Position numbers and translations under genes: made by a program. From Tumebacillus lacus (GTDB lineage: Bacteria; Bacillota; Bacilli; Tumebacillales; Tumebacillaceae), in contig NZ_JAPMLT010000012.1 of the NCBI RefSeq assembly GCF_026410385.1, positions 1 to 64,000 on the forward strand: DNA of 64,000 nt. The letters are read 5' to 3'. Shown in pieces: positions 1-64,000 of this stretch; positions within the stretch are counted from its first letter, which is position 1, and each line of letters opens with the position of its first letter. The notes beneath the pieces are model-generated. The model was not told the DNA's origin, made no database searches, and was given only the letters and a program-made list of their open reading frames with translations.

Positions 1-43
1 GGAGAGTTGACTTGATTCTCCCGTTTTTCCTTTTCTGAATTCG

Positions 44-1234
44 CTATGAACGCTCGGCCATATTATCCGTCAACCTTTGGACATTAGACGCAGTCAGTTT
101 TCGGACAATATAGGGCGGTAATAACAGATACTCCATGAATAGTTCGGAATCACCAGACGACTTGTAATAACCTATCAAAAATTTGTAAGACAGATAACGT
201 ATATCTTTTTCACACTTATTATCATCTGCAACTGCCCGTGCATTCTCTGGAGAATTACGCAGAATGGAAAGAAGCAACATGTTTTTTGCCTTCAGCTTTG
301 GTAATTCGTAGCCTTCAAGATCGGATAGTGCTGACAAAATGATATCTTCTGCCTCCGCTTTCTCACCCAGTTTGATCAGGCATTTTGCCAGTTCTTTTTT
401 TGCTATGAAAGAAGAGATTGGATCTTGCTGTAGTTCTTCGAGAGCTAACACTAGCAAGTGCCTAGCCTCTTTATACTCCCTTAGCTTGAATTCGAAGTGA
501 GCCGCGTTGATGAGGGCTCTGCCGATGACGTTTGAATTATTTGACGAACGTGCGTACTTCAATGAGTCATAGGACACTTCTCTTGCTGTCTGGACCTCGC
601 CTAACGACTCTAAAAGCTTTGATCTTGAATAGGTGAGGGACGCGGATTTGATTGGGGTTGTAAGAAAATAATCTTCAACCATTGCCAGCAGTTCTGCGGC
701 CCTTGTAAAGTCCTTGCGAATGGTGTAGGTGGTGACAAGGTTGCTGATGATGGAGTATAGAAGATCCGTTTCACCGTACTTATCATAAATCGCCTTTGCG
801 AGATCGTACGCCTCTAACCACGCCTGATGAGCCGGTTCGTACTGGTGCAAATTCTTATGTGCCTGACCCAAGTAAAAAAGAGTTTTGCACCTTTCAGTCA
901 TGCCGATGGCGACTGATTGTAAGTGATTTGCTATCTCCAACGCTCGCTTGGGATCTCTCCCTTCATGCTTTAGCAATTGTTGAAGTTCGGAGAGCATCAA
1001 CCAGGTATCTTGTTGTTTGATACGTTCGACGGACAGTTTCAGATCAACACAAATCTTCTTTACTTCAAAATCATAGATCTCTCGGCCGCCATGCAACATC
1101 AATCGTAACGTTTCACGAGATACTCCTATGCGTTTTCCCATCGCTTGATGAGAGTAGGCGCTCCCCTTCTCTTTCATAATTTCTGCAATTCTTCTTCCCA
1201 AAGGAATATCTAAAGAGTCTTCACTCACTCTCAT
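44..1234 (-). CDS. HTH-TPR transcriptional regulator (RRNPP-like)
   Basis: A 396-residue protein. Residues about 10-75 form an XRE-like helix-turn-helix (SHQAMGKRIGVSRETLRLML), and the rest is a run of degenerate TPR helices (for example FYLGQAHKNLHQYEPAHQAW and LINAAHFEFKLREYKEARHL). This layout is that of RRNPP regulators, which bind secreted, re-imported peptides through the TPR domain. No such peptide gene fits in the 43 bases left downstream of the gene, but a secreted 53-residue peptide is encoded at 2410-2571 on the same strand. A promoter (TGTACA, 17 bp, TATAAT) lies just upstream. It could instead be a TPR regulator that senses no peptide. The family call is solid; the ligand is inferred. 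Confidence 0.8.
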   Translation of the reverse strand: MRVSEDSLDIPLGRRIAEIMKEKGSAYSHQAMGKRIGVSRETLRLMLHGGREIYDFEVKKICVDLKLSVERIKQQDTWLMLSELQQLLKHEGRDPKRALEIANHLQSVAIGMTERCKTLFYLGQAHKNLHQYEPAHQAWLEAYDLAKAIYDKYGETDLLYSIISNLVTTYTIRKDFTRAAELLAMVEDYFLTTPIKSASLTYSRSKLLESLGEVQTAREVSYDSLKYARSSNNSNVIGRALINAAHFEFKLREYKEARHLLVLALEELQQDPISSFIAKKELAKCLIKLGEKAEAEDIILSALSDLEGYELPKLKAKNMLLLSILRNSPENARAVADDNKCEKDIRYLSYKFLIGYYKSSGDSELFMEYLLLPPYIVRKLTASNVQRLTDNMAERS

Positions 1235-1282
1235 TATGAACCTCCCGCATTAGAAAGGCGACCTCTATATAACACGTTAGTA

Positions 1283-1311
1283 ATTATAATGCATATTTAT
1301 TTTACTGTACA
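1283..1311 (-). promoter_or_regulatory. Sigma-A-type promoter of the HTH-TPR regulator
   Basis: On the minus strand, TGTACA (1306-1311) and TATAAT (1283-1288) are separated by 17 bp, about 50 bp upstream of the start codon. The -35 region contains TACAGTA, which also occurs in the promoter region of the small peptide gene near 2620. That could mark a shared regulator site, which is inference. Confidence 0.55.
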
Positions 1312-1373
1312 TGTATTCGGATTATCGCCTCTGGCAGAGAATTTCTTTTGTAGGCTACTCCATCATGTATCCG

Positions 1374-1817
1374 TTATTTTATTTCTACACATGGTCGCGG
1401 CAAGCACAGCGTCTCCAGCGATTCGTATATGTCATCTCCAAATTTGGAAATATGATAGCCTGTCATTCCGAAAAGTTTTCCGCTTTCAGAAATAAACATG
1501 ATCATATTACCCCGGCAAGCTTCACCTATCACGACCAGTGATTCACCGATTCTGTCCTCAAACTCTTCAAAATCCTCGTACTCATACGCATCTCCCAATG
1601 CTCGATGAGGATTGAAATGAAAACTCTCAACAAAATCATTGAGAGGATATGAAAATTCTATACCCGCAAACATCTCCAGAACTCTCTTCGCAGCAGGAAA
1701 AACCGGGAACCCCCTCCCTTCGAGGAATTCTACGAAATCGGAAATGTCACGACTATGATTTGATGACCACCCCGAATCAGAAAGTACACGTATCGTTTTC
1801 TCTGAAATTCCACTCAT
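1374..1817 (-). CDS. SUKH-3 family immunity protein
   Basis: A 147-residue protein with the SUKH-3 pattern: an N-terminal SGW motif, then VEFLEGRGFPVFPAAKRVLE, and a C-terminal VVIGEACRGNMIMFISESGK followed by G-x-x-GYHISKFGDD. SUKH proteins are usually immunity proteins for polymorphic or contact-dependent toxins. No toxin gene is visible next to it, so this is an orphan or its partner lies left of the window. Start: ATG preceded by GGAGGTGCTGAA. The gene is AT-rich relative to the core genes further right, in line with acquisition by transfer. Confidence 0.7.
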   Translation of the reverse strand: MSGISEKTIRVLSDSGWSSNHSRDISDFVEFLEGRGFPVFPAAKRVLEMFAGIEFSYPLNDFVESFHFNPHRALGDAYEYEDFEEFEDRIGESLVVIGEACRGNMIMFISESGKLFGMTGYHISKFGDDIYESLETLCLPRPCVEIK

Positions 1818-1912
1818 TTCAGCACCTCCACCTGCTCGTCCTCAGAAAGTGAAAAGCCCTACATCGGTCTTTTTGTGTACCAGATTTTATCGAGGTGTTT
1901 GGTCACGAGCAC

Positions 1913-2221
1913 TCAACTCCAAAATATCTGATGCAACTCTGATTTAATCTGATCCACTGCCTTGTTGGCTTCGATCCGGGTATCAAAGTCTTCGTCCCAT
2001 AGATAGAAATCTGACAGACCTGCATGTGGAACAGTCAATCCGCGATAAGTAGAAAATAGCTCTTGAAAGAGAAGATCGTCCGGAAGGTTACGCTCTTCTA
2101 TCAATGCAAGAGAATGATGAACGTTTCGCAGTAGATATTTTGCCTGATCTGAACCTTCCTGCTGAAGAATATCTGTTAGTTCCAAGTACAAGACGGACAA
2201 CCGTTCAATCTTTTCGCGCAT
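1913..2221 (-). CDS. Small acidic protein of unknown function
   Basis: 102 residues from an ATG preceded by GAAGAGGAGTGCGT; an in-frame GTG two codons upstream is less well placed. The protein is helical and acidic, with the stretch LFQELFSTYRGLTVPHAGLS and an aromatic/acidic patch YLWDEDFDTR. I do not recognise the family. It sits directly upstream of the SUKH-3 gene on the same strand, in an AT-rich stretch, so a second orphan immunity protein is possible. That rests on position only. Confidence 0.6.
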   Translation of the reverse strand: MREKIERLSVLYLELTDILQQEGSDQAKYLLRNVHHSLALIEERNLPDDLLFQELFSTYRGLTVPHAGLSDFYLWDEDFDTRIEANKAVDQIKSELHQIFWS

Positions 2222-2290
2222 ACGCACTCCTCTTCGAGTGTTTTTCCATTATTATACGTCTTTTCAACACCAACGGTTTCACATGCATAT

Positions 2291-2337
2291 AAAAGAGCCT
2301 ATCTACTCGATGCAGAAAGGCTCTTCCTCATTTTCTT
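2291..2337. terminator. Terminator-like hairpin repeat, copy 1
   Basis: AAAAGAGCC and GGCTCTT arms enclose a variant of the TTCTACTCGATGTAGAAA core, followed by CCTCATTTTCTTA. It is one of five related hairpins between 2.3 and 6.1 kb. It lies between the small peptide gene and the 102-residue protein. Confidence 0.6.
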
Positions 2338-2356
2338 ACAGTTTGCTGACGATAAC

Positions 2357-2390
2357 GCAAAAAATCCCCTTGCCGAATAGTCAGGGGATT
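2357..2390 (-). terminator. Rho-independent terminator of the small peptide gene
   Basis: On the minus strand, AATCCCCT and AGGGGATT arms are followed by TTTTTTGCG, starting about 20 bp past the stop codon of the 53-residue peptide gene. This supports the peptide gene being its own transcription unit. Confidence 0.65.
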
Positions 2391-2409
2391 CAGTTGCTAT
2401 GACGCTTCC

Positions 2410-2571
2410 CTAACCTGCCATCACTAGATTCGGGGGAACGTACTCTGCAATTTCATAATCGCTACTTGAAAATGGGTTCGGTGGAACGTACTGGGCATTA
2501 TTTGAAGCAACGTTTAAGGCAGCCAACCCCATCCCAAATACTACGGCGCAGATCACTAGATACTTTTTCAC
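2410..2571 (-). CDS. Secreted 53-residue pro-peptide with YVPPN repeats, candidate signalling peptide
   Basis: Short GTG-initiated ORF with a strong ribosome binding site (GAGGAGGAATTATAG before GTG). Residues 1-25 are KKYLVICAVVFGMGLAALNV-like: basic start, hydrophobic core, then a small-residue region, as in a Sec signal peptide. The exported part carries two copies of YVPPN (residues 28-32 and 44-48) and ends LVMAG. Small, exported and repeat-bearing is the form of Phr/PapR-type pheromone precursors, and an HTH-TPR regulator lies 1.2 kb downstream. It has its own terminator (2357-2390) and an inverted repeat over its promoter region. The coding call is good; the signalling role is inference. 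A small secreted structural peptide is the alternative. Confidence 0.6.
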   Translation of the reverse strand: MKKYLVICAVVFGMGLAALNVASNNAQYVPPNPFSSSDYEIAEYVPPNLVMAG

Positions 2572-2606
2572 CTATAATTCCTCCTCATCTAAAATATCAT
2601 CGACAC

Positions 2607-2623
2607 TTAACAGTGTACTGTAA
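2607..2623 (-). promoter_or_regulatory. Inverted repeat over the peptide-gene promoter region
   Basis: ACAGT-GT-ACTGT is a perfect inverted repeat flanked by TTA and AA, 35-50 bp upstream of the GTG start. A weak -35 (TTACAG on the minus strand) overlaps it; the -10 is poor. It is a plausible operator, possibly for the nearby HTH-TPR regulator, whose own promoter also contains TACAGTA. Confidence 0.35.
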
Positions 2624-2720
2624 CACCTTCTGCGAGTCACCCGCTTCTACGTACTGTTTCTTAAAATCTTGCAGTCAGTCTTTGTGAGGTCATGTGAAGT
2701 GTCTTGGGTGGCCACTGATG

Positions 2721-2765
2721 AAAAGAGCCTTCTCACTCCATCGAGTGGAAAGGCTCTTATTTTTC
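2721..2765. terminator. Terminator-like hairpin repeat, copy 2
   Basis: AAAAGAGCC and GGCTCTTA arms with an inner CACTCCATCGAGTG stem. It directly follows the stop codon of the secreted repeat protein and has T-rich flanks on both strands, so it can work in either direction. It belongs to the same family as the hairpins at 2291, 4077, 4160 and 6082. Confidence 0.7.
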
Positions 2766-3956
2766 CTACTGAATCGATCTGACCATGATCTGCGGTGCCG
2801 CTTTATCCCCAGTCGTCGATTGTGCAAGCGCACCTGCCGTGCCGAGTTTCACCAAGAAATAGTCGCGGTTGGTGGTGGCGAACGTTTCGGTGTATCCGCC
2901 GAGTACGTAGCCGCCGTCTGCGGTCTGGTTCAAAGTGTAGAGGAATTCGCCCAGATTCCCGCCGTATGCGTTTTGCCACGAGATGGCACCGGTCGAGGTG
3001 GTCTTCACCAGATACATATCGAAGTCGGTGTAGTCGAACGAGTAGTACCCGCCGAGCAGGTAGCCGCCGTCGCTGGTTTGGAAGACGGTGTGCGCCGCGT
3101 CAGTGTAGGACGAGCCGCCATAGATCTTCTGCCATTGCGAATTGCCGAACGTGTCGGTCTTGATCAGGTACGCGTCGTTGGACGTGCTCGTTTGATAGCG
3201 GCCGGCGATGATGTAGCCGCCGTCGGTCGTTTGCTGGACCGCGTTGCCCATGTCGGTCTGCGTGCCGCCGTATGTTTTCTGCCATTTCAGGTTGCCGTAT
3301 GCGTCCGTTTTGACCACGTACACGTCGCTGGTGTACGGCTGAGTGGCATACGACCACGAGGTGCCTGCCAAGATGTAGCCGCCGTCGCTGGTTTGTTGCA
3401 GGGCGTTGTCAAACTCGCCCGGAATGTCGGCTTTGGCCCCGCCGAACGTTTTTTCCCATTGGAAGTTGCCGGTTGCGTCCACTTTCAGCAACCACATATC
3501 TTCCCCGGTCGCAGAGCCGTTGTTCACGTAACCGGAGACGATGTAGCCGCCGTCTTTCGTCGGTTGGACGGTGGAAGCACGACGAGCTTGGGCAAATTGC
3601 TGCTCCCACAGGAGCGTGCCTGCATCGTCGTATTTAGCAAGATACGCGTTGTTGCCCAAGTATCCGGAGACGATAAAACCGCCGCCGCTCACTTTTTTGA
3701 TGCACATCAATTCAGCCGCGTTCTGGACCGCCCAGACCAGATTGCCAACGGCGTCCGTCTGCATCAAGTAGTTGCCCCCGACACCTGCATAGCCGCCATC
3801 CACCGTTTGCACCACGGAATGGAAATGCTCATAGCCGCCTGCATCATACGAGGCGCTCCACTCGACCGCAGGCGGGGTGGCCGCTTGAGCGGCGGTCGTT
3901 CCGACCACGAGACTTGCTGTTGCCAGTAAGGAAATCGCGAGCTTTTTCGTAAACAA
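2766..3956 (-). CDS. Secreted beta-propeller-like repeat protein
   Basis: 396 residues starting at TTG, with GAGGAG about 10 bp upstream. It has a classical signal peptide (KKLAISLLATASLVVG, cleavage near AQA-AT). The mature part is about seven imperfect repeats of 45-55 residues built on QTxDGGYIxxG, xxYLVKTDxxGNxxWQKxYGG. This pattern occurs in secreted bacterial and archaeal repeat proteins predicted to fold as beta-propellers. No enzymatic motif is visible. The role is unknown; it is probably extracellular binding or a surface function. Its GC content is closer to core genes than its flanks. Confidence 0.75.
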   Translation of the reverse strand: MFTKKLAISLLATASLVVGTTAAQAATPPAVEWSASYDAGGYEHFHSVVQTVDGGYAGVGGNYLMQTDAVGNLVWAVQNAAELMCIKKVSGGGFIVSGYLGNNAYLAKYDDAGTLLWEQQFAQARRASTVQPTKDGGYIVSGYVNNGSATGEDMWLLKVDATGNFQWEKTFGGAKADIPGEFDNALQQTSDGGYILAGTSWSYATQPYTSDVYVVKTDAYGNLKWQKTYGGTQTDMGNAVQQTTDGGYIIAGRYQTSTSNDAYLIKTDTFGNSQWQKIYGGSSYTDAAHTVFQTSDGGYLLGGYYSFDYTDFDMYLVKTTSTGAISWQNAYGGNLGEFLYTLNQTADGGYVLGGYTETFATTNRDYFLVKLGTAGALAQSTTGDKAAPQIMVRSIQ

Positions 3957-4159
3957 AACACATCAACTCCTCTATGATTATTTCTGTTTGTAATAATACT
4001 TTTTATATAAATAATAGCCAATGATGTTTTATATAAAATAATAATGATAAAGACATAATGTCAAGAAATCGAAACAAATAGACCTCTCTGCTCATATGCA
4101 GAATGGCCTTTCACCTATTTTCTTACTAGTCGAGGTACTCTAAGGATGCAGTACACAGG
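3957..4159. other. Gene-free AT-rich spacer
   Basis: AT-rich sequence upstream of the secreted repeat protein, probably holding its promoter. It contains a degenerate hairpin repeat (4077-4111) with no gene end beside it. I see no coding signal. Confidence 0.5.
4077..4111. repeat. Terminator-like hairpin repeat, copy 3 (degenerate)
   Basis: TAGACC-TCT-CTGCTCATATGCAG-AATGGCCTTT followed by CACCTATTTTCTTA matches the other copies in core and trailing sequence, but its outer arms pair poorly and no gene ends here. It looks like the remnant of a terminator whose gene has been lost. Confidence 0.5.
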
Positions 4160-4195
4160 AAAAAAGCCCTTCTACTTGGATGTAGAAAGGCTTTT
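4160..4195 (-). terminator. Terminator-like hairpin repeat, copy 4, behind the leuB fragment
   Basis: AAAAAAGCCCTTCTACTTGGATGTAGAAAGGCTTTTT, split as AAAAAGCC and GGCTTTTT arms. It sits at the same distance from the leuB-fragment stop codon as copy 5 sits from intact leuB, so it was copied together with the gene end. Confidence 0.7.
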
Positions 4196-4206
4196 TCTCT
4201 TACTTC

Positions 4207-4450
4207 TTACCCAGCAACCCTCGCCGCCAGTTTCAGCACTTCTTCTGCCACCAGACTCCCCATCTCCGAGGTGGTCACCGCTTCGGTGCCCACCTTCGTC
4301 ATGTCGCGGGTGCGGTAGCCTTCCTCCAGCACGCGGAACACAGCCGCTTCCACCGCGTCTGCTTCCCACCCGAAGGAGTGGCGCAACATCATCGCGGTCG
4401 AGAGGATCGTCCCAATCGGGTTCGAGAGCCCGAGGCCCGCGATATCCGGT
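4207..4450 (-). pseudogene. Truncated duplicate of the leuB 3' end
   Basis: On the minus strand this encodes the last ~80 residues of 3-isopropylmalate dehydrogenase (IAGLGLSNPIGTILS, MMLRHSFGWEADAVEAAVFR, ending VLKLAARVAG and a stop). It is nearly identical to the 3' end of intact leuB at 6135-6384, apart from a 6-bp deletion (one TCTGCT unit) and scattered substitutions. Homology stops abruptly at 4450 (GATATCCGGT then CAAGAGGCG). The catalytic N-terminal part is absent, so it cannot be functional. Together with hairpin copy 4 it forms a direct repeat of about 290 bp bracketing 1.6 kb of foreign-looking DNA. Confidence 0.9.
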
Positions 4451-4472
4451 CAAGAGGCGCCTTTTTCACCAG

Positions 4473-5651
4473 TCAATACAACAACGAAAACCTCCAAAAC
4501 GTATCCCACCCGTGAATGTCGACCTGCTGACGTTTCATCTCACCAGTCCTAGTATCCACAAGGTACCGTTTCGCTGTATCCGGTTCCCCTTTCGCAATCG
4601 AGATGAACGACACCTGCTGACCGGGCAGCCCGATCAATTCTAGATTCGTAAAATGTTCCGCTGTCGTTGGCAACAGAGTCCTGACCTGCCGAGAGTCCAG
4701 GTCCATCGTGTCGATCTGCCCATCGGTTCCATTAAAATCACGATACCTCAAAAATGCCACTTTCTCCGAGCCTGGCACCCACGTCACTCGCCCGATGGCA
4801 CCATCCTTACCATCCATTGTATAGATTCTTTGTGACGCACCTTTCTCCAAATCGAGCACCCAAATTCCTGACCCAAGAAACAATTTCTCCCCTTCAAATG
4901 CACTGTCCCGGCAGAGTGTCATACTATACACGATCCGCTTTCCATCGGGTGAGACCATCGGCGCGGAGATCTTCACATACAGCCTAGCCCCCACCCTTTT
5001 GAGCGGCACCGATGACCCGCCGTGTCGTTTGATCAACTCATCCAATTCCAGCTGACTTTGTAGGCTCTTGCCAGTCCGCCATTCATCCGTTGAAGCCATA
5101 TTTGCTGGCACGTACCAATGCCCGCCCTGCACCAGATCCCTGATCTCCCCAGTTTCCGCATCCAACATCCTGATCTTCTGATACCCATAACTATTTTTCA
5201 AATCGTTCGTCACAAATAACAGACTCCGACCGTCAGACAACCAAGAGACATACAGCACATCAAACGGATCTTAGACATCCCGAAAATACTCCCGAGTCGT
5301 CTCCTCTTTCAACGACCGAACCACCAAATAGCGATTCCGATCCGTCTTCCACTGCGTATAGGCGGCATACCGACCATTTGGGCTGACCGCGCCGTAATTA
5401 TTAGCCGTATAATTTTCGAGCTTCAAAATATCCTCCGTCACATTGTGAACAGGATCGTAAGCCACAAGCACACTGTCGTTCGGGTTTTCCTTTGACACAG
5501 GCATGATCCCGGTCAGCCACCCGCTGTAATGGACAGGTGCAGTCGTTTGGAAAGTTTGAAGCCCGAAAAAGAGACCAATGGACAACAGAACAATACCCAA
5601 CAAAAAAAACCAGCGATACCTTTGCAAGTAAATTTCAAAACCCTTTTTCAT
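4473..5651 (-). pseudogene. Membrane-anchored TolB-like protein gene, broken by an in-frame TAA
   Basis: Two ORFs, 5271-5651 and the sequence from 5270 down to 4473, are in the same frame and separated only by TAA (YFRDV, stop, DPFDVLYVSWLSDGRSLLFV). Together they would make a protein of about 390 residues: an N-terminal membrane anchor (WFFLLGIVLLSIGLFFGLQ), then TolB/WD40-like blades (AVSPNGRYAAYTQW, VSWLSDGRSLLFV, MVSPDGKRIVYSM, VTWVPGSEKVAFL). Start: ATG preceded by GGGGAGGAATTTGC. The rest of the frame is intact, so the stop is either a recent nonsense mutation, a sequence error or a readthrough site. The function is unknown. It lies between the two copies of the leuB 3' end. Confidence 0.75.
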
Positions 5652-5674
5652 GCAAATTCCTCCCCAAAAATACA

Positions 5675-5716
5675 TCAGAGGCCATTACATGACAAAATAC
5701 TCATTGACTTTCCCAT
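5675..5716 (-). CDS. Possible 13-codon leader peptide
   Basis: Upstream of the TolB-like gene, GGAGGGGTTCT precedes ATG for a 13-residue peptide MGKSMSILSCNGL ending in TGA. The TGA overlaps an ATG (TGATG) that opens the same frame as the TolB-like gene. The ribosome binding site is good but the ORF is very short. It may be a coupled leader or chance. Confidence 0.3.
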   Translation of the reverse strand: MGKSMSILSCNGL

Positions 5717-6081
5717 AGAACCCCTCCGTTTATAAATATATAAATACTTAGTAAGACATCAGTATCCTTCTGTTTTTTCCTAATAAATTCGAACCTATAT
5801 TTATAACAGCTTCCAAACTATATCACTAACTACTCATATCGAGAATGAACTAACCTCCGCATGAAAGTATAGCCGCTCAATATCCCTGTCGGGAAAACAG
5901 AGCGACTATCTCATTTTCAATGGCGGAGAAATTTATGATAGATTGTCGCATGCTAGATAAAAGCAAACCCGCCTACGCTAACTTTTAATCAATGGGGCCC
6001 ACCGATACCCCTGTATGAACCCTGCACGATAAACGCAATGATCGTTTTTGATGGACCTCATGCAGATTCGTTCACCACATG
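5717..6081. other. Gene-free AT-rich region
   Basis: About 360 bp with no convincing ORF on either strand. The left part (TATATATTTATAAA on the minus strand near 5730-5745) could serve as promoter for the TolB-like gene. The right part runs up to the leuB terminator. The composition is well below that of the core genes. Confidence 0.5.
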
Positions 6082-6118
6082 AAAAAGAGCCCTTCTACTC
6101 GATGTAGAAAGGCTCTTT
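6082..6118 (-). terminator. leuB operon terminator (hairpin repeat, copy 5)
   Basis: AAAAAGAGCCCTTCTACTCG / ATGTAGAAAGGCTCTTT hairpin starting about 17 bp past the leuB stop codon, with a T-rich flank on the minus strand. It is the likely end of the long minus-strand operon. Confidence 0.75.
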
Positions 6119-6134
6119 CCTCTTACTCTACTTT

Positions 6135-7223
6135 TTACCCAGCAACCTTCGCCGACATCTTCAACACTTCCTCCGCCACCAAACTCCCCATCTCCGAGGT
6201 GGTCACTGCTTCCGTCCCCACTTTCGTCATGTCGCGAGTGCGGTAGCCTTCCTCCAGCACGCGGAACACAGCCGCTTCCACCGCGTCTGCTTCTGCTTCC
6301 CACCCGAAGGAGTGGCGCAGCATCATCGCGGCCGAGAGGATCGTCCCAATCGGGTTCGAGAGCCCAAGTCCCGCGATATCCGGTGCGGAGCCGTGGATCG
6401 GCTCATACAGGGACACGTCCGGGCCGAGCGATGCAGACGGGATCATGCCGATGGAGCCGGCCAGCATCGACGCTTCGTCGGAGAGAATGTCGCCGAACAG
6501 ATTCTCCGTGACGAGCACGTCAAACTGGCTCGGGCTGCGCATCATCTGCATGGCGGCGTTGTCGATCAGCAAGTGGTGGACTTTGACATCCGGGTACTCC
6601 GGAGCGAGATCACCCACGATCTCCCGCCAGAGGCCGGACGTGGTCATCACGTTTGCTTTGTCGACGGAGTGCAGGATCTTGCGGCGTTTCTGCGCCGTTT
6701 CAAATCCGGCGCGGACGACGCGCTCGATCTGGCTGGCGGTGTAGGTGCAGGTGTCGTACGCCTGCCACTCGCCGTTTGCTCGGCTACGGCCGCGCTCGCC
6801 ATAGTAGATGCCCGCGGTCAGTTCGCGGACGATGACGAGGTCGGTGCCTTTTGCGAGCTCCGGGCGCAGCGGGCAGTAGGACAGCAGGACGTCGTGGACG
6901 CGGACGGGGCGCAGGTTGGCGTAGACGTCCAGATCTGCACGCAGCCGCAAGATGCCGCGTTCCGGTCGTTGCTCCAAGGGCAGAGCGTCCCAGCGGGGAC
7001 CGCCCACCGCACCGAGCAGGATGGCGGACGAACGGCGGATGCCGGCTGCGGTCACCTCCGGATACGGGTCTCCGCACTCGTCGATGCCCGCACCTCCAAA
7101 GGGATAGCTCTCGAACGTCATCTCCCGTCCATAAGCCGCTCCTACCGCCGCCAACACTTTTTTCGCCTCGGCGATCACTTCCGGTCCGATGCCGTCACCC
7201 GGCAACAGTGCGATGGATTTCAT
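6135..7223 (-). CDS. leuB: 3-isopropylmalate dehydrogenase (LeuB-type)
   Basis: 362 residues, the usual LeuB length. The N-terminus ALLPGDGIGPEV, the substrate region RPERGILRLRADLDVYANLRP, VRELTAGIYYGER, the conserved VDKANV, and the nucleotide region LYEPIHGSAPDIAGLG are all present. It catalyses NAD-dependent oxidation and decarboxylation of a 3-alkylmalate to a 2-oxoacid in the cytoplasm. The E-x-G-I/L-L segment that contacts the substrate side chain is close to canonical LeuB, so isopropylmalate is the default substrate. It is the last gene of the operon with leuC and leuD, separated from them by an amidohydrolase. Its 3' end is duplicated at 4207-4450. Confidence 0.92.
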   Translation of the reverse strand: MKSIALLPGDGIGPEVIAEAKKVLAAVGAAYGREMTFESYPFGGAGIDECGDPYPEVTAAGIRRSSAILLGAVGGPRWDALPLEQRPERGILRLRADLDVYANLRPVRVHDVLLSYCPLRPELAKGTDLVIVRELTAGIYYGERGRSRANGEWQAYDTCTYTASQIERVVRAGFETAQKRRKILHSVDKANVMTTSGLWREIVGDLAPEYPDVKVHHLLIDNAAMQMMRSPSQFDVLVTENLFGDILSDEASMLAGSIGMIPSASLGPDVSLYEPIHGSAPDIAGLGLSNPIGTILSAAMMLRHSFGWEAEADAVEAAVFRVLEEGYRTRDMTKVGTEAVTTSEMGSLVAEEVLKMSAKVAG

Positions 7224-7252
7224 AAGGGTCTCCTGCCTTTCTCTCTGTGGTT

Positions 7253-8389
7253 TTAGATCTCGAGTCCGTAGAACTTGATCGCGTTCGGGCCGTACATCAG
7301 GTCTTTCGCCTCTTGGGTGATGTCGTCGCGCTCGCGGATCTCGTCGAACGTCTCGCCCAGTTTGCCGCCTTCAAAGTGAACGTGCGGGAAGTCGGCCGAG
7401 CCGAGGACGCGGTCTGCACCGACGATTTCCAGGAAGCGCGGCAGGTCTTTCTCGTCGCCTTCGCAGGTGAAGTACAGCTGATGATCGCGGATGTACTCCA
7501 GCGGGCGTTTCTTCGCTTGCCACGGTTGTGCGGTCGGGGTGTCGTACCAGTGTTCCATGCGGTTGAGCAGGGACGGGAACCAGTCTGCGCCGCCTTCGAT
7601 GAACCCGACTTTCAGATCCGGGAAGCGGTCGAGGATGCCGCCGCCGACGAAGGAGTAGAAGCCCATGACCATCGACAGCTCAAACGCGAGGATCATCGCG
7701 GTGCCAGCCGATTCGCAGGATTTGTGCAGGCCGGTGTGTGCCCAGCCGACGTGTACGGTGACCGGCATGCCGAGCTTTTCAGCTTCTGCATAGAACGGGT
7801 CGAAGCGGCGGTCGTGCAGCAGCACGTCGCCCGCGGTGCCGAGGATCATCACGCCGACAGCACCCAGTTCTTTGACGCGACGCATTTCTTTGATCGCTTC
7901 TTCCGGGTGACGCATCGGGACCGGAGCAACCCACTTCAGGCGTTCCGGCGCTTTGGCACAAGCGTCAGCCATGAAGGAGTTGAACGCGCGCATGAGAGCT
8001 GCTTCGTACATCAGATCGTTGGTCAGCGGTTGCAGGAACAGGGTCGAGTAGATGACCGACACGTCCAGCTTGACTGCGTCCATCGACTTCAGGCGCTCGT
8101 TTACATCGGTGATCGCTTGCGATTCGACGTTGATCGGCTTCGCTTTTGCAAAGTCGGTGACCGGCGGCGAACCGTGGCAGGACGCGCCGTAGCCCATCAG
8201 TTTCGGGAACATCTCCCCGTCGATCATCCAGACGTAGTTGCGGGAGGTGTTGTGGGTGATCAGTTCGCCGACGTTGACAGCCAGCGGTTTGCGGTGCGCG
8301 TATTCCGGCTCCAGGTAGTCCCAAATAGCCGGATGATCTTCGATGTGGGAGTCTGCGTCGATGATGAAGGTTTTGGTTTCGATAGTCAT
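7253..8389 (-). CDS. Amidohydrolase-family metal enzyme (Amidohydro_2/ACMSD-like)
   Basis: 378 residues. The N-terminal metal motif IIDADSHIED (D13, H15), a central TVHVGWAHTG, and a late GSADFPH with the typical catalytic Asp mark the amidohydrolase-2 branch that includes ACMSD and resorcylate-type decarboxylases. Such enzymes hydrolyse or decarboxylate small organic acids using Zn or a related metal. Its place between leuD and leuB, with short gaps on both sides, argues that it acts on an intermediate of the pathway encoded here. Standard leucine biosynthesis has no such step. The substrate is unknown. Confidence 0.8.
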   Translation of the reverse strand: MTIETKTFIIDADSHIEDHPAIWDYLEPEYAHRKPLAVNVGELITHNTSRNYVWMIDGEMFPKLMGYGASCHGSPPVTDFAKAKPINVESQAITDVNERLKSMDAVKLDVSVIYSTLFLQPLTNDLMYEAALMRAFNSFMADACAKAPERLKWVAPVPMRHPEEAIKEMRRVKELGAVGVMILGTAGDVLLHDRRFDPFYAEAEKLGMPVTVHVGWAHTGLHKSCESAGTAMILAFELSMVMGFYSFVGGGILDRFPDLKVGFIEGGADWFPSLLNRMEHWYDTPTAQPWQAKKRPLEYIRDHQLYFTCEGDEKDLPRFLEIVGADRVLGSADFPHVHFEGGKLGETFDEIRERDDITQEAKDLMYGPNAIKFYGLEI

Positions 8390-8434
8390 GATAAAATACC
8401 TCGCTTTATATAGGAATGTTGGGTGAAAAACGGA

Positions 8435-8929
8435 TTAACGGTTGAGATCGGCGACCACTTTTTCCATCAGGCCGCCCTGCTCGATCAGGGAGAGGATAAA
8501 CTCCGGGAAGGGGCTCGCTTGGAACTCCAGCCCTTTGGTGACGTTTTTGACAACGCCAGACTTGAGATCGACTTCGATCTCGTCGCCCGGCTCGGTCACC
8601 TCGTAGATCCCTTTGCATTCGAGGATCGGCAGGCCGATGTTGATCGCATTGCGGTAGAAGATGCGCGCGAAGCTCGGCGCGATGACACAAGACACCTCTG
8701 CCCCTTTGATCGCCAGCGGGGCATGCTCGCGGGACGAGCCGCAGCCGAAGTTTGCATCGGCGACAAAGATGTCGCCCGGCTGGATCCGCGTCGACAGCGT
8801 CGGGTCGAGATCCTCGAAGATGCGGGATGCCAGCACTTTCGGATCGGTCGACGCCACGTAGCGTCCGGCGATGATCACGTCGGTGTTCATATCGCGCTCA
8901 AAGGTGTGCGCGTTGCCTTTCAGGTTCAT
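8435..8929 (-). CDS. leuD: 3-isopropylmalate dehydratase-type small subunit (LeuD/HacB class)
   Basis: 164 residues, the short archaeal/HacB-like class rather than the ~200-residue LeuD common in Bacillus. It has [23 protein letters not shown] and [15 protein letters not shown], the swivel-domain signature that completes the aconitase-type active site with LeuC. The loop after R23 reads YVASTDP. As I recall from methanogen enzymes, isopropylmalate isomerases carry YLVY/YLVM-like loops here and homoaconitases YLRT, so this loop matches neither and the substrate may differ. It begins about 15 bp after leuC. Confidence 0.85.
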
Positions 8930-8944
8930 GAGCTTGTCCTCCTC

Positions 8945-10222
8945 TTACAGCACCGGCTCGTGTGCGACTTCGGCCGGGTGGGTGATCTTGCCGGTCACAG
9001 CCGTCGCCGCTGCCACGCTCGGGTTGGAGAGGTAGACTTCGGCGGTCGCCGCGCCCATGCGGCCGGTAAAGTTGCGGTTGGTCGTCGACAGGCAGCGGTC
9101 GCCCGGAGCGAGGATGCCCATCGAGCCGCCGAAGCACGCGCCGCAGGACGGCGGGCCGACCAGCGCGCCCGCTTCGAGGAAGATGTCGATCAGCCCCTCG
9201 CGCAACGCTTGTTGATAGACCGCTTTCGAGCCTGGCACGACGATGGTGCGCAGGTTCGAATTGACCTTGCGACCTTTCATGATCGCAGCGGCTGCTCGCA
9301 GGTCGGAGATGCGGCCGTTGGTGCAGGAGCCGATGTAGACTTGGTCCATCGACAGCCCTTCGACGGAGGACACATCGACCGTGTTCGACGGCAGGTTGGG
9401 CTTGGCCACCTGCGGCTCCAGGTCGGAGATGTCCCACTCGTAGACCGCCGCGTACATCGCGTCCGCGTCGGCAAACGTCGGGCGGTACGCCCGCTTGGCA
9501 CGTCCTGCGAGGTAGCGCTCGGTCACTTCGTCATAGGAGACGATGCCCGTCTTGCCGCCTGCCTCGATCGCCATGTTGGCGATGGTCAGCCGCTCCTCCA
9601 TCGTGAAATCGAGCAGCGCTTCCCCGGCATGCTCCATCACCTGATAGGTGACGCCGTCCACGCCGAGCTGGCGGATCAAGTAGAGCACGAGGTCTTTGCC
9701 GGTAAAGAACGGACGCTTTTTGCCGGTGTAGACAAACTTTTGCGTCTCCGGCACTTTCATCCACGTCTTGCCGGTGACCATCGCCGCCGCCATGTCGGTC
9801 GAGCCGACGCCGGTGGCAAACGCCCCGACCGCACCGTAGGTGCAGGTGTGCGAGTCAGCCCCGATCACGAGATCGCCCGCGCCGACCAGCCCTTCCTCCG
9901 GGATGATCACGTGCTCGATCCCGTAGCCTTCCGGGAACACGGTCACTTCCGGGTAGCGGTCGGCAAAGCGTTTGGTCAACTGGATGTGGCTGGCCGTGTT
10001 GATGTCTTTGGCCGGCGAGTAGTGCGAGAGAGCGAGGTAAATTTTGCTCGGGTGCGCGACTTTGTCCAGCAGGCCGTACGTTTCGATCTGCTTGACGGCA
10101 ATCGGCGTCGATGCGTCGTTGCCGACGATCAGATCCAGCTCGACATCGACCATCTCACCCGGCACGACGCCCGTTTTACCCGCGTGCGCCGCAAGGATCT
10201 TTTCCGCGATTGTTTGCCCCAT
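8945..10222 (-). CDS. leuC: 3-isopropylmalate dehydratase-type large subunit (LeuC/HacA class)
   Basis: 425 residues from ATG preceded by TAGGTGACTTTTG. The three 4Fe-4S cysteines are present: one in YIGSCTNGR (C300) and two in PPSCGACFGG (C360, C363). IGADSHTCTYGA and GVGSTDMAAA are also typical. The length and pattern put it in the shorter LeuC2/HacA class, usually paired with a ~165-residue small subunit, as here. The complex isomerises 2-alkylmalate to 3-alkylmalate. It follows the haem-oxygenase-like gene by about 10 bp. Confidence 0.88.
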   Translation of the reverse strand: MGQTIAEKILAAHAGKTGVVPGEMVDVELDLIVGNDASTPIAVKQIETYGLLDKVAHPSKIYLALSHYSPAKDINTASHIQLTKRFADRYPEVTVFPEGYGIEHVIIPEEGLVGAGDLVIGADSHTCTYGAVGAFATGVGSTDMAAAMVTGKTWMKVPETQKFVYTGKKRPFFTGKDLVLYLIRQLGVDGVTYQVMEHAGEALLDFTMEERLTIANMAIEAGGKTGIVSYDEVTERYLAGRAKRAYRPTFADADAMYAAVYEWDISDLEPQVAKPNLPSNTVDVSSVEGLSMDQVYIGSCTNGRISDLRAAAAIMKGRKVNSNLRTIVVPGSKAVYQQALREGLIDIFLEAGALVGPPSCGACFGGSMGILAPGDRCLSTTNRNFTGRMGAATAEVYLSNPSVAAATAVTGKITHPAEVAHEPVL

Positions 10223-10232
10223 CAAAAGTCAC

Positions 10233-10937
10233 CTACGCTTTCACAGCCGACTCGTCGACCAGCACGGAATGGTAATAATTTTGCAACTGGGTCCACATCT
10301 TCGAGCCGTTCGCCACGAATTCCAGCGAGCGTTCGGCAAAGCCCGGCGCTTCCGCCGCGTATTTTTTGATCAGTTCGCGAGCGACGTTGCTGTGCTCGAC
10401 GTCCGCTTCCGAGTGGACGAGGAACCATTCCAAGTCGTGGTCGCTGACGCCAAACCGCTCGGCAATCGCCGTGTGCAGTTTGATCGCGCTCTCCGACGTC
10501 TGGCTCTCGTTGACGTAGATCGCGAGGATGCCGTAGAGGAAATGCTCGTTTTTGCAGACGCCGAGCAGGTAGTCGAGGAACTCCTGCACCGGGCCGCCGA
10601 CCGGCGTCGCCGCGATCTCTTCCTCGGTCGCGCCCATCGCAAACGCAAAGCGCTTCATCAAATTGTAGTGCGTGTCGGAGCCGTCTTTGATCCCCGTCTC
10701 TTCGGCGATCAGTTGATCCATCTCGTATTGGCGCACGTCTTCATACGGCGCGTTGGCATGGATCGCGGAGAACGCTCGGTTTTGGTCGTAGGTTTGGAAA
10801 TATTTCTGAATCGCCCAACGCTTCAGACCTTCACGGGTGACGTTGCCGCTGACGACTTCGGTGACGAACGAGCCCTTGCTGTATTTGTTCGCTTGGATGA
10901 TCGCGTCAAATTTTTCGAAATCCGCCAGATTAGACAT
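10233..10937 (-). CDS. Haem-oxygenase-like (HDO/TenA-PqqC fold) protein, putative diiron oxidase
   Basis: 234 all-helical residues with the pattern of iron-containing redox enzymes of the TenA/PqqC fold. Candidate metal ligands are E79/E80 and H90 (AEETGIKDGSDTH), E144 (YVNES), and H175, D179 and H182 in WFLVHSEADVEHSN. In this superfamily, members such as UndA, BesC and SznF use two irons and O2 to oxidise or fragment small molecules, so tailoring of a pathway intermediate is likely. The start overlaps the end of the upstream YrdC-like gene by 8 bp, implying translational coupling. A TenA thiaminase is less likely given the context. Confidence 0.75.
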   Translation of the reverse strand: MSNLADFEKFDAIIQANKYSKGSFVTEVVSGNVTREGLKRWAIQKYFQTYDQNRAFSAIHANAPYEDVRQYEMDQLIAEETGIKDGSDTHYNLMKRFAFAMGATEEEIAATPVGGPVQEFLDYLLGVCKNEHFLYGILAIYVNESQTSESAIKLHTAIAERFGVSDHDLEWFLVHSEADVEHSNVARELIKKYAAEAPGFAERSLEFVANGSKMWTQLQNYYHSVLVDESAVKA

Positions 10938-11607
10938 GCAGCACTTCCTCCTTGAATTTGGTCAGGGACGCGTGGATCATGTCGTGATTGACCCCTTGGC
11001 GTTTGTAGGTAAAGTTGGTCAGGTTGACGATGGTCGTCGCCAGTTTCGCTTCGTTGGCGTATTTGGCTACCCCCATGTCGAGGTAATAGTCGACGCCGTT
11101 GACGATCTCCGGCTGCACGTCTTCAAAGCGATAGTTGTTGCCGTGAGCGGAGACGTTGCCCGACGATGCGACGAGCAGGAAGTCTTCTTTCAGCCCCAGT
11201 TTGACCATCTCTTCAATAAACTCGCCGGTGTGCAGGAAGGAGGCGATCGTGCCGTCCTTGGTGCATTGCGAGAGGACGTACTCGGACAGGCCCGCAAGGA
11301 GTTTGGAGTTCGGGTTGATCTCGTTGACGACCGCAAGGGTCGTATGCTGCGAGATGTCCATCATCCAGTCCATCAGACGCGGGTCTTTGAGCTTCGCCAC
11401 GTCTGCGATCACTTCCGGGGAGCCGACGGTGATGCACGGGTTGGAAGCCGGACGGCCTTTGATCTCGTACATTTTGCGGATCGACTCTTCGGAGTGGCCG
11501 ATCAGACCATACCCGATGTCGCCTTTGATCAGGGCGAGACCGCCGTCTTTGATCACGTTGTACGCTTTTTCCACTTCTTTCATATCCACGGTAAAACCGA
11601 CTGTCAT
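10930..11607 (-). CDS. YrdC/Sua5-fold protein, divergent, first of two in the operon
   Basis: 225 residues from ATG preceded by AGGAGGTGCTTACTTATC; a longer upstream reading overlaps the LeuA-like gene and lacks a site. It has the YrdC fold: GGLALIKGDIGYGLIG, then K50 and R52 in IKGRPASNP, and ASSGNVSAHGN (S149, N151), matching the K-R and S-x-N residues that hold carbamoyl-AMP in TsaC/Sua5. Housekeeping Sua5 makes threonylcarbamoyl-AMP for tRNA. This divergent version is embedded among metabolic genes, so small-molecule carbamoylation or adenylation is more likely. Confidence 0.72.
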   Translation of the reverse strand: MTVGFTVDMKEVEKAYNVIKDGGLALIKGDIGYGLIGHSEESIRKMYEIKGRPASNPCITVGSPEVIADVAKLKDPRLMDWMMDISQHTTLAVVNEINPNSKLLAGLSEYVLSQCTKDGTIASFLHTGEFIEEMVKLGLKEDFLLVASSGNVSAHGNNYRFEDVQPEIVNGVDYYLDMGVAKYANEAKLATTIVNLTNFTYKRQGVNHDMIHASLTKFKEEVLHV

Positions 11608-11653
11608 GATAAGTAAGCACCTCCTAATTAGACTTGCCTGGCAATACCGGCAC

Positions 11654-12823
11654 TCACGCCTGCATCGTCTGTTGCTCCAACCCCAGATAGTGCTCGACGA
11701 GCACATCGGTGTCGTTGTAGCGCTCCAGATCTTCCGCTTGCATGATGTGGTCGTACAGCGCCTCCAGCAGGCGGTTGTCCACCTCGATCCCGCGGCCTTG
11801 CAAACGGCCGCGCAACACGTTGCGGCCGGAGTGGCGGCCGATCAGGATCTGCCGTTCGCGACCGAACAGATGCGGCTCGACGTACTCGTAGGTGATCGGG
11901 TTGTTCATCATGCCGTGCTGGTGGATGCCCGCCTCGGTGGCAAACACATATTTGCCGATTACCGATTTGTGACGTGCCACCGGCAGATCGAGCAGGTCGA
12001 TCAACCGCTGGCAGGCGGCATAGACGCGGCTGCGGTCAATCGGCGTGTCGGCGCCGTAGTAGTCGCGCTTGTACGACAGCACGGCTGCCAGCTCTTCAAA
12101 CGCGGTGTTGCCGGCACGCTCGCCGATGCCGCACAGCGTGGTCTGCACTTCGTCAGCCCCCGCATGGACTCCGGCCAGTGCGTTGGCCAAGGCGAGGCCG
12201 AGATCGTCATGGCAGTGGATCGACAGCTTGACACTGTCGCCGACCCACCCTTTCGCCGCCTGCACGAGCCGGGCAAACTGATGCGGCAACGCGCAGCCGA
12301 CCGTGTCGGCGATGACGACGGTGGTCGCCCCTGCTTCCACGCCAGACGTGATCAGGCGTTGCAGATAGTCATAGTCGCCGCGCGACGCGTCCTCCACGCC
12401 CAGCGAGATATCGGTGACGCCTTGGGCGCGCAGGTAGCGCACCGCGTCGGTCGCTTCGAGGATCGCCGCTTCCGCCGTCATCTTGCGCTTGTGCTCCAGA
12501 TGGATGTGGGAGCCGACAGCCAGCGTCTGGATCTGGAAGGAGTGAGAGTCCTGCAGCGCACGAAGCGACGTGTCGATATCGGCGCGATTGGCGCGGACGA
12601 ACGCACAGATCTTGGAGTGGCGCGCCATTTTCGACAGCTCGCGCGTCACTTGAAAATCGTACTCGGTCGCAGACGGAAATCCGCTCTCGATCAGGTCAAA
12701 TCCAAGGTTGTCGAGCACAGTAAACATCTCCATCTTCTGCTCGAACGTCATTGAATTGCCGGGCGCTTGTTCCCCGTCGCGCAACGTCGTGTCAAAAATG
12801 CTCAAATGGCGTGCGTTTTCCAT
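11654..12823 (-). CDS. LeuA/homocitrate synthase-family protein lacking the regulatory domain
   Basis: 389 residues from ATG preceded by CGGAGGTGGCTAC. The catalytic TIM-barrel features of DRE-TIM synthases are all there: FDTTLRDGEQAPG (R15, D16), SIHCHDDLGLALAN (H203, H205) and GIGERAGNTAFEE (232-244). It condenses acetyl-CoA with a 2-oxoacid to start chain elongation. Canonical LeuA is ~500 residues with a C-terminal leucine-sensing domain; this one stops before it, so leucine feedback is not expected. The oxoacid (ketoisovalerate, oxoglutarate or other) cannot be read from sequence here. A weak internal promoter may lie in the 119-bp gap upstream. Confidence 0.82.
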   Translation of the reverse strand: MENARHLSIFDTTLRDGEQAPGNSMTFEQKMEMFTVLDNLGFDLIESGFPSATEYDFQVTRELSKMARHSKICAFVRANRADIDTSLRALQDSHSFQIQTLAVGSHIHLEHKRKMTAEAAILEATDAVRYLRAQGVTDISLGVEDASRGDYDYLQRLITSGVEAGATTVVIADTVGCALPHQFARLVQAAKGWVGDSVKLSIHCHDDLGLALANALAGVHAGADEVQTTLCGIGERAGNTAFEELAAVLSYKRDYYGADTPIDRSRVYAACQRLIDLLDLPVARHKSVIGKYVFATEAGIHQHGMMNNPITYEYVEPHLFGRERQILIGRHSGRNVLRGRLQGRGIEVDNRLLEALYDHIMQAEDLERYNDTDVLVEHYLGLEQQTMQA

Positions 12824-12861
12824 GTAGCCACCTCCGTTTTGACATCACATACGGAAACTTT

Positions 12862-12892
12862 TTATAAGAAAAACTCTTCATGTTTGAAACAA
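12862..12892 (-). promoter_or_regulatory. Weak candidate internal promoter before the LeuA-like gene
   Basis: Minus-strand TTGTTT (12887-12892) and TTATAA (12862-12867) at a long 19-bp spacing, in an AT-rich gap between the binding-protein gene and the LeuA-like gene. No terminator is visible in the gap, so read-through from upstream is also expected. Confidence 0.3.
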
Positions 12893-12942
12893 ATCATGTT
12901 ATAATCATTCTGAAAGAAAAGCCCGTCTCACATCTTCACTTT

Positions 12943-14013
12943 CTATTTCTTGGAGTTTTCGACAAACTGCATGTCATAGAGGCTGGCTGCATCCAGCGTC
13001 TTGACCGCTTCGTTTTTCGGGTCGTACGCTTTCAAAGCTTCGAGGTTGTTCTCGACCGCTTTTTTGGAGACGACGCCGTCTTTGGAGATCGCCGGTTGCG
13101 TATGGGCAAAGGATTTGAGGTACAGATCCTTGTCTTTGCCGACCACATCGGCCGGCAGTTTGGCCACGATCTCTTCCGCTTTGTGCGACGCGATGTATTT
13201 GTTGCTCTTGATCATCGCGTTGACCATGCGTTGCGCGACATCCTTTTTGTTGTTGATCACATCTTCGGTCGTCAGCAGGCCGGTGAACTGATAGCCGCCT
13301 TCGGTGAAGACCTGTTTCGTGCCCGCGTCATCGCTCATGTCGATCAGCGGGAAGGTGTAGCTCATGTCGGTCAACTGCGTCGAGGTCGGGTCAAACACCA
13401 TGCCCGCGTCGATCGCGTTGTTTTTAAACGCGGCGATAAAGTTGCTCGCCGAGCCGATCGGCACGATCTGCACGTCTTCGGCCGTCATGCCGTTTTTCTG
13501 GAGCACGTAGGTCGTCAGGATGTGCGTGCCAGAACCGACACCGGTAACACCGATTTTTTTGCCTTTGAGATCCTTCACCGATTTGACCGAGTCTTTCAGC
13601 GAGGAGCTGACCAACAGCGTGTTCGACGGTTTGTCGGTAAACGACGCGATCATCTTCAAGGTCTTGTTTTGCTCACGAGCCTTGATCGCATGATCGACCG
13701 CGTTGACCGAAAAGTCGATCTGACCGCTGACCAGCGCGCCTGCCGATTCGGTACCGCTTTTAAAATAGATCACGTTGGCGTCGAGGCCTTCTTCTTTAAA
13801 GAAGCCGAGCGCCTGGGCGACTTCGATCTGGATCGCGGTCACCGCGCCTTTCGAACTGGAGCCGACGTTAACTTTGACCGTCTTTTCAGCAGCAGCAGTG
13901 CCGCCCGCGGTCGTTTCTTTGGTATTCGTACCGCCGCCGCATGCGACCAATGCAAAGCTGAGCGTAACAGCGGTCAGCAGGCCGAGCGACTTTTTCATCG
14001 TGTGAGCTTTCAT
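12943..14013 (-). CDS. ABC transporter substrate-binding lipoprotein (NMT1/SsuA-like)
   Basis: 356 residues from ATG preceded by AAGGGGGAAACGCTCG; a 14-codon extension is possible but overlaps the permease. A lipoprotein signal peptide ends in a lipobox FALVAC with C25 as the likely lipidated residue. The mature part follows the SsuA/ThiY-type periplasmic-binding fold: IEVAQALGFFKEEGLDANVI, SGQIDFSVNAVDHAI, VKDLKGKKIGVTGVGSGTHI. These proteins bring in sulfonates, nitrate, pyrimidine precursors or similar small anions. It forms an importer with the two genes upstream. The ligand is unknown and may be the pathway's starting compound. Confidence 0.85.
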   Translation of the reverse strand: MKAHTMKKSLGLLTAVTLSFALVACGGGTNTKETTAGGTAAAEKTVKVNVGSSSKGAVTAIQIEVAQALGFFKEEGLDANVIYFKSGTESAGALVSGQIDFSVNAVDHAIKAREQNKTLKMIASFTDKPSNTLLVSSSLKDSVKSVKDLKGKKIGVTGVGSGTHILTTYVLQKNGMTAEDVQIVPIGSASNFIAAFKNNAIDAGMVFDPTSTQLTDMSYTFPLIDMSDDAGTKQVFTEGGYQFTGLLTTEDVINNKKDVAQRMVNAMIKSNKYIASHKAEEIVAKLPADVVGKDKDLYLKSFAHTQPAISKDGVVSKKAVENNLEALKAYDPKNEAVKTLDAASLYDMQFVENSKK

Positions 14014-14036
14014 CGAGCGTTTCCCCCTTTTCACTT

Positions 14037-14813
14037 CTAGGCTTGTCCCCGCCAAGCGGTCAGCTTTTCCTCCACCCGCTGGATCACCACGTCGATCACC
14101 CAGACCAGCAACATCAAAATGATCAGCCCGGAGAACACCCCGGTCGTGTCAAAATTGGCCTGTGCACTGGCGATCAGATGACCGACGCCGTGCTGGGCGA
14201 CCATGTACTCGCCGACGACCGCGCCGATCAGCGCATAGCCGATGGACGTGCGCAGCGAGGAGAAGATCCATCCGAGGGCACTCGGGAACAGGACGTGCCG
14301 CAGCACGCTCCACCGCGATGCACCGAGGATGCGGGCGTTGTTGATCAGATCCTGGCTGACCTCTCTCACCCCTTGATAGGTGTTGAAAAAGACGAGGAAC
14401 AGCACGATCACCACCGCCATCGCCACTTTTGACGAGATGCCGATCCCGAACCAGATGATGAACAGCGGACCGAGTGCGAGTTTCGGCATGGCGTTCAACA
14501 CCACAAACAGCGGATCGAACACCGCCGCCAGCATCGGCGTGCGGGCAAAGACAAACCCCGTCACCATCCCGATCAGCACGCCGATGGCAAAGCCGAGCAG
14601 CGTCTCGCCGATGGTGATGTAAATGTCGTAGTAGATCTCTTGGCCGGACAGCCAAGCTATGATCTGCGTGTAGATCTCAACTGGCGAAGAGAAGAAAAAC
14701 GGGTCCAGCCAGCCGAGTCTTACCGCGTACTCCCACGCTCCGAAAAACAGAACGGAGCAGAGGATGCGCAGTCCCCAAACCAACGGCATGTTCAGCCGTT
14801 CACTCGTGCCCAT
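14037..14813 (-). CDS. ABC transporter permease (SsuC/TauC type)
   Basis: 258 residues with about six membrane segments (VLFFGAWEYAV, TLLGFAIGVLIGMVTGFVFA, VAMAVVIVLFLVFFNTYQGV) and the EAA-type loop NNARILGASRWSVLRHVLFPS that couples to the ATPase. This is the BPD_transp_1 family, as in nitrate/taurine/sulfonate importers. ATG is preceded by GGAGGAGGTGGCCGGTC, and the start overlaps the ATPase gene end by 14 bp. Confidence 0.88.
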   Translation of the reverse strand: MGTSERLNMPLVWGLRILCSVLFFGAWEYAVRLGWLDPFFFSSPVEIYTQIIAWLSGQEIYYDIYITIGETLLGFAIGVLIGMVTGFVFARTPMLAAVFDPLFVVLNAMPKLALGPLFIIWFGIGISSKVAMAVVIVLFLVFFNTYQGVREVSQDLINNARILGASRWSVLRHVLFPSALGWIFSSLRTSIGYALIGAVVGEYMVAQHGVGHLIASAQANFDTTGVFSGLIILMLLVWVIDVVIQRVEEKLTAWRGQA

Positions 14814-15654
14814 GACCGGCCACCTCCTCCCGCAGATCGCTCCAGATCATCTGGTAGATCTCCGGAAACTTCGGCTCAAACTTGATCTCCGCCACGTTGC
14901 GCGGATAAGGCAAGTCGACCTCATAGACCGCTTTGATGCGACCTGGGCTTTTGGTAAAGACCACGACGTGCGTCGACAAGGCGATCGCCTCTTCGAGGTC
15001 ATGCGTGACAAACACCACCGTGCGGCCGGAGCCGCCCCAGATCTCCATCAGTTCGTTCTCCATCCGATTGCGCGTATGCACATCGAGCGCAGAGAACGGC
15101 TCGTCCATCAAAATGACCTCCGGATCGTAGACAAACGTCTGCGCCATCGAGACACGCTTGCGCATCCCGCCGGAGAGCTGATGCGGATAGTGATGTTCAA
15201 ACCCTTTCAGGCCGACCTTCGCAATCCACTCCAACGCCCTTCTGTTCGCCTCCGATTTGTCCACGCCGCGGAACAGCAGCGGCGACTCCACATTCCCGAG
15301 CACCGTCTTCCACGGAAACAGCACATCTTTTTGGAACAAAAACCCCATGTTGTTTTGCACGTCGCGAATCGATTTCCCTTCGATCAACACATCGCCGGTC
15401 GTCGGTCCCGACAGCCCGGAGATCATCGTCAACAAAGTCGATTTGCCGCACCCGGACGGTCCGACGATGGAGACGAACGACCCTTTTTCAATCGTCAGCT
15501 CGATCTCGGTCACGCCGGTGAACACGGTGCCTTTTTTGTTGACAAACTGCTTGCTTACATCGCGGATTTCAATGTACGGAGCGAGGGCTTGGCCCCGCTG
15601 CTCCGCACGTACGTCAGGTTGTGATGCGCCTCTCTCTCGTACCGTCACATCCAT
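14800..15654 (-). CDS. ABC transporter ATP-binding protein (SsuB/TauB type)
   Basis: 284 residues. Walker A GPSGCGKST, signature LSGGMRKRVSMAQ, Walker B VILMDEPFSALD and the switch histidine in VFVTHDLEEAI are intact, so it should be an active importer ATPase. The start is uncertain: ATG at 15654 lies directly against AGGGGG, and a GTG two codons in (15648) has better spacing. The stop codon of the MFS gene lies 12 bp upstream. Confidence 0.88.
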   Translation of the reverse strand: MDVTVRERGASQPDVRAEQRGQALAPYIEIRDVSKQFVNKKGTVFTGVTEIELTIEKGSFVSIVGPSGCGKSTLLTMISGLSGPTTGDVLIEGKSIRDVQNNMGFLFQKDVLFPWKTVLGNVESPLLFRGVDKSEANRRALEWIAKVGLKGFEHHYPHQLSGGMRKRVSMAQTFVYDPEVILMDEPFSALDVHTRNRMENELMEIWGGSGRTVVFVTHDLEEAIALSTHVVVFTKSPGRIKAVYEVDLPYPRNVAEIKFEPKFPEIYQMIWSDLREEVAGHGHE

Positions 15655-15665
15655 CCCCCTTTTCC

Positions 15666-16856
15666 CTACATCGACGCCTCGCGATTCCCTTCCAGCGTGT
15701 TGCCGGTCGACTTTCCAAACGTCAGGAACAGGATCAACAGCAACATCACATACAGTCCGGCCATCGCCAACGTCAACGGCTGGAAGCCAAACTGATAGAT
15801 CACATAGCCGCCGGCCAGCAGCAGCGATGCGTTCCAGACCCCGTACTGACGCTCCATCGAAGAGAGCAGCGCCGTCCGTTGTGACGGTGTCATCTCCGTC
15901 CGGTTCAGGTTGGAGATCGTCAGCGGTCTGACCCCGCCGGAGGAGAGCCCCATCAGCGTGATCGCGATCAACCCGGCCCACAGTTGGTCAAAGAATCCAA
16001 ACAAGAGCATCGAAACAAACAACAGCCCCATCGCCGTCATCGTCATCGTCCGGGAGCCGTACCGCTCACTCCAACGCACCATATAGCGCGCCGAGATAAA
16101 CGCGGCCACCGAGAACAGACTGAGCACCACGCCGAACCAGTACAGGCTGACCTGCAACGTCGTAAAGAAGAAGAACGGCAGAAACCCGACAAACGGTGCC
16201 AGCGCGAACGCCCGGGAGAGCGAGTAATAACTCATCCAGAACTTCTGCGTCGACGTAAACGATTGCTTCGGCAGAGCGGACGCGCCGGTCGACGCAGCCG
16301 CCGGTTGCACAGCCGCTTCTTCGCGGATGGCGAGGATCATACCGATCGCAACGACGTTGGCCGCCATGCCGGCGTAAAACGCCCAGTGTTGTTCATAGCC
16401 GAACAGCACCGAACCGACGATCCCGGCTCCCAGCGCAGCGAGAAACATATAGCTCGCCGATCCGGACTCCACCTTTTGGTAGATCCCTTGCTCCATCTTT
16501 GAGCAAACCTGGCGCAGCAGAGCCGAGTCGGTGCCGGCTGCCAGCGAGTAGCCGACGCCGGTGACGATCTGCCCGGCGAGACCGAACCAAAAGTTCGTGT
16601 CCCAGATGATGATCAAGAGGCCGAGGCCTTTGAGCAGTTCGCCGAACGCGATCACCTGCTTTTGCTTCATAAACCGCATCAGGGTGACGCTCACCTGCGA
16701 AGTCAGCGAGATCATCACGCCGTAGACGGCGAGCAGGATCTCGATCTGCCAGACCGGGATGCCCACCATGAAGAAATAGACGAACAGCACCGGCAGATGG
16801 AAGTAAAGGCGCGAAGTGATGCGATACAGATAGAAAAAGCCAAGATCCCGTTGCAT
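15666..16856 (-). CDS. MFS transporter
   Basis: 396 residues and about 12 membrane segments, with the central loop near residues 185-205 (AAVQPAAASTGASAL). The arrangement fits drug- or metabolite-exporting MFS proteins (DHA-like). ATG is preceded by GAAGGGGAGAAAAGG. In this operon it could export the end product while the ABC system imports a precursor, which is inference. The substrate is not readable from sequence. Confidence 0.8.
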   Translation of the reverse strand: MQRDLGFFYLYRITSRLYFHLPVLFVYFFMVGIPVWQIEILLAVYGVMISLTSQVSVTLMRFMKQKQVIAFGELLKGLGLLIIIWDTNFWFGLAGQIVTGVGYSLAAGTDSALLRQVCSKMEQGIYQKVESGSASYMFLAALGAGIVGSVLFGYEQHWAFYAGMAANVVAIGMILAIREEAAVQPAAASTGASALPKQSFTSTQKFWMSYYSLSRAFALAPFVGFLPFFFFTTLQVSLYWFGVVLSLFSVAAFISARYMVRWSERYGSRTMTMTAMGLLFVSMLLFGFFDQLWAGLIAITLMGLSSGGVRPLTISNLNRTEMTPSQRTALLSSMERQYGVWNASLLLAGGYVIYQFGFQPLTLAMAGLYVMLLLILFLTFGKSTGNTLEGNREASM

Positions 16857-16870
16857 CCTTTTCTCCCCTT

Positions 16871-17584
16871 CTACGACCTCATCGCTTCGACGCGGGCAGC
16901 CAGACGCTGTTTGTACGCCTCCGTGTCCTCGTTCAGCTGAGGGATCAGCGCAGACAGTCGCTCGACCGGGATCACCCCGACGCGCACCACGAAGGGCTGT
17001 TCAAACGTCAAGTCGATGATCGAGTTGCTTTTGTTCGCCACATCGAGCTCCGCCGCCGCCGACTCAGAACCGGCGTCGATCACGAGGTCGACCTGCTCAC
17101 CGATGTCGAGCACCGCCTTGTCCAGATCGACAAAGATATCGCCTTGCCCGGACAGGTTGGCCGACGTGCAGGCCACCGGCGCACCGAACGCTTCCACGAT
17201 GGAGTGCAGCACCGACTCGCCTTGGCAAGCCACTGCGAGCGTGTGTGCGCCCATGGTCAATTGCGGCGGGAATTCATATTCCTTTTCAAAGATCACCGTC
17301 AACTCCCCCGGCCACAACTCTTGCAGCACAGAGCGGTCGAAATACTCTGGATATTTCACATAACGATCCGCTTGCTCCGCATGCGAGATGGCGAGGGTGA
17401 GCGGACCAAATTTGGTCCGCTTCTTCACATCAAACACCTTTGCAATCGCGTCCGCATTCGTCGGATCGCAGATGAGGTTGTAATTGGTCCGGGTCGGCGT
17501 GATAACGAGCCCGCCGTTTCGCAAGATCGCGGCCGCCTCGCGGATCACTTCCTCACTTACCGGTTTGACGTTCTCCCTCAACAT
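16871..17584 (-). CDS. YrdC/Sua5-fold protein, second of two in the operon
   Basis: 237 residues. YrdC signatures: GGLVITPTRTNYNLICDP, the basic KKRTKFGPL (K54, K55, R56) and the canonical ACTSANLSGQGD (T140, S141, N143). The site is closer to TsaC/Sua5 than the copy at 10930-11607, but the N-terminal P-T-x-T-x-Y-x-L motif is altered (TPTRTNYNL). It has no C-terminal Sua5 domain. Because housekeeping TsaC normally sits elsewhere with ribosome or cell-wall genes, a pathway-specific carbamoyl or acyl-adenylate role is likely. Confidence 0.75.
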   Translation of the reverse strand: MLRENVKPVSEEVIREAAAILRNGGLVITPTRTNYNLICDPTNADAIAKVFDVKKRTKFGPLTLAISHAEQADRYVKYPEYFDRSVLQELWPGELTVIFEKEYEFPPQLTMGAHTLAVACQGESVLHSIVEAFGAPVACTSANLSGQGDIFVDLDKAVLDIGEQVDLVIDAGSESAAAELDVANKSNSIIDLTFEQPFVVRVGVIPVERLSALIPQLNEDTEAYKQRLAARVEAMRS

Positions 17585-17596
17585 AAGAGACCGCCC

Positions 17597-18016
17597 TTAC
17601 ACAGCAACCGCTGCGGACAGCGCTGCTTCTGCGATCGCCATATCTTGCGTATAGTGACCGCCGGAGATGCCGATGCCGCCTACCAGTTTGCCGTCGATCA
17701 TGATCGGGAAACCGCCGCCGACGACAGACAGTTTGTTGACCAACGGAAGACCGGTCAGCAGTTGTTGATCGGTGGAGATGAAGTTGAACACTTCGTGGGT
17801 CGGCATGCCGAAGCCCGCGCCGGTGTACGCCTTTTCTTTTGCGATCTCGATGCTCAGCAGCGCTGCGCCGTCCATGCGGCTGAACGCCTTCAAGACGCCG
17901 CTCTCGTCGACGATTGCGATCGAGGACGGAACGCCCATTTCTTTCGCTTTTGCTTCTGCTGCTTCGATGATCTTTTTCGCGGTATCAGCCGAGATGCTTG
18001 CTTTCTCAAACGTCAT
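17597..18016 (-). CDS. GlcG/HbpS-like (DUF336) protein
   Basis: 139 residues from ATG preceded by TTGGAGGTAAGGGCA. The family hallmark GGGFPIMIDGKLVGGIGISG followed by GHYTQDMAIAEAAL is present, along with SSIAIVDESGVLKAFSRMD near the N-terminus. DUF336 proteins include the haem-binding HbpS and small proteins in many catabolic or biosynthetic clusters; their reaction is mostly undefined. It is the first gene of the long operon, just downstream of a candidate promoter and palindromes at 18110-18199. Confidence 0.82.
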   Translation of the reverse strand: MTFEKASISADTAKKIIEAAEAKAKEMGVPSSIAIVDESGVLKAFSRMDGAALLSIEIAKEKAYTGAGFGMPTHEVFNFISTDQQLLTGLPLVNKLSVVGGGFPIMIDGKLVGGIGISGGHYTQDMAIAEAALSAAVAV

Positions 18017-18109
18017 TGCCCTTACCTCCAATAACCATTGTTTGTTTTGAATCCTTACAATAAGAGTTCTAATGTAAAAGATCCATCATTTACTGCTCGT
18101 TTATACTGT

Positions 18110-18137
18110 ATCATAGGTCATTGTTTCGTGTCCACAA
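18110..18137 (-). promoter_or_regulatory. Candidate promoter of the 13-gene operon
   Basis: Minus-strand TTGTGG (18132-18137), 16 bp, TATGAT (18110-18115), leaving a leader of about 90 nt before the GlcG-like start. An interrupted inverted repeat, CTAAA-GCTTA-TTTAG, lies directly upstream of the -35 at 18142-18156. Confidence 0.4.
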
Positions 18138-18139
18138 AT

Positions 18140-18199
18140 AACTAAAGCTTATTTAGCGAAATAAATTATAGTTTCTGCGATTAGTTTAGTTTAACTAAA
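18140..18199. promoter_or_regulatory. Candidate operator palindromes in a divergent intergenic region
   Basis: TTTAGTT-T-AACTAAA at 18185-18199 is a perfect 7-1-7 palindrome. The same half-site AACTAAA recurs at 18140-18146 and forms CTAAA-N5-TTTAG at 18142-18156. The two sites are about 43 bp centre to centre, roughly four helical turns, upstream of the operon promoter. This is a plausible binding site for a dimeric regulator serving the operon, the divergent HD-GYP gene, or both. Confidence 0.45.
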
Positions 18200-18257
18200 A
18201 AACAGTACAGTGTTCATTCTTTTGAATTGCTACAAGATCAGGTCCCTGAGGAGGTTT

Positions 18258-18287
18258 TTGACAAAATACACCGAATAAGAATATTCA
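18258..18287 (+). promoter_or_regulatory. Candidate promoter of the membrane HD-GYP gene
   Basis: TTGACA at 18258-18263, then 18 bp, then TATTCA (18282-18287). The -35 is perfect and the -10 moderate. It lies about 40 bp upstream of the ATG. Confidence 0.5.
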
Positions 18288-18326
18288 GTATTATTACATT
18301 GATTTTTCAGAGGAGAAGGCCGCACA

Positions 18327-19400
18327 ATGACAAAACACGTTTATAAGTTGTGGTCCATCACGCTGCTCATCTCCACGAGTTTGATCGGCCTCTTTCAATT
18401 GGTTTTCCATGAATATCCCTACTTTTGGATCGTCTTCCCCAGCCTGTCGATCTCGTTGTTGCTTTCGTTGTGGATTGACCGCCGCAAACCTTCATGGGGA
18501 GCCCTCGCACTGTTTTTAAACACGCTGATGATCTCGTTTGGGATGTACTGGCTGTTCCATTATGATCCGCGGTTGACGACTCTGCTGTACTTCCCGCCGC
18601 TGTTCACCTTGCTGTTTCAAAACCGGCGCTATTTTATCTGGAGCGTTCTCTTGACGGTCTTTTGGCATACCTTTACGCATCGCGGTGAGTTGGACATCCA
18701 GTCGCACGCTGATTTTGCGCTGATCTTTCTCGTCTACTCCCTGTTGCTCTTCTTCGTGATGCAAAACGTCTCACGCTCCGCCTCGGAAGCAGCCAAATGG
18801 AAAGAGCGAGTCGACGTCTTATCCAAAGCGATCGAAGCACGAGACTCTTACACGCAGGGTCACTCCCGCCGCGTAGCGCTGTACGCCGTGGAGATCGGCC
18901 GTCACGTGCCGGGCGTCGACATCGAGGAACTGCGCGTTTCCGGCGACCTGCACGACATCGGCAAGATCGCCACGCCGGACAGTGTCCTGCTCAAACCGGG
19001 TCGCCTGACCCCGGAGGAATACGAGATCATCAAGCGCCACTCGGTCGACGGGGCCAACTTGCTGCGTCAGTTCGGCATCGGCGGTCCGATCCTCGACGGC
19101 GTGCTCTACCATCACGAGCGCATGGACGGCAGCGGTTACCCCGAGCGGTTGGTCGGCGACCAGATCCCGCTGTTCGCCCGCATCCTCGCCGTCGCCGACA
19201 CGTTCGACGCGATGACGACCACCCGCTCCTACCGCGTGGCCTTCCCGCCGCAAAAAGCGTACGACGAGATCGTCTCGCTGTCCGGCCGCTTTTACGACGC
19301 CGAGATCGTCAAGATCTTCTGCATGGTCTACCCGCAGATCCTCGCCGTCTTTGAAAAGGAAGAGGGGGAACGAATGATAAACACCTCATCAGCCGGATGA
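18327..19400 (+). CDS. Membrane HD-GYP domain protein, putative c-di-GMP phosphodiesterase
   Basis: 357 residues. Five or six N-terminal membrane segments occupy residues ~1-150. A linker (AKWKERVDVLSKAIEARDSY) leads to an HD-GYP domain with GHSRRVALYA, the HD pair in GDLHDIGKI, and HHERMDGSGYPERL (the GYP motif). Such proteins hydrolyse c-di-GMP at the membrane inner face. ATG is preceded by AGAGGAGAAGGCCGCACA. The stop codon lies inside the terminator hairpin. It is followed by a histidine kinase pair, with which it may share a signalling role. Confidence 0.88.
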   Translation: MTKHVYKLWSITLLISTSLIGLFQLVFHEYPYFWIVFPSLSISLLLSLWIDRRKPSWGALALFLNTLMISFGMYWLFHYDPRLTTLLYFPPLFTLLFQNRRYFIWSVLLTVFWHTFTHRGELDIQSHADFALIFLVYSLLLFFVMQNVSRSASEAAKWKERVDVLSKAIEARDSYTQGHSRRVALYAVEIGRHVPGVDIEELRVSGDLHDIGKIATPDSVLLKPGRLTPEEYEIIKRHSVDGANLLRQFGIGGPILDGVLYHHERMDGSGYPERLVGDQIPLFARILAVADTFDAMTTTRSYRVAFPPQKAYDEIVSLSGRFYDAEIVKIFCMVYPQILAVFEKEEGERMINTSSAG

Positions 19401-19420
19401 TAGGCTGATGAGGTGTTTTT
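19380..19420 (+). terminator. Terminator overlapping the HD-GYP stop codon
   Basis: AACACCTCATCAGCC and GGCTGATGAGGTGTT arms with a short loop that holds the stop codon, then TTTTTC. The stem begins inside the last codons of the gene. Confidence 0.8.
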
Positions 19421-19470
19421 CTGTATACTACAGAGAGCAAGGAGCGAGACTGAGCAAAAGGAGCCCCCAC

Positions 19471-20283
19471 ATGACCTACCGTACGCTGAAGATGTTGACC
19501 GTGCTGCTGCCGACCTTTTTGATCGGCGGCTTTGAATACATGCGCCATGAATATTTGCTGTCCTACCTCTCGATGGAGATGGGCAACTTTTTGATCACGA
19601 TGTTGACGCTCACGATCTCCTTCCTGTTTGCCACGTGGATGTTCCGCACGATCTCGCGCATCCACGACCGACTCGCGGAGGAGCAGGCCAAGCGTGCCGT
19701 CTACGAAGAGCGGGAACGGCTGGCCCGCGCTCTGCACGACGGCATCGCGCAGAGCCTGTTCTATTTAAACGTCAAACTGAAGCAAGGCAAAGTCGAGGAC
19801 GCCCGCACCGCCGTCTCCGCCATCGACAATCAGGTCCGGCAGGCGATCTTCAACCTGCGCCAGATCCCCGAGGAAAGCGGCACGTTCCAACAGCGCTTGG
19901 AGACGTGGCTGCAGGAATGGAGCGGGCTGACCGGCATCGAGATCGAGACGTCGCTCGACATCCCGAACGGGCAGTTCACCGCCGCCGAAGAAGTTCATCT
20001 GTTTGGCATCGTGCAAGAAGCCTGCAACAACATCCGCAAACACGCCGTCGCCCGCCACGCCAACGTGCGCTTTGTGCCGAGCGACTGGAAAGGATTTGAG
20101 CTGTTGATCGCCGATGACGGCAAGGGCATCACAGGCACAGCACAGCCGGACACGCAGGCCAAATACGGCCTGAAGATGCTCGCCGAACGGGCAGCCGCCC
20201 TAGGAGCCGAATGGGAGATTCAGAGTGGCCCGGACGGCGGCACGATCCTGCGCCTGCATAAAAAAGGAGGCATCACCCGATGA
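19471..20283 (+). CDS. Sensor histidine kinase (NarL-system type, HisKA_3)
   Basis: 270 residues from ATG preceded by AAAGGAGCCCCCAC. Two N-terminal membrane segments (VLLPTFLIGGFEYM; FLITMLTLTISFLFATW) are followed by a dimerisation box ERERLARALHDGIAQSLFYL, where H is the phosphoacceptor, then HATPase with VQEACNNIRKHA and DDGKGITG. It has almost no extracellular loop, so it may sense the membrane or an intracellular cue. The cognate regulator overlaps by 4 bp. Confidence 0.88.
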   Translation: MTYRTLKMLTVLLPTFLIGGFEYMRHEYLLSYLSMEMGNFLITMLTLTISFLFATWMFRTISRIHDRLAEEQAKRAVYEERERLARALHDGIAQSLFYLNVKLKQGKVEDARTAVSAIDNQVRQAIFNLRQIPEESGTFQQRLETWLQEWSGLTGIEIETSLDIPNGQFTAAEEVHLFGIVQEACNNIRKHAVARHANVRFVPSDWKGFELLIADDGKGITGTAQPDTQAKYGLKMLAERAAALGAEWEIQSGPDGGTILRLHKKGGITR

Positions 20284-20936
20284 TCACCCGCTACAACGTC
20301 CTGATCGCCGACGACCACCCGCTTGCCCGTGACGCGATCCGCTCCCTGCTGGCCGACGACTCCGCCTTTCGCGTGATCGGCGAAGCGGTTGACGGCCTCG
20401 ATGCCGTCCGGCTCTGCCAGGAACTCCACCCCGATCTCGTGCTGATGGACATCAACATGCCGGGGCAGAGCGGTCTCGACGCCACCAAGCAGATCAAAAA
20501 GATGTATCCCGACATCAAAGTGGTGATCCTCAGCGTCTCGGACGATGTCGCCGATCTGTTCCATGCGGTGCAGTTCGGCGCGCAAGGCTATCTGATGAAA
20601 AACCTCGAACCGGACGACTGGCTCAACTACCTGCATGCCTTGCTCGACGAAGAGGCCACCGTCTCCCGCGAGATCGCCGGCCGGATGTTTCACCGCTTCC
20701 GCAGCGAGAGCGACACCCACCCGGAAGAGCCAAACCCGGACGTGCTCACCCCCCGCGAGCGGGAGATCCTGCTGCATGTCGCGTCCGGCCACACCAACCG
20801 CCAGATCGCCGAACATCTGGTCATCGCGGAAAACACCGTCAAAAATCACATCAAAAACATCCTCGACAAACTCACCCTCGACAACCGTGTCCAACTGGCT
20901 TCTTACGCCGTCCGCCACGGTCTGTTGCGCGATTGA
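20280..20936 (+). CDS. NarL/LuxR-family response regulator
   Basis: 218 residues. The receiver domain has the acidic pair in LIADDHP, the phosphoacceptor Asp in LVLMDINMPG and the Lys in GYLMKNLEP. The LuxR-type HTH is LTPREREILLHVASGHTNRQ followed by IAEHLVIAENTVKNHIKNIL. It is translationally coupled (ATGA overlap) to the kinase. Targets are not evident from the window. Confidence 0.92.
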   Translation: MITRYNVLIADDHPLARDAIRSLLADDSAFRVIGEAVDGLDAVRLCQELHPDLVLMDINMPGQSGLDATKQIKKMYPDIKVVILSVSDDVADLFHAVQFGAQGYLMKNLEPDDWLNYLHALLDEEATVSREIAGRMFHRFRSESDTHPEEPNPDVLTPREREILLHVASGHTNRQIAEHLVIAENTVKNHIKNILDKLTLDNRVQLASYAVRHGLLRD

Positions 20937-20941
20937 CAGAC

Positions 20942-20979
20942 AAAAAGCACCCCTTTCTCGCGAAAGAGGTGCTTTTTTT
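20942..20979. terminator. Bidirectional terminator
   Basis: AAAAAGCACCCCTTTC and GAAAGAGGTGCTTTTTTT arms between the convergent response-regulator and UreH-like genes. Confidence 0.8.
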
Positions 20980-20994
20980 CGTCTTCCATTCCCT

Positions 20995-21714
20995 TTACGA
21001 CAGCCAAAGCCGGAACAGCCCTTGCGTCACGCCAAGGTCATACATGTAGTACACACCGAACAGCGTGCTCACCGCGCCGGTCACCGACGTCAACCTGCGC
21101 TGTGCGGCGGGCTTTGCGCTGCTGAGCAGAAACGGCAAGCCGATCGCCGTCGAGCACAGCAGCATGCCGAAGACCGTCCCGACACCAAACACCGATATGT
21201 AAGCGGCCGCCTGACCTGCGCTTTCGACCGTCTCCATTGTCAACAGCAGCATCGCGCCGCTGCCGGCCAGCCCGTGTACAAAGCCGATCAACATCGACTT
21301 GATATAGAAAAAGCGCCGCGCATGCCGATGTTCGTGGAGTTCCCCTTCGCGGTGCGAATGAAAATGTCGATGCACCGTGCCGTCATGCTGATGCTCATGG
21401 ACGTGCACCCCGCCGCGACGATACGCGTAGAGGCTGTTTGCCCCGAGTGCCACCAGCATGATGCCGACCGCAAACTCCAGCGACATCTGCCAGCCTGCGG
21501 GGATCTCCTGCTTGAGCAACAGCAGGGTGACGCCGACCAACAGCAACGTCAATGTGTGGCCGATGCCCCAGTACACGCCAGCCAGCGCTGCCCGCCACCA
21601 ACGGCGGCTCTGGCTGGCGATGGTCGAGACGGCGATCACGTGATCCGGTTCGATCGCATGTTTAAAACCAAGCAACAGACCGAACAGCAGGATTGAGATA
21701 AACCCCCATTCCAT
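20995..21714 (-). CDS. UreH/NicO-type nickel-cobalt transporter family protein
   Basis: 239 residues with about six membrane segments. The family motif LLGFKHAIEPDHVIAVST (H-x4-D-H) is in the first segment and GFVHGLAGSGAM in the fourth. Between segments 3 and 4 lies a His-rich cytoplasmic loop (VHVHEHQHDGTVHRHFHSH, then LHEHRHARR) suited to binding Ni2+, Co2+ or Zn2+. No urease genes are nearby. The neighbours on the right are copper and HupE-type genes, so this is a metal-handling neighbourhood; the exact metal is open. Confidence 0.82.
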   Translation of the reverse strand: MEWGFISILLFGLLLGFKHAIEPDHVIAVSTIASQSRRWWRAALAGVYWGIGHTLTLLLVGVTLLLLKQEIPAGWQMSLEFAVGIMLVALGANSLYAYRRGGVHVHEHQHDGTVHRHFHSHREGELHEHRHARRFFYIKSMLIGFVHGLAGSGAMLLLTMETVESAGQAAAYISVFGVGTVFGMLLCSTAIGLPFLLSSAKPAAQRRLTSVTGAVSTLFGVYYMYDLGVTQGLFRLWLS

Positions 21715-21801
21715 CGTACTCCTCCTCTCGCCTTCTTATCTTCCGGCACTTTCCCTTACCCGTCAATCCATGTGTCACAGATTTGCCACGCAACCGCAAA
21801 A

Positions 21802-21815
21802 AGATAGCCCTATCT
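21802..21815. promoter_or_regulatory. Inverted repeat upstream of the CopCD-like gene
   Basis: AGATAG-CC-CTATCT is a perfect inverted repeat lying between the divergent UreH-like and CopCD-like genes, about 90 bp before the latter. It may be an operator for a metal-responsive repressor, but I recognise no consensus. Confidence 0.3.
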
Positions 21816-21894
21816 AGCCATATTGGACGACAAACGATTGGTGTAGATTGAATGGGTCCTATTCAAATCGAAGTCAGACGGAAAGACAAAAGAG

Positions 21895-23175
21895 GTGATC
21901 CCGATAACCCGCACTCGACAGATGAAAAGATCGATCAGCCCGCTGCTCATCGTGTTGCTGCTGCTGTTTCTGACAGCCACGACCGCCGATGCCCATGCCA
22001 ATCTGCTGTCGGCCGTGCCCGCCAACGGCGAAGTCACGGCCGACAGCCCGGCCCGCATTGCGCTGACATTCAGCGAACCGCTGGAAGCCGACCTGATCGA
22101 CCTTCTCCTATATGATCCCGCCGGAACGAACATCCCGTTGGACCCGCCGCAACTGACAAAAGGCGACGCCGCTCAGATGTTTGTCGAGCCGCTTCCCCTC
22201 GCCGCCGGGAGCTACACGGTGGTGTGGACGGTCGTCTCCGAAGACGGTCACCCGATCACCGACCGCTACGCCTTTTCGGTCGGACAGCCGACGCCGGGCT
22301 TTGCGCTCTACACAGGCGATACCGGCGACACCGCGCGAGACAGGTCGCTCTCGCAGACCCTGCTGCTCGTCGCCCGCTATCTCGCCGAAGGAATGCTGCT
22401 GTCAGGCGGCGGCCTGTACGCGGTCGGCCGCATCGCCCGCCGCTGCGAGTTTCCCTCGACGAGCGACCTGCTCGGACGGGCCCGGCCTGTGCTCTGGGGC
22501 CTGTTGCTCGCCGCCACGCTGACCGAATGGCTGGTCTACTCAGCCGGGCTGCCGACCTCTCTCGACTGGCATGCGCTGTTCCAGTCTTCGTTTGCGACGA
22601 TGGTGTCGGTGCAGACGCTCTTGCTCCTGCTCCTCGCCCTTCCCGGCATGGTCTCCGGTTGGCAGTCGCTGATCTGGACGCTGCTGGTCGGCAACCTCGC
22701 GTTCGGCGGCCACGCCTTTGGCATCGAGCCCATCTGGCTGGCGTTGACTCTGCGCGTGTTGCACCTGCTCGCGACCGCCCTGTGGATCGGCGTCGTGCTC
22801 TACCTGTTGCTCATCGCCTTCCAAAACAAACGCGACGGCGCATCAGCCATCCCTCAAGGCGCGTTTCGCTCGCTGTTTTTGCGCGTTGTCCTCAGCGCCT
22901 CGCTTTTGACCGTGCTGACCGGCTTGCTGATGGTCGGCATCCAGACCGATTGGGCGACCCTGTTGCCTAGCACCCTGCTCTGGCGCGATCTCCTGCTGAT
23001 CAAAGGGTTGCTGACGATTGCCCTGTTCCTGATCGCCTTTTTCCAAACCAAACGCTGGCGGACAAACGCCTCTTCCCTGTCGCGCACCCTGTTGCGCAGG
23101 GAATTGCTCGTCTTTGCCGCCGTGATCCTGCTGGCCGTGTGGCTCAGCCAAATCGAATATCCGCTGCCCCATTAG
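21895..23175 (+). CDS. CopC-CopD fusion, copper uptake/resistance protein (YcnJ-like)
   Basis: About 426 residues. A signal peptide (LLIVLLLLFLTATTADA) precedes a CopC domain that begins with the copper-ligand His (HANLLSAVPANG) and contains VSEDGHPITDRY. An eight-helix CopD domain follows from residue ~145 to the end. YcnJ-like proteins are thought to acquire copper. The start is uncertain: GTG at 21895, or ATG at 21922 (MKRSISPL), which has no clear ribosome binding site; AAAGAGGTG sits nearest an ATA codon at 21904. The YcnI-like gene follows 16 bp later, as in Bacillus ycn clusters. Confidence 0.85.
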   Translation: MIPITRTRQMKRSISPLLIVLLLLFLTATTADAHANLLSAVPANGEVTADSPARIALTFSEPLEADLIDLLLYDPAGTNIPLDPPQLTKGDAAQMFVEPLPLAAGSYTVVWTVVSEDGHPITDRYAFSVGQPTPGFALYTGDTGDTARDRSLSQTLLLVARYLAEGMLLSGGGLYAVGRIARRCEFPSTSDLLGRARPVLWGLLLAATLTEWLVYSAGLPTSLDWHALFQSSFATMVSVQTLLLLLLALPGMVSGWQSLIWTLLVGNLAFGGHAFGIEPIWLALTLRVLHLLATALWIGVVLYLLLIAFQNKRDGASAIPQGAFRSLFLRVVLSASLLTVLTGLLMVGIQTDWATLLPSTLLWRDLLLIKGLLTIALFLIAFFQTKRWRTNASSLSRTLLRRELLVFAAVILLAVWLSQIEYPLPH

Positions 23176-23191
23176 AAGGAGGAACTCCACC

Positions 23192-23833
23192 ATGAAAACC
23201 AACAAACTCGTCCTGTCTGCCGCTCTCGCATCGGCCGTTCTGCTCTCCACCGCAGGCATCGCCAGCGCGCATGTTACCGTCTTCCCCAAAGAATCCAAAA
23301 CGGACGCCTATGAAAAATATTCGGTCCGCGTCCCCGTCGAAAAAGACCAAGCGACCACCAAAGTCCGCCTCGAATTTCCGGAAGGCGTAAAAGTTTCCAC
23401 CGTCGAACCGGAGCCGGGCTGGACGTACGAATTTGCCAAAAACTCCGAGGGCCGCTTCACCGGCATCACCTGGACCGCGCAAGGCGACGGCATCAAACCG
23501 CACGAGTTTGCCGAGTTCGCATTTGTCGGCAAAAACCCGTCTGCCGCCACCTCGCTGGCATGGAAAGCGTACCAGACCTACGCGGATGGCACCGTCGTCG
23601 AGTGGACGGGCGACAAGGAATCCAAAACGCCTGCCTCCGTCACCGCCATCGCCCAAGCGACAGCGGGCGCGGATCATCACGGCGGTACCGCATCGACCGG
23701 CCACGGAGCAGCCGCGCCGAAAGAATCGACCTCGGCTCAGACCACAACCGCCGAGAGCAACACCCTGCCGTTGATTCTCTCCGGTCTTGCCCTGCTGCTC
23801 TCCGCCATCTCTCTCTTCCGCAAACGCGCCTAA
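23192..23833 (+). CDS. YcnI-like copper-binding protein (DUF1775)
   Basis: 213 residues. The signal peptide ends at IASA, so the mature protein starts with HVTVFPKES; that N-terminal His is the copper ligand in YcnI. DUF1775 follows (YEKYSVRVPVEKDQATTKVR; EPEPGWTYEF; ITWTAQGDGIKPHEF). A low-complexity linker with HH and GHG leads to a C-terminal membrane anchor (LPLILSGLALLLSAISL) ending RKRA. It is surface anchored and probably chaperones copper to the CopCD-like neighbour. Confidence 0.87.
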   Translation: MKTNKLVLSAALASAVLLSTAGIASAHVTVFPKESKTDAYEKYSVRVPVEKDQATTKVRLEFPEGVKVSTVEPEPGWTYEFAKNSEGRFTGITWTAQGDGIKPHEFAEFAFVGKNPSAATSLAWKAYQTYADGTVVEWTGDKESKTPASVTAIAQATAGADHHGGTASTGHGAAAPKESTSAQTTTAESNTLPLILSGLALLLSAISLFRKRA

Positions 23834-23849
23834 ATCAAACACATCAATC

Positions 23850-23886
23850 AAAAAGGACATCGGCTATCCAGTCGATGTCCTTTTTC
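23850..23886 (+). terminator. Terminator after the ycnI-like gene
   Basis: AAAAAGGACATCG and CGATGTCCTTTTT arms with a short loop, 16 bp after the stop codon. Confidence 0.75.
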
Positions 23887-24009
23887 ATTAGAAAACCCTT
23901 ATATCATGTACTGTTTATTTACACAATGTCTTCGAAATGTGATACGATACCTCTATCTGATTTAGTGTTAGGAATTTTCTGTTTAATAAACCCGGAAAGG
24001 ATGTCCCCC

Positions 24010-25092
24010 ATGAAAAGAATCCTCTCGATTCTGCTGCTGCTCACCTTGATGCTCGCTGCGGCCGTCCCGGCATCGGCTCATCCCAACTCGCTCGCTTCCT
24101 CCAAGATCACATTCGAAAACAAACGCATGGTGGTCAGCTTGCTCGTCGACCAACCGTCTGTGCTCGAATTGGACAAGGTCGATCTGAAAGTTAAATCGTC
24201 CTACACCGAAGAAGAACTGACCTACGTCATGAAAGAAAAACTGTTCGCCTACATTCAAAAAGGATTTGTCGTCAAAAACAACGGTGAACCGATGGCGGTG
24301 GAAATGGAAAATGTGTCCCTCGCCGCCGGCAACAACTTGCAAGTCGACCTCGTCTACTCGTCCGAACAACTGATCGACAAGGTAGACCTGGAGTACAACC
24401 TGTTTTTTGAAAACTCCAACACCCACAAAAACGTGGCAACAATTGAATCGGGCGAGACGAGCAGTGAATTTATCTTCGCCGAAAAGTCCCGTACCCTCGG
24501 CATGGAAGCGGGCCTGGAAGTACCGTTCCTGACCGCCGTGAAACAGTTTATCATCCTCGGGGTCGAGCACATCCTGACCGGCTATGACCATCTGATGTTC
24601 CTCTTTGCCCTCGTTCTGCTGGGCGGCACCTTTAAAAACATGCTGAAGATCATCACCTCGTTCACCGTCGCGCACTCGATCACGCTGATCCTCGCCGCTC
24701 TGGACATCATCGTGCTGCCGGGCCGCCTCGTCGACATTGTCGTCGCCGCTTCGATCCTCTACGTCGCAATTGAGAACTTCGTCGTAAAAAACACCAACTA
24801 CCGCTGGGTGCTCACTTTCGTCTTCGGTCTCGTGCACGGCTTTGGCTTTGCCGGGGCGTTGGCGGAGACGCAGATTCCCAAAAACCATTTTGTCTCCTCG
24901 CTGCTCACCTTCAACATCGGCGTCGAGCTCGGCCACATCATGGTCGTCGCGGTCCTGCTGCCGATCATCCTGTATGTAAAGCGCTTCGACTGGAACCGCC
25001 TCTTCGTCTACGGCATGTCTTCCGTCGTCGGTCTGTTCGGTCTTCTGTGGCTGGTGGAGCGTGTGTTCGACCTCAGCTACATGCCGATGTAA
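24010..25092 (+). CDS. HupE/UreJ-family membrane protein
   Basis: 360 residues. ATG at 24010 is preceded by GGAAAGGATGTCCCCC; the ATG at 24001 lies too close to the site. The signal peptide ends at SASA, and the mature N-terminus HPNSLASSKI starts with His. An extracytoplasmic domain of ~150 residues follows, then a HupE/UreJ_2 membrane domain with LGVEHILTGYDHLMFLFAL, FTVAHSITL, GLVHGFGFAGAL and GVELGHIMV. The conserved His/Asp residues suggest Ni/Co or other metal transport. A weak promoter (TTTACA at 23918, TACGAT at 23943) lies upstream, so it is probably transcribed separately. Confidence 0.8.
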   Translation: MKRILSILLLLTLMLAAAVPASAHPNSLASSKITFENKRMVVSLLVDQPSVLELDKVDLKVKSSYTEEELTYVMKEKLFAYIQKGFVVKNNGEPMAVEMENVSLAAGNNLQVDLVYSSEQLIDKVDLEYNLFFENSNTHKNVATIESGETSSEFIFAEKSRTLGMEAGLEVPFLTAVKQFIILGVEHILTGYDHLMFLFALVLLGGTFKNMLKIITSFTVAHSITLILAALDIIVLPGRLVDIVVAASILYVAIENFVVKNTNYRWVLTFVFGLVHGFGFAGALAETQIPKNHFVSSLLTFNIGVELGHIMVVAVLLPIILYVKRFDWNRLFVYGMSSVVGLFGLLWLVERVFDLSYMPM

Positions 25093-25111
25093 AACAATCA
25101 CATCCGACCCA

Positions 25112-25145
25112 AAAAGCCCCTCCGCCGTTCGGCAGAGGGGCTTTG
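25112..25145. terminator. Bidirectional terminator
   Basis: AAAAGCCCCTCCGCC and GGCAGAGGGGCTTTG arms between the convergent HupE-like and aroA genes. Confidence 0.7.
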
Positions 25146-25174
25146 CTGTGCGTATGGATATCGTTCGGGAGTGT

Positions 25175-26263
25175 TTACTTGACCGGCGCAGCGTCTTTGA
25201 GGAAGCCGCTTGTGCGCAGGTCGTGCAGCAGGTTGCTCAGTTGCGGCAGATCGAGCTGCTGTTTCGCGTCCGACAACGCGACAGCCGGCTCGTTGTGCGC
25301 TTCGACGATCAGGCCGTCCGCGCCGACGGCAATGGCCGCTTTGGCGATGGGGAACATGATGTCTTTGCGCCCGGTGGAATGCGAGATGTCGACGATGACC
25401 GGCAGATGCGTCTCTTGCTTGAGGATCGGCACCGCCGAGATGTCCAGCGTGTTGCGGGTCGCCTTTTCATAAGTGCGGATGCCGCGTTCGCAGAGGATGA
25501 TCTGGGAGTTGCCGCGGGATGCGATGTACTCCGCCGCATAGACCAGTTCCTCAATCGTCGCCGAGAGACCGCGCTTGAGCAGGATCGGCTTGCGGACGTT
25601 GCCCGCCGCCTTGAGCAGCTCAAAGTTTTGCATGTTGCGTGCGCCGATCTGGATGATGTCGAGGTACTCGCACGCCATCTCGACGTCTTCCGGCGCGACG
25701 ATCTCCGACACGCAGACCATGCCGTGACGCTTGGCTGTTTCGCTGAGCAGTTTCAGCCCTTCCACGCCAAGGCCCTGGAAGTCGTACGGCGAGGTGCGCG
25801 GCTTGTAGGCACCGCCGCGCAGCAGCACGACGCCTTCTTTTTTCAGATGCGAGGCGACCGCCTCCATCTGCTCCGGCGTCTCGACCGAGCAAGGACCGGA
25901 GATGATCACCGGCGACCCGTTGCCTATGGTGAGCGGGCCGACGGTGATCACCGTGTCGGCCGCTTTGGTCTTGCGGGAGACCAGCAGCGATTTCTTCTCT
26001 TCTTCTTGCAGGTTGAGCGATGCTTGGAAGATCTGTTTGAACAGGTGACGGATCGTGTCATTTTGGAACGGACCTTCGTTCGCAGCCACTACCTTGTCGA
26101 GCATCTCCTTCTCGCGGATCGGGTCGAAACGCTCCGTCGTCTTGCCGTTCTTGAGCAGTCCGATCTCCGATACCAGCTCGGCCCGGCGGTTCAAGACCTC
26201 CAAAATCTCCAAGTTCACCTGATCCAGTTGTTCGCGAAGTTGTTCAAATCTTGCTTTGCTCAT
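25175..26263 (-). CDS. aroA: Bifunctional chorismate mutase / DAHP synthase
   Basis: 362 residues. Residues 1-85 are an AroQ-type chorismate mutase (LDQVNLEILEVLNRRAELVS, then ERFDPIREKEML). From about residue 105 comes a class I-beta DAHP synthase: ISGPCSVETPEQM, LLRGGAYKPRTSPYDFQG, IQIGARNMQNFELL, ILLKRGLSATIEEL and DISHSTGRKD. It catalyses the first shikimate-pathway step; the fused mutase lets chorismate and prephenate inhibit it in Bacillus-type enzymes. hisC lies just upstream on the same strand (66-bp gap), as in many Bacilli where hisC also serves Phe/Tyr synthesis. Confidence 0.95.
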   Translation of the reverse strand: MSKARFEQLREQLDQVNLEILEVLNRRAELVSEIGLLKNGKTTERFDPIREKEMLDKVVAANEGPFQNDTIRHLFKQIFQASLNLQEEEKKSLLVSRKTKAADTVITVGPLTIGNGSPVIISGPCSVETPEQMEAVASHLKKEGVVLLRGGAYKPRTSPYDFQGLGVEGLKLLSETAKRHGMVCVSEIVAPEDVEMACEYLDIIQIGARNMQNFELLKAAGNVRKPILLKRGLSATIEELVYAAEYIASRGNSQIILCERGIRTYEKATRNTLDISAVPILKQETHLPVIVDISHSTGRKDIMFPIAKAAIAVGADGLIVEAHNEPAVALSDAKQQLDLPQLSNLLHDLRTSGFLKDAAPVK

Positions 26264-26329
26264 CCTCAGCTCTCCTCTCCTCGTCTCAAAACAGACCTGT
26301 ACTTTAGATTGATGATTTGTTTCTAGATC

Positions 26330-27451
26330 TTACACCTTTTGATTCAGCCTGAAAACCACTCGCTTCAGAGCTTCCAGAAACTTGCTGTTTTCCTCCGCCG
26401 TGCCGACCGAGATCCGCAGGTACCCCGGCACGCCGAGCGCAGTGCCGCTGCGGGCGATCAAACCCTCGTGCAACAGCGCTTGGAAGATCTCTTTGTCGTC
26501 CGTCTTCGTGTCGAAGATCAGGAAGTTCGCCTGCGTCGGAATCACCGAGTATCCCAAGAGCTCAAGGCCCGCCGTCAACTGCGCGATGCCGTCGCGGTTC
26601 ACTTGGCGGCTCGCCTCGCGATGTTCCTCATCGGCGAGCGCCGCCACCGCCGCCGCTTGGGCGAGCAGATTGGCGTTAAACGGCTCGCGGGTGCGCTCGA
26701 TCGCTCCGATCACAGCGGACGGGCCGATCGCATACCCGAGGCGCAGCCCGGCCAGCGCATACAGTTTGGAGAAAGTGCGCATGACAATCACATTATGTCC
26801 GCCGTGCAAGAACTCGATTCCGTTCGCGGCATCTTCTGCCTCCGCGTACTCGATATACGCTTCGTCGAGCACGACGAGAACGTGTTTGGGCACGCGCTCC
26901 AGAAATGACTGCATCGCCTGCTTTTTGATGTAGGTGCCGGTCGGGTTGTTCGGCGTGCAGAGGTAGACCAGGCGGGTGCGCTCCGTCACCGCCGCCAACA
27001 CCGCGTCGAGATCAAATTCAAATCCCGCCCCGAGCTCGACGGTGACCGTCGTCCCGCCCATCACCTGCGCGCCGAACCAATATTGCGAAAATGTCGGAGC
27101 CGGGATCACCACTTCATCGCCGGCATGCAGGAACGTCTCGGAGATCATCTTGATCACCTCGTCCGATCCGTTCCCGACGAGGATCTGCGACGGCGTCACC
27201 CCGTTCCGCTCGCAAAGCGCGACCTTCAGATCCCGCGCACCGCCGTCCGGATAGCGATGGATGTCGGCCATCGCCGCCACGATGGCGTCCTGCGCCTTTT
27301 TCGACGGCCCGAGCGGGTTTTCGTTGGACGCGAGTTTGATCACTTCCTCGAGACCGTACTCGCGCTTGACTTCCTTCATCGGCTTGCCCGGCACATAGGG
27401 CTCGATCTTGAACAAGTTCGAGCGCACATTGCGCAAAATTTCTTCTGACAT
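26330..27451 (-). CDS. hisC: Histidinol-phosphate aminotransferase
   Basis: 373 residues, standard HisC length. It has IKLASNENPLGPS, VGNGSDEVI, the VYLCTPNNPTG motif, VLDEAYIEYA and the PLP lysine in MRTFSKLYALAGLRLGY. It transaminates imidazole acetol phosphate and, in Bacilli, often also aromatic oxoacids. Its placement next to the DAHP synthase-chorismate mutase gene supports that dual role. Confidence 0.93.
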   Translation of the reverse strand: MSEEILRNVRSNLFKIEPYVPGKPMKEVKREYGLEEVIKLASNENPLGPSKKAQDAIVAAMADIHRYPDGGARDLKVALCERNGVTPSQILVGNGSDEVIKMISETFLHAGDEVVIPAPTFSQYWFGAQVMGGTTVTVELGAGFEFDLDAVLAAVTERTRLVYLCTPNNPTGTYIKKQAMQSFLERVPKHVLVVLDEAYIEYAEAEDAANGIEFLHGGHNVIVMRTFSKLYALAGLRLGYAIGPSAVIGAIERTREPFNANLLAQAAAVAALADEEHREASRQVNRDGIAQLTAGLELLGYSVIPTQANFLIFDTKTDDKEIFQALLHEGLIARSGTALGVPGYLRISVGTAEENSKFLEALKRVVFRLNQKV

Positions 27452-27608
27452 TGTTCCGTTGCCCTCCCGAACGCATGTAGAACATGGTAGAATGTAGCTA
27501 TACTTTCTATCCTACTTTACTAAACTAAAGGATGCAAGCGGGGAAAGGCATTTCCCGTCGTTTTCATATCATTTACAATCGTTTTTGTTACAGAAAGGGT
27601 GTATCGGT

Positions 27609-28814
27609 TTGCTGACACAACAAGACTTTTTGAAAGCGCAGGAAAACCTCAAGGGGGTCATTCACTGCACACCGCTGGACTATTCGAAGACGTTCAGCGA
27701 TTTGTCGCAAAACCAGATCTACCTTAAATTGGAGAACCTGCAAAAGACCGGCTCCTTCAAGATTCGCGGCGCGTTTCACAAGATCGCCTCGCTGAGCGAA
27801 GAGGAGCGCAAAAACGGCGTGATCGCCGCATCGGCCGGCAACCACGCGCAAGGGGTCGCCTTCGGTGCAGCCAGCGCGGGCATCCCCTGCATCATCGTGA
27901 TGCCGGAGTCTGCCCCCCTCGCCAAGGTGGAAGCGACGTCCGCCTACGGAGCACAAGTGATCCTGAGCGGCAAAAACTATGACGAAGCGTACGCGCGCGC
28001 TTTGGAACTGCAAAAAGAAAAAGGCATGGCCTACGTCCACGCCTTTGACGACCGCGACGTGATCGTCGGTCAAGGCACCATCGCCTTGGAGATCCTCGAA
28101 CAACTGCCGGACGTCGACGTGCTGGTCACGCCGATCGGCGGCGGCGGCCTCGTCGCCGGCGTGGCGGCGGCTGCCAAACTGATGAAACCGGAGATTCAGA
28201 TCGTCGGCGTGGAAGCGGCAGGTGCAGCCTGCATGCGCCATTCGCTCGACCAAGGCTGCCTGACAACACTGGAGTCTGCCGCGACGATCGCCGACGGCAT
28301 CCTCGTGCGCCGCCCCGGCACGATCACCTTTGAAATGACGCGCGCGCACGTCGACCACGTGCTCACCGTCGAAGAAGACGAGATCGCCAAAGCGATGCTT
28401 CTGTGCATCGAGCGCAACAAAATGGTCGTCGAAGGGGCGGGCGCGACCGGCCTTGCCGCCGTCATCTATGACAAACTCCCCTTTAAAAATAAAAAAGTCG
28501 CCGTCCTGATCTCCGGCGGCAACGTCGACGTCAACTTCCTTTCCCGGATCATCGAACGAGGTCTGGTCGAAGCGGGCCGCTACCTGCGCATCGCGACCAA
28601 AGTGCCCGACAAACCGGGCGTTCTCCAAGACGTGCTGAAGATCTTCGCCGACGAGCGGGCGAACATCATCGGCATCCAGCATCACCGCATGGGCAACCAC
28701 GTTATGCTCGGTGAAGCGGAGATCGAGATCGACGTCGAGACGCGCGACCTGCGCCATCAAGAGCTGATCCTGCAACGCCTGCAGGAGATGGGCTACGGGG
28801 TGACCACACGCTGA
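27609..28814 (+). CDS. ilvA: Threonine ammonia-lyase with C-terminal ACT domain
   Basis: 401 residues from TTG preceded by AGAAAGGGTGTATCGG; the alternative TTG at 27585 lies upstream of that site. The PLP lysine is in KTGSFKIRGAFHK, then SAGNHAQGVAFGA, the glycine loop TPIGGGGLVAGVA and ISGGNVD. The ACT domain occupies ~325-401 (YLRIATKVPDKPGVLQDVL). It deaminates threonine to 2-oxobutyrate, the first step to isoleucine. The length and ACT domain resemble the TdcB/IlvA forms of Firmicutes. The stop overlaps the next start (TGATG). Confidence 0.92.
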   Translation: MLTQQDFLKAQENLKGVIHCTPLDYSKTFSDLSQNQIYLKLENLQKTGSFKIRGAFHKIASLSEEERKNGVIAASAGNHAQGVAFGAASAGIPCIIVMPESAPLAKVEATSAYGAQVILSGKNYDEAYARALELQKEKGMAYVHAFDDRDVIVGQGTIALEILEQLPDVDVLVTPIGGGGLVAGVAAAAKLMKPEIQIVGVEAAGAACMRHSLDQGCLTTLESAATIADGILVRRPGTITFEMTRAHVDHVLTVEEDEIAKAMLLCIERNKMVVEGAGATGLAAVIYDKLPFKNKKVAVLISGGNVDVNFLSRIIERGLVEAGRYLRIATKVPDKPGVLQDVLKIFADERANIIGIQHHRMGNHVMLGEAEIEIDVETRDLRHQELILQRLQEMGYGVTTR

Positions 28815-30982
28815 TGGAACCGATATTTGCGCTCGACATCGGCACCCGCTCCGTCGTCGGGCTGGTGGCGGAGCACACGCCGGACGGTCAACTGCGCATC
28901 CTCGCCACCGACGTGCGGGAACACACCACCCGCTCGATGCTCGACGGGCAGATCCATGACGTGGTCGAGGTCGCCGAGATCATCCGCAAGGTCAAGACAG
29001 GCCTGGAAGAAAAAACAGGCCTGTCTTTGCGCCACGTCGCCGTCGCGGCGGCCGGCCGCGCCCTCAAGACGGTGCGCACCCGGGTTGACCGCGATCTGGA
29101 GAACGACCGCTTTTCCGAAGACGACGTGCTCGCCCTCGAACTGACCGCCGTCCAGCAGGCGGAACGCCAATTGGTCGAACTGACGCCCGATGCCGCCCGC
29201 TACCACTGCGTCGGCTACACGGTGCTGCACTACCTGCTCGACGACAGCGTAATCGGTTCGCTGATCGACCAGTGGGGGCTGAAGGCGAGCGTGGAGATCA
29301 TCGCCACCTTCCTGCCCCGCGTCGTCATCGACTCGCTGCAGATGGCTTTGGAGCGGGCCGGGCTGTCGATGGCCGCTCTGACGCTGGAGCCGATCGCCGC
29401 GATCAACGCGCTGATCCCGCCGACGATGCGCAAATTGAACCTCTGCCTCGTCGACATCGGCGCCGGCACGTCCGACATCGCGCTGACGGCGGAAGGCACC
29501 GTCGTCGCCTACGGGATGGTTCCCGTGGCAGGCGACGAGATCACCGAGGCGCTGTCTCAAAAATACCTCCTCGACTTCCCGGTCGCCGAGCGGGTCAAGC
29601 GCGATCTGATGACCGAAGAGCACGTCTCTTTTACCGACGTGCTGGGCATCCCCTATGAAACGCCCGCCCGCGACGTGATCGCGTCCTTGCACGAAGAGGT
29701 GAGCAAGCTCGCCACGCTGATCGCCCGCGAAGTCAAGATGCTCAACCAAAAAGGTCCGGCGGCCGTCATGCTGGTCGGCGGCGGCTCGCAGACGCCGATG
29801 CTCCCGCCCCTGCTCGCCGCCGAGCTCGGCCTGCCCAAAGAGCGGGTCGTCATCCGCGGCACAGACGCCATCGGACAGCTGGCAGCCCAGCACGAAGGCT
29901 TGTCCGGCCCGCAGGCGGTCACGCCGATCGGCATCGCCTTGGCCGCCCTGCATCACCCGGTCTCCTCCGTTGCCGTCAAAGTCAACGGCCACTCCCACCG
30001 CCTGTTCGAGTTTCGCCGCATCACCGCCGGTGACTGTCTGCTCGCCGCCGACGTCGACATCCGCAAGCTCCACGGCCGCCCCGGACTCGCGCTCACCGTC
30101 GAGGTCAACGGCCGCCTGAAAGTGTTGCGCGGCACGCTCGGTACCCCGGCACAGTTGCTCGTCGGCGGCCGACCGGCCAAACTGGACGACATCATCCAGC
30201 ACGGCGATGAAGTCGAAGTGATCGGCGGCACGTCCGGCACCGACGCGTCCGGTACCGTCGCCGACGTGCTCGACGACAGCGTGCGGCCGTTCGCCCTGAC
30301 CTTTGCGGGCCGCGAGCGGCTGTTGCCGCCGGTGATCCTGTTGAACGGCGTCCCGGCTCAACTCGACACGCCGCTGACAGATCGTGCCAAGATCGAAACG
30401 CGCATGCCGCAGACCGTCCGAGATGCGCTGCTCTTGCTCGACCTGCCGCAGGAGGAGCGCGACATGCTGCTCGATCCTCCCGTTCTGCGCGTCACCGTCG
30501 ACGGCCAGTCCGTCTCGCTGCCCGCTGAACGCCTGCGCCTCACCGTCAACGGCGAACCGGCCGCACTGACCGCTCCACTCCGGGAAGGCGACGTCCTCGA
30601 CATCGAGGATCTGCCGCCGCAGCATTACCCGATCCGATTCTTTTATGACGAATCGCTGCATCCGGCGCAAAGCATCGGCGTAATCGTCAACAACCGCCCG
30701 GTGACCGTCGAAGGCCCGCGGCCGCCCGTCTACCGCAACGGACAAAAAGCCGCGCTCGACGATCTCGTCGAGGACGGCGACAACCTCGTCTTCCAGAGTG
30801 GACAGGCCCTCTCGCCGCACGACGACTGGCAGCCGGTGCTCAGCGATCTGTTCCGCTACATCGCCATCGAAAAGGAACGTCCGGCGCACGCGATCGACCT
30901 GAAACTGTCTCTCAACGCCCTTCCCGCCACCTTTACCACGCCGCTTCATCACGGCGCGGTCGTGACGATGGAATGGGTCTAG
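28814..30982 (+). CDS. FtsA/PilM-like actin-fold ATPase with a long repeat tail
   Basis: 722 residues. The N-terminal ~375 residues are an FtsA-type actin fold: FALDIGTRSVVGLV (phosphate 1), CLVDIGAGTSDIAL (phosphate 2), PVAGDEITEAL and VMLVGGGSQTPML (adenosine). From ~385 to the end come about five repeats built on V-x-VNG-x-x-x-L ... L-x-x-GD-x-V (for example VTVDGQSVSLPAERLRLTVN and VIVNNRPVTVEG). There is no FtsA-type C-terminal membrane helix. Similar genes in Bacilli are annotated as cell division protein FtsA, but true ftsA normally sits beside ftsZ. The role is unknown; it is translationally coupled to ilvA. Confidence 0.75.
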   Translation: MEPIFALDIGTRSVVGLVAEHTPDGQLRILATDVREHTTRSMLDGQIHDVVEVAEIIRKVKTGLEEKTGLSLRHVAVAAAGRALKTVRTRVDRDLENDRFSEDDVLALELTAVQQAERQLVELTPDAARYHCVGYTVLHYLLDDSVIGSLIDQWGLKASVEIIATFLPRVVIDSLQMALERAGLSMAALTLEPIAAINALIPPTMRKLNLCLVDIGAGTSDIALTAEGTVVAYGMVPVAGDEITEALSQKYLLDFPVAERVKRDLMTEEHVSFTDVLGIPYETPARDVIASLHEEVSKLATLIAREVKMLNQKGPAAVMLVGGGSQTPMLPPLLAAELGLPKERVVIRGTDAIGQLAAQHEGLSGPQAVTPIGIALAALHHPVSSVAVKVNGHSHRLFEFRRITAGDCLLAADVDIRKLHGRPGLALTVEVNGRLKVLRGTLGTPAQLLVGGRPAKLDDIIQHGDEVEVIGGTSGTDASGTVADVLDDSVRPFALTFAGRERLLPPVILLNGVPAQLDTPLTDRAKIETRMPQTVRDALLLLDLPQEERDMLLDPPVLRVTVDGQSVSLPAERLRLTVNGEPAALTAPLREGDVLDIEDLPPQHYPIRFFYDESLHPAQSIGVIVNNRPVTVEGPRPPVYRNGQKAALDDLVEDGDNLVFQSGQALSPHDDWQPVLSDLFRYIAIEKERPAHAIDLKLSLNALPATFTTPLHHGAVVTMEWV

Positions 30983-30983
30983 C

Positions 30984-31130
30984 TCAAGGGATCACAACGC
31001 CCCACTTTTCCACCATCGCGTTGAAATACAATTGCACACCGGCAATCGACAGTCCCATCAGCGCGACGAACAGGATGATCCATCTGTCCCGCGCCCGCAT
31101 TTTCCTCGCAGGTTTTTTCATGGTTGCCAT
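30984..31130 (-). CDS. Small single-span membrane protein
   Basis: 48 residues: a basic N-terminus (MATMKKPARKMRARDR), one membrane helix (WIILFVALMGLSIAGVQLYF) and a short tail. ATG is preceded by AAAGGAGGCGT, a strong site. The longer ORF reading upstream passes through a terminator and is not used. I do not recognise the family; it converges on the FtsA-like gene. Confidence 0.65.
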   Translation of the reverse strand: MATMKKPARKMRARDRWIILFVALMGLSIAGVQLYFNAMVEKWGVVIP

Positions 31131-31170
31131 ACGCCTCCTTTTTTTGATACCTTTCCCAATTGACCTGCAC

Positions 31171-31209
31171 AAAAAACGCCCGTCCCCAAAGAGGACGAGC
31201 GTTTTTTGT
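31171..31209 (-). terminator. Terminator of the first Fur-family gene
   Basis: AAAAAACGCCCGTCC and GGACGAGCGTTTTTT arms, just past the Fur stop codon on the minus strand. Confidence 0.75.
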
Positions 31210-31216
31210 GTATCAT

Positions 31217-31645
31217 TCAATTGGTCTGGCATGTCGGACAGACGCCGTAAAACTCCAGCCGAAACGAGCCCAGTCGGTAGCCGGTCGCCAGCACCTCCGG
31301 AGAGACGATCAGTTCCTGCGCCGGACTCGGCACATCGCGGACCTCGCCGCAGGACTCGCAGACCAGATGAGCGTGCTCCGTGTCGTTGCCGTCGTAGCGG
31401 CTCGACCCGTCGCCGTATTTCAATTCGTGGATGACTCCGAGTTCCTTCAGGCGATGCAGCGTGTTGTACACGGTCGCCATGCTGATGCCGGAAAACTCCT
31501 CACAGACCCGGTTGTACACCTCATCAGCTGTCGGATGCTCGTGCGTCTCCTTCAGATAGCGCAAGATCATCTGCCGTTGCGGCGTCAGGCGCACACCGCG
31601 CTCCTTCAAGTCAGCCAGCGCCTCTGGAAAGCTGCTTCTTTGCAT
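31217..31645 (-). CDS. Fur-family metalloregulator (PerR-like), copy 1
   Basis: 142 residues. The winged helix is VRLTPQRQMILRYLKETHEHPTA-like with ISMATVYNTLHRLKELGV as recognition part. Metal ligands expected for PerR are present: H in HEHPTADE, then D-x-x-D-x-E-HAH (SRYDGNDTEHAHLVC), and structural zinc cysteines CESC and CPTC. PerR senses peroxide through Fe-catalysed His oxidation. A near paralogue lies just upstream (31810-32262). No clear 7-1-7 box was found in front of it. Confidence 0.85.
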   Translation of the reverse strand: MQRSSFPEALADLKERGVRLTPQRQMILRYLKETHEHPTADEVYNRVCEEFSGISMATVYNTLHRLKELGVIHELKYGDGSSRYDGNDTEHAHLVCESCGEVRDVPSPAQELIVSPEVLATGYRLGSFRLEFYGVCPTCQTN

Positions 31646-31751
31646 CGTGTACGCACCTCACCCTGTATCGCTTCGCATCCTGTAGATGCCGCAGATTCAC
31701 ATATTGATACTAATATTGTACTGAGACTTATTATCACGTGTCAACCGTCAC

Positions 31752-31789
31752 AAAAAAGACCCTCGTCCAATCTGCGAGAGTCTTTTTTC
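31752..31789 (-). terminator. Terminator between the two Fur-family genes
   Basis: AAAAAAGACCCTCG and CGAGAGTCTTTTTT arms just beyond the stop codon of Fur copy 2. The two genes are therefore separate transcription units. Confidence 0.75.
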
Positions 31790-31809
31790 AAAGCTTGTCC
31801 ATCCAATGG

Positions 31810-32262
31810 TCAGGAAGCATGTATTTTGTTCGAACTCACTTCTTGGCAGTCGCCGCACTGTCCGTAGTATTCCAATCGATACGAACGGACGGTGAATCCT
31901 TTAGCTGCCAGTTCCGGCGTCTCCAACTGCGACTGCGGCGGGCACTCGATGTCGATCAGGCCGTTGCAGGTCTGACAGACCAAATGCGCGTGTTCCGCGT
32001 CGTTTCCGTCAAAACGGCTGGACATGTCCCCGTAAGACAATTCACGAATCACACCCAGTTCTTTCAGCATGTTCAACGTGTTGTAGACGGTCGCCAGCGA
32101 GATCCCCGGAAACTGCTCGCCGATTTTGTGATACACCTGCTCAGCGGTCGGATGTTCAACCGTTTCTTTCAGATACTGCAGGATCACTTGACGCTGCGGC
32201 GTCAAGCGAATCCCCCTGCTTTTCAAATCAGCTAACGATTGACTATAATTTCTCTTTTGCAT
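31810..32262 (-). CDS. Fur-family metalloregulator (PerR-like), copy 2
   Basis: 150 residues, plainly paralogous to the neighbour (shared IRLTPQRQVILQYLKETVEH, ATVYNTL and SSRFDGNDAEHAHLVC). Both zinc CxxC pairs are kept (CQTC, CGDC). It has a C-terminal extension EVSSNKIHAS that the neighbour lacks. The paralogues may have split roles between peroxide and iron or manganese, but the residues I can see do not distinguish them. Confidence 0.85.
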   Translation of the reverse strand: MQKRNYSQSLADLKSRGIRLTPQRQVILQYLKETVEHPTAEQVYHKIGEQFPGISLATVYNTLNMLKELGVIRELSYGDMSSRFDGNDAEHAHLVCQTCNGLIDIECPPQSQLETPELAAKGFTVRSYRLEYYGQCGDCQEVSSNKIHAS

Positions 32263-32362
32263 GACCCTTCCCCCCGTCTCTAAAGCAACGTTAACAAAAA
32301 AGGCTACCCATTTGCTTTAAATTTTACTAACTATTGGGAAGGATGTCAATTCAGTTTGGAAA

Positions 32363-33760
32363 TCATTTGTCGAGTTTTATCTGATTTTTTCTGAAGTTTA
32401 GTACTAAATATGATAGGAACGTTACAGTTATCAAACCCCAGAGGTAAAAAGCGTACGGAAGATAGGTCGCGGTCGCAATGCCGATTGCTGTCGAACAGAG
32501 GATGCCGTGCAGATTCCACGGGATCAACGGCGAGCTCACGACGCCCGAATCGGCGATGGCTCGCACCAGATAACGCGGCGGCACGCCCATCCGGTCATAC
32601 GTGCCGCGCAGAGCCCGCCCCGGCACGATCACGGAGATCGACTGGTTGCAGCCGAGCATGCCCATCGCGACCGACATCCCCATCGTCAGGAGCAGCAGTG
32701 AGCCGATGCGTCTGATCCGCTCCAGCAGGCGACCGATGATCGTCTCCAGCATGCCGCTAAGCTCCATCACGCCGTTCATCGCACCGGCGAACAGGATCAA
32801 CAGCGCCATGTTCAGCATCGGCCAGACCCCGCCGCCGTGCAGCACCGTCCGGCCCTCGGCCGTCAGATCGTAGCCGAGCCAGATCGTGCGCAGTGCGTCG
32901 GGCAGCGAAGCGTCCTGTACCGTCACCGTCAGCAGCACCCCGGCGAAGATGCCGACCGACAGCGAGCGCAGGATCTTCACGCGAAACAGCGCCAACGCGA
33001 GCACCACCGCCGGCGGGACGAGCACATACCACGGCATGGCAAACGTATCGAGCAGCACCAATACCAAGGGGTTGGACAGCGGATCGCCGCCAGGGCCTGT
33101 CGCTTTGCCGTATCCGAGCCACGCAAACAAACCCGCGCTCACGATCAGCATCGGAAACCCTGTCTGCCACATCGGTCTGTAATTGTCCTCCGCTTTCGTC
33201 CCGGTCATGCCCGCCACGAGGTGAAACGTGCCGGAGACGGGCGACACCCGGTCGCCGATCATCGCGCCGCAGATCAGCGCGCCGCCGATGAGACCGGCCG
33301 GGATCTCAAACGCTGCGCCGATCCCGGCCAGCGCCGCCCCCATCGTCGAGAGCGTGCCGACAGACGAACCGAGCGCCATCGACCCGATCCCCGTCAATAA
33401 AAAGACGGTGACGACCAGATACTCCGGACGCACCAACTGAATGCCGTACCAGATCATCCCCGGCACCGTGCCTGACGACATCCACGACGAGATCAGCGCG
33501 GCGATCATCAACAGGATCCCGATCACAAAAAACGTGCTTTTCAACCCCCGATACGTGCCGACCCCTGTCGACCATACGCCACGGCCGCACCAAAGGGCGA
33601 TCGCGCAGGCGACCGCCCATCCGGCGACGAGTCCGACATACAAAGGCACGTCCAGCCAAAAATGGGCCGCGAGCAGACCCGCGACCACCACCGCAAACGG
33701 CAACACCGAGAGAGAAAGCGGGATCGGAGCGGCCGTTTGCACTTGCTTTTGATCGATCAT
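32363..33760 (-). CDS. nhaC: NhaC-family Na+/H+ antiporter
   Basis: 465 residues and about 11-12 membrane segments. Family motifs are FFVIGILLMIAALISSWMSS, GTVPGMIWYG, LGSSVGTLSTMGAALAGIG, GAMIGDRVSPVSGTFHLVAG and ADSGVVSSPLIPWNLHG. It exchanges Na+ (or malate/Na+ with lactate/H+ in some relatives) across the membrane. The start overlaps the DUF502 gene stop (ATGA), so the two genes are coupled. Confidence 0.85.
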   Translation of the reverse strand: MIDQKQVQTAAPIPLSLSVLPFAVVVAGLLAAHFWLDVPLYVGLVAGWAVACAIALWCGRGVWSTGVGTYRGLKSTFFVIGILLMIAALISSWMSSGTVPGMIWYGIQLVRPEYLVVTVFLLTGIGSMALGSSVGTLSTMGAALAGIGAAFEIPAGLIGGALICGAMIGDRVSPVSGTFHLVAGMTGTKAEDNYRPMWQTGFPMLIVSAGLFAWLGYGKATGPGGDPLSNPLVLVLLDTFAMPWYVLVPPAVVLALALFRVKILRSLSVGIFAGVLLTVTVQDASLPDALRTIWLGYDLTAEGRTVLHGGGVWPMLNMALLILFAGAMNGVMELSGMLETIIGRLLERIRRIGSLLLLTMGMSVAMGMLGCNQSISVIVPGRALRGTYDRMGVPPRYLVRAIADSGVVSSPLIPWNLHGILCSTAIGIATATYLPYAFYLWGLITVTFLSYLVLNFRKNQIKLDK

Positions 33761-34335
33761 TTCCCCGACATGCCCCCCGACAGGATGAAGCGCATCGCTT
33801 CCTCCGGCGACACGTCGAGCACTTCCACATGCTCTTTGGGCACGAGGAACGTGATCCCGGCCACCTGAAACGTCTGCGGCACATAGATCGCGACGTGATC
33901 CTGCAGCGAATCGCTGAGGGCGGCCACATCTTCTGTCGTAATAAACCCGACCATCTTCATCGGGTTGTTCGGCACGGTGATCAGCGCCACTTTGGAGAAC
34001 GATTTTTTCTCGCCGAAAAACGACTCGAACGTCTCTTTGATCACTTTATAGAGCGTTTTCACAAACGGAATGCGCGACACGATCCGCTCGATCCAGCGGA
34101 AGAACCACGAGCTCAGCCAATGCGTCGCCAGCCAGCCGACAACGGTGACCAGCACGATGGTCAAGAGCAGGCCGAGGCCCGGCACGTACATCCCGTCGCC
34201 GATCTCCTTGCGCAACAGATTGCCCAGCAGGCTGTCGAGAAACTGGAAGATCTGCACGACGACGTAGACCACCAGCGCGATCGGTGCCAGCGTCAAAATG
34301 CCGTTCACGAAAAATTTGATTAGATTTTTGAACAA
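33757..34335 (-). CDS. DUF502 family membrane protein
   Basis: 192 residues from TTG preceded by GGAGGGGAACGTTC. Two membrane segments ([38 protein letters not shown]) are followed by a conserved cytosolic part: [52 protein letters not shown] and [17 protein letters not shown]502 proteins are widespread and uncharacterised. The family call is firm; the function is unknown. Confidence 0.87.
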
Positions 34336-34424
34336 GAACGTTCCCCTCCTCTTCTCTCCAGTTTACCGCCGGATCTTTTTCGAGTAAACTGGAGACAACC
34401 ATTTTGAAACGCAAGAGGTGTGAT

Positions 34425-35030
34425 ATGGACGTCAAGCTGCTCGCAGCCCTGATGCGCTCGCAAATGATGTCGAGCTCGATCTTCTCCGATTCGAAAACTT
34501 CCGGGAGCGATTTCGCCGCCCTGTTCTCCACCCTGCTCGCCGACACGACCGCATCCACCGGCGGCAAGCTGGCGCAGACCGCTCTCTCGACCGTTCTGCC
34601 GGGCGCTGCCCCCCTGTCGCTGCAGCGGGCCCTCTCGCCGCAGGGCCGCTCCCAACCGAGCGAGTACGACGCGATGATCGAGGCGGCCGCCGCGCAGCAC
34701 GGTGTCGATCCCAACCTGATCAAGGCGGTCGTCCGTCAAGAGTCCGGCTTCAACCCCTACGCCACCTCCAAGGCGGGCGCAGGCGGCCTGATGCAACTGA
34801 TGCCGGCCACCGCACGGGGCCTTGGCGTCGAGAACGTCTATGACGCCGCACAGAACATCGACGGCGGCACCCGCTATCTCAAGCAGATGCTCGACCGCTA
34901 CGACGGCGATGTCCAGATGGCCTTGGCCGCCTACAACGCCGGCCCCGGCAACGTGGACAAGTACGGCGGCATCCCGCCCTTTGGCGAGACCCGCCGCTAT
35001 GTCTCGAACATCATGAGCCGATTGAACTGA
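34425..35030 (+). CDS. Lytic transglycosylase (SLT domain)
   Basis: 201 residues from ATG preceded by AAGAGGTGTGAT. A disordered N-terminal ~85 residues lead to an SLT domain: [20 protein letters not shown] with the catalytic Glu, [34 protein letters not shown] and [15 protein letters not shown]. It cleaves the glycan strands of peptidoglycan with 1,6-anhydro ring formation. There is no signal peptide; secretion may use another route, as for several Bacillus SLT proteins. Confidence 0.88.
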
Positions 35031-35040
35031 TCTCCACACC

Positions 35041-35079
35041 AAAAAGAGCCTGCCCCGCATCCGGGACCGGCTCTTTTTT
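35041..35079. terminator. Bidirectional terminator
   Basis: AAAAAGAGCC-TG-CCC and GGG-ACC-GGCTCTTTTTTC arms between the convergent transglycosylase and Ca2+/H+ exchanger genes. Confidence 0.7.
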
Positions 35080-35097
35080 CTTGTTCTTGCTCTCACT

Positions 35098-36141
35098 CTA
35101 GAGATAGTAGAAGCCAAGGCCGATGATCACATAGGCACCCAGCGCCATCGCGCCTTCCAGCCAGTTTGACTCGCCGTCCTGCGCGAGGAAGTTGATCAGC
35201 AGCACCGACAGCGCCATCGCCGCCAGTTCCGGCCACGAAAAGACCAAAGACATCGGGTTGCCGAGCGCGAGGGAAGCAAAGACCAGCACCGGCGTGACGA
35301 ACATCGCGATCTGCAAGGACGAGCCGACGGCGATCTCCAGCGCCACGTCCATCTTGTTTTTCCACGCCATCAGGATCGCCGAGGAGTGCTCCGCCGCGTT
35401 GCCGACAATGGCGACGATGATCACGCCGATAAACACTTCCGACCAGCCAAGCGTCTCGGAGACGCCGGTGATCGTGTGGACCAGCAGCTCCGACTCATAG
35501 GCGACGGCAGCGGTGGCGACGGCGAGGATCGTGATCGCCTTGCCCATGCTCCACTCCGCCTCTTCTTCTTCCATGTCCTCCGTGTAGTTGAACAGGTTGC
35601 GGTGCGTGTACAAAGAGAAGAAAAGTCCGAGGAGATACAGGATCAGCACGACCACCGACACGCCGATCGACAGGCTCATGTCGATGCTCGGGTTGGAGAG
35701 ATGGAAGATCGCCGGGATCACCAGCGCCACCACCACGCCGAGCAACATCATCGCCGAGTTGGTGCCGGCGATGGTCTGGTTGAATTTTTGCTGCGGATAC
35801 TTGATGCCGCCGACGAGGAAGGACAGCCCGGCGACCAGCAGCAGGTTGCCGATGACCGAACCGGTCAGCGACGCCTGCACGACAGAGGTCAAGCCTTTTT
35901 GCAAAGCGAAAAAGGCGATGATCAGCTCGACCGCGTTGCCGAACGTCGCGTTCATCAGACCGCCGATCTTCGGACCGCTGTGGATCGCGATGCTCTCCGT
36001 CGCGCGTCCCATCACGCCGGCAAGCGGAATGATGGCGGCGCAGGCGATGGCAAACAGAGCCACCTCGCTCCAGTGCAGCATCTCGCCGATCACGCTGAGC
36101 GGCAGGAAGATGATCAACAAAATAAGTAAGATTCGTTGCAT
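35098..36141 (-). CDS. cax: Calcium/proton exchanger (CaxA family)
   Basis: 347 residues from ATG with AAAGGAG 12 bp upstream; a start nine codons earlier reads through that site. About 11 membrane segments hold the two Cax repeats NATFGNAVELIIAFFAL and GNAAEHSSAILMA with their essential Glu residues. An acidic loop EDMEEEEAEW separates the halves. It exports Ca2+ against H+. Confidence 0.9.
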   Translation of the reverse strand: MQRILLILLIIFLPLSVIGEMLHWSEVALFAIACAAIIPLAGVMGRATESIAIHSGPKIGGLMNATFGNAVELIIAFFALQKGLTSVVQASLTGSVIGNLLLVAGLSFLVGGIKYPQQKFNQTIAGTNSAMMLLGVVVALVIPAIFHLSNPSIDMSLSIGVSVVVLILYLLGLFFSLYTHRNLFNYTEDMEEEEAEWSMGKAITILAVATAAVAYESELLVHTITGVSETLGWSEVFIGVIIVAIVGNAAEHSSAILMAWKNKMDVALEIAVGSSLQIAMFVTPVLVFASLALGNPMSLVFSWPELAAMALSVLLINFLAQDGESNWLEGAMALGAYVIIGLGFYYL

Positions 36142-36238
36142 AGAGGGAAGATTCTCCTTTCCAGTCATTCATTTTGACAGTATCACGCTGTAATTGGAAA
36201 ATCAAGCCACCCATTTTCTAAGCTTTTTAGTTTCAAAA

Positions 36239-36267
36239 TTTACTTGCACGCCGAATGCGTATATACT
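36239..36267 (+). promoter_or_regulatory. Promoter of the SufR-like regulator gene
   Basis: TTTACT at 36239-36244, 17 bp, TATACT at 36262-36267, about 30 bp before the GTG start. Confidence 0.6.
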
Positions 36268-36298
36268 GGTAGTATCGAAACAAGAGGAGGTGACGCCT

Positions 36299-36940
36299 GT
36301 GGCAAACCAAGAGACCAGCACGCGCCGATCGATCATCACCATGCTGCGCACCGAAGGACCGCTGAGCGCGGGTGATCTGGCGGAGCGCATCGGCATCACC
36401 GAGATGGCGATCCGCCGTCACATTGCAACGCTCGAACGCGATCATCTCATCTATCCGACGACGATTCGGCAACCGATGGGGCGTCCCGCAAAAGTCTATC
36501 AACTGACCGAGGAAGCGGACGACCTCTTTCCGAAAAACTACCACGCTCTGATGCTCGACCTGCTCGACGACCTCGTGCGCGTCGACGGCGAAGACAAGAT
36601 CGGCCAGCTCTTTGCCCAGCGGGAAGAACGCCTCGTGCAGCAATACGAAGCACTGCTGGCAGGCAAGTCGCCGGAGGAGAAAGTCGCAGCCATCGCCGAC
36701 CTGCAAAACAGCAAAGGCTATCTGGCCCGCTATGAAGCAAAAGACGACGGGTCCTTTGAGATCATCGAATACAACTGCCCGATCGCCCAGGTCTCCAAGC
36801 ACTATCCGCAGACCTGCTCCTGCGAGACCAACGTGTTTCGCCGCGTGCTCGGCATGGACGTCAAACGCTCCGAATGCCTGGCTGAAGGGGGCAAGAGCTG
36901 CGTGTTCAAAGTCAGCCGACTCGAACAGGCTGCCGAATAA
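36299..36940 (+). CDS. SufR-like transcriptional regulator with Fe-S cysteines
   Basis: 213 residues from GTG preceded by GAGGAGGTGACGCCT. The N-terminal winged helix contains GPLSAGDLAERIGITEMAIR and the wing QPMGRPAKVYQLT. The C-terminal domain carries C160, C173, C175, C193 and C201 (YNCPIAQVSKHYPQTCSCET, then SECLAEGGKSCVF). This matches SufR and related proteins that sense Fe-S status through a bound cluster. No suf genes are nearby, so its targets are not visible here. Confidence 0.8.
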   Translation: MANQETSTRRSIITMLRTEGPLSAGDLAERIGITEMAIRRHIATLERDHLIYPTTIRQPMGRPAKVYQLTEEADDLFPKNYHALMLDLLDDLVRVDGEDKIGQLFAQREERLVQQYEALLAGKSPEEKVAAIADLQNSKGYLARYEAKDDGSFEIIEYNCPIAQVSKHYPQTCSCETNVFRRVLGMDVKRSECLAEGGKSCVFKVSRLEQAAE

Positions 36941-36958
36941 CCACAGGGCAACACCTTG

Positions 36959-36988
36959 GAAAATGCGCTCTATACAGGGCGCGTTTTG
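36959..36988 (+). terminator. Terminator after the SufR-like gene
   Basis: AAAATGCGC and GCGCGTTTT arms around TCTATACAGG, starting about 20 bp past the stop codon. Confidence 0.6.
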
Positions 36989-37015
36989 TGTTAGTATGAG
37001 CTTCCAGTTCTGGTC

Positions 37016-37291
37016 TCATTCACCCAGACGCCCCGCCCCCGGCAGCAGGCAGACCCGCTCGGCCATCGCCAGCTTCTGCGCCCGCGTCAGCCGCTTGATC
37101 TCGATCTCGCGGCGCAGGGCGCTGGAGCGGTCCGGTTGCAACTCCGCATAGCGCAGGAGCAAAGGCCCCCGGCCGCGCGTATATTTGGCACCCTTGCCGG
37201 ATGCGTGTTGGAGCAGTCGGCGCCGCAGGTCGGACGCGATGCCCGTGTACAGCGTGCCGTCGCCGCATTCTAAGAGGTAGACTGTGACCAT
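37016..37291 (-). CDS. GIY-YIG domain protein (UPF0213/YazA-like)
   Basis: 91 residues. VTVYLLECGDGTLYTGIASD, RRLLQHASGKGAKYTRGRGP and REIEIKRLTRAQKLAM form the short single-domain GIY-YIG protein found in most Firmicutes. The catalytic Tyr/Arg/Glu pattern is visible. The nuclease activity of this subfamily is unproven. The ATG at 37291 follows a weak GAGGTC site. Confidence 0.85.
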   Translation of the reverse strand: MVTVYLLECGDGTLYTGIASDLRRRLLQHASGKGAKYTRGRGPLLLRYAELQPDRSSALRREIEIKRLTRAQKLAMAERVCLLPGAGRLGE

Positions 37292-37348
37292 ACATATGAC
37301 CTCGATGGATTGATGGAGTACCTGAATTATAGCCAAAAGGAGCGGACC

Positions 37349-39115
37349 ATGAAACCATTTCTTACTCTTCGCGAGTTTATCTATGCCCACCGCCGCGAAT
37401 ATCTGCTTGGGATCTTCTGGGTCTTCTTTGTCGACCTGCTCGGACTGGTCACGCCCCGCCTGCTCGGTCACCTGATCGACGATCTGAAGGCAGGCGGGCT
37501 CGACAAGGCGGGCGTACTGTACTACGTAGCACTGATCCTCGGCATCGCCGTGCTGGTCGCCGTCTCCCGCTACTACTGGCGGATCTACATCATGGGCACC
37601 GGCCGCAAAGCGGAGATCTGGCTGCGCGACCGTTTCTACGCCCACCTGCAAAAACTGTCGCCAAACTTTTTCAATCACCACAAGACAGGCGATCTGATGG
37701 CCAACGCCACCAACGACCTGAACGCGATCCGCATGACGCTGGGACCGGGCCTGCTCTCGGCGGTCGACCCGACGTTTGTCCTGACCTTCACGATCCTGAT
37801 GATGCTCTATACCGTCGGCTGGAAGCTCACCCTGTTCGCCTTGCTGCCGATGCCGGTGATGGTGATCACCGTCACGCTGTTCGGCCGCCTGATCCACAAA
37901 CGATTCGGCGAGGTGCAAGCCGCCTTCGGGTCGCTGACCGACCGCGTCCAAGAAAACTTCGCCGGCGTCCGAGTTGTCAAAACCTTCGTACAAGAAGACG
38001 CGGAGATCGCCAAATTTACCGCTGAAAATACGAACAACTACAACGCCAACCTGCGTCTGATCCAGGTCAACGGCATCTACAACCCGCTCGTGCAGTTTGT
38101 CGGCGTCCTCTCTTTCCTGATCGCGCTGTCCTACGGCGGCATCCTCGTCGTGCGCGGCGAGATCACGCTCGGCGAGTTCGTTGCGTTTAACACCTACCTC
38201 GCCTTGATGACGTGGCCGATGATGGCGATCGGCTTCGTTATCAACCTCTACCAGCGCGGCGCGGCCTCGATGGAGCGGATCAACGAGATCCTGCACACCG
38301 AGCCGGACATCGCCGACGCCCCTTCGACGCTGGAAAAGGCGACGCTGGAAGGCAGCATCGAATTCAACCGTCTCACCTTCACCTACCCGGGCACAGCTAC
38401 GCCGGTGCTGAAAGACATCACATTCCGCATCGAGCCCGGTCAGACGGTCGCTTTGATCGGCCGCACCGGCTCCGGCAAATCGACGATCCTGAACCTGCTA
38501 CTGCGCCTCTACTCCCCGGAGCCGGGTCAACTGCTGCTCGACGGTGTCGACATCCGCTCCATCCCGCTGGCCACCTTGCGCACCGAGATCGGCTACGTGC
38601 CGCAGGAGAATTTCCTCTTTTCCAAGACGATCCGCGACAACATCGGTTTTGCCGGGCAGCCGAGCGGCCAGCCGTTCACGCAAGAGCAGATCGAAGCGGC
38701 CGCCGCACTCGCGCAGGTGCACGGCAACATCACAGACTTCCCGCACAGCTATGACACGATGCTCGGCGAACGCGGCGTCACCCTGTCCGGCGGGCAAAAG
38801 CAGCGCGTCTCGCTGGCCCGCGCCGTGATCAAAAATCCGAAGATTCTGCTCCTTGACGACTCACTCTCCGCCGTCGACACGCACACCGAGGAAGAGATCC
38901 TGCGCGGACTGAAGCAGGTGATGGAAAACCGCACCTCGCTGATCGTCGCGCACCGCATCTCGACGATCCAGGAGGCGGATGAGATCCTCGTCCTCGACCA
39001 AGGACAGATCGTCGAACGGGGCCGCCACGACGACCTGCTCGCTCGGCACGGCATCTATTATGAAATCTACCAAAAACAACTGCTCGAAGAGCGCATCGCA
39101 CGGGAGGTGGACTGA
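37349..39115 (+). CDS. bmrC: ABC exporter half-transporter, BmrC/YheI-like
   Basis: 588 residues from ATG preceded by AAAGGAGCGGACC. Six membrane segments are followed by a nucleotide domain with Walker A IGRTGSGKST, signature TLSGGQKQRVSLARA and Walker B ILLLDDSLSAVD. The residue after the Walker B Asp is Asp instead of the catalytic Glu, the degenerate site of heterodimeric exporters such as BmrCD. It pairs with the next gene, which starts directly at its stop. The bmrB leader peptide of B. subtilis is not seen upstream. Confidence 0.88.
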   Translation: MKPFLTLREFIYAHRREYLLGIFWVFFVDLLGLVTPRLLGHLIDDLKAGGLDKAGVLYYVALILGIAVLVAVSRYYWRIYIMGTGRKAEIWLRDRFYAHLQKLSPNFFNHHKTGDLMANATNDLNAIRMTLGPGLLSAVDPTFVLTFTILMMLYTVGWKLTLFALLPMPVMVITVTLFGRLIHKRFGEVQAAFGSLTDRVQENFAGVRVVKTFVQEDAEIAKFTAENTNNYNANLRLIQVNGIYNPLVQFVGVLSFLIALSYGGILVVRGEITLGEFVAFNTYLALMTWPMMAIGFVINLYQRGAASMERINEILHTEPDIADAPSTLEKATLEGSIEFNRLTFTYPGTATPVLKDITFRIEPGQTVALIGRTGSGKSTILNLLLRLYSPEPGQLLLDGVDIRSIPLATLRTEIGYVPQENFLFSKTIRDNIGFAGQPSGQPFTQEQIEAAAALAQVHGNITDFPHSYDTMLGERGVTLSGGQKQRVSLARAVIKNPKILLLDDSLSAVDTHTEEEILRGLKQVMENRTSLIVAHRISTIQEADEILVLDQGQIVERGRHDDLLARHGIYYEIYQKQLLEERIAREVD

Positions 39116-41137
39116 GTGGCAAACATCCATGAAGAGGAACAGCTGGAAAAAAGCTACGACGGCCGCCTGATGCGCCGCTTGCTCGGCTATGCCAAACCGT
39201 TCAAGGGCATGATCTTCCTCTCGATCCTCCTCCTGCTGGTGATCACCGTCGCCGACCTCGCGCGGCCGCTCCTGATCCAGACCGCCATCGACGATCACAT
39301 GAACGTCGTCGGAGCAAAGTTTGTCCCGTCGCAAAACGGCGAAGAGATCAACCTCGAAAAGAGCTACCGATACAGAGATCTGCTGCTCGTGCGCGAAACG
39401 GATCTCACCGCCGAGCAGAGAGCGCAGGCGGGAGACCGCCCCCGCTATCACATCGAAGAGCCGTCCTCCGGCCAGTACGTGATGGTCCACTCCGGCACGG
39501 GCACCGCCATCCCGATGAGCACAGACGAGATCAACGCCTTCAAAGACAAAGAAGTGAACGCCCTCACCCGGATCGGTCTGATCTATCTCGTTCTGATCGT
39601 CTCCTCCGCCGTCCTGAACTACATTCAGACGATCATCCTGCAGCGCACCGGCCAGCGGATCATCTACAACATCCGCCAACAGCTGTTCACGCACCTGCAG
39701 CGGCTGTCGATCTCCTTCTTCGACAAAAACCCGGTCGGCCGCCTCGTCACCCGCGTGATGAACGACACCGAGGCACTCAACGAGATGTACTCGAACATGA
39801 TGGTCACCCTGTTCAAAGACGTGTTCATCCTGCTCGGCATCGTCGTGATCATGTTCAACAAAAGCGTCGAGCTCGCTCTGATCTCGCTGGTCTGCATCCC
39901 GCTGGTCGTGATCACCTCGCAGATCTACCGCTACTACGCCCGCTCCGCCTTTCGCGACACGCGGGTCAAACTGGCGCGGATCAACGCGACGCTCGCCGAA
40001 AACATCGCCGGAATGCGGATCATCCAGATCTTCCGTCAAGAAAAACGAATGCACGGCGAGTTTGACGAGATCAACCAAGCGTATTTCCGAGCTTCCTGGC
40101 GCGAACTGATGACGTTCGCCGTCTTCCGCCCGTCGATGGAGTTTTTCTCCGCCCTTGCCCTCGCCATCCTGATCTGGTACGGCGGCGGCAAAGTGCTGGA
40201 CTCGACGCTGCAGATCGGCGTGCTCTATATGTTCATCACCTACATCCAGCAGTTCTTCCAGCCGATCAACGACCTGTCGGAGAAATACAACATCCTGCAG
40301 TCGGCGATGGCCTCCTCGGAGCGTCTGTTCCAACTGCTCGACACGCACGACACGATCCCCGACCCGGCCGCGCCCAAGGGGCTCGCAGGGGTCAAAGGCC
40401 GCGTCGAATTCAAAAACGTCTGGTTCGCCTACGATGGGGAGAACTGGGTGCTGCGCGACGTCTCCTTCACCATCGAGTCGGGCGAGACGGTGGCGTTCGT
40501 CGGTGCGACAGGCGCGGGCAAGAGCTCGATCCTCTCGCTGATCTCCCGCTTCTACGACATCCAAAAGGGCGAGATCCTGATCGACGGCGTGAACATCAAA
40601 GACGTTCGCCAAGAAGATCTGCGCCGCTTCATCGGCGTCGTGCTCCAAGACGTGTTTCTCTTCACCGGCACCGTCCGCGACAACATTCGACTGGCCAACT
40701 CGGCGATCACCGACGAGACGATCGACCGCTCGATCCGCTACGTCAATGCCGACTCGTTCATCGAAAAGTTGCCCGGGAAATTAAACGAGCAGGTACTGGA
40801 GCGTGGAGCCGGATTTTCCGCCGGAGAACGGCAACTGCTGGCATTCGCCCGCGCCTTGGCGTTCGATCCGGCGATCCTCGTCCTCGACGAAGCGACGTCA
40901 AACATCGACACGGAGACGGAGAGCCTGATCCAAGACGCGCTGGTCAAACTGACGCACGGCCGCACGACCATCGTCGTCGCCCATCGCCTGTCGACGATCC
41001 AGCACGCCGACAAGATCATCGTCCTGCACAAAGGCCGCGTCCGCGAGACCGGCAATCACCAAGAACTGCTCGCCCAAGGCGGCATGTACTACAACCTCTA
41101 CCAACTGCAATACAAAGAGGCGTTCCAACCGGCGTGA
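39116..41137 (+). CDS. bmrD: ABC exporter half-transporter, BmrD/YheH-like
   Basis: 673 residues from GTG; the site GGAGGTGGAC lies inside the end of bmrC. A long extracytoplasmic insertion between membrane segments 1 and 2 (about residues 62-150, for example YRYRDLLLVRETDLTAEQRA) is typical of BmrD. Nucleotide domain: Walker A VGATGAGKSS, ERGAGFSAGERQLLAFARAL and Walker B ILVLDEATSNID with the intact catalytic Glu. Together with BmrC it forms a multidrug exporter with one active ATP site. Confidence 0.88.
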   Translation: MANIHEEEQLEKSYDGRLMRRLLGYAKPFKGMIFLSILLLLVITVADLARPLLIQTAIDDHMNVVGAKFVPSQNGEEINLEKSYRYRDLLLVRETDLTAEQRAQAGDRPRYHIEEPSSGQYVMVHSGTGTAIPMSTDEINAFKDKEVNALTRIGLIYLVLIVSSAVLNYIQTIILQRTGQRIIYNIRQQLFTHLQRLSISFFDKNPVGRLVTRVMNDTEALNEMYSNMMVTLFKDVFILLGIVVIMFNKSVELALISLVCIPLVVITSQIYRYYARSAFRDTRVKLARINATLAENIAGMRIIQIFRQEKRMHGEFDEINQAYFRASWRELMTFAVFRPSMEFFSALALAILIWYGGGKVLDSTLQIGVLYMFITYIQQFFQPINDLSEKYNILQSAMASSERLFQLLDTHDTIPDPAAPKGLAGVKGRVEFKNVWFAYDGENWVLRDVSFTIESGETVAFVGATGAGKSSILSLISRFYDIQKGEILIDGVNIKDVRQEDLRRFIGVVLQDVFLFTGTVRDNIRLANSAITDETIDRSIRYVNADSFIEKLPGKLNEQVLERGAGFSAGERQLLAFARALAFDPAILVLDEATSNIDTETESLIQDALVKLTHGRTTIVVAHRLSTIQHADKIIVLHKGRVRETGNHQELLAQGGMYYNLYQLQYKEAFQPA

Positions 41138-41154
41138 AACCGGTAAAGATTGTC

Positions 41155-41184
41155 AAAAACCTGCCCCCGTTGGCAGGTTTTTTT
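41155..41184 (+). terminator. Terminator of the bmrCD operon
   Basis: AAAAACCTGCC and GGCAGGTTTTTTT arms, 17 bp past the bmrD stop codon. Confidence 0.8.
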
Positions 41185-41243
41185 GTGCCCTCACTCCGAA
41201 GCGGCGTGATATAATAAAGTTCGCTAAAGAGAGGAGGCACACC

Positions 41244-42122
41244 ATGACGATGAAAAAATGGCTGTGGCCGCTGTTGATCCTCGCCACCGCACTGGTGCTG
41301 TACGGCATCGTGCAGGTGCAAAACTGGGGCGTCGGCTGCGTCGTGTTGATCCTGCTCACCCTGATCGGCGTGAAGCATGACCAGACCGACATCCCGTGGA
41401 AAAAGTTTTTGCCCATCGGCTTTCTCGCGCTGTTCTTTCCGTTTGCGATGTACAACTGGGCCGGCCCGTTCTGGAGCATGGTGACCGCTTGGCAGACGGA
41501 GAGCCTGCAGCATTATTTTAAATGGAACGAATGGTTTGCCTCGATCCCGTACAACGATGCGGAATGGCTGCGTTTTTACACCCCGGAGTGGCTGGTGCGC
41601 GGCATCGGCTGGATCTACTGGTACGGCTTCACACTGTCGTTCTGGGCCTGCATGATCCGCGCGTTCTTCACCAAGGACGCGAAAAAGATGCTCCACTACG
41701 CGCTCGCCGGATTTGTCCTGCAGACGCCGTTGATCCTGCCGTTTTACAACACGATCTTGCTCGAAGAAGTCTGGTACGTCTACGGTCAGCCCGACATGCT
41801 CTCGCCGTGGTATCGCACCTTGGGTGCAGACGCCCCGTCGTGGGTCTTGAACTGCTTCCCGAGCATGCATACGTCGATGGCGTTTGCGATGCTGTTGATG
41901 GCGCGTCGCGAGAACTCCCGCTATTTCCGTAGGTTGATGGGCACCTACTGCTCGCTGATCATCTTCTCGACGATGTATCTGAAGATCCACTGGGTCATCG
42001 ACGTGATGGCCGGCATGCTCTTTGCATACGGCGTGGTCAAACTGGCCGACGGGATCATGCACCTCTTGGGACGACCGGCCCGCCGCAAACTCCAACAACA
42101 ACAAAAAGAAGCTGCTCTCTGA
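41244..42122 (+). CDS. PAP2/inositolphosphotransferase-like membrane protein
   Basis: 292 residues, about seven membrane segments. The C-terminal half carries NCFPSMHTSMAFAML and KIHWVIDVMAGMLFAYG, the SxMHT and H-x3-D motifs of PAP2 and AUR1/IPC-synthase-type phosphotransferases. A long aromatic-rich region (WYGFTLSFWACMIRAFF; LLEEVWYVYGQPDM) precedes them. It may transfer or remove a phospho-headgroup on a lipid, perhaps for membrane or spore lipids. The exact reaction is unknown. Confidence 0.75.
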   Translation: MTMKKWLWPLLILATALVLYGIVQVQNWGVGCVVLILLTLIGVKHDQTDIPWKKFLPIGFLALFFPFAMYNWAGPFWSMVTAWQTESLQHYFKWNEWFASIPYNDAEWLRFYTPEWLVRGIGWIYWYGFTLSFWACMIRAFFTKDAKKMLHYALAGFVLQTPLILPFYNTILLEEVWYVYGQPDMLSPWYRTLGADAPSWVLNCFPSMHTSMAFAMLLMARRENSRYFRRLMGTYCSLIIFSTMYLKIHWVIDVMAGMLFAYGVVKLADGIMHLLGRPARRKLQQQQKEAAL

Positions 42123-42142
42123 TCGAGATCAGCTTCTTTTTT
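42102..42142. terminator. Bidirectional terminator spanning two gene ends
   Basis: AAAAAGAAGCTG and CAGCTTCTTTTTT arms with an inner CTCT/AGAT-type stem. It includes the stop codon of the PAP2-like gene and the last codons of folA, so the two convergent genes share one terminator. Confidence 0.75.
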
Positions 42143-42608
42143 CATACACGAGAAACGTGTGCGGATGCGGATTTTTCTCATCGACTGTGCCTTTTGTCTC
42201 CGAGAGCAGCGTCCATTCCGACAGATCGAGCGACGGAAAATACGTATCGCCTGCAAACCGTTCGTGAATGCGGGTCAGATACAGTCGGTCTGTCTTCGGC
42301 AGCAGCATCTGAAAAATCTCTGCTCCGCCGATCACAAACAGGTCCTCCCCCTCGTGCAACGCGATCTCCTCCACCGAATGAATCACGTCGCAACCGGGCG
42401 CCGCGTACTCTTCCTGACGGGTGAGCACGATGTTTTTTCGCTCCGGCAACGGGCGTCCGATCGACTCATACGTCTTTCGTCCCATCAGCACCGGATGGCC
42501 GAGCGTCGTCCGCTTGAAATACTTCAGGTCGGCAGGCAGATGCCACGGCATCTTGTTGTCTTTGCCGATCACGCCCGCTTCATCCATCGCCACGATCAAA
42601 GAGATCAT
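42129..42608 (-). CDS. folA: Dihydrofolate reductase
   Basis: 159 residues, the standard length. [20 protein letters not shown] with [32 protein letters not shown] and [13 protein letters not shown] are diagnostic. It reduces dihydrofolate to tetrahydrofolate with NADPH. The start overlaps the thyA stop by 4 bp (ATGA), matching the recycling need created by thymidylate synthase. Confidence 0.96.
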
Positions 42609-43399
42609 ACGGCCACCGTCCCTTTGATCGCCGGGTGCGGATCATAGCCGACCAGCGTGAAGTCCTCATATTTGAAGTCAAAAATATCTTGTACAGCCGG
42701 ATTGATCTGCATCGTCGGCAACGGGCGCGGCTCGCGGCTCAGTTGCAGGCGGATCTGCTCGACGTGATTGGAATAGATATGCGCATCGCCGAGCGTATGC
42801 ACAAACTCCCCCGGCTGCAGGCCGCACACCTGCGCGACCATCAGGGTCAGCAGCGCGTAAGACGCGATGTTGAACGGCACGCCAAGGAACACATCGCCCG
42901 ACCGCTGATAGAGCTGGCAGGACAGTTTCCCCTCGATCACGTAAAACTGGAACAGCGTGTGGCAAGGTTGCAACGCCATGTCGCTCAGCTCACCGGCGTT
43001 CCATGCGCTGACGACCAGCCGCCGCGAGTCCGGGTTGCGCTTGATCTCGTCGATCACGTTTTGCACCTGATTGATCACCCGGCCGTCCGGGCTCTCCCAT
43101 CTCACCCACTGCTTGCCATAGACCGGGCCGAGGTCCCCGTTTTCGTCCGCCCATTCATCCCAAATGCGGACGCCGTTTTCTTTGAGATACCGGATGTTCG
43201 TCTCACCTTTCAAGAACCACAGCAATTCATGGATGATCGACTTCAGATGCACCTTTTTCGTCGTGACCAAAGGGAACCCTTGTCCCAGATCAAAGCGCAT
43301 TTGATAGCCGAACACGCTGTAGGTGCCCGTCCCGGTGCGATCTTCTTTCTTTGTTCCGTTTTCCAGAATGTGCGCACAAAGGTCGAGATATTGCTGCAT
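42605..43399 (-). CDS. thyA: Thymidylate synthase (ThyA)
   Basis: 264 residues from ATG preceded by [48 protein letters not shown], the catalytic Cys in [33 protein letters not shown] and the folate-site [11 protein letters not shown] are all present. It methylates dUMP using methylene-tetrahydrofolate and forms an operon with folA. The length matches E. coli ThyA (264 residues). Confidence 0.97.
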
Positions 43400-43442
43400 C
43401 ACTCACGCCTCCTCTGGCTCTATGTTGTCTCTATCTTACATG

Positions 43443-43477
43443 AAAAAAATCCTCCAGCATATACTGGAGGATTTTTT
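43443..43477. terminator. Terminator between thyA and the acetate symporter
   Basis: AAAAAAATCCTCCAG and CTGGAGGATTTTTTC arms just past the symporter stop codon on the minus strand. Confidence 0.75.
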
Positions 43478-43480
43478 CTC

Positions 43481-45007
43481 TTAGTGATCGACCGCGCTGC
43501 TGACACCGACCCCGGTGTTGGCACGGACGACGATTTCGTCAAAGTTGTCTTTCTCTTGCTTGTTCGCGAAGATCTTCGCCCCGAGGTACGCGCCGAGGAA
43601 GCCGAGCGGCACCGAGACGATCGCCGGAGAACCGAGCGGGAAGATCGCCGATGCTTTGTCCATGACGTTCGGCGAGATCAGGATCAGGCCGACCGACCCG
43701 ATCAGACCGGTCAGCATGCCGGTGACTGCGCCGCCGGTGTTGAACTTCTTCCAGAACAGCGTCAGGATGATGACCGGGAGGTTTGCCGACGCCGCTACGC
43801 AGAACGCCAGCGCGACCAGGTAGGAGACGTTCATCTTTTGCGCGCCGAGAGCGAGCAGGATCGAGAAGACCGCCATGCCTACCGATGCCCAGCGCGCCGC
43901 TTTGATCTGCTGTTGCTCGGTCGCCTTGCCGCCGCGCAGAACGTGCGAATAGAAGTCATGCGCAAACGCCGAGGCTGCCGAGATGACGAGGCCCGCGACG
44001 ACCGCGAGGATCGTGGCGAACGCGACAGCCGAGATGAAGGCGAGGAACAAGTTGCCGCCCAGTTGTTGAGCGAGCAGCGGCGCTGCGAGATTGCCCGCCG
44101 CGTTTGCTTTCGAGATCGCGTCCTGGCCGACGAAGTACGCAGCACCGTAGCCGAGGATCGGAGTCATCAGGTAGAACAGGCCGATGATCCAGGTCGCGTA
44201 CACGACCGATTTGCGAGCGGTCACCGCGTCCGGGACGGTGAAGAAGCGGATCAGGATGTGCGGGAGACCGGCGGTGCCGAGCACCAACGCAATGTTGAGC
44301 GAGATGCTGTCGAGACCGGCCGCAAACGTCGTCGGGGCAGGCGGCGTGAGCGCTGCTTGGCCGACTTTTTCCGAGACCGCGTTGAAGAACTCAATCGGGT
44401 TGTACGAGAAGTGAGAGAGCACCATGACCGACAGCGCGATCGTGCCCCCCATCAGCAGCACCGCTTTGACGATCTGGACCCACGTCGTCGCCAGCATGCC
44501 GCCAAACACGACGTAGACGGTCATCAGGATGCCGATGACGATGATCGACGTCTGGTAGTCCCAGCCGAGCAACAGTTTGATGATCGCGCCTGCGCCGACC
44601 AGCTGCGCGATCATGTAGAAAGTGGAGATCGCCATCGTGTTCAGCGCCGCCACCGAGCGGATCGTTTTCGTGTTGAAACGCGTGGTCAGCGCGTCAGCCA
44701 GCGTGTATTTGCCGAGATTTCGCAGCGGTTCCGCCACGACGTACAGCACGACGAGATACGCCACCAGATAACCGATGGAGTAGAAAAATCCGGAGAACCC
44801 TTTCAGCGCGATGGCACCGGCGATGCCGAGGAAGGAAGCGGCCGACATGTAGTCACCCGCGATGGCCATCCCGTTCTGCCAGCCGGTGATGCCGCCGCCC
44901 GCGACGTAAAAGTCGGTCGCCGAACGGTTGCGGCGTGCGGCCCACCACGTGATCAAAAGAGTAATGCCAATAATCAGACAAAAAAAGATAAAGGCCGAAG
45001 TGTTCAC
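43481..45007 (-). CDS. actP: Cation/acetate symporter (ActP-like sodium:solute symporter)
   Basis: 508 residues, about 13 membrane segments. Family motifs are TDFYVAGGGITGWQNGMAIAG, DYMSAASFLGIAG, GTAGLPHILIRFFTVPDAVT-like and AFAHDFYSHVLRGGK. It imports acetate or short monocarboxylates with a cation. It follows a DUF485 gene (stop 11 bp away), the conserved yjcH-actP pairing. Confidence 0.9.
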   Translation of the reverse strand: MNTSAFIFFCLIIGITLLITWWAARRNRSATDFYVAGGGITGWQNGMAIAGDYMSAASFLGIAGAIALKGFSGFFYSIGYLVAYLVVLYVVAEPLRNLGKYTLADALTTRFNTKTIRSVAALNTMAISTFYMIAQLVGAGAIIKLLLGWDYQTSIIVIGILMTVYVVFGGMLATTWVQIVKAVLLMGGTIALSVMVLSHFSYNPIEFFNAVSEKVGQAALTPPAPTTFAAGLDSISLNIALVLGTAGLPHILIRFFTVPDAVTARKSVVYATWIIGLFYLMTPILGYGAAYFVGQDAISKANAAGNLAAPLLAQQLGGNLFLAFISAVAFATILAVVAGLVISAASAFAHDFYSHVLRGGKATEQQQIKAARWASVGMAVFSILLALGAQKMNVSYLVALAFCVAASANLPVIILTLFWKKFNTGGAVTGMLTGLIGSVGLILISPNVMDKASAIFPLGSPAIVSVPLGFLGAYLGAKIFANKQEKDNFDEIVVRANTGVGVSSAVDH

Positions 45008-45018
45008 AGGTACCCCTC

Positions 45019-45363
45019 CTATTTGCCGCGCAGAGCCTGTTGCTTGATCTGCTCTGCTTGTTCGTCAAACTTGTTCGCCTTTTTGCTGTAGGTCATGCAC
45101 AGCACCCACGTCATGATAAACTGTGCAAAGGCGAACAGATACGCCCAGTTCAGCGCGCCGATCGCCTTTTCGTTCAAGAACGTGAAGTAGGCGGTCGACA
45201 CAGGCAACGTCAGGTAGAAGATCATAAAGAAAATAACGTTCGGAACGATAAACTTTTTCTTCGCGCTAAGCAGCGATTTGAACTCATTGGAATGGGCGAT
45301 TGCACTCCAATTTGGCTCTGCCGCCTCTTGACGCTTGGCTGCGGACGACTGTTGACCGGCCAC
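45019..45363 (-). CDS. DUF485 membrane protein (YjcH-like)
   Basis: 114 residues from GTG preceded by AAAAGGGGGAATCCTT; the upstream in-frame reading has no site. DUF485 core: NEFKSLLSAKKKFIVPNVIF, two membrane segments (FFMIFYLTLPVSTAYFTFL; AYLFAFAQFIMTWVLCM) and the tail TYSKKANKFDEQAEQIK. It is a companion of acetate symporters, with unknown mechanism. Confidence 0.85.
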   Translation of the reverse strand: MAGQQSSAAKRQEAAEPNWSAIAHSNEFKSLLSAKKKFIVPNVIFFMIFYLTLPVSTAYFTFLNEKAIGALNWAYLFAFAQFIMTWVLCMTYSKKANKFDEQAEQIKQQALRGK

Positions 45364-45477
45364 AAGGATTCCCCCTTTTACATGAAAACGATAACTTGCA
45401 GGTTTACTGTCCAGTTTAGTATACCAGACAACTCCCCTTCGCAACAATAAATATTCAGAAATTTGTAATATATAACG

Positions 45478-45509
45478 CAAAAAACCCGCCGTGAATGAGA
45501 GCGGGTTTT
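45478..45509 (-). terminator. Terminator after the ferredoxin gene
   Basis: AAAACCCGC and GCGGGTTTT arms, about 17 bp past the ferredoxin stop codon on the minus strand. Confidence 0.65.
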
Positions 45510-45525
45510 GAAAATATGACTCGTT

Positions 45526-45894
45526 TCACTTTTCTTTTTTCTCTTCCGCTTCCCGGCGAGCCGCTTCCAACTGCAAACGGATCGTGCGGCGAAGCGGATC
45601 TTCCGGGACGATCACTTCCGCGTCGCCGTTTACGACACACTGGCACCCGAGCCGATAGCCGTCCTTGAGCATCTGCTCGCTGAGCATGTGCTTTTCCATG
45701 CGGCTCAGCGGAGCGGGCTGTGCCTCGGTGCGGATCTGCACTTTGCAAGCGGTGCATGCGCCGCGACCGCCGCATTTGCTTTGCAGCATCACTTTGGCAT
45801 GCCTCGCCGCCGCGAGGATCGTCGTGCCGTTGCGGGCGACGATCGTTTTGTCATGCGGTTGAAAATGCAGCGTGCTTTTAAACGAATTACTCAT
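45526..45894 (-). CDS. 2Fe-2S ferredoxin
   Basis: 122 residues. The plant-type cluster pattern is clear: SKCGGRGACTACKVQI (C-x5-C-x2-C) plus a fourth Cys in GYRLGCQCVV. A basic/acidic C-terminal helix (LRRTIRLQLEAARREAEEKK) extends it. It is an electron carrier with an unknown partner. Its start overlaps the DUF309 gene end by 8 bp, so the two are co-translated. Confidence 0.88.
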   Translation of the reverse strand: MSNSFKSTLHFQPHDKTIVARNGTTILAAARHAKVMLQSKCGGRGACTACKVQIRTEAQPAPLSRMEKHMLSEQMLKDGYRLGCQCVVNGDAEVIVPEDPLRRTIRLQLEAARREAEEKKEK

Positions 45895-46312
45895 CTGTGT
45901 CCTCTTCCTCTCCTGCCCACGGCTCGGTCGGCAGCGGCGTGCCGTCGAGCAGCCAAAGACGGATCGGCTCGATCCCGAGCCGCGCCACCTCCTCGCGCTC
46001 CATCTCGACACAGACCGGGATGCGCGCGAGACTGCTCTCCAGCCAGGCCAGCACATGCTGCACATCCAGCGCGCGAAACTCCGGCGCATACGGTTGCAGC
46101 AGTTCCATTGCTCGGGCAAACAACGCCCTTGCTCCGGCGATGTTGCCGACGCGCAGATGGTACGACCCGACCGCGACCTGGATCAGCCCTTTGTAAAAGT
46201 TGATGCGCTCGCTGTGCCAGTAACTCTCCAGCACATCGTGGGCTTCATAATATTCTTCTTCGTTCACATATCGGATAAAATGGAGCATTTCCTCCGGGTG
46301 TTGTTCCCTCAT
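45887..46312 (-). CDS. DUF309 family protein
   Basis: 141 residues. The DUF309 signature is present: FIRYVNEEEYYEAHDVLESY, W, then YKGLIQVAVGSYHLRVGNIAGA, a helical bundle with the EAHDVLE metal-like motif. The function is unknown. An extended acidic C-terminus (WAGEEEDTDE) overlaps the ferredoxin start. Confidence 0.85.
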   Translation of the reverse strand: MREQHPEEMLHFIRYVNEEEYYEAHDVLESYWHSERINFYKGLIQVAVGSYHLRVGNIAGARALFARAMELLQPYAPEFRALDVQHVLAWLESSLARIPVCVEMEREEVARLGIEPIRLWLLDGTPLPTEPWAGEEEDTDE

Positions 46313-46372
46313 CGCTGTCGAACTCCCTGTCCTTCAGACTTTCCCTTTCCATTATAACAGGAAAGAACAGGA

Positions 46373-46408
46373 ACAGGGATGCCCCTGCGCGCAGGCGGGC
46401 ACCCCTGT
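46373..46408 (-). terminator. Strong hairpin after the GNAT gene
   Basis: ACAGGGATGCCC and GGGCACCCCTGT arms around a GC-rich loop, starting just past the GNAT stop codon on the minus strand. The U-tract is poor, so termination strength is uncertain. Confidence 0.4.
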
Positions 46409-46412
46409 CTCC

Positions 46413-47297
46413 TCACACCTCTTTGCCAAACACATAAAACGAATGCTCTCTCGAATGGCCGGTGCGAAAATTCGCCCGCAGCGCGTCTGTCAGCTCGCGG
46501 TCCGCCCCTGCGAGTTGGATCGTGACCCGCTCGCCCGGACGTGCCATCCGCACCGCGCCGGCCGCTGCCGCCACTCCGGCGTCTGTCGTCGCCGCGACCA
46601 GTTGCAGCACGCGCAGCTCGCCCTGATGCACCGCATAGAGCGCGATCCCGGCGACCTCCTCGTCCTGCTCGGCGACGACCACGCCTTTGCTCCGTCCCTC
46701 GTGCTCCGCCAGCTCCTCAAGCAACGGCAGATCGAGCGACACCGTCTTGCGAAAATCATCCGGACAGGTCACCGTCCCGTGCGACGCCAGGTGGCCGTCC
46801 TGAGGGCGCAACCAGCGTTGCACCGTCTCTGCGTCGTCGGTCAGATACACATCGTCGACCAGCCTCACCAACCGGCTCGCCCCGTCGCGGCGCAGGCCGC
46901 TCCACCGTGTCCACCGCACCCGCGCCGTAAAGCCGAGACTTTGCATCATCTTGCGCACCCGCTCGTTGCCAAGCCTCGTGTTCAGGCGGATCACCTCCGC
47001 TCCCCTGCTCATCGCCTGCTCCTCGACATACGCGGTGAAACGGGTGCCAATGCCCGCCCCCTGCCGCCTCGGCGCGATCCGCATCCATTGCAGCCACGCC
47101 TCGCCTTTGCGCGGAAACACCGCTTGGCAACAGCCGACCACTTCGCCGCCGCTCAACGCCACATACCAGCCATCCGGGTCGGCATGGTAGCGCTCCCGCA
47201 TTCGCTTCTCTCGCTCCTTTTGCGGACGCTTCGTGAACAGCGGCGCCATCGCCGGCACATCGCGCAGGGTCGCTTCACGAAAGTGCAGGCCCCGCAT
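46413..47297 (-). CDS. GNAT-family acetyltransferase, two-domain
   Basis: 294 residues from ATG preceded by GAAGGGGGTGCGTAT. The N-terminal ~150 residues form a GNAT domain (VVGCCQAVFPRKGEAWLQWM; IAPRRQGAGIGTRFTAYVE holds the acetyl-CoA P-loop). The second half (DDVYLTDDAETVQRWLRPQD onward) looks like a degenerate second GNAT-like domain. The substrate is unknown. Confidence 0.78.
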   Translation of the reverse strand: MRGLHFREATLRDVPAMAPLFTKRPQKEREKRMRERYHADPDGWYVALSGGEVVGCCQAVFPRKGEAWLQWMRIAPRRQGAGIGTRFTAYVEEQAMSRGAEVIRLNTRLGNERVRKMMQSLGFTARVRWTRWSGLRRDGASRLVRLVDDVYLTDDAETVQRWLRPQDGHLASHGTVTCPDDFRKTVSLDLPLLEELAEHEGRSKGVVVAEQDEEVAGIALYAVHQGELRVLQLVAATTDAGVAAAAGAVRMARPGERVTIQLAGADRELTDALRANFRTGHSREHSFYVFGKEV

Positions 47298-47542
47298 ATA
47301 CGCACCCCCTTCTCGTCTACACACTATGGACGAACAGCCGGATTGGTGCCTCCTACATTTTCCTTTACATTCTGCGGAAAAATTAATAAAGAGCAGAAAA
47401 TGTCTTCAAAAATGCTTAGTTTAGGTGTAAGATAAAGAGAAGCTTATGTCGAACACCGTCGATTACTATTCTTTTCCATTTTTATACCCGACTTATAACC
47501 CGCTTACACTCATATCCATTTCTATTTGGCAGGTGACCCCTA
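47298..47542. other. Divergent intergenic region
   Basis: About 245 AT-rich bases between the GNAT gene and the HD-GYP gene. It must hold two promoters; I see no strong sigma-A pair and no clear operator or RNA element. Confidence 0.4.
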
Positions 47543-48547
47543 TTGAAAATGCTCCCCCTCACCGAGATTTCGGAAGCTCATACCTTGGCTCGCCCGATCT
47601 ACAGCCCGGATCAGCAGATTCTGTTGAATCGGGGTGCGCGCATCAAGGCCGCCTATAAAAAACGCTTGGAAGAGATCGGCGTGCTCAGCGCTTACGTGGA
47701 GGACGAATTTTTAGGCACGATTGAAGACATCGACCCGATCAGCGACGTCGTCCGTCTGCAAGCGATCTCCACCGTGCGTGAAGCGTTTACCCGTGCTGCT
47801 GCGAAGAAACCGCTGAACATCGACGACCTGCTCAAAGTGGCCAACGGGATCACCGACGATCTGCTCGCCAACCGCGGCTGCCTCGTCCAGTTTCTCGACG
47901 TGCGTGCGAAAGAGATCTACCGCTACGCTCATTCGGTCAACGTCTGCCTGCTCTCGACGTTGACGGCGATCGGTCTTGGCTACGACATGCTGAAAGTCAA
48001 ACAGGTGGCCATCGGCTCCTTGTTGCATGACATCGGCTACGCGACCGCCAAAGAGGAGAGCGACCACCCGATGGAAGGATTCAGCTTGTTGCGCAAATAC
48101 CCGATGATCGGCGTGCTCGGCGCGACGATTGCCGTGCAGCATCACGAGCGCATCGACGGTACCGGTTACCCGCGCGCCCTCAGCGGCGAACAAGTCCACG
48201 AGTACGCGCAGATCTGCGCCCTCGCCGACATGTACGACCACCTGACCAACGGCGAAGACGGCACCCGCACCTTGCCGCACTACGCGCTGGAAAAGATCAT
48301 GTCCGAGATGGGCGCGTACCATGAAAAGGTGATCACCGGATTTATCCGCAACATCGCCCCGTACCCGGTCGGCACCACCGTCAAGCTCAATGACGGTCGC
48401 ACCGGCAAAGTGATCGCCGTTCCGCGCGGCCTGCCGTTGCGCCCGGTGGTCAAGCTGTTGGCAGACGGCGAGATCTTGTCTTTGCTCGATCATCCGACGC
48501 TGTTCGTGACCGAAGTCATCGACGACCTCAGTAAGATCAGCGCCTGA
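47543..48547 (+). CDS. Cytosolic HD-GYP domain protein, putative c-di-GMP phosphodiesterase
   Basis: 334 residues from TTG preceded by GGCAGGTGACCCCTA; an ATG two codons later is the alternative. An N-terminal DUF3391-like segment (AHTLARPIYSPDQQILLNRG) leads to an HD-GYP domain: YAHSVNVCLLSTLTAIGLGY, LLHDIGYATAKE, AVQHHERIDGTGYPRAL and LADMYDHLTNG. A small C-terminal beta domain (VGTTVKLNDGRTGKVIAVPR) follows. It is soluble, in contrast to the membrane HD-GYP at 18327. Confidence 0.88.
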   Translation: MKMLPLTEISEAHTLARPIYSPDQQILLNRGARIKAAYKKRLEEIGVLSAYVEDEFLGTIEDIDPISDVVRLQAISTVREAFTRAAAKKPLNIDDLLKVANGITDDLLANRGCLVQFLDVRAKEIYRYAHSVNVCLLSTLTAIGLGYDMLKVKQVAIGSLLHDIGYATAKEESDHPMEGFSLLRKYPMIGVLGATIAVQHHERIDGTGYPRALSGEQVHEYAQICALADMYDHLTNGEDGTRTLPHYALEKIMSEMGAYHEKVITGFIRNIAPYPVGTTVKLNDGRTGKVIAVPRGLPLRPVVKLLADGEILSLLDHPTLFVTEVIDDLSKISA

Positions 48548-48557
48548 CAAACGTGAC

Positions 48558-48594
48558 AAAAAGCCCTCCACGCTGGTGGAGGGCTGTTATTTTT
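48558..48594. terminator. Terminator after the soluble HD-GYP gene
   Basis: AAAAGCCCTCCACG and TGGTGGAGGGCTGTTATTTTT arms, about 10 bp past the stop codon. Confidence 0.75.
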
Positions 48595-48627
48595 ATTCAG
48601 ATATCGATGCAATCGCTTTCAAAGCGG

Positions 48628-48804
48628 TTATCTTTTGCCCAGGTAGCTCAGGTAGATGTACCAGTCGTACTCCTCTTCCAGACCATGGGACTCCAGTTCG
48701 CGGTAGTACGCGAGAAACTCCTCGCTCGTCATGCCAAAGCGCTGTTCGCACTCCATGACATACGCTTTCATTTCCGCCGTCTTTTGTTCCATGTATTGTT
48801 GCAT
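48628..48804 (-). CDS. Small protein of unknown function
   Basis: 58 residues from ATG; GAGAGGGGA lies 9 bp upstream, and an ATG three codons earlier sits too close to it. The protein is charged and helical: QQYMEQKTAEMKAYVMECEQ, FGMTSEEFLAYYRELESHG, ending YDWYIYLSYLGKR. This looks like a small antitoxin- or coat-like Firmicute protein, but I recognise no family. Confidence 0.6.
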   Translation of the reverse strand: MQQYMEQKTAEMKAYVMECEQRFGMTSEEFLAYYRELESHGLEEEYDWYIYLSYLGKR

Positions 48805-48891
48805 TGGTGACATTCCCCTCTCCGTTGTGTTCAATCTGTGGTTTGAGTATATCACATTCTATGCGGAATCGTCGATATATGACATACTATT

Positions 48892-48932
48892 TTCGTCACC
48901 AATTTTTGGCCGCCTACATACGATGAGGGGAA
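48892..48932 (+). promoter_or_regulatory. Possible sigma-K-type promoter
   Basis: CACC, 16 bp, CATACGATG, about 35 bp before the GerPC-like start. It resembles the sigma-K pattern (AC ... CATANNNTA), which would fit a spore-coat or germination gene. Short motifs like this occur by chance. Confidence 0.35.
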
Positions 48933-48960
48933 GAAATCTCGCAGGTTGGGAGGACGATGC

Positions 48961-49218
48961 ATGCACCCGCTCCAACAGGAAAACTATTACCTTCGCCAGC
49001 GCGTCTTCGAACTGGAGCGCGAGATCCAGCACATCCGGCTGATGCTGGCGGCCAAGACGCTGATCGTGGAGAACATCGAGATCCGGCTCGACAAGATCAA
49101 GATCGACAATCTGAGCGGAGCCTTGCAGATCGGGCTGACGCATCAGGTGGAGCAGATCAACGACAACAGCATCCACCTGCCTTCGCTCAAAGACTGCGGA
49201 CCGAGGCTCCGGCTCTGA
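48961..49218 (+). CDS. GerPC-like spore germination protein (short)
   Basis: 85 residues from ATG preceded by GGGAGGACGATGC. A coiled-coil N-terminus (QENYYLRQRVFELEREIQHI) is followed by IEIRLDKIKIDNLSGALQIG and LTHQVEQI, matching the core of GerPC (coiled coil, then YK-type strand and LxGTLNIGLT). It is much shorter than the ~200-residue GerPC of B. subtilis. GerP proteins allow germinants through the spore coat. Confidence 0.55.
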   Translation: MHPLQQENYYLRQRVFELEREIQHIRLMLAAKTLIVENIEIRLDKIKIDNLSGALQIGLTHQVEQINDNSIHLPSLKDCGPRLRL

Positions 49219-49245
49219 TCCTGAAGAGAAGCGAGGTGACAAGAC

Positions 49246-50019
49246 GTGGCGGACACCGCCGGACAGCGGCTGCTCGTCGCCCTCGGCGATTCGATCACCG
49301 CCGGGGTGGGCGGCAAGTGGAACAAAGGGTATGCCGAGCATCTCCATGAGTTGCTGCAACGGAAGCACGGGGAGTTGAAATTGGTCAATTGGGGGATACC
49401 GGGACTGACCATCCCGCGCCTTCGCAAAGCGATTGCGAAGGGAGAGCATCTGCATGACACGATCCAAGGGGCGTCGATGATCGTGATGACCATCGGGGGC
49501 AACGACCTGCTCGGCACGTTGCCCAAAAAGATGCCTGCCGATCTGGAAATGCTGGCGGAGCGGCCCAATCGGCAGTTTGCCCGCGACTTGGACGAACTGA
49601 TGTTGACGATTCGGTCGTTGACGCGGGCGCCGATCTATCTGGGCGACCTGTACAACCCGTTTCCGCAGTCGGAGTATGCGGCGCGATTGATCGGCATGGT
49701 CAATCGGATCTATCTGCACCCGTTGGCGGATCGGTACAGCGGCGTGCACATCGTGCACTTGAACGACGTGCTGCGAGGTCAGGAGTCAACAGTGATCCAA
49801 TACTACAAAAGCGGCACCCTGCGCGACCTCAAGCGCTGGTGGCGACGCCCGATCCACCCCAACGACACCGGTCACCAACTGATCGCCCGCGCCTTCCACT
49901 CCATCATCCGATCCACCGAACCACCCAAACCCAAACAAAAACCCAAACAAAAGTCAAAATCAAAACCAAAATCCCCTACCAAACCCAAAAATCAAAACCC
50001 CTACCGCCCACGCCACTAA
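49246..50019 (+). CDS. SGNH/GDSL hydrolase with a Lys-Pro-rich tail
   Basis: 257 residues from GTG preceded by GCGAGGTGACAAGAC. SGNH blocks are visible: GDSITAGVG (catalytic Ser), the Gly in WGIPGLT, MTIGGNDLLG (Asn), and the final D-x-x-H (PNDTGHQLIARAFH). It is probably an esterase or lipase acting on a lipid or acyl carbohydrate. The last ~35 residues are low-complexity KPKQKPKQKSKSKPKSPTKP, encoded by a nearly G-free tract that continues past the stop codon. Confidence 0.82.
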   Translation: MADTAGQRLLVALGDSITAGVGGKWNKGYAEHLHELLQRKHGELKLVNWGIPGLTIPRLRKAIAKGEHLHDTIQGASMIVMTIGGNDLLGTLPKKMPADLEMLAERPNRQFARDLDELMLTIRSLTRAPIYLGDLYNPFPQSEYAARLIGMVNRIYLHPLADRYSGVHIVHLNDVLRGQESTVIQYYKSGTLRDLKRWWRRPIHPNDTGHQLIARAFHSIIRSTEPPKPKQKPKQKSKSKPKSPTKPKNQNPYRPRH

Positions 50020-50100
50020 CCCCACTCCCATCCAACCACACCCTCTCTACCCACCACTCACCCAACCAAACCCTCTCCGTCTTCCCCCCTCCCCACGCCA
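49919..50100 (+). repeat. Nearly G-free, C/A-rich tract
   Basis: About 180 bases with only five G residues on the plus strand, covering the end of the SGNH hydrolase gene and its 3' flank. It is made of CCCAAA/ACAAAA-like and CCCTCTCC-like units. The transcript would be C-rich and unstructured, as in Rho utilisation sites. Confidence 0.6.
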
Positions 50101-50134
50101 AGCGACCCTCTCCGTTGCGGAGAGGGTCGCTTGG
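50098..50134. terminator. Strong bidirectional hairpin
   Basis: CCAAGCGACCCTCTCCG and CGGAGAGGGTCGCTTGG arms form a near-perfect stem of about 16 bp between convergent genes. The T-tract is short (TTGGTTTG). Confidence 0.65.
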
Positions 50135-50142
50135 TTTGCTCG

Positions 50143-50724
50143 TCAGTTGTTGTTTGAGTTGCCAAAAAACTGCATCGCCATCTTCATCAGACCGTCCAGA
50201 TCCATGCCGCCGCCTTCTGACGACGCACTCCCGTCAGCTGCGGGCGGCGTCGACTGCGGGCCCATGCCAGGCATCATGCCGGGCATCCCCGGCATCATCC
50301 CCGCCCCCGGATACGGACGCGGCCCCATCGGCCCGCCCCACGGCTGGCGCATCGGCATCATCCCCGGCATGCCGGGCATCCGCGGCGCACCGGTCGCAGC
50401 GGCCGATGTGCCGCTCTCTTTCCCGCTGCCGACCTTCGACCACACGTTGCCGATCACGCCCTTGAGCATGTTCAACATCGCCGGATTGGCCAAGATCATC
50501 TTCAACAGCCCGCTGTCGAAAAACCCCGCCGGCACCACCGACGACGTCCGCATCATCTCCGACACGTTCACAGCCAGCCGCAGATATTCCTCTTCCGACA
50601 GCTTGGCCTTCATCGCCTCGCGACGGATCAACCGGTGCAGGTTCTCGTCCATCACAAAAGCACGTTTTCGCGCGCGCGGCACCGCCTTTTTCGCCGTTCT
50701 CCGTCGCACGGTTCGCTTTTGCAT
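50143..50724 (-). CDS. Met/Pro/Gly-rich protein of unknown function
   Basis: 193 residues from ATG preceded by AGGAGGAGCG. A very basic N-terminus (KRTVRRRTAKKAVPRARKRA) is followed by a helical middle (HRLIRREAMKAKLSEEEYLR) and a repetitive segment of PGMPGMMP and PYPGAGMM units. It ends GLMKMAMQFFGNSNNN. I do not recognise it. The repeat composition and the sporulation-type neighbours suggest a spore coat or spore-associated protein. Confidence 0.65.
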   Translation of the reverse strand: MQKRTVRRRTAKKAVPRARKRAFVMDENLHRLIRREAMKAKLSEEEYLRLAVNVSEMMRTSSVVPAGFFDSGLLKMILANPAMLNMLKGVIGNVWSKVGSGKESGTSAAATGAPRMPGMPGMMPMRQPWGGPMGPRPYPGAGMMPGMPGMMPGMGPQSTPPAADGSASSEGGGMDLDGLMKMAMQFFGNSNNN

Positions 50725-50752
50725 CGCTCCTCCTCCTCTCCTGATCGTAAAC

Positions 50753-50782
50753 GAAAACCGAGAGGCAGCCCTCTCGGTTTTC
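50753..50782 (-). terminator. Terminator after the YjcZ-like gene
   Basis: GAAAACCGAGAGG and CCTCTCGGTTTTC arms, downstream of the small YjcZ-type gene on the minus strand. Confidence 0.65.
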
Positions 50783-50799
50783 GCACCGTCCATCATGGA

Positions 50800-50928
50800 T
50801 TAGTAAGCGACGCCGTACGGAACCAACAGGAAGAACAGAACGAAGATGATCAGGAACACAACAGCCCAACGCGTATACCCGCCAAACACACCGTACCCGT
50901 ACCCAGCACCTGCAACGTTACCTGCCAT
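50800..50928 (-). CDS. YjcZ-family sporulation peptide
   Basis: 42 residues from ATG preceded by AAAGGAGGAATTCAGT. A Gly/Tyr-rich head (AGAGYGYGVFGGYTRW) is followed by one membrane helix (AVVFLIIFVLFFLLV) and a short end. This is the build of YjcZ/YhcN-like tiny sporulation proteins in Bacilli. It would be too short for routine gene calling if the longer ORF upstream were used. Confidence 0.75.
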   Translation of the reverse strand: MAGNVAGAGYGYGVFGGYTRWAVVFLIIFVLFFLLVPYGVAY

Positions 50929-51083
50929 ACTGAATTCCTCCTTTGTGTTGTCATGCCATATTCTATACAGCATCCCCCACGGTTGACTGGACACCTGTCC
51001 CTCCCTTGGAAAAAATGTGTACGCGCCCACGCCGGACAGGTATAATAGAGCAAAATACACTCTGACCACAGGAGGTATCACTC

Positions 51084-51278
51084 ATGCCCTTTGTCCACAT
51101 CGAATGGCTGGAAGGCCGCACCCTCGAACAAAAGCGCGAACTGGCCAAACGCATCACCGACGCCGTTTCCGAAGTCGCAGGCTCGCCGCAACAAAACGTC
51201 CACGTCTTCTTCACCGACATGAAAAGAGAAGACTACGGCTTTGGCGGCGAACTGACCCTCGACCGCCAGCAAAAGTAA
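51084..51278 (+). CDS. 4-oxalocrotonate tautomerase family protein
   Basis: 64 residues. The catalytic Pro follows the initiator Met (MPFVHIEWLEGRT), with the small-tautomerase pattern KRELAKRITDAVSEVAG and QNVHVFFTDMKREDYGFGG. ATG is preceded by ACAGGAGGTATCACTC. It interconverts enol and keto acids. The substrate is unknown; such paralogues are common in Bacilli. Confidence 0.88.
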   Translation: MPFVHIEWLEGRTLEQKRELAKRITDAVSEVAGSPQQNVHVFFTDMKREDYGFGGELTLDRQQK

Positions 51279-51297
51279 GAACCGCAACCGCCAAACA

Positions 51298-51337
51298 AAA
51301 AAAGCCCCCGGACATCGTTCCGCTGGGGCTTTTTTTC
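51298..51337. terminator. Bidirectional terminator
   Basis: AAAAAAAGCCCC and GGGGCTTTTTTT arms, touching the corA stop codon, between the convergent tautomerase and corA genes. Confidence 0.75.
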
Positions 51338-52307
51338 AGATCCATTTTTTCGTGCGAAACACCTTGAGCATCCAATACGAGATCCCCATCAACCCGGCAA
51401 AGATCAACACCGTGGAGATCGGATTTTCCGAAAACGGCAACGGTACGTTCATCCCGAAAAACCCGGTGATAAACGTCAGCGGCAGCATGACCGTCGAGAT
51501 GACGGTGAGCACCCGGATCGTGTCATTCGTGCGCGCCTGCACCAGCGAATAATACGTCTCCATCGCACCGCTGATCAAATCGCGGTTGGACTCGACCGCG
51601 TCGGCGATCCGCTCCAAATGGTCGACCAAGTCGATGTAATACGGAATGTTGTCTTCCCGGATCTCGAACGAATAGCGCCCGTTCACATTGGCGAAGATGC
51701 GCTTTTGCGGCTGGATCACGCGACGGATCAAAACGATGTTCCGTTTGAGCGCGAGGAACTCCTCCGTGATCTCATGCGCCGGCTCGACGTAGATCTCGTC
51801 TTCCAACTCGTCGATCCGCGCGGCCAGACGCTCCAAGATCGGGAAGTACTCGTCGGTGATGCCGTCGACCATCGAATACAGCAAAAATTCCGGTCCGCGT
51901 CGCATATACTGCGAGCTGCGGAGCGAAGAGGAAGCAATCCGCCCAATCGACTGCAACGGCTTTTTATGGATCGTGACCAAATAGTTTTTGCCAAGGAAGA
52001 TGTTCAGCTCCTCGGTCGTGATCTCGATCTCTTTTTCCTCGTCATAGCGCAAGGCGTGAAAGACGAAAAAGTAATAGTCTTCGTAATTGTCCACCTTCGA
52101 CCGGGGGCTGTCATGCAAACAGTCTTCAATCGCCAACGGGTGGAAATCAAAGATGTTGCCGATATACTTCAACTCTTCCGCTGTGCAGTTGTACAGGTCG
52201 ATCCACAGCAGATTGTCCGAATCCTGCAACAGGTCGGCTCGTCGCGTCAAATCGACGTCATGATACATCTTGTTTTCGAGGTGGTTATAAAAATACGTCT
52301 TGATCAT
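51336..52307 (-). CDS. corA: CorA-family magnesium/divalent cation channel
   Basis: 323 residues. A large cytosolic domain (IDLYNCTAEELKYIGNIFDF, HPLAIEDCLHDSPRSKVDNY) is followed by two C-terminal membrane helices. The selectivity motif GMN is in FITGFFGMNVPLPF. The C-terminus is basic (FRTKKWI). A strong sigma-A promoter precedes it; I found no magnesium riboswitch in the short leader. Confidence 0.92.
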   Translation of the reverse strand: MIKTYFYNHLENKMYHDVDLTRRADLLQDSDNLLWIDLYNCTAEELKYIGNIFDFHPLAIEDCLHDSPRSKVDNYEDYYFFVFHALRYDEEKEIEITTEELNIFLGKNYLVTIHKKPLQSIGRIASSSLRSSQYMRRGPEFLLYSMVDGITDEYFPILERLAARIDELEDEIYVEPAHEITEEFLALKRNIVLIRRVIQPQKRIFANVNGRYSFEIREDNIPYYIDLVDHLERIADAVESNRDLISGAMETYYSLVQARTNDTIRVLTVISTVMLPLTFITGFFGMNVPLPFSENPISTVLIFAGLMGISYWMLKVFRTKKWI

Positions 52308-52360
52308 AGCGCAGCCCTCACAATGTCGTTCCCTCTCACTGAATCGTCGATTCTGATACG

Positions 52361-52389
52361 ATTATAGGCTTCTGATCCCTCACCGTCAA
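52361..52389 (-). promoter_or_regulatory. corA promoter
   Basis: Minus-strand TTGACG (52384-52389), 17 bp, TATAAT (52361-52366), about 50 bp before the start codon. Confidence 0.65.
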
Positions 52390-52426
52390 TGCACTACACC
52401 ATATGCGTGCGGCTGGGCAGATGTAC

Positions 52427-53554
52427 CTAATGAATCATCCCCGTCTGCAAGATGCGGACGTTGACTTTCACATCGATCTTTGCTTGTTTGTACAACTCCC
52501 GCCACTTTTCTTTTTCCAGTTCTTTGATGAACCCTTTGGCACGGTACATTTCACCCAATCCCAGTTGATCGGTTTCAAAGTCTTTTTGCAATTTTTTGAT
52601 CAAAGCGGATAACTCCTGCTGATATTCCTCGGCAAACTCCTGCTCCAGCTTTTGAATCTCCTGCTTCTCCTCCAAGTTGTGTCCGCCCGTGTACTCGCTC
52701 ACCGCTCCTTGAATGAGAACGTTCGCCTGAAACACGGGACGTCCCCCCGAATGGCTGACGTCCCACTTTGTGCTTGTTTTGATATACATCAGAACCGCAT
52801 GTGCATGTACCCCTTGCCGGATCGTCTCTTTCAGCGTCGCTTCCAGCTCCCCGGTGGACGTTCCCTTGCTGCTGATATAGGCGAGATTTCGCGCCTCCTT
52901 GGCGTTGAGCAGTCCGATAAACTTATCGTCATGAAACACGGCCAGCCCGTCGACGAGGATGTCCTCTTTGCCCAGCCGCAAATAGGGCAACACCGGGTCT
53001 TTGCCCTCGTCGTACACATCGCGGATAAACGTGTGCAGATTGGTCTTTGGCATCGAGCGTTCCGACATCTCCTTGCGCAACATGCGGTAGAGGTAGATAT
53101 CGATTGAAGGCTTGTCCGGGTAGCGTTTGGTGAAAAAGTTGATCGCCCGTCCTTCCACCACCGCGAGCACGATCTGCGACCCGATCTCCGAGTCGCGAAA
53201 CAGCGTGTCGCTGAGCGGCAAAATGCCTGTTCTCGACAGTTCCTCCCCATATAAAACCACGCGAATCTGACCGGACACCAGCTTTCGTTCGCTCATCCGC
53301 GACATGTTGAACCGCAGTTCCTTGCTCGTATGCCCGGTGACGGAGAGCACGTCGACTTTCTCCTGTCCGGTATCGGTAAAGTTCGGCAACACCGTGGTGC
53401 CCAGCAGATCCCCGCCGTCCTCCGCCAGATCATAGCCGACCGCTGAGACGACCCCGAGTTCTTCCAACACTTTGCTGCGGGTGATCGTGCAGCCGGGCAA
53501 CACCACAGCCGACAGCAGCGCGAGCGTCAAACAGACCGCAACGCTACGCTTCAT
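52427..53554 (-). CDS. Spore germination lipoprotein, GerAC/Ger(x)C type
   Basis: 375 residues from ATG preceded by AAAGGGGGATGCATC; this start lies inside the GerAB gene end. The lipoprotein signal peptide ends at VVLPGC (Cys22). Ger(x)C pattern: VVSAVGYDLAEDG, VTGHTSKELRFNMSRMSERK, SGQIRVVLYGEELSRTG, and the C-terminal LIKKLQKDFETDQLGLGEMY. It is the C subunit of a nutrient germinant receptor in the inner spore membrane, encoded with the A and B subunits. Confidence 0.88.
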   Translation of the reverse strand: MKRSVAVCLTLALLSAVVLPGCTITRSKVLEELGVVSAVGYDLAEDGGDLLGTTVLPNFTDTGQEKVDVLSVTGHTSKELRFNMSRMSERKLVSGQIRVVLYGEELSRTGILPLSDTLFRDSEIGSQIVLAVVEGRAINFFTKRYPDKPSIDIYLYRMLRKEMSERSMPKTNLHTFIRDVYDEGKDPVLPYLRLGKEDILVDGLAVFHDDKFIGLLNAKEARNLAYISSKGTSTGELEATLKETIRQGVHAHAVLMYIKTSTKWDVSHSGGRPVFQANVLIQGAVSEYTGGHNLEEKQEIQKLEQEFAEEYQQELSALIKKLQKDFETDQLGLGEMYRAKGFIKELEKEKWRELYKQAKIDVKVNVRILQTGMIH

Positions 53555-54642
53555 GATGCATCCCCCTTTCGCCGCAGGATGAGTGAGATCAACCACAAAA
53601 GCAACGGATAGCCGATCATCAGATAAAAGCCGGACTTGGACAGGAGATTGAGCAGCAGGTTCATCTCCGCCCGTCCGTTGATCATCTGCGAGAGCGGCAG
53701 CGTCGCCGCCGCGATCAAGCTGTAAACGATGCCTTTTTTCAACGGGATCGCTTTGCGAACCCCTTCGATCCCCGCCCACAGGTAGGTGCCCGATGTGTTG
53801 ACCACCTGCACCAGCCACACCGCGATGATGATCGTCTCAAACCGCTCGATAAACGGCACCTGCACATGTTTGAACATCGTCAGCATCGGCCAGATCGTTT
53901 TCCCCAACTGTCCAATGCTAAAAAAGATGATCGTCACGACCGCGATGACCGTGTAGACCAGAATCGTCGACCAAGAGGCGATCGACGCAGCGGGGAGTAC
54001 GTCTTTTTTATACGCCACATACGGGTAATAAACCAGCAACAACTCGACGCCGAGCAACGACAACGCCGAGAGCAAACTGCCTTGAAACAGATCGTTGAGC
54101 CCGACAGACCCGATGGGAAACAGATGCGACAACGTACCGGTGGAGAGTGGAAAATAAGCGAGCAAAATGATCCAAGCGGTCAAGAAAAACGCGGAGATGG
54201 CGTAGCGCCCGAGCAGTCGGATGCCGCAAAAAGCGCTGTAGACGATGGGGATCATGAACAACAACGTCAACAGCCACACCGGAGTCAGCGGAAACATCCA
54301 GGTGTTTACCAATTCCACGAACGTGCGGATCGTCATGAAATACGCAAACAGACAGTAGACGGCAAACAGCAACGAAAACACGCTGCCCATCCATTTGCCG
54401 AACAAGCGTCGATGAATGTCATAGATGCCGAGCGTCTGAAAACGGCGAAGCAACAACCAGGAAAAAAGCACAGCGGCCTGCGTGTACACCCCGGACAGCA
54501 AGATCGCCAGCGGTGCGTCATGTCCCGCCTTGTCTGCCACAAACCGCACCAGACCGAGAATGCCGACGCCGATCGGGACGGTATGGATCAAGAACATCAA
54601 CTGTATCGAATTCAGCGTGTTCGACGGTCCCTGTCGTTCCAC
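53551..54642 (-). CDS. Spore germination permease, GerAB type
   Basis: 363 residues from GTG preceded by GAGGAACTGGAT; the frame is open further upstream but that overlaps gerAA. About ten membrane segments (MFLIHTVPIGVGILGL, WMFPLTPVWLLTLLFMIPIV, LLALISLILRR-like end) and a PLSTGTLSHLFPIG loop fit the GerAB/APC-like germinant-binding subunit. It is the middle gene of the receptor operon. Confidence 0.88.
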   Translation of the reverse strand: MERQGPSNTLNSIQLMFLIHTVPIGVGILGLVRFVADKAGHDAPLAILLSGVYTQAAVLFSWLLLRRFQTLGIYDIHRRLFGKWMGSVFSLLFAVYCLFAYFMTIRTFVELVNTWMFPLTPVWLLTLLFMIPIVYSAFCGIRLLGRYAISAFFLTAWIILLAYFPLSTGTLSHLFPIGSVGLNDLFQGSLLSALSLLGVELLLVYYPYVAYKKDVLPAASIASWSTILVYTVIAVVTIIFFSIGQLGKTIWPMLTMFKHVQVPFIERFETIIIAVWLVQVVNTSGTYLWAGIEGVRKAIPLKKGIVYSLIAAATLPLSQMINGRAEMNLLLNLLSKSGFYLMIGYPLLLWLISLILRRKGDAS

Positions 54643-54652
54643 ATCCAGTTCC

Positions 54653-56236
54653 TCATTTCCGCTTGAGAGATGTATTGCCCGCCTTTTTGTTCTTTTGCGC
54701 ACGAGTCATCGCCGGTCGAGTCGTCAACAGTTGCGTCGGCACGCGGATCATCGTGTCTTTGAGGTCGGCAAGTCGCAGCGAGGCATAGGGCGACATGTAC
54801 GGTGCCCCGATGGAGGAGAGATTCAAGAGATGGATCAAGATCGTGACGAGCCCGACGGAGAGGCCGATAAACCCCCACAGCCCGGCGATCAAGATGATCG
54901 GAAAGCGGATGACCCGCACCGCGTTGCCCATCACATAGCTGGGTGTCACAAAGGAAGCGAGGGCGGACAAGGACACGACGATGATCATCACATTTGACGT
55001 CAATCCGGCCGACACGGCCGCTTGTCCGATGACGATACCGCCGACGATGCCCATCGTCTGACCGACCTTGGTCGGCAGCCTGACCCCGGCCTCGCGCAGG
55101 ACCTCCAGCGTCAGTTCAAGAAAGACCGCTTCATATAAAGGCGGAAACGGCACGCGCGCCCGCGATTGGGCGATCGTCTTCAACATGTTCGCCGGGATGA
55201 TCTCGTAGTGATAGGTGAGCACCGCCACGTAGATCGCCGAAAACGTGATCGACACCACCACTCCGAACAGGCGCAACAGCCGCACCAGCGACGAGGACAT
55301 CCAGCGATTGAAATAGTCTTCCGGCGAATGGAAAAACTCGATAAAACTGCTCGGACCCATGCAGACATACGGCGTGCCGTCGATGAGCACCACGACCTTG
55401 CCGTCGATCAGTCCCGAGCAGGCGCTGTCCGGTCGCTCGACCAGATTGAACTGCGGAAACGGCGACAACGGCTGGTCGTCGATCCACTGAGCCAACGTGC
55501 CCGAGTCGATCAGCGCATCGACGTCGATCTTGCCGATCCGCTCTTTCATTTCTTCGACGTACTCCTCGTTGGCCACGCCCTTGATCGACAACACGATCAC
55601 GCTCGTCTGCGTCAGTTCGCCGACCTTCATCCCCTCGACACGAAGATTCGGCGTGCGCAGCCTTTTTCGGATCAGCGAGAGATTGGTGTCGATCGACTCG
55701 GTAAATCCGTCCTGTGGCCCGATGACAATCGATTGATTTTCCGCCTTGCTCACGCCGCGCCCCGGCACCTGCGACGTTTTAAACCCGTACAAGCCTTCCT
55801 CGCCCGGCATCGCCACCAGCGTCCACCCGGAGAGCAGATAGGCCACCGCTTCATCCAGGCGGACCACCTTGTCGCGCTCATTGATCGAGATCGTGTCGCG
55901 CAGTTGTTCGGTGGAGCCGCCCTTGGAGACAACCAGATGCATCGGCTTGATCACATCGCGCTGTTGCACGTTGAGGTCGACCAGCGATTTGAGAAAGATG
56001 AGGTGAATCGTGGAGCGCCCTCTGCCGATCCGGTGCGTCTCCACGTCCTGCGCATGGGAGACCGCTGCCAACACGCGGCGTACTTTCTCCTCGCCGTCTT
56101 CGGTGCCGATCCTCTCGTTCGCCACGTCGTGGTCTGGACGCTCGTCGTTCTGACCCTGACCGGTGCTCAACTTCTCGATCAGTTTGCTGAGCAGCAACTC
56201 CTTGAGTATCTTCACCCTCCCGTCCCGTCCTTTCAC
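54653..56236 (-). CDS. Spore germination protein, GerAA type
   Basis: 527 residues from GTG. The hydrophilic N-terminal ~250 residues are typical (VDLNVQQRDVIKPMHLVV; IGPQDGFTESIDTNLSLIRK with RLRTPNLRVE; SGLIDGKVVVLIDGTPYVC). Four or five membrane segments and FPPLYEAVFLELTLEVLREA, GVRLPTKVGQTMGIVGGIVI and QAAVSAGLTSNVM follow. It is the A subunit of the receptor. Its order (A, B, C) and the tight spacing are those of ger operons. Confidence 0.9.
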   Translation of the reverse strand: MKGRDGRVKILKELLLSKLIEKLSTGQGQNDERPDHDVANERIGTEDGEEKVRRVLAAVSHAQDVETHRIGRGRSTIHLIFLKSLVDLNVQQRDVIKPMHLVVSKGGSTEQLRDTISINERDKVVRLDEAVAYLLSGWTLVAMPGEEGLYGFKTSQVPGRGVSKAENQSIVIGPQDGFTESIDTNLSLIRKRLRTPNLRVEGMKVGELTQTSVIVLSIKGVANEEYVEEMKERIGKIDVDALIDSGTLAQWIDDQPLSPFPQFNLVERPDSACSGLIDGKVVVLIDGTPYVCMGPSSFIEFFHSPEDYFNRWMSSSLVRLLRLFGVVVSITFSAIYVAVLTYHYEIIPANMLKTIAQSRARVPFPPLYEAVFLELTLEVLREAGVRLPTKVGQTMGIVGGIVIGQAAVSAGLTSNVMIIVVSLSALASFVTPSYVMGNAVRVIRFPIILIAGLWGFIGLSVGLVTILIHLLNLSSIGAPYMSPYASLRLADLKDTMIRVPTQLLTTRPAMTRAQKNKKAGNTSLKRK

Positions 56237-56285
56237 GTGGTTCTGTTTCCTTAGTCTTTCGCTGGCAGATGTTGTTTATGTAGAG

Positions 56286-56320
56286 AAAAAAAGCCTGAGC
56301 GCGTACAGCGCTCAGGCTTT
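56286..56320 (-). terminator. Terminator after the CNNM-family gene
   Basis: AAAAAAAGCCTGAGCGC and GCGCTCAGGCTTT arms, about 28 bp past the stop codon on the minus strand. Confidence 0.75.
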
Positions 56321-56347
56321 GGGTATCCTTGCTATGGAGTTGCCGGA

Positions 56348-57697
56348 TCAGGCGAGTTGAGACACTTCTTCCTCGTCTTCGTCGACCGATTTGAGCCGCT
56401 TGAGCATCAGTCGCGTGACGCGCAAAGAGTCCATCTCGGCGATGGTGACTTGGTAGTTGTCGACCGTCACCCGGGCACCGACGTGCGGTGTCGGGACTTG
56501 GGCGTAGATCCAGCCGCCGATGGTGTCGACTTCGTCCGACTCGATCTTGAGATGAAAATGCTCGTTGACCTCGTCGATCAACATGCGCGCATCGAGCGAG
56601 ATCAACTCGCCGTCCACCTCGATGAACGGACGCTCCTCGTCAAATTCGTCCTGGATCTCGCCGACCAGCTCTTCGAGAATGTCCTCGGTGGTGACGATCC
56701 CGGCCGTGCCGCCAAACTCATCGATGACGATGGCCAGCTCGGAGCGGTTTTTCTGAAGGATCTTCAGCACGTCCTTGATCGGCATCGACTCCGGTACGGT
56801 GACCGGCTTGCGGGCGATCGTCTCCAGCGAGATCCCTTCATGGTCGCTCAAGGCGAGACCATAGAGGTCCTTGATGTGGACGATGCCGACGATGTTGTCT
56901 TTATCCTCTTTGCAAAGCGGGAAACGGGTGTGCTTTTCCGCGTCCGCCTTGCGGAAGTTGTCATCAAAAGAGCGGTCGAGATAGAGACAGCTCATATCGG
57001 TGCGCGGCACCATGATCTCACGGGCCACGCGGTTGGTAAAGTCAAAGATGTTGTCAAACAGATCACGTTCCGCCTCGTCGATCACACCGCTCTCGTGACT
57101 TTGCGTCACGAGCATGCGCAGCTCTTCCTCGTTATGGGCCAATTCCGCCTCGGACGCCGGCCGGATCCCGATCAAGCGCAGGAACTGGTTGGCCGTGCCG
57201 TTGAGCAGCCAGATCGCCGGAAAGGCGAGTTTGTAGAAGAACATGAGCGGACCTGCCGTCCACAGCACCGTGCCTTCGGAGCGCTGGATCGCCAGCGACT
57301 TGGGCGCGAGTTCGCCTAAGACGATATGCAGGAATGTGATGATCGAGAAGCTGACCACAGCCGCGACAGTGTGTACGACAGCCGAGGAGAGCCCGAATTC
57401 GGCAAACAAAGGCTCAAAGATTTTCGCGAGCGTGCCTTCCCCCACCCAACCGAGTCCAAGCGAGGACAAGGTGATGCCGAGCTGAGTGGCCGACAGATAG
57501 GCATCGAGCTTATCGGTCACATCTTGAGCAAACTTTGCCCGTTTGTTTCCTTCCATGACCAGCTGCTCGATGCGCGTCGAACGCACCTTGACCATCGCGA
57601 ACTCAGCCGCAACGAAAAAGCCGTTCAACAAGACGAGAAGCAAAATCACCACCAGGTCAAACACAGATACCGCGGAACTACCAAAAGGGTCTTCCAA
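56348..57697 (-). CDS. CNNM/HlyC-CorC family transporter (hemolysin family)
   Basis: 449 residues from TTG preceded by AGGAGCCGAAAC. An N-terminal DUF21 membrane domain (DLVVILLLVLLNGFFVAAEF; LGITLSSLGLGWVGEGTLAK) leads to a CBS pair (VAREIMVPRTDMSCLYLDRS; VTVPESMPIKDVLKILQKNR with ELAIVIDEFGGTAGIVTTED) and a CorC_HlyC domain (VDTIGGWIYAQV). It is probably an Mg2+/Co2+ efflux or homeostasis protein like YhdP/MpfA. Confidence 0.9.
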   Translation of the reverse strand: MEDPFGSSAVSVFDLVVILLLVLLNGFFVAAEFAMVKVRSTRIEQLVMEGNKRAKFAQDVTDKLDAYLSATQLGITLSSLGLGWVGEGTLAKIFEPLFAEFGLSSAVVHTVAAVVSFSIITFLHIVLGELAPKSLAIQRSEGTVLWTAGPLMFFYKLAFPAIWLLNGTANQFLRLIGIRPASEAELAHNEEELRMLVTQSHESGVIDEAERDLFDNIFDFTNRVAREIMVPRTDMSCLYLDRSFDDNFRKADAEKHTRFPLCKEDKDNIVGIVHIKDLYGLALSDHEGISLETIARKPVTVPESMPIKDVLKILQKNRSELAIVIDEFGGTAGIVTTEDILEELVGEIQDEFDEERPFIEVDGELISLDARMLIDEVNEHFHLKIESDEVDTIGGWIYAQVPTPHVGARVTVDNYQVTIAEMDSLRVTRLMLKRLKSVDEDEEEVSQLA

Positions 57698-57881
57698 GTT
57701 TCGGCTCCTGACAATACAAACTCTCGTACGTCAGGAATCCACCTCCCAGAAATAATATAGTTGTAGATGAGTATAACACAGGTTGTTGGTTTCTTCCACC
57801 TGCCATAAGAAATGCTTATGCGCGTTCTCCTCCCGAAAATGACCGAAAAAGAGCGTTTTCGACGATGAGTTTCACGCCACG

Positions 57882-57910
57882 TTGTCATGTTCTGCCTCAC
57901 TTGCTATAAT
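57882..57910 (+). promoter_or_regulatory. Promoter of the pyrophosphatase gene
   Basis: TTGTCA at 57882-57887, 17 bp, TATAAT at 57905-57910, 40 bp before the start codon. Confidence 0.75.
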
Positions 57911-57949
57911 TGGTATGATTTCAGATCGAAGTAGCAGGAGGTTACCATC

Positions 57950-58444
57950 ATGGCAAATGAATTGATCGTAAACGCACTGGTCGAGATCCCGGCCGGCTCG
58001 CAGAACAAGTACGAATTTGACAAGAAGCTGAACCGCTTCGTCCTCGACCGCGTTCTCTTCTCCCCGATGCACTACCCGACCGAATATGCATACATCGAAG
58101 ACACCCTCGCGGAAGACGGCGACCCGGTCGACGTGCTTGTCCTCACCTCGTTCCCGACCTTCCCGGGCGTTGTGATCGAGTCCCGCGTCATCGGCGTCCT
58201 GATGATGTCCGACGACAAAGGCAAAGACGAAAAGCTGCTGGCTGTTCCGACTTCCGACCCGCGTTTCAACGACGTACATACGCTGGAAGACGTCGCACCG
58301 CATCTGCTCAAAGAGATCTCCCACTTCTTCCAAGTCTACAAAGACCTCGAAAACAAAAAGGTCTCCATCGACGGCTGGGAAGGCGTGGAAACCGCTGCTC
58401 GCCTCGTAAAAGAAGCGATCGAGCGCCACAACAACACCAAGTAA
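57950..58444 (+). CDS. ppa: Inorganic pyrophosphatase (family I)
   Basis: 164 residues from ATG preceded by GCAGGAGGTTACCATC. EIPAGSQNKYEFDKKLNRFV, HYPTEYAYIEDTLAEDGDPV with DVLVL and VPTSDPRFNDVHTLEDV match family I enzymes; the catalytic aspartates in EDGDPVDVLV are intact. It hydrolyses PPi. Many Bacillus species use the family II enzyme instead, so the type is informative. Confidence 0.95.
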   Translation: MANELIVNALVEIPAGSQNKYEFDKKLNRFVLDRVLFSPMHYPTEYAYIEDTLAEDGDPVDVLVLTSFPTFPGVVIESRVIGVLMMSDDKGKDEKLLAVPTSDPRFNDVHTLEDVAPHLLKEISHFFQVYKDLENKKVSIDGWEGVETAARLVKEAIERHNNTK

Positions 58445-58450
58445 TGACGA

Positions 58451-58483
58451 AAAATCCTGAGTTGACTCAACTCAGGATTTTTT
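58451..58483. terminator. Bidirectional terminator
   Basis: AAAATCCTGAGTTG and CAACTCAGGATTTTTT arms just past the ppa stop codon. Confidence 0.8.
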
Positions 58484-58510
58484 ACAGGTTTCTTTCATTG
58501 CGCCGGGCTC

Positions 58511-58771
58511 TTAGCCGAACATCTTGAAGCCGCGCGCTTGCAGCGTGCGAATCGTATAGGTGGCGACCACGCCGCCGATGATGATCGGAGTCACGAGCAG
58601 GAGTTTAAAGACCAGTACTTCCATCGAGATAAGGAAATAGATCGACAGGCCGACGGCGATCACAGTGGACGACCACGGTTTGCCTTTGATCAGCATGTTG
58701 ATGATAAAACCTACGCCGAAGGAAGCGATCAGGAACAGAAGAAACACAAAGATGTACAGTGCTGCGCTCAT
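58511..58771 (-). CDS. Small membrane protein (YuiB-like)
   Basis: 86 residues and three membrane segments: LYIFVFLLFLIASFGVGFII, STVIAVGLSIYFLISMEVLV, LLLVTPIIIGGVVATYTI. The NMLIKG loop and overall layout recall YuiB of Bacillus, with unknown function. It diverges from the BtuF-like gene. Confidence 0.6.
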   Translation of the reverse strand: MSAALYIFVFLLFLIASFGVGFIINMLIKGKPWSSTVIAVGLSIYFLISMEVLVFKLLLVTPIIIGGVVATYTIRTLQARGFKMFG

Positions 58772-58838
58772 AGCGTCACCTCATTTTTCAATCATACCCG
58801 TGTATTGTACCACCAAAGAGTTGGGAGGGGCAACCACA

Positions 58839-59621
58839 GTGTCAACGCAGCGCATCATTTCAATCTGCCCGAGCAACACCGAGTTGCTTCATGCGCTCGG
58901 GCTGATGGACCGGGTGGTCGGGATCGACGATTATTCAGATTGGCCGCCGGAAGAGACGGCCGCTCTGCCCAAGCTCGGACCTGACCTCAACATCGACATG
59001 GACAAACTGATCGCGCTCCGGCCGGACCTTGTGATCGCGTCGCTCTCCGTGCCCGGCATGGAGAAAAACGTCGACCGGCTGGCCGAGCGCGGCATCCCGC
59101 ATCTCGTGCTCAACCCGAAGTCGATCGACGACATCTACGAGGACATCCGCATCCTCGGCCGCGCCTGCGCCGTCGAGGAGCGGGCCGAAGCGCTGATCCT
59201 GGAGCTTCAAGGCAAGGTCCGCCGCGTGCAAGAGCGGGTCGCCGGCCGCACCGAGCGGCCGAAATTGTACTGGGAATGGTGGCCGCGTCCGCTGATCTCC
59301 CCCGGACAGCTCAACTGGCTGACGATGATCAGTGACCTCGTCGGCGCCCACAACCTGTTTGCCGACAAGCCGGGCGACAGTTACACCGCCGAGCACAGCG
59401 AAGTGATCGAGCGGGCGCCTGACTACGTGTTTGCCGTCTGGTGCGGCGTGCATGCCGACAAGGTCAAACCGTCGATGATCACCGAGCGCGAAGGCTGGCA
59501 GACGGTGCCCGCCGTGCAAAACGGCCGGGTGCTCGTGCTGGAGGAAGGGCTCTATTGCCGACCGTCCCAACGGCTGTTCCAAGGCTTGGAAGAGCTGGCT
59601 GATATCTTGGAAGCGAGGTAG
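58839..59621 (+). CDS. Cobalamin-binding/BtuF-like substrate-binding protein
   Basis: 260 residues from GTG preceded by GGGAGGGGCAACCACA. RIISICPSNTELLHALGLMD, VVGIDDYSDWPPE, LIALRPDLVIASLSVPGMEK and YWEWWPRPLISPGQLNWLTM fit the periplasmic-binding type-II fold of BtuF/FepB proteins. There is no signal peptide or lipobox and no ABC genes adjoin, so it belongs to the lone cobalamin-binding-protein group and may act in the cytosol. The Nudix gene follows 5 bp later. Confidence 0.8.
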   Translation: MSTQRIISICPSNTELLHALGLMDRVVGIDDYSDWPPEETAALPKLGPDLNIDMDKLIALRPDLVIASLSVPGMEKNVDRLAERGIPHLVLNPKSIDDIYEDIRILGRACAVEERAEALILELQGKVRRVQERVAGRTERPKLYWEWWPRPLISPGQLNWLTMISDLVGAHNLFADKPGDSYTAEHSEVIERAPDYVFAVWCGVHADKVKPSMITEREGWQTVPAVQNGRVLVLEEGLYCRPSQRLFQGLEELADILEAR

Positions 59622-59626
59622 AAACA

Positions 59627-60103
59627 ATGGCAGAACGCGGAGACATCTGGCTCGCCGTCGCGGGCATGGTCGTCCGGGACGGCAAAGTCCTGGTCGTCAA
59701 AAAATCATACGGAGCCACCAAAGGGCTGTGGACGCTGCCGGGCGGCTTCGTCAACGCGGACGAGACGCTCGACATGGCCGCCTCCCGCGAAGTGCGGGAA
59801 GAGACCGGGATCGAGGCCACCGCAGAGGCGATCCTCGCCGTGCGCAGCGGCGTCCTGCGCAAAGGCAAGCACGACACCCTGCTCGTGTTCCGGCTGCGCT
59901 ATGCGGGCGGCACAGAGACGCGCTGCGAGCGCGAGATCGACACCATCGACTGGCTGACACCGGACGAGATCGCCGAACACCCCGACACCACCGAATTCCT
60001 CGCCAAGATCGTCCGCGAGGTGCAGGCCAAGGACGGCCTGCAAGAACACCCCATCGAGCATACTCGCGACTACGGGTACTCGGTGTACAAGATGTTCATG
60101 TGA
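59627..60103 (+). CDS. Nudix hydrolase
   Basis: 158 residues. The Nudix box is complete: GGFVNADETLDMAASREVRE then ETGI (G-x5-E-x7-REU-x-EE-x-GU). It is preceded by LPGG and followed by a plain alpha/beta core. It hydrolyses a nucleoside diphosphate linked to another group; the substrate is unknown. It is probably co-transcribed with the BtuF-like gene. Confidence 0.88.
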   Translation: MAERGDIWLAVAGMVVRDGKVLVVKKSYGATKGLWTLPGGFVNADETLDMAASREVREETGIEATAEAILAVRSGVLRKGKHDTLLVFRLRYAGGTETRCEREIDTIDWLTPDEIAEHPDTTEFLAKIVREVQAKDGLQEHPIEHTRDYGYSVYKMFM

Positions 60104-60110
60104 CACACGC

Positions 60111-60146
60111 CAAACCCCCTCTCCGGCACACAGGAAGGGGGTTTTT
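60111..60146 (+). terminator. Terminator after the Nudix gene
   Basis: AAACCCCCTCTCC-type and GGAAGGGGGTTTTTTG arms, 8 bp past the stop codon. Confidence 0.75.
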
Positions 60147-60152
60147 TGCATG

Positions 60153-60187
60153 AAAAAGACCCCGGCGTCGCTTCCGGGGTCTTTTTC
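60153..60187 (-). terminator. Terminator after the acyl-CoA ligase gene
   Basis: AAAAAGACCCCGG and CCGGGGTCTTTTTC arms, 13 bp past the ligase stop codon on the minus strand. Confidence 0.75.
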
Positions 60188-60200
60188 CGATACGTGTAAA

Positions 60201-61721
60201 TTATTGCGAGATCTTCGGCTCGTTGCCTTTTTTCAGCTCGCGGCGCAGGATCTTGCCGGTCGAATTTTTCGGCAGTTCCGCCAGCACATCGATCTCCGCC
60301 GGCACTTTGTACGGCGCGAGATTTTCTTTGCAAAATGCGATCAGATCTTCCGCCGACACGCCGTTCTCTTGCTTCAGCGCGACAAACGCCTTCACCGCTT
60401 CTCCGCGGTTCATGTCCGGGATGCCGACGACAGCCGCTTCCGCCACAGCCGGGTGCTTGAACAGCACCTCTTCGACTTCGCGCGGGTAGACGTTGAAGCC
60501 GCCGACGATGATCATGTCCTTTTTGCGGTCGACGACGGTGACATAGCCCTCTTCGTCGATGGTCACGAGATCCCCGGTGTACAGCCAGCCGTCGCGCAGG
60601 GCGAGAGCGGTCTCTTCCGGTTTGTTCAGATAGCCGAGCATCACGTTCGGGCCGCGGCAGATCAGCTCCCCGACTTCACCCGGTCCGCACTCGCGGCCGT
60701 CTTCGCCGACGACGCGCACTTCGACGCTCGGGATCGAGACGCCGATCGTGCCCGGTTTGCGCTCGCGGTCGAGCGGGTTGAAGGTGACGACCGGAGACGC
60801 TTCCGACAGACCGTAGCCTTCGGAGACCATCACGTTAAACTTTTGCTCAAACGCCTTCAGCACCGCGACCGGCATCGCCGCGCCGCCGGAGATCGCCAGA
60901 CGCAGCGATTGCAGGTCGGACGGCTCGCACTCGGGATGCTGGAGCAGGTAGTTGTACATCGTCGGCACGCCTGCAAACACGGTCGCTTTCGCCGTCAGGA
61001 TCGCCTTCGACGTCTCGGTCGGCGAGAAGCGCGGCAGCACGAGCAGGGTCGCACCGCGATAGATCGGCGCGTTCAGGCAGACGGTCATGCAGAACACGTG
61101 GAACATCGGCAGCACCGCGACCACCGTGTCGGTCTGCAGGAATTGCAGGAAGTCGCCCGTATACTGCGCGTTGGAGCAGACGTTGCGGTGGGAAAGCATC
61201 GCGCCCTTCGGCTTGCCGGTCGTGCCGGACGTGTAGAGGATCACCGCGACATCGTCGTCTGCGATCCCCGGCTCGATCAGGCCGGTGCTGTCGGCAAACA
61301 CTTCGCCAAAGCTCAGGAAGCCCGGTGCCTCGCCGCCGACGAGAATGACATGTTGCAGAGCGGGCAGCGTCGGTTTCATCATCTGATACGCCGGAGCCAG
61401 CGGCGCGACGGAGACGACCGCTTCCACACCCGCATCGGCGAGGATGTACTGGATCTCACCCGGCGTGTACAGCGGGTTGATCGGCACAGACACCGCACCG
61501 AGGCGCGCAATCGCGTAGTAGGCGATGATAAATTCCGGGGAGTTGCCGAGCAGCATCGCCACGCGGGAGCCTTTTTTCAAACCGAGCTGAGCCAGGCCGG
61601 CCGCAAAGCGGTCGACTTGCGCGTCGAGATCACGGTATTGGATCGTCTTGTCGAGGAACAGAATCGCCGCCACATCCGGATGGTTGGCAGCCGCGCGGCG
61701 CAAATTTTCACTCAAATTCAC
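60201..61721 (-). CDS. Long-chain acyl-CoA ligase (AMP-binding)
   Basis: 506 residues from GTG preceded by GAGGTGATCCCT. AMP-binding motifs are VILYTSGTTGKPKGAMLSH, VSEGYGLSEASPV, GWLYTGDLVTIDEEGYVTVV and the C-terminal Lys in PKNSTGKILRREL. It activates fatty or related carboxylic acids with CoA. It is followed upstream by an enoyl-CoA hydratase on the same strand, so both probably serve fatty-acid or branched-acid degradation. A TetR-type palindrome sits 40 bp before its start. Confidence 0.9.
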   Translation of the reverse strand: MNLSENLRRAAANHPDVAAILFLDKTIQYRDLDAQVDRFAAGLAQLGLKKGSRVAMLLGNSPEFIIAYYAIARLGAVSVPINPLYTPGEIQYILADAGVEAVVSVAPLAPAYQMMKPTLPALQHVILVGGEAPGFLSFGEVFADSTGLIEPGIADDDVAVILYTSGTTGKPKGAMLSHRNVCSNAQYTGDFLQFLQTDTVVAVLPMFHVFCMTVCLNAPIYRGATLLVLPRFSPTETSKAILTAKATVFAGVPTMYNYLLQHPECEPSDLQSLRLAISGGAAMPVAVLKAFEQKFNVMVSEGYGLSEASPVVTFNPLDRERKPGTIGVSIPSVEVRVVGEDGRECGPGEVGELICRGPNVMLGYLNKPEETALALRDGWLYTGDLVTIDEEGYVTVVDRKKDMIIVGGFNVYPREVEEVLFKHPAVAEAAVVGIPDMNRGEAVKAFVALKQENGVSAEDLIAFCKENLAPYKVPAEIDVLAELPKNSTGKILRRELKKGNEPKISQ

Positions 61722-61760
61722 AGGGATCACCTCGAGAGTAGGGTAGGAACGCAAAGCACA

Positions 61761-61775
61761 CAACCAAACGGTTGG
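61761..61775. promoter_or_regulatory. TetR-type operator candidate before the acyl-CoA ligase gene
   Basis: CAACC-AAAC-GGTTG, an inverted repeat typical in form of TetR-family regulators of fatty-acid degradation, located 40 bp upstream of the ligase start. No regulator gene adjoins. Confidence 0.4.
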
Positions 61776-61787
61776 TCGAAACTTGGT

Positions 61788-61813
61788 AAAAAAAGAGGCG
61801 GTGCCTCTCTTTT
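61788..61813 (-). terminator. Terminator after the enoyl-CoA hydratase gene
   Basis: AAAAAGAGGC and GCCTCTCTTTT arms next to the hydratase stop codon. It implies that the ligase downstream is started separately, which fits the operator candidate. Confidence 0.6.
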
Positions 61814-61814
61814 C

Positions 61815-62597
61815 TTAACGATGCTTAAACTTCGCCTCGCGCTTTTCGAAAAAGGCGTTGCAGCCTTCCACGATGTCTTCGGTCTGGAACACTTCGTCGA
61901 TCAACTCCGCCTCGTAGAGAACGCCGTTGACCAGATCCATCTCCAAACCTTTGTCGACCGCCTTCTTGATCCGAGAAAGCGCTGTCAGCGTGCGCGTGCG
62001 CAACACGTTGGCCATCTCCATCGCCGCGTTCATCACCTGATCGTCCGGGACGACCTTGTTGACCAGCCCGATGCGGTGCGCTTCCTGCGCGTCGATCGGA
62101 TCGCCCATGAACATCAGCTCTTTGGCGCGTCCTTCGCCGATCAGACGGGGCAGACGCTGCGTGCCGCCCGCACCCGGGAACAGTCCGAGCTTGATTTCCG
62201 GCAGGCCCAGTTTGACGCTCTCCCCGGCGATGCGGATGTCACAGGTCATCGCCAGCTCAAGTCCTCCACCGAGCGTGATGCCGTTCAATGCGGCAATCGT
62301 CGGCTTCGGCAGATAGTCGAGTTTGTTGTAGGTGTGGAAATGCTCCAGCGCCATCTTTTTCGCTTCGCCGGGTGCCATCTTCGACGGGAACTCCTTGATG
62401 TCCGCGCCCGCCATAAACGCGCGTCCTGCGCCGGTGAGGATCAGCACGACCACTTCTTCGTCATACTCGATCTCATGCACGCATTCACGGATCTCCAAGC
62501 CCACTGCTTCGCTCAGCACGTTGACCGGCGGATTGTCGATCGTCACCACGGCAATGCCGTTTTCTTTTGTCCAGTTCACATATTTGCGAGCGCTCAT
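61815..62597 (-). CDS. Enoyl-CoA hydratase/isomerase family protein
   Basis: 260 residues from ATG preceded by AGGAGGCGTATGCG. Crotonase motifs: NPPVNVLSEAVGLEIRE, AFMAGADIKEFP (oxyanion hole), ALNGITLGGGLELAMTCDIR and LPEIKLGLFPGAGGTQRLPR with the catalytic Glu pair positions. It hydrates 2-enoyl-CoA in beta-oxidation. Confidence 0.92.
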   Translation of the reverse strand: MSARKYVNWTKENGIAVVTIDNPPVNVLSEAVGLEIRECVHEIEYDEEVVVLILTGAGRAFMAGADIKEFPSKMAPGEAKKMALEHFHTYNKLDYLPKPTIAALNGITLGGGLELAMTCDIRIAGESVKLGLPEIKLGLFPGAGGTQRLPRLIGEGRAKELMFMGDPIDAQEAHRIGLVNKVVPDDQVMNAAMEMANVLRTRTLTALSRIKKAVDKGLEMDLVNGVLYEAELIDEVFQTEDIVEGCNAFFEKREAKFKHR

Positions 62598-62690
62598 CGC
62601 ATACGCCTCCTGATACCGTCACATACGGTCAATCTATTTCTTCTACATGTAGACAGGAGTTCCTGCCTGTTCTTGCACTGACTGGTCAAA

Positions 62691-62882
62691 TTATCGAAAA
62701 TTTCGTCTCCAACGACCAATAAACAAAATCAAAAACCAGATCCCGGCGAGCGCTGTCACCCCGAGCGCCACCTTGGTCGCCACCCCAAAACCAAACCGCG
62801 TGTTCAACCAATAAGAAAGTTCTCCTAGACCGACTAAGATCGCGACCATCAACCAATTCGGGAAATTTTTCTCATTCCACAT
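62691..62882 (-). CDS. Small two-span membrane protein
   Basis: 63 residues from ATG preceded by GCAGGAAGCCGT. Two hydrophobic stretches (LMVAILVGLGELSYWL; VALGVTALAGIWFLILFIG) and a basic tail RWRRNFR. No recognised family. Confidence 0.55.
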   Translation of the reverse strand: MWNEKNFPNWLMVAILVGLGELSYWLNTRFGFGVATKVALGVTALAGIWFLILFIGRWRRNFR

Positions 62883-63001
62883 ACGGCTTCCTGCCCCTGC
62901 CCTTTCTGCAACCGCATAATTATAGATCTACTCTTTATTTTCCGGCAAATCGACCAAGAACACAAGACTTGTCATGCTGTCTTTAGAAGATTGATTTCCA
63001 T

Positions 63002-63030
63002 TTGCACAATACTCCGATTACCCTTATAAT
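63002..63030 (+). promoter_or_regulatory. Promoter of the nitrite/sulfite reductase gene
   Basis: TTGCAC at 63002-63007, 17 bp, TATAAT at 63025-63030, 40 bp upstream of the TTG start. Confidence 0.75.
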
Positions 63031-63070
63031 CCATATATGGTTACTTGGAATTGAGGGGAGCTGAGCCCAT

Positions 63071-64000
63071 TTGGCTACGTTGAGCAAAGAAGAACTGCTG
63101 AAAATCGAAAAAGACGGACTGGACGTCCTCGCAGATATTCACCGCTATGCAAAAGAAGGATTCGACGCGATCGATCCCGGTGACTTTGTACGTTTTAAAT
63201 GGTACGGCATCTACCAGCAAAAGCCGAAGACCGACCCGTATTTCATGATGCGCGTGAAGATTCCGGGCGGCATGCTCACCTATGAGCAAGCGGTCGTCGT
63301 CGCCGAACTGGCAAACCGATTTGGCCGCGGCCTCGCGGACGTCACCACCCGTCAGGCGATCCAGTATCACTGGCTCAAGATCGAAGACATGCCGGAGATC
63401 TTCGACCGCCTCGCAGCGGTCGGCATGTCGCCGATCCAAGCGTGCGGCGACGTCGTGCGCAACGTGATCTCGTCGCCGGTCGCCGGTCTCGACGCGAAAG
63501 AGCTGTTTGACGTGCGCGATCTCGTGTGGGAAGTGGAGAAAAAGTTCCTGTCGAACAAAACCTACTCCAACCTGCCGCGCAAATTCAAGATCTCCATCGC
63601 AGCCGACCCCCGCGACCTCGGTCACCCGGAGATCAACGACCTCGCGCTCGTCCCGGCCAAACTCGGCGAGGAAGTCGGCTATCACATCCTCGTCGGCGGC
63701 GGTCTCTCCGCCAAGCCGCACCTCGCGCAAAACCTCGGCATCTTCGTCCGCCAAGAAGAAGCGCTGGAAGTGATCGAAGGCGTCGTCGCCGTCTACCGCG
63801 ACCACGGCTACCGGGAAAAGCGCAACCATGCCCGCGTCAAGTTCCTCGTCGCCGACTGGGGCGCTGAGAAATTCCTCGACGTGCTGGAAGCGCACATCGG
63901 CCGCACCTACACCCGTGGCGGCGAACGCCAGTTTGAACCGTGGAACGGCGCCTACCTCTACGGCGTGCACAAGCAAAAGCAAGCGGGCCTGAACTTCGTC
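63071..64000 (+). CDS. Nitrite/sulfite reductase, 5' part (runs off the window)
   Basis: 310 codons from TTG (GAGGGGAGC about 10 bp upstream), open to the right edge. VRFKWYGIYQQKPKTDPYFM, RVKIPGGMLTYEQAVVVAEL, ADVTTRQAIQYHWLKIEDMP and SPIQACGDVVRNVISSPVAG are typical of the first ferredoxin-like half-domain of sirohaem nitrite/sulfite reductases. The cluster/sirohaem cysteines lie beyond the window. Nitrite and sulfite specificity cannot be separated from this part. On the minus strand a 313-codon ORF shadows it. Confidence 0.9.
   Translation, partial: MATLSKEELLKIEKDGLDVLADIHRYAKEGFDAIDPGDFVRFKWYGIYQQKPKTDPYFMMRVKIPGGMLTYEQAVVVAELANRFGRGLADVTTRQAIQYHWLKIEDMPEIFDRLAAVGMSPIQACGDVVRNVISSPVAGLDAKELFDVRDLVWEVEKKFLSNKTYSNLPRKFKISIAADPRDLGHPEINDLALVPAKLGEEVGYHILVGGGLSAKPHLAQNLGIFVRQEEALEVIEGVVAVYRDHGYREKRNHARVKFLVADWGAEKFLDVLEAHIGRTYTRGGERQFEPWNGAYLYGVHKQKQAGLNFV

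Follow-up and report, generated by a model that had tools for sequence, protein, structure and literature searches.

A Tumebacillus lacus gene for an RRNPP-type pheromone propeptide with two YVPPN units, very probably orphaned by loss of its receptor

The window, a stretch of 64,000 nt, is the start of contig C4 in the 4.18-Mb genome of Tumebacillus lacus. A small ORF runs on its minus strand from a GTG start at 2571 to a stop codon at 2410–2412 and encodes 53 aa (MKKYLVICAVVFGMGLAALNVASNNAQYVPPNPFSSSDYEIAEYVPPNLVMAG). The Shine-Dalgarno sequence GAGGAGGA sits 7–8 nt before the GTG and a strong intrinsic terminator follows the stop codon, which confirmed the GTG-started ORF, the strong ribosome binding site and the gene's own terminator described in the initial annotation. 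The N-terminus consists of MKK and a hydrophobic stretch and is signal-like as judged from composition, also as annotated. The peptide thus has the short length (10 to 100 aa) and the basic and hydrophobic signal N-terminus of a propeptide. The two YVPPN copies form a 21-nt direct repeat (86% identity). Between the two 8-residue units there are three synonymous and two non-synonymous codon differences, and neither of the non-synonymous ones falls within YVPPN. The features in and around the gene are as follows.

2410..2571, minus strand: very probable orphan pheromone propeptide gene, 53 aa, GTG start (ORF; family profile E = 4.3e-9, window peptide left out of the model)
2473..2496, minus strand: predicted pheromone unit 1, AQYVPPNP, residues 26–33 (motif register common to the family; direct repeat)
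2425..2448, minus strand: predicted pheromone unit 2, AEYVPPNL, residues 42–49 (motif register common to the family; direct repeat)
2359..2391, minus strand: strong intrinsic terminator 3' of the stop codon, GAATCCCC...GGGGATTTTTT (sequence and fold)
2572..2598, minus strand: probable surviving C-terminal codons of a lost receptor (DILDEEEL-stop), holding the Shine-Dalgarno at 2579–2586 (tail score 16.1)
2600..2674, minus strand: probable frameshifted relic of the lost receptor (..FKKQYVEAGDSQKVLQY..), in a frame different from that of the tail (C-terminal match E = 0.059)
2723..2758, no strand assigned: hairpin terminator between the YVPPN gene and the upstream gene 2766–3956 (16-nt arms, 88% complementary; fold −23 kcal/mol)

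Hairpin-terminator-like elements of the AGAAAGGCTCTTT type recur in the window at 2287–2331, 2723–2764, 4156–4201 and 6079–6123. This type gave 8 matches versus 0.6 expected, and its longer core pattern is absent elsewhere in the genome.

An inverted repeat overlapping a promoter had been annotated for the gene. Neither part of this claim was confirmed. The search of 2572–2720 found no promoter above chance: the best candidate had 8 of 12 matches, which 80% of shuffles equalled. Sigma-A matches were not above shuffles, and for sigma-H only poor partial matches were seen. The perfect arms of the inverted repeat measure only 5 bp, under the repeat-finding threshold, and the repeat falls within the decayed receptor-coding stretch. 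It was rejected as an operator (one exact copy in the genome, no excess over a reversed-pattern control, arms too short).

The peptide has relatives in its own genome and in related genomes, which include those of Tumebacillus permanentifrigoris, T. flagellatus and T. avium. The HTH-TPR regulator gene at 44–1234 of the window has six more family members in its own genome, and six related genomes each gave 5 to 15 detected members. Of 67 receptor ORFs, 57 have a small signal-bearing ORF at the 3' end, which mostly overlaps or abuts the receptor gene; of the ten that lack one, nine belong to three tandem arrays and one is a neighbour. RRNPP-type receptor-propeptide pairs number in the dozens in Tumebacillus-group genomes. 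In their mature parts the peptides keep to a common register, A-[E/Q/D/S]-x-x-P-[P/I]-x-P (in summary A-[E/Q]-x-x-P-P-x-P), and several precursors carry two to five tandem pheromone copies. A profile was built from 53 peptides encoded beside HTH-TPR regulators in Tumebacillus-group genomes, with the window peptide excluded. It matched the window peptide with E = 4.3e-9, while the next best of 445 small window ORFs reached 0.16. The initial annotation had suggested tblastn for relatives near HTH-TPR genes; run directly with the peptide within the family, this gave weak hits only (E 0.18 to 0.9), three of which turned out to be propeptides beside receptors. Weak matches of the window peptide first pointed to three loci (L016, L017 and L020), which the receptor search recovers independently. 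When the peptide profile was run against 299 genomes of the class, hits at E ≤ 1e-6 were confined to the seven belonging to the window's family. One peptide of the family is matched by the NCBIfam PhrA model. By sequence kinship with the propeptides of receptor-propeptide pairs, the YVPPN gene is a family member encoding an RRNPP-type pheromone propeptide, and the annotated reading of a secreted precursor with repeated mature units is supported.

Some members of the family depart from the usual arrangement. The propeptides of L071, L098 and L152 carry four or five pheromone units each, some of them diverged inside one precursor. At L153 and L161, propeptide-like ORFs (AEDLPATP and AGSLIPIP) lie about 120 nt behind a 776–779-aa protein which is not an HTH-TPR receptor and is possibly a different partner. 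L084, L088 and L095 are tandem arrays of two to four HTH-TPR receptors with no adjoining propeptide and with C-termini unlike the others (..RRFPYDK..); these are possibly eavesdropper or peptide-independent receptors.

No intact receptor gene adjoins the YVPPN gene at present. The sequence directly before the GTG encodes DILDEEEL-stop and resembles the C-termini of family receptors (DILDEGAL, EYLDEEEL and others). Scored with a matrix built from true receptor tails, it reached 16.1, which is the median of those tails; the comparison set was 296 starts that have a Shine-Dalgarno sequence and belong to longer ORFs of the window and the retrieved loci, and just one of these exceeded −1.3, itself a family tail. 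Further upstream, when the window's 1974 stop-to-stop fragments were ranked by their match to receptor C-termini, the FKKQYVEAGDSQKVLQY fragment came second (E = 0.059), behind the real receptor and ahead of a third at 0.98. A DNA profile on the relic region gave E = 0.001 with the Shine-Dalgarno and 0.24 without it. The relic alone is weak evidence, and the tail is the strong part of the case. A close orthologue of the orphan with an intact receptor was not found. Tail and relic directly upstream argue for former adjacency to a receptor, which makes the YVPPN gene an orphan member by descent. It would formerly have been the 3' partner of an HTH-TPR receptor gene that has since been deleted and has decayed to a relic. 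Most simply, the last receptor codons survive because they contain the ribosome-binding site of the peptide. It was concluded that a receptor gene was most likely once present and is now lost except for the end which doubles as the ribosome-binding site.

Similar loci were found by a genome-wide search with the peptide profile and inspection away from the first receptor set, which gave three more orphans with in-frame receptor-like tails:

L145: orphan with tail RILDEGEF
L147: orphan with tail NILFEEDL
L007: orphan with tail NLDDEEEV, in the same genome as the window (C22:40,115)

At L164 the receptor is in pieces before an intact AEISPPGP propeptide, and at L159 about 200 residues are gone from the middle of the receptor while the propeptide is intact. 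The peptide is intact in all four orphans in the seven genomes. Decay thus seems to pass from an intact pair, through a broken receptor with an intact peptide, to a tail with an intact peptide. The three tailed orphans and the two half-decayed receptors beside intact peptides indicate that pheromone genes can outlive their receptors here.

The HTH-TPR gene at 44–1234 lies on the same strand as the YVPPN gene, and the initial annotation proposed the two as a new pheromone-regulator pair. The gene is there as annotated, but it is itself broken by a transposon. Its relatives in the genome are 31 to 39% identical.

127..1234, minus strand: HTH-TPR receptor gene, 3' end cut by a transposon, probably belonging to a different pheromone (genome relatives; AF2 model; Pfam; 3' end on contig C2)
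1..126, no strand assigned: terminal part of a 3,017-bp transposon (contig C18) that interrupts the receptor gene (identical sequence at other contig ends; complete element; GTATC at both flanks)

The AF2 model of the window receptor (pLDDT 91) is all-helical, with an N-terminal helical domain and a TPR superhelix. In Pfam searches, 17 of 17 sampled receptors matched TPR_12 and 8 of 17 matched HTH_3; the window receptor protein alone gave no HTH match. Together, the sampled members and the model give an N-terminal HTH followed by TPRs, as in receptors with an N-terminal HTH and five to nine TPRs. Rap receptors have no N-terminal HTH. A Foldseek search with the model returned many TPR proteins, NprR, Rap and PlcR among them. 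Eukaryotic LGN ranked above these three; this is expectable for regular TPR superhelices, so fold rank alone is no proof of the RRNPP subfamily. A PDB profile search from the receptors reached RapJ and NprR. The receptors of the Tumebacillus-group family are of the RRNPP type.

The transposon cuts the receptor gene at window base 126/127. The complete 3,017-bp element on contig C18 encodes a 451-aa DDE transposase and a 266-aa AAA ATPase (named by eye from sequence; L048), and several identical copies break the assembly at contig ends. Five contig ends carry the other terminus of the transposon, and one of them, on contig C2, continues with the matching 5-bp duplication GTATC. Past GTATC, C2 gives the missing receptor tail ...HKRAEELQPSHSDILEEDDL-stop and then directly MKKRLLGLVAFVLTVSVLYHFENIAATLPVLPDSNQTHVAETVPIFPIISQGNV, a propeptide with AATLPVLP...AETVPIFP. 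The 5-bp duplication and the reading frame thus suggest that the receptor was joined to the AETVPIFP propeptide as its own adjacent peptide, now across the transposon. A receptor tree places the window receptor in a clade with four others, and these have the pheromones ETIPIGG, ETVPIIP, ETTPIGG and ETVPIFP. The use of ETxPI pheromones in this clade fits the C2 peptide and not YVPPN.

We consider it very likely that the YVPPN gene encodes an RRNPP propeptide with two near-identical units, orphaned by receptor loss and able to act only in trans. Pairing with the regulator at 44–1234 draws on the common strand, a distance of about 1.2 kb and the RRNPP type of both, but it is very improbable. Two unrelated genes lie in between, a receptor relic of its own precedes the YVPPN gene, the regulator's clade uses other pheromones and its true 3' end abuts the ETVPIFP propeptide. 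A different peptide gene directly downstream of the regulator had been named in the initial annotation as the observation that would speak against pairing, and on contig C2 it is present. It is equally hard to credit that the product is a small secreted antimicrobial or wall-active peptide and no pheromone. Short cationic signal peptides do resemble each other, and a SUKH-3 immunity-type gene is found at 1374–1817 (minus strand; Pfam E = 5e-21), the genes adjoining it giving no toxin match. Against this reading, the profile match sets the YVPPN peptide apart from all other small window ORFs, its relatives are paired with TPR receptors and a receptor tail lies directly upstream.

The origin by receptor loss is shared by a further explanation, to which we give nearly an even chance: that the gene has fallen silent, is no longer transcribed and is decaying, its intactness being due to chance or to a recent loss. 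It is favored by the lack of an above-chance promoter between the upstream terminator and the start, which counts against present use, and by the receptor relic being already shortened and frameshifted. Against it, the ORF, the Shine-Dalgarno, the terminator and both units are intact, YVPPN itself has no non-synonymous difference and the other orphans have likewise kept their peptides. Such intactness beside a decayed relic mildly favors use. That the gene is still active is a tentative reading, to which we would give somewhat less than even odds. It is rather unlikely, though conceivable, that these bacteria maintain a class of receptor-less pheromone genes in which the last receptor codons are kept as a ribosome-binding site and the peptide signals to paralogous receptors or other strains; if so, a signal persists without a dedicated listener in its producer.

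If the orphaned propeptide is in use, its precursor would be exported by Sec, as expected from the family and from the example of the Phr and NprX precursors (PMC11343458). Cuts close to the conserved alanines would free (Q/E)YVPPN-containing oligopeptides, which an oligopeptide permease could import and which would then bind in a receptor's TPR groove. Secretion, maturation and present signalling are predicted steps. With its own receptor gone, the peptide could act only in trans. Candidate receptors in the same genome are C4:104,028–105,116 (pheromone ASFIPPDP) and C22:40,586–41,674 (AETIPPNP), or receptors in other cells might respond; the choice is guesswork based on similar motifs. The receptor C12:525,293–526,333 has no peptide of its own. 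The F-x-P-P pheromone type otherwise accompanies the clade of L090, L091, L093 and L094 in the receptor tree.

The family resembles the Bacillus Rap-Phr and NprR-NprX systems (RRNPPA) in that a TPR receptor gene has a small Sec-type propeptide gene at its 3' end. In fold and profile the family's receptors are similar to NprR, Rap and PlcR, and one peptide matches the PhrA model. It differs in the proline-rich pheromone code (xxPPxP), in its confinement to the Tumebacillus family among the class genomes and, for the window gene, in the missing receptor. At least two near-identical pheromone units per precursor are also known from the tandemly duplicated Phr propeptides Phr3T and Phr105, which adjoin a working receptor and whose maturation is demonstrated, whereas maturation of the YVPPN peptide is predicted (PMC11343458). 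Orphan Rap receptors and "eavesdropper" systems likewise have one half of a receptor-pheromone pair alone; the YVPPN case is their mirror image, the signal being kept and the receptor lost (PMC5199041; PMC9765709). Duplicated pheromones and orphan receptors are already known (PMC11343458; PMC5199041; PMC9765709). Orphan receptors of quorum sensing are well known and orphan signals hardly described in the open papers searched. Among these, nothing on point was found on orphan propeptides with receptor tails or orphan Phr/pheromones, nor on Tumebacillus with RRNPP or quorum sensing. The proline-rich pheromone codes of the Tumebacillus group form a large set restricted to this lineage, and no paper on them was found in the open literature searched. 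With 5 to 15 detected receptors per genome and a readable decay series, the group's genomes would serve as a test bed for pheromones outliving receptors and for their use in trans.

In the NCBI taxonomy, Tumebacillus belongs to the Alicyclobacillaceae. RRNPP_detector counts candidate systems in that family, with Tumebacillus unnamed in the text (PMC10075063), so some of the intact pairs may already be in its lists. Its candidate subfamilies are likewise adjacent receptor-propeptide pairs; since an adjacent receptor is required, an orphan such as the YVPPN gene would be missed (PMC10075063).

Elsewhere in the window, the 3' end of leuB is duplicated at 4154–4450 and 6076–6384 (310-nt alignment, 89% identity), flanking two genes. 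A further leuB-like fragment is found on contig C2 at about 1885–2429.
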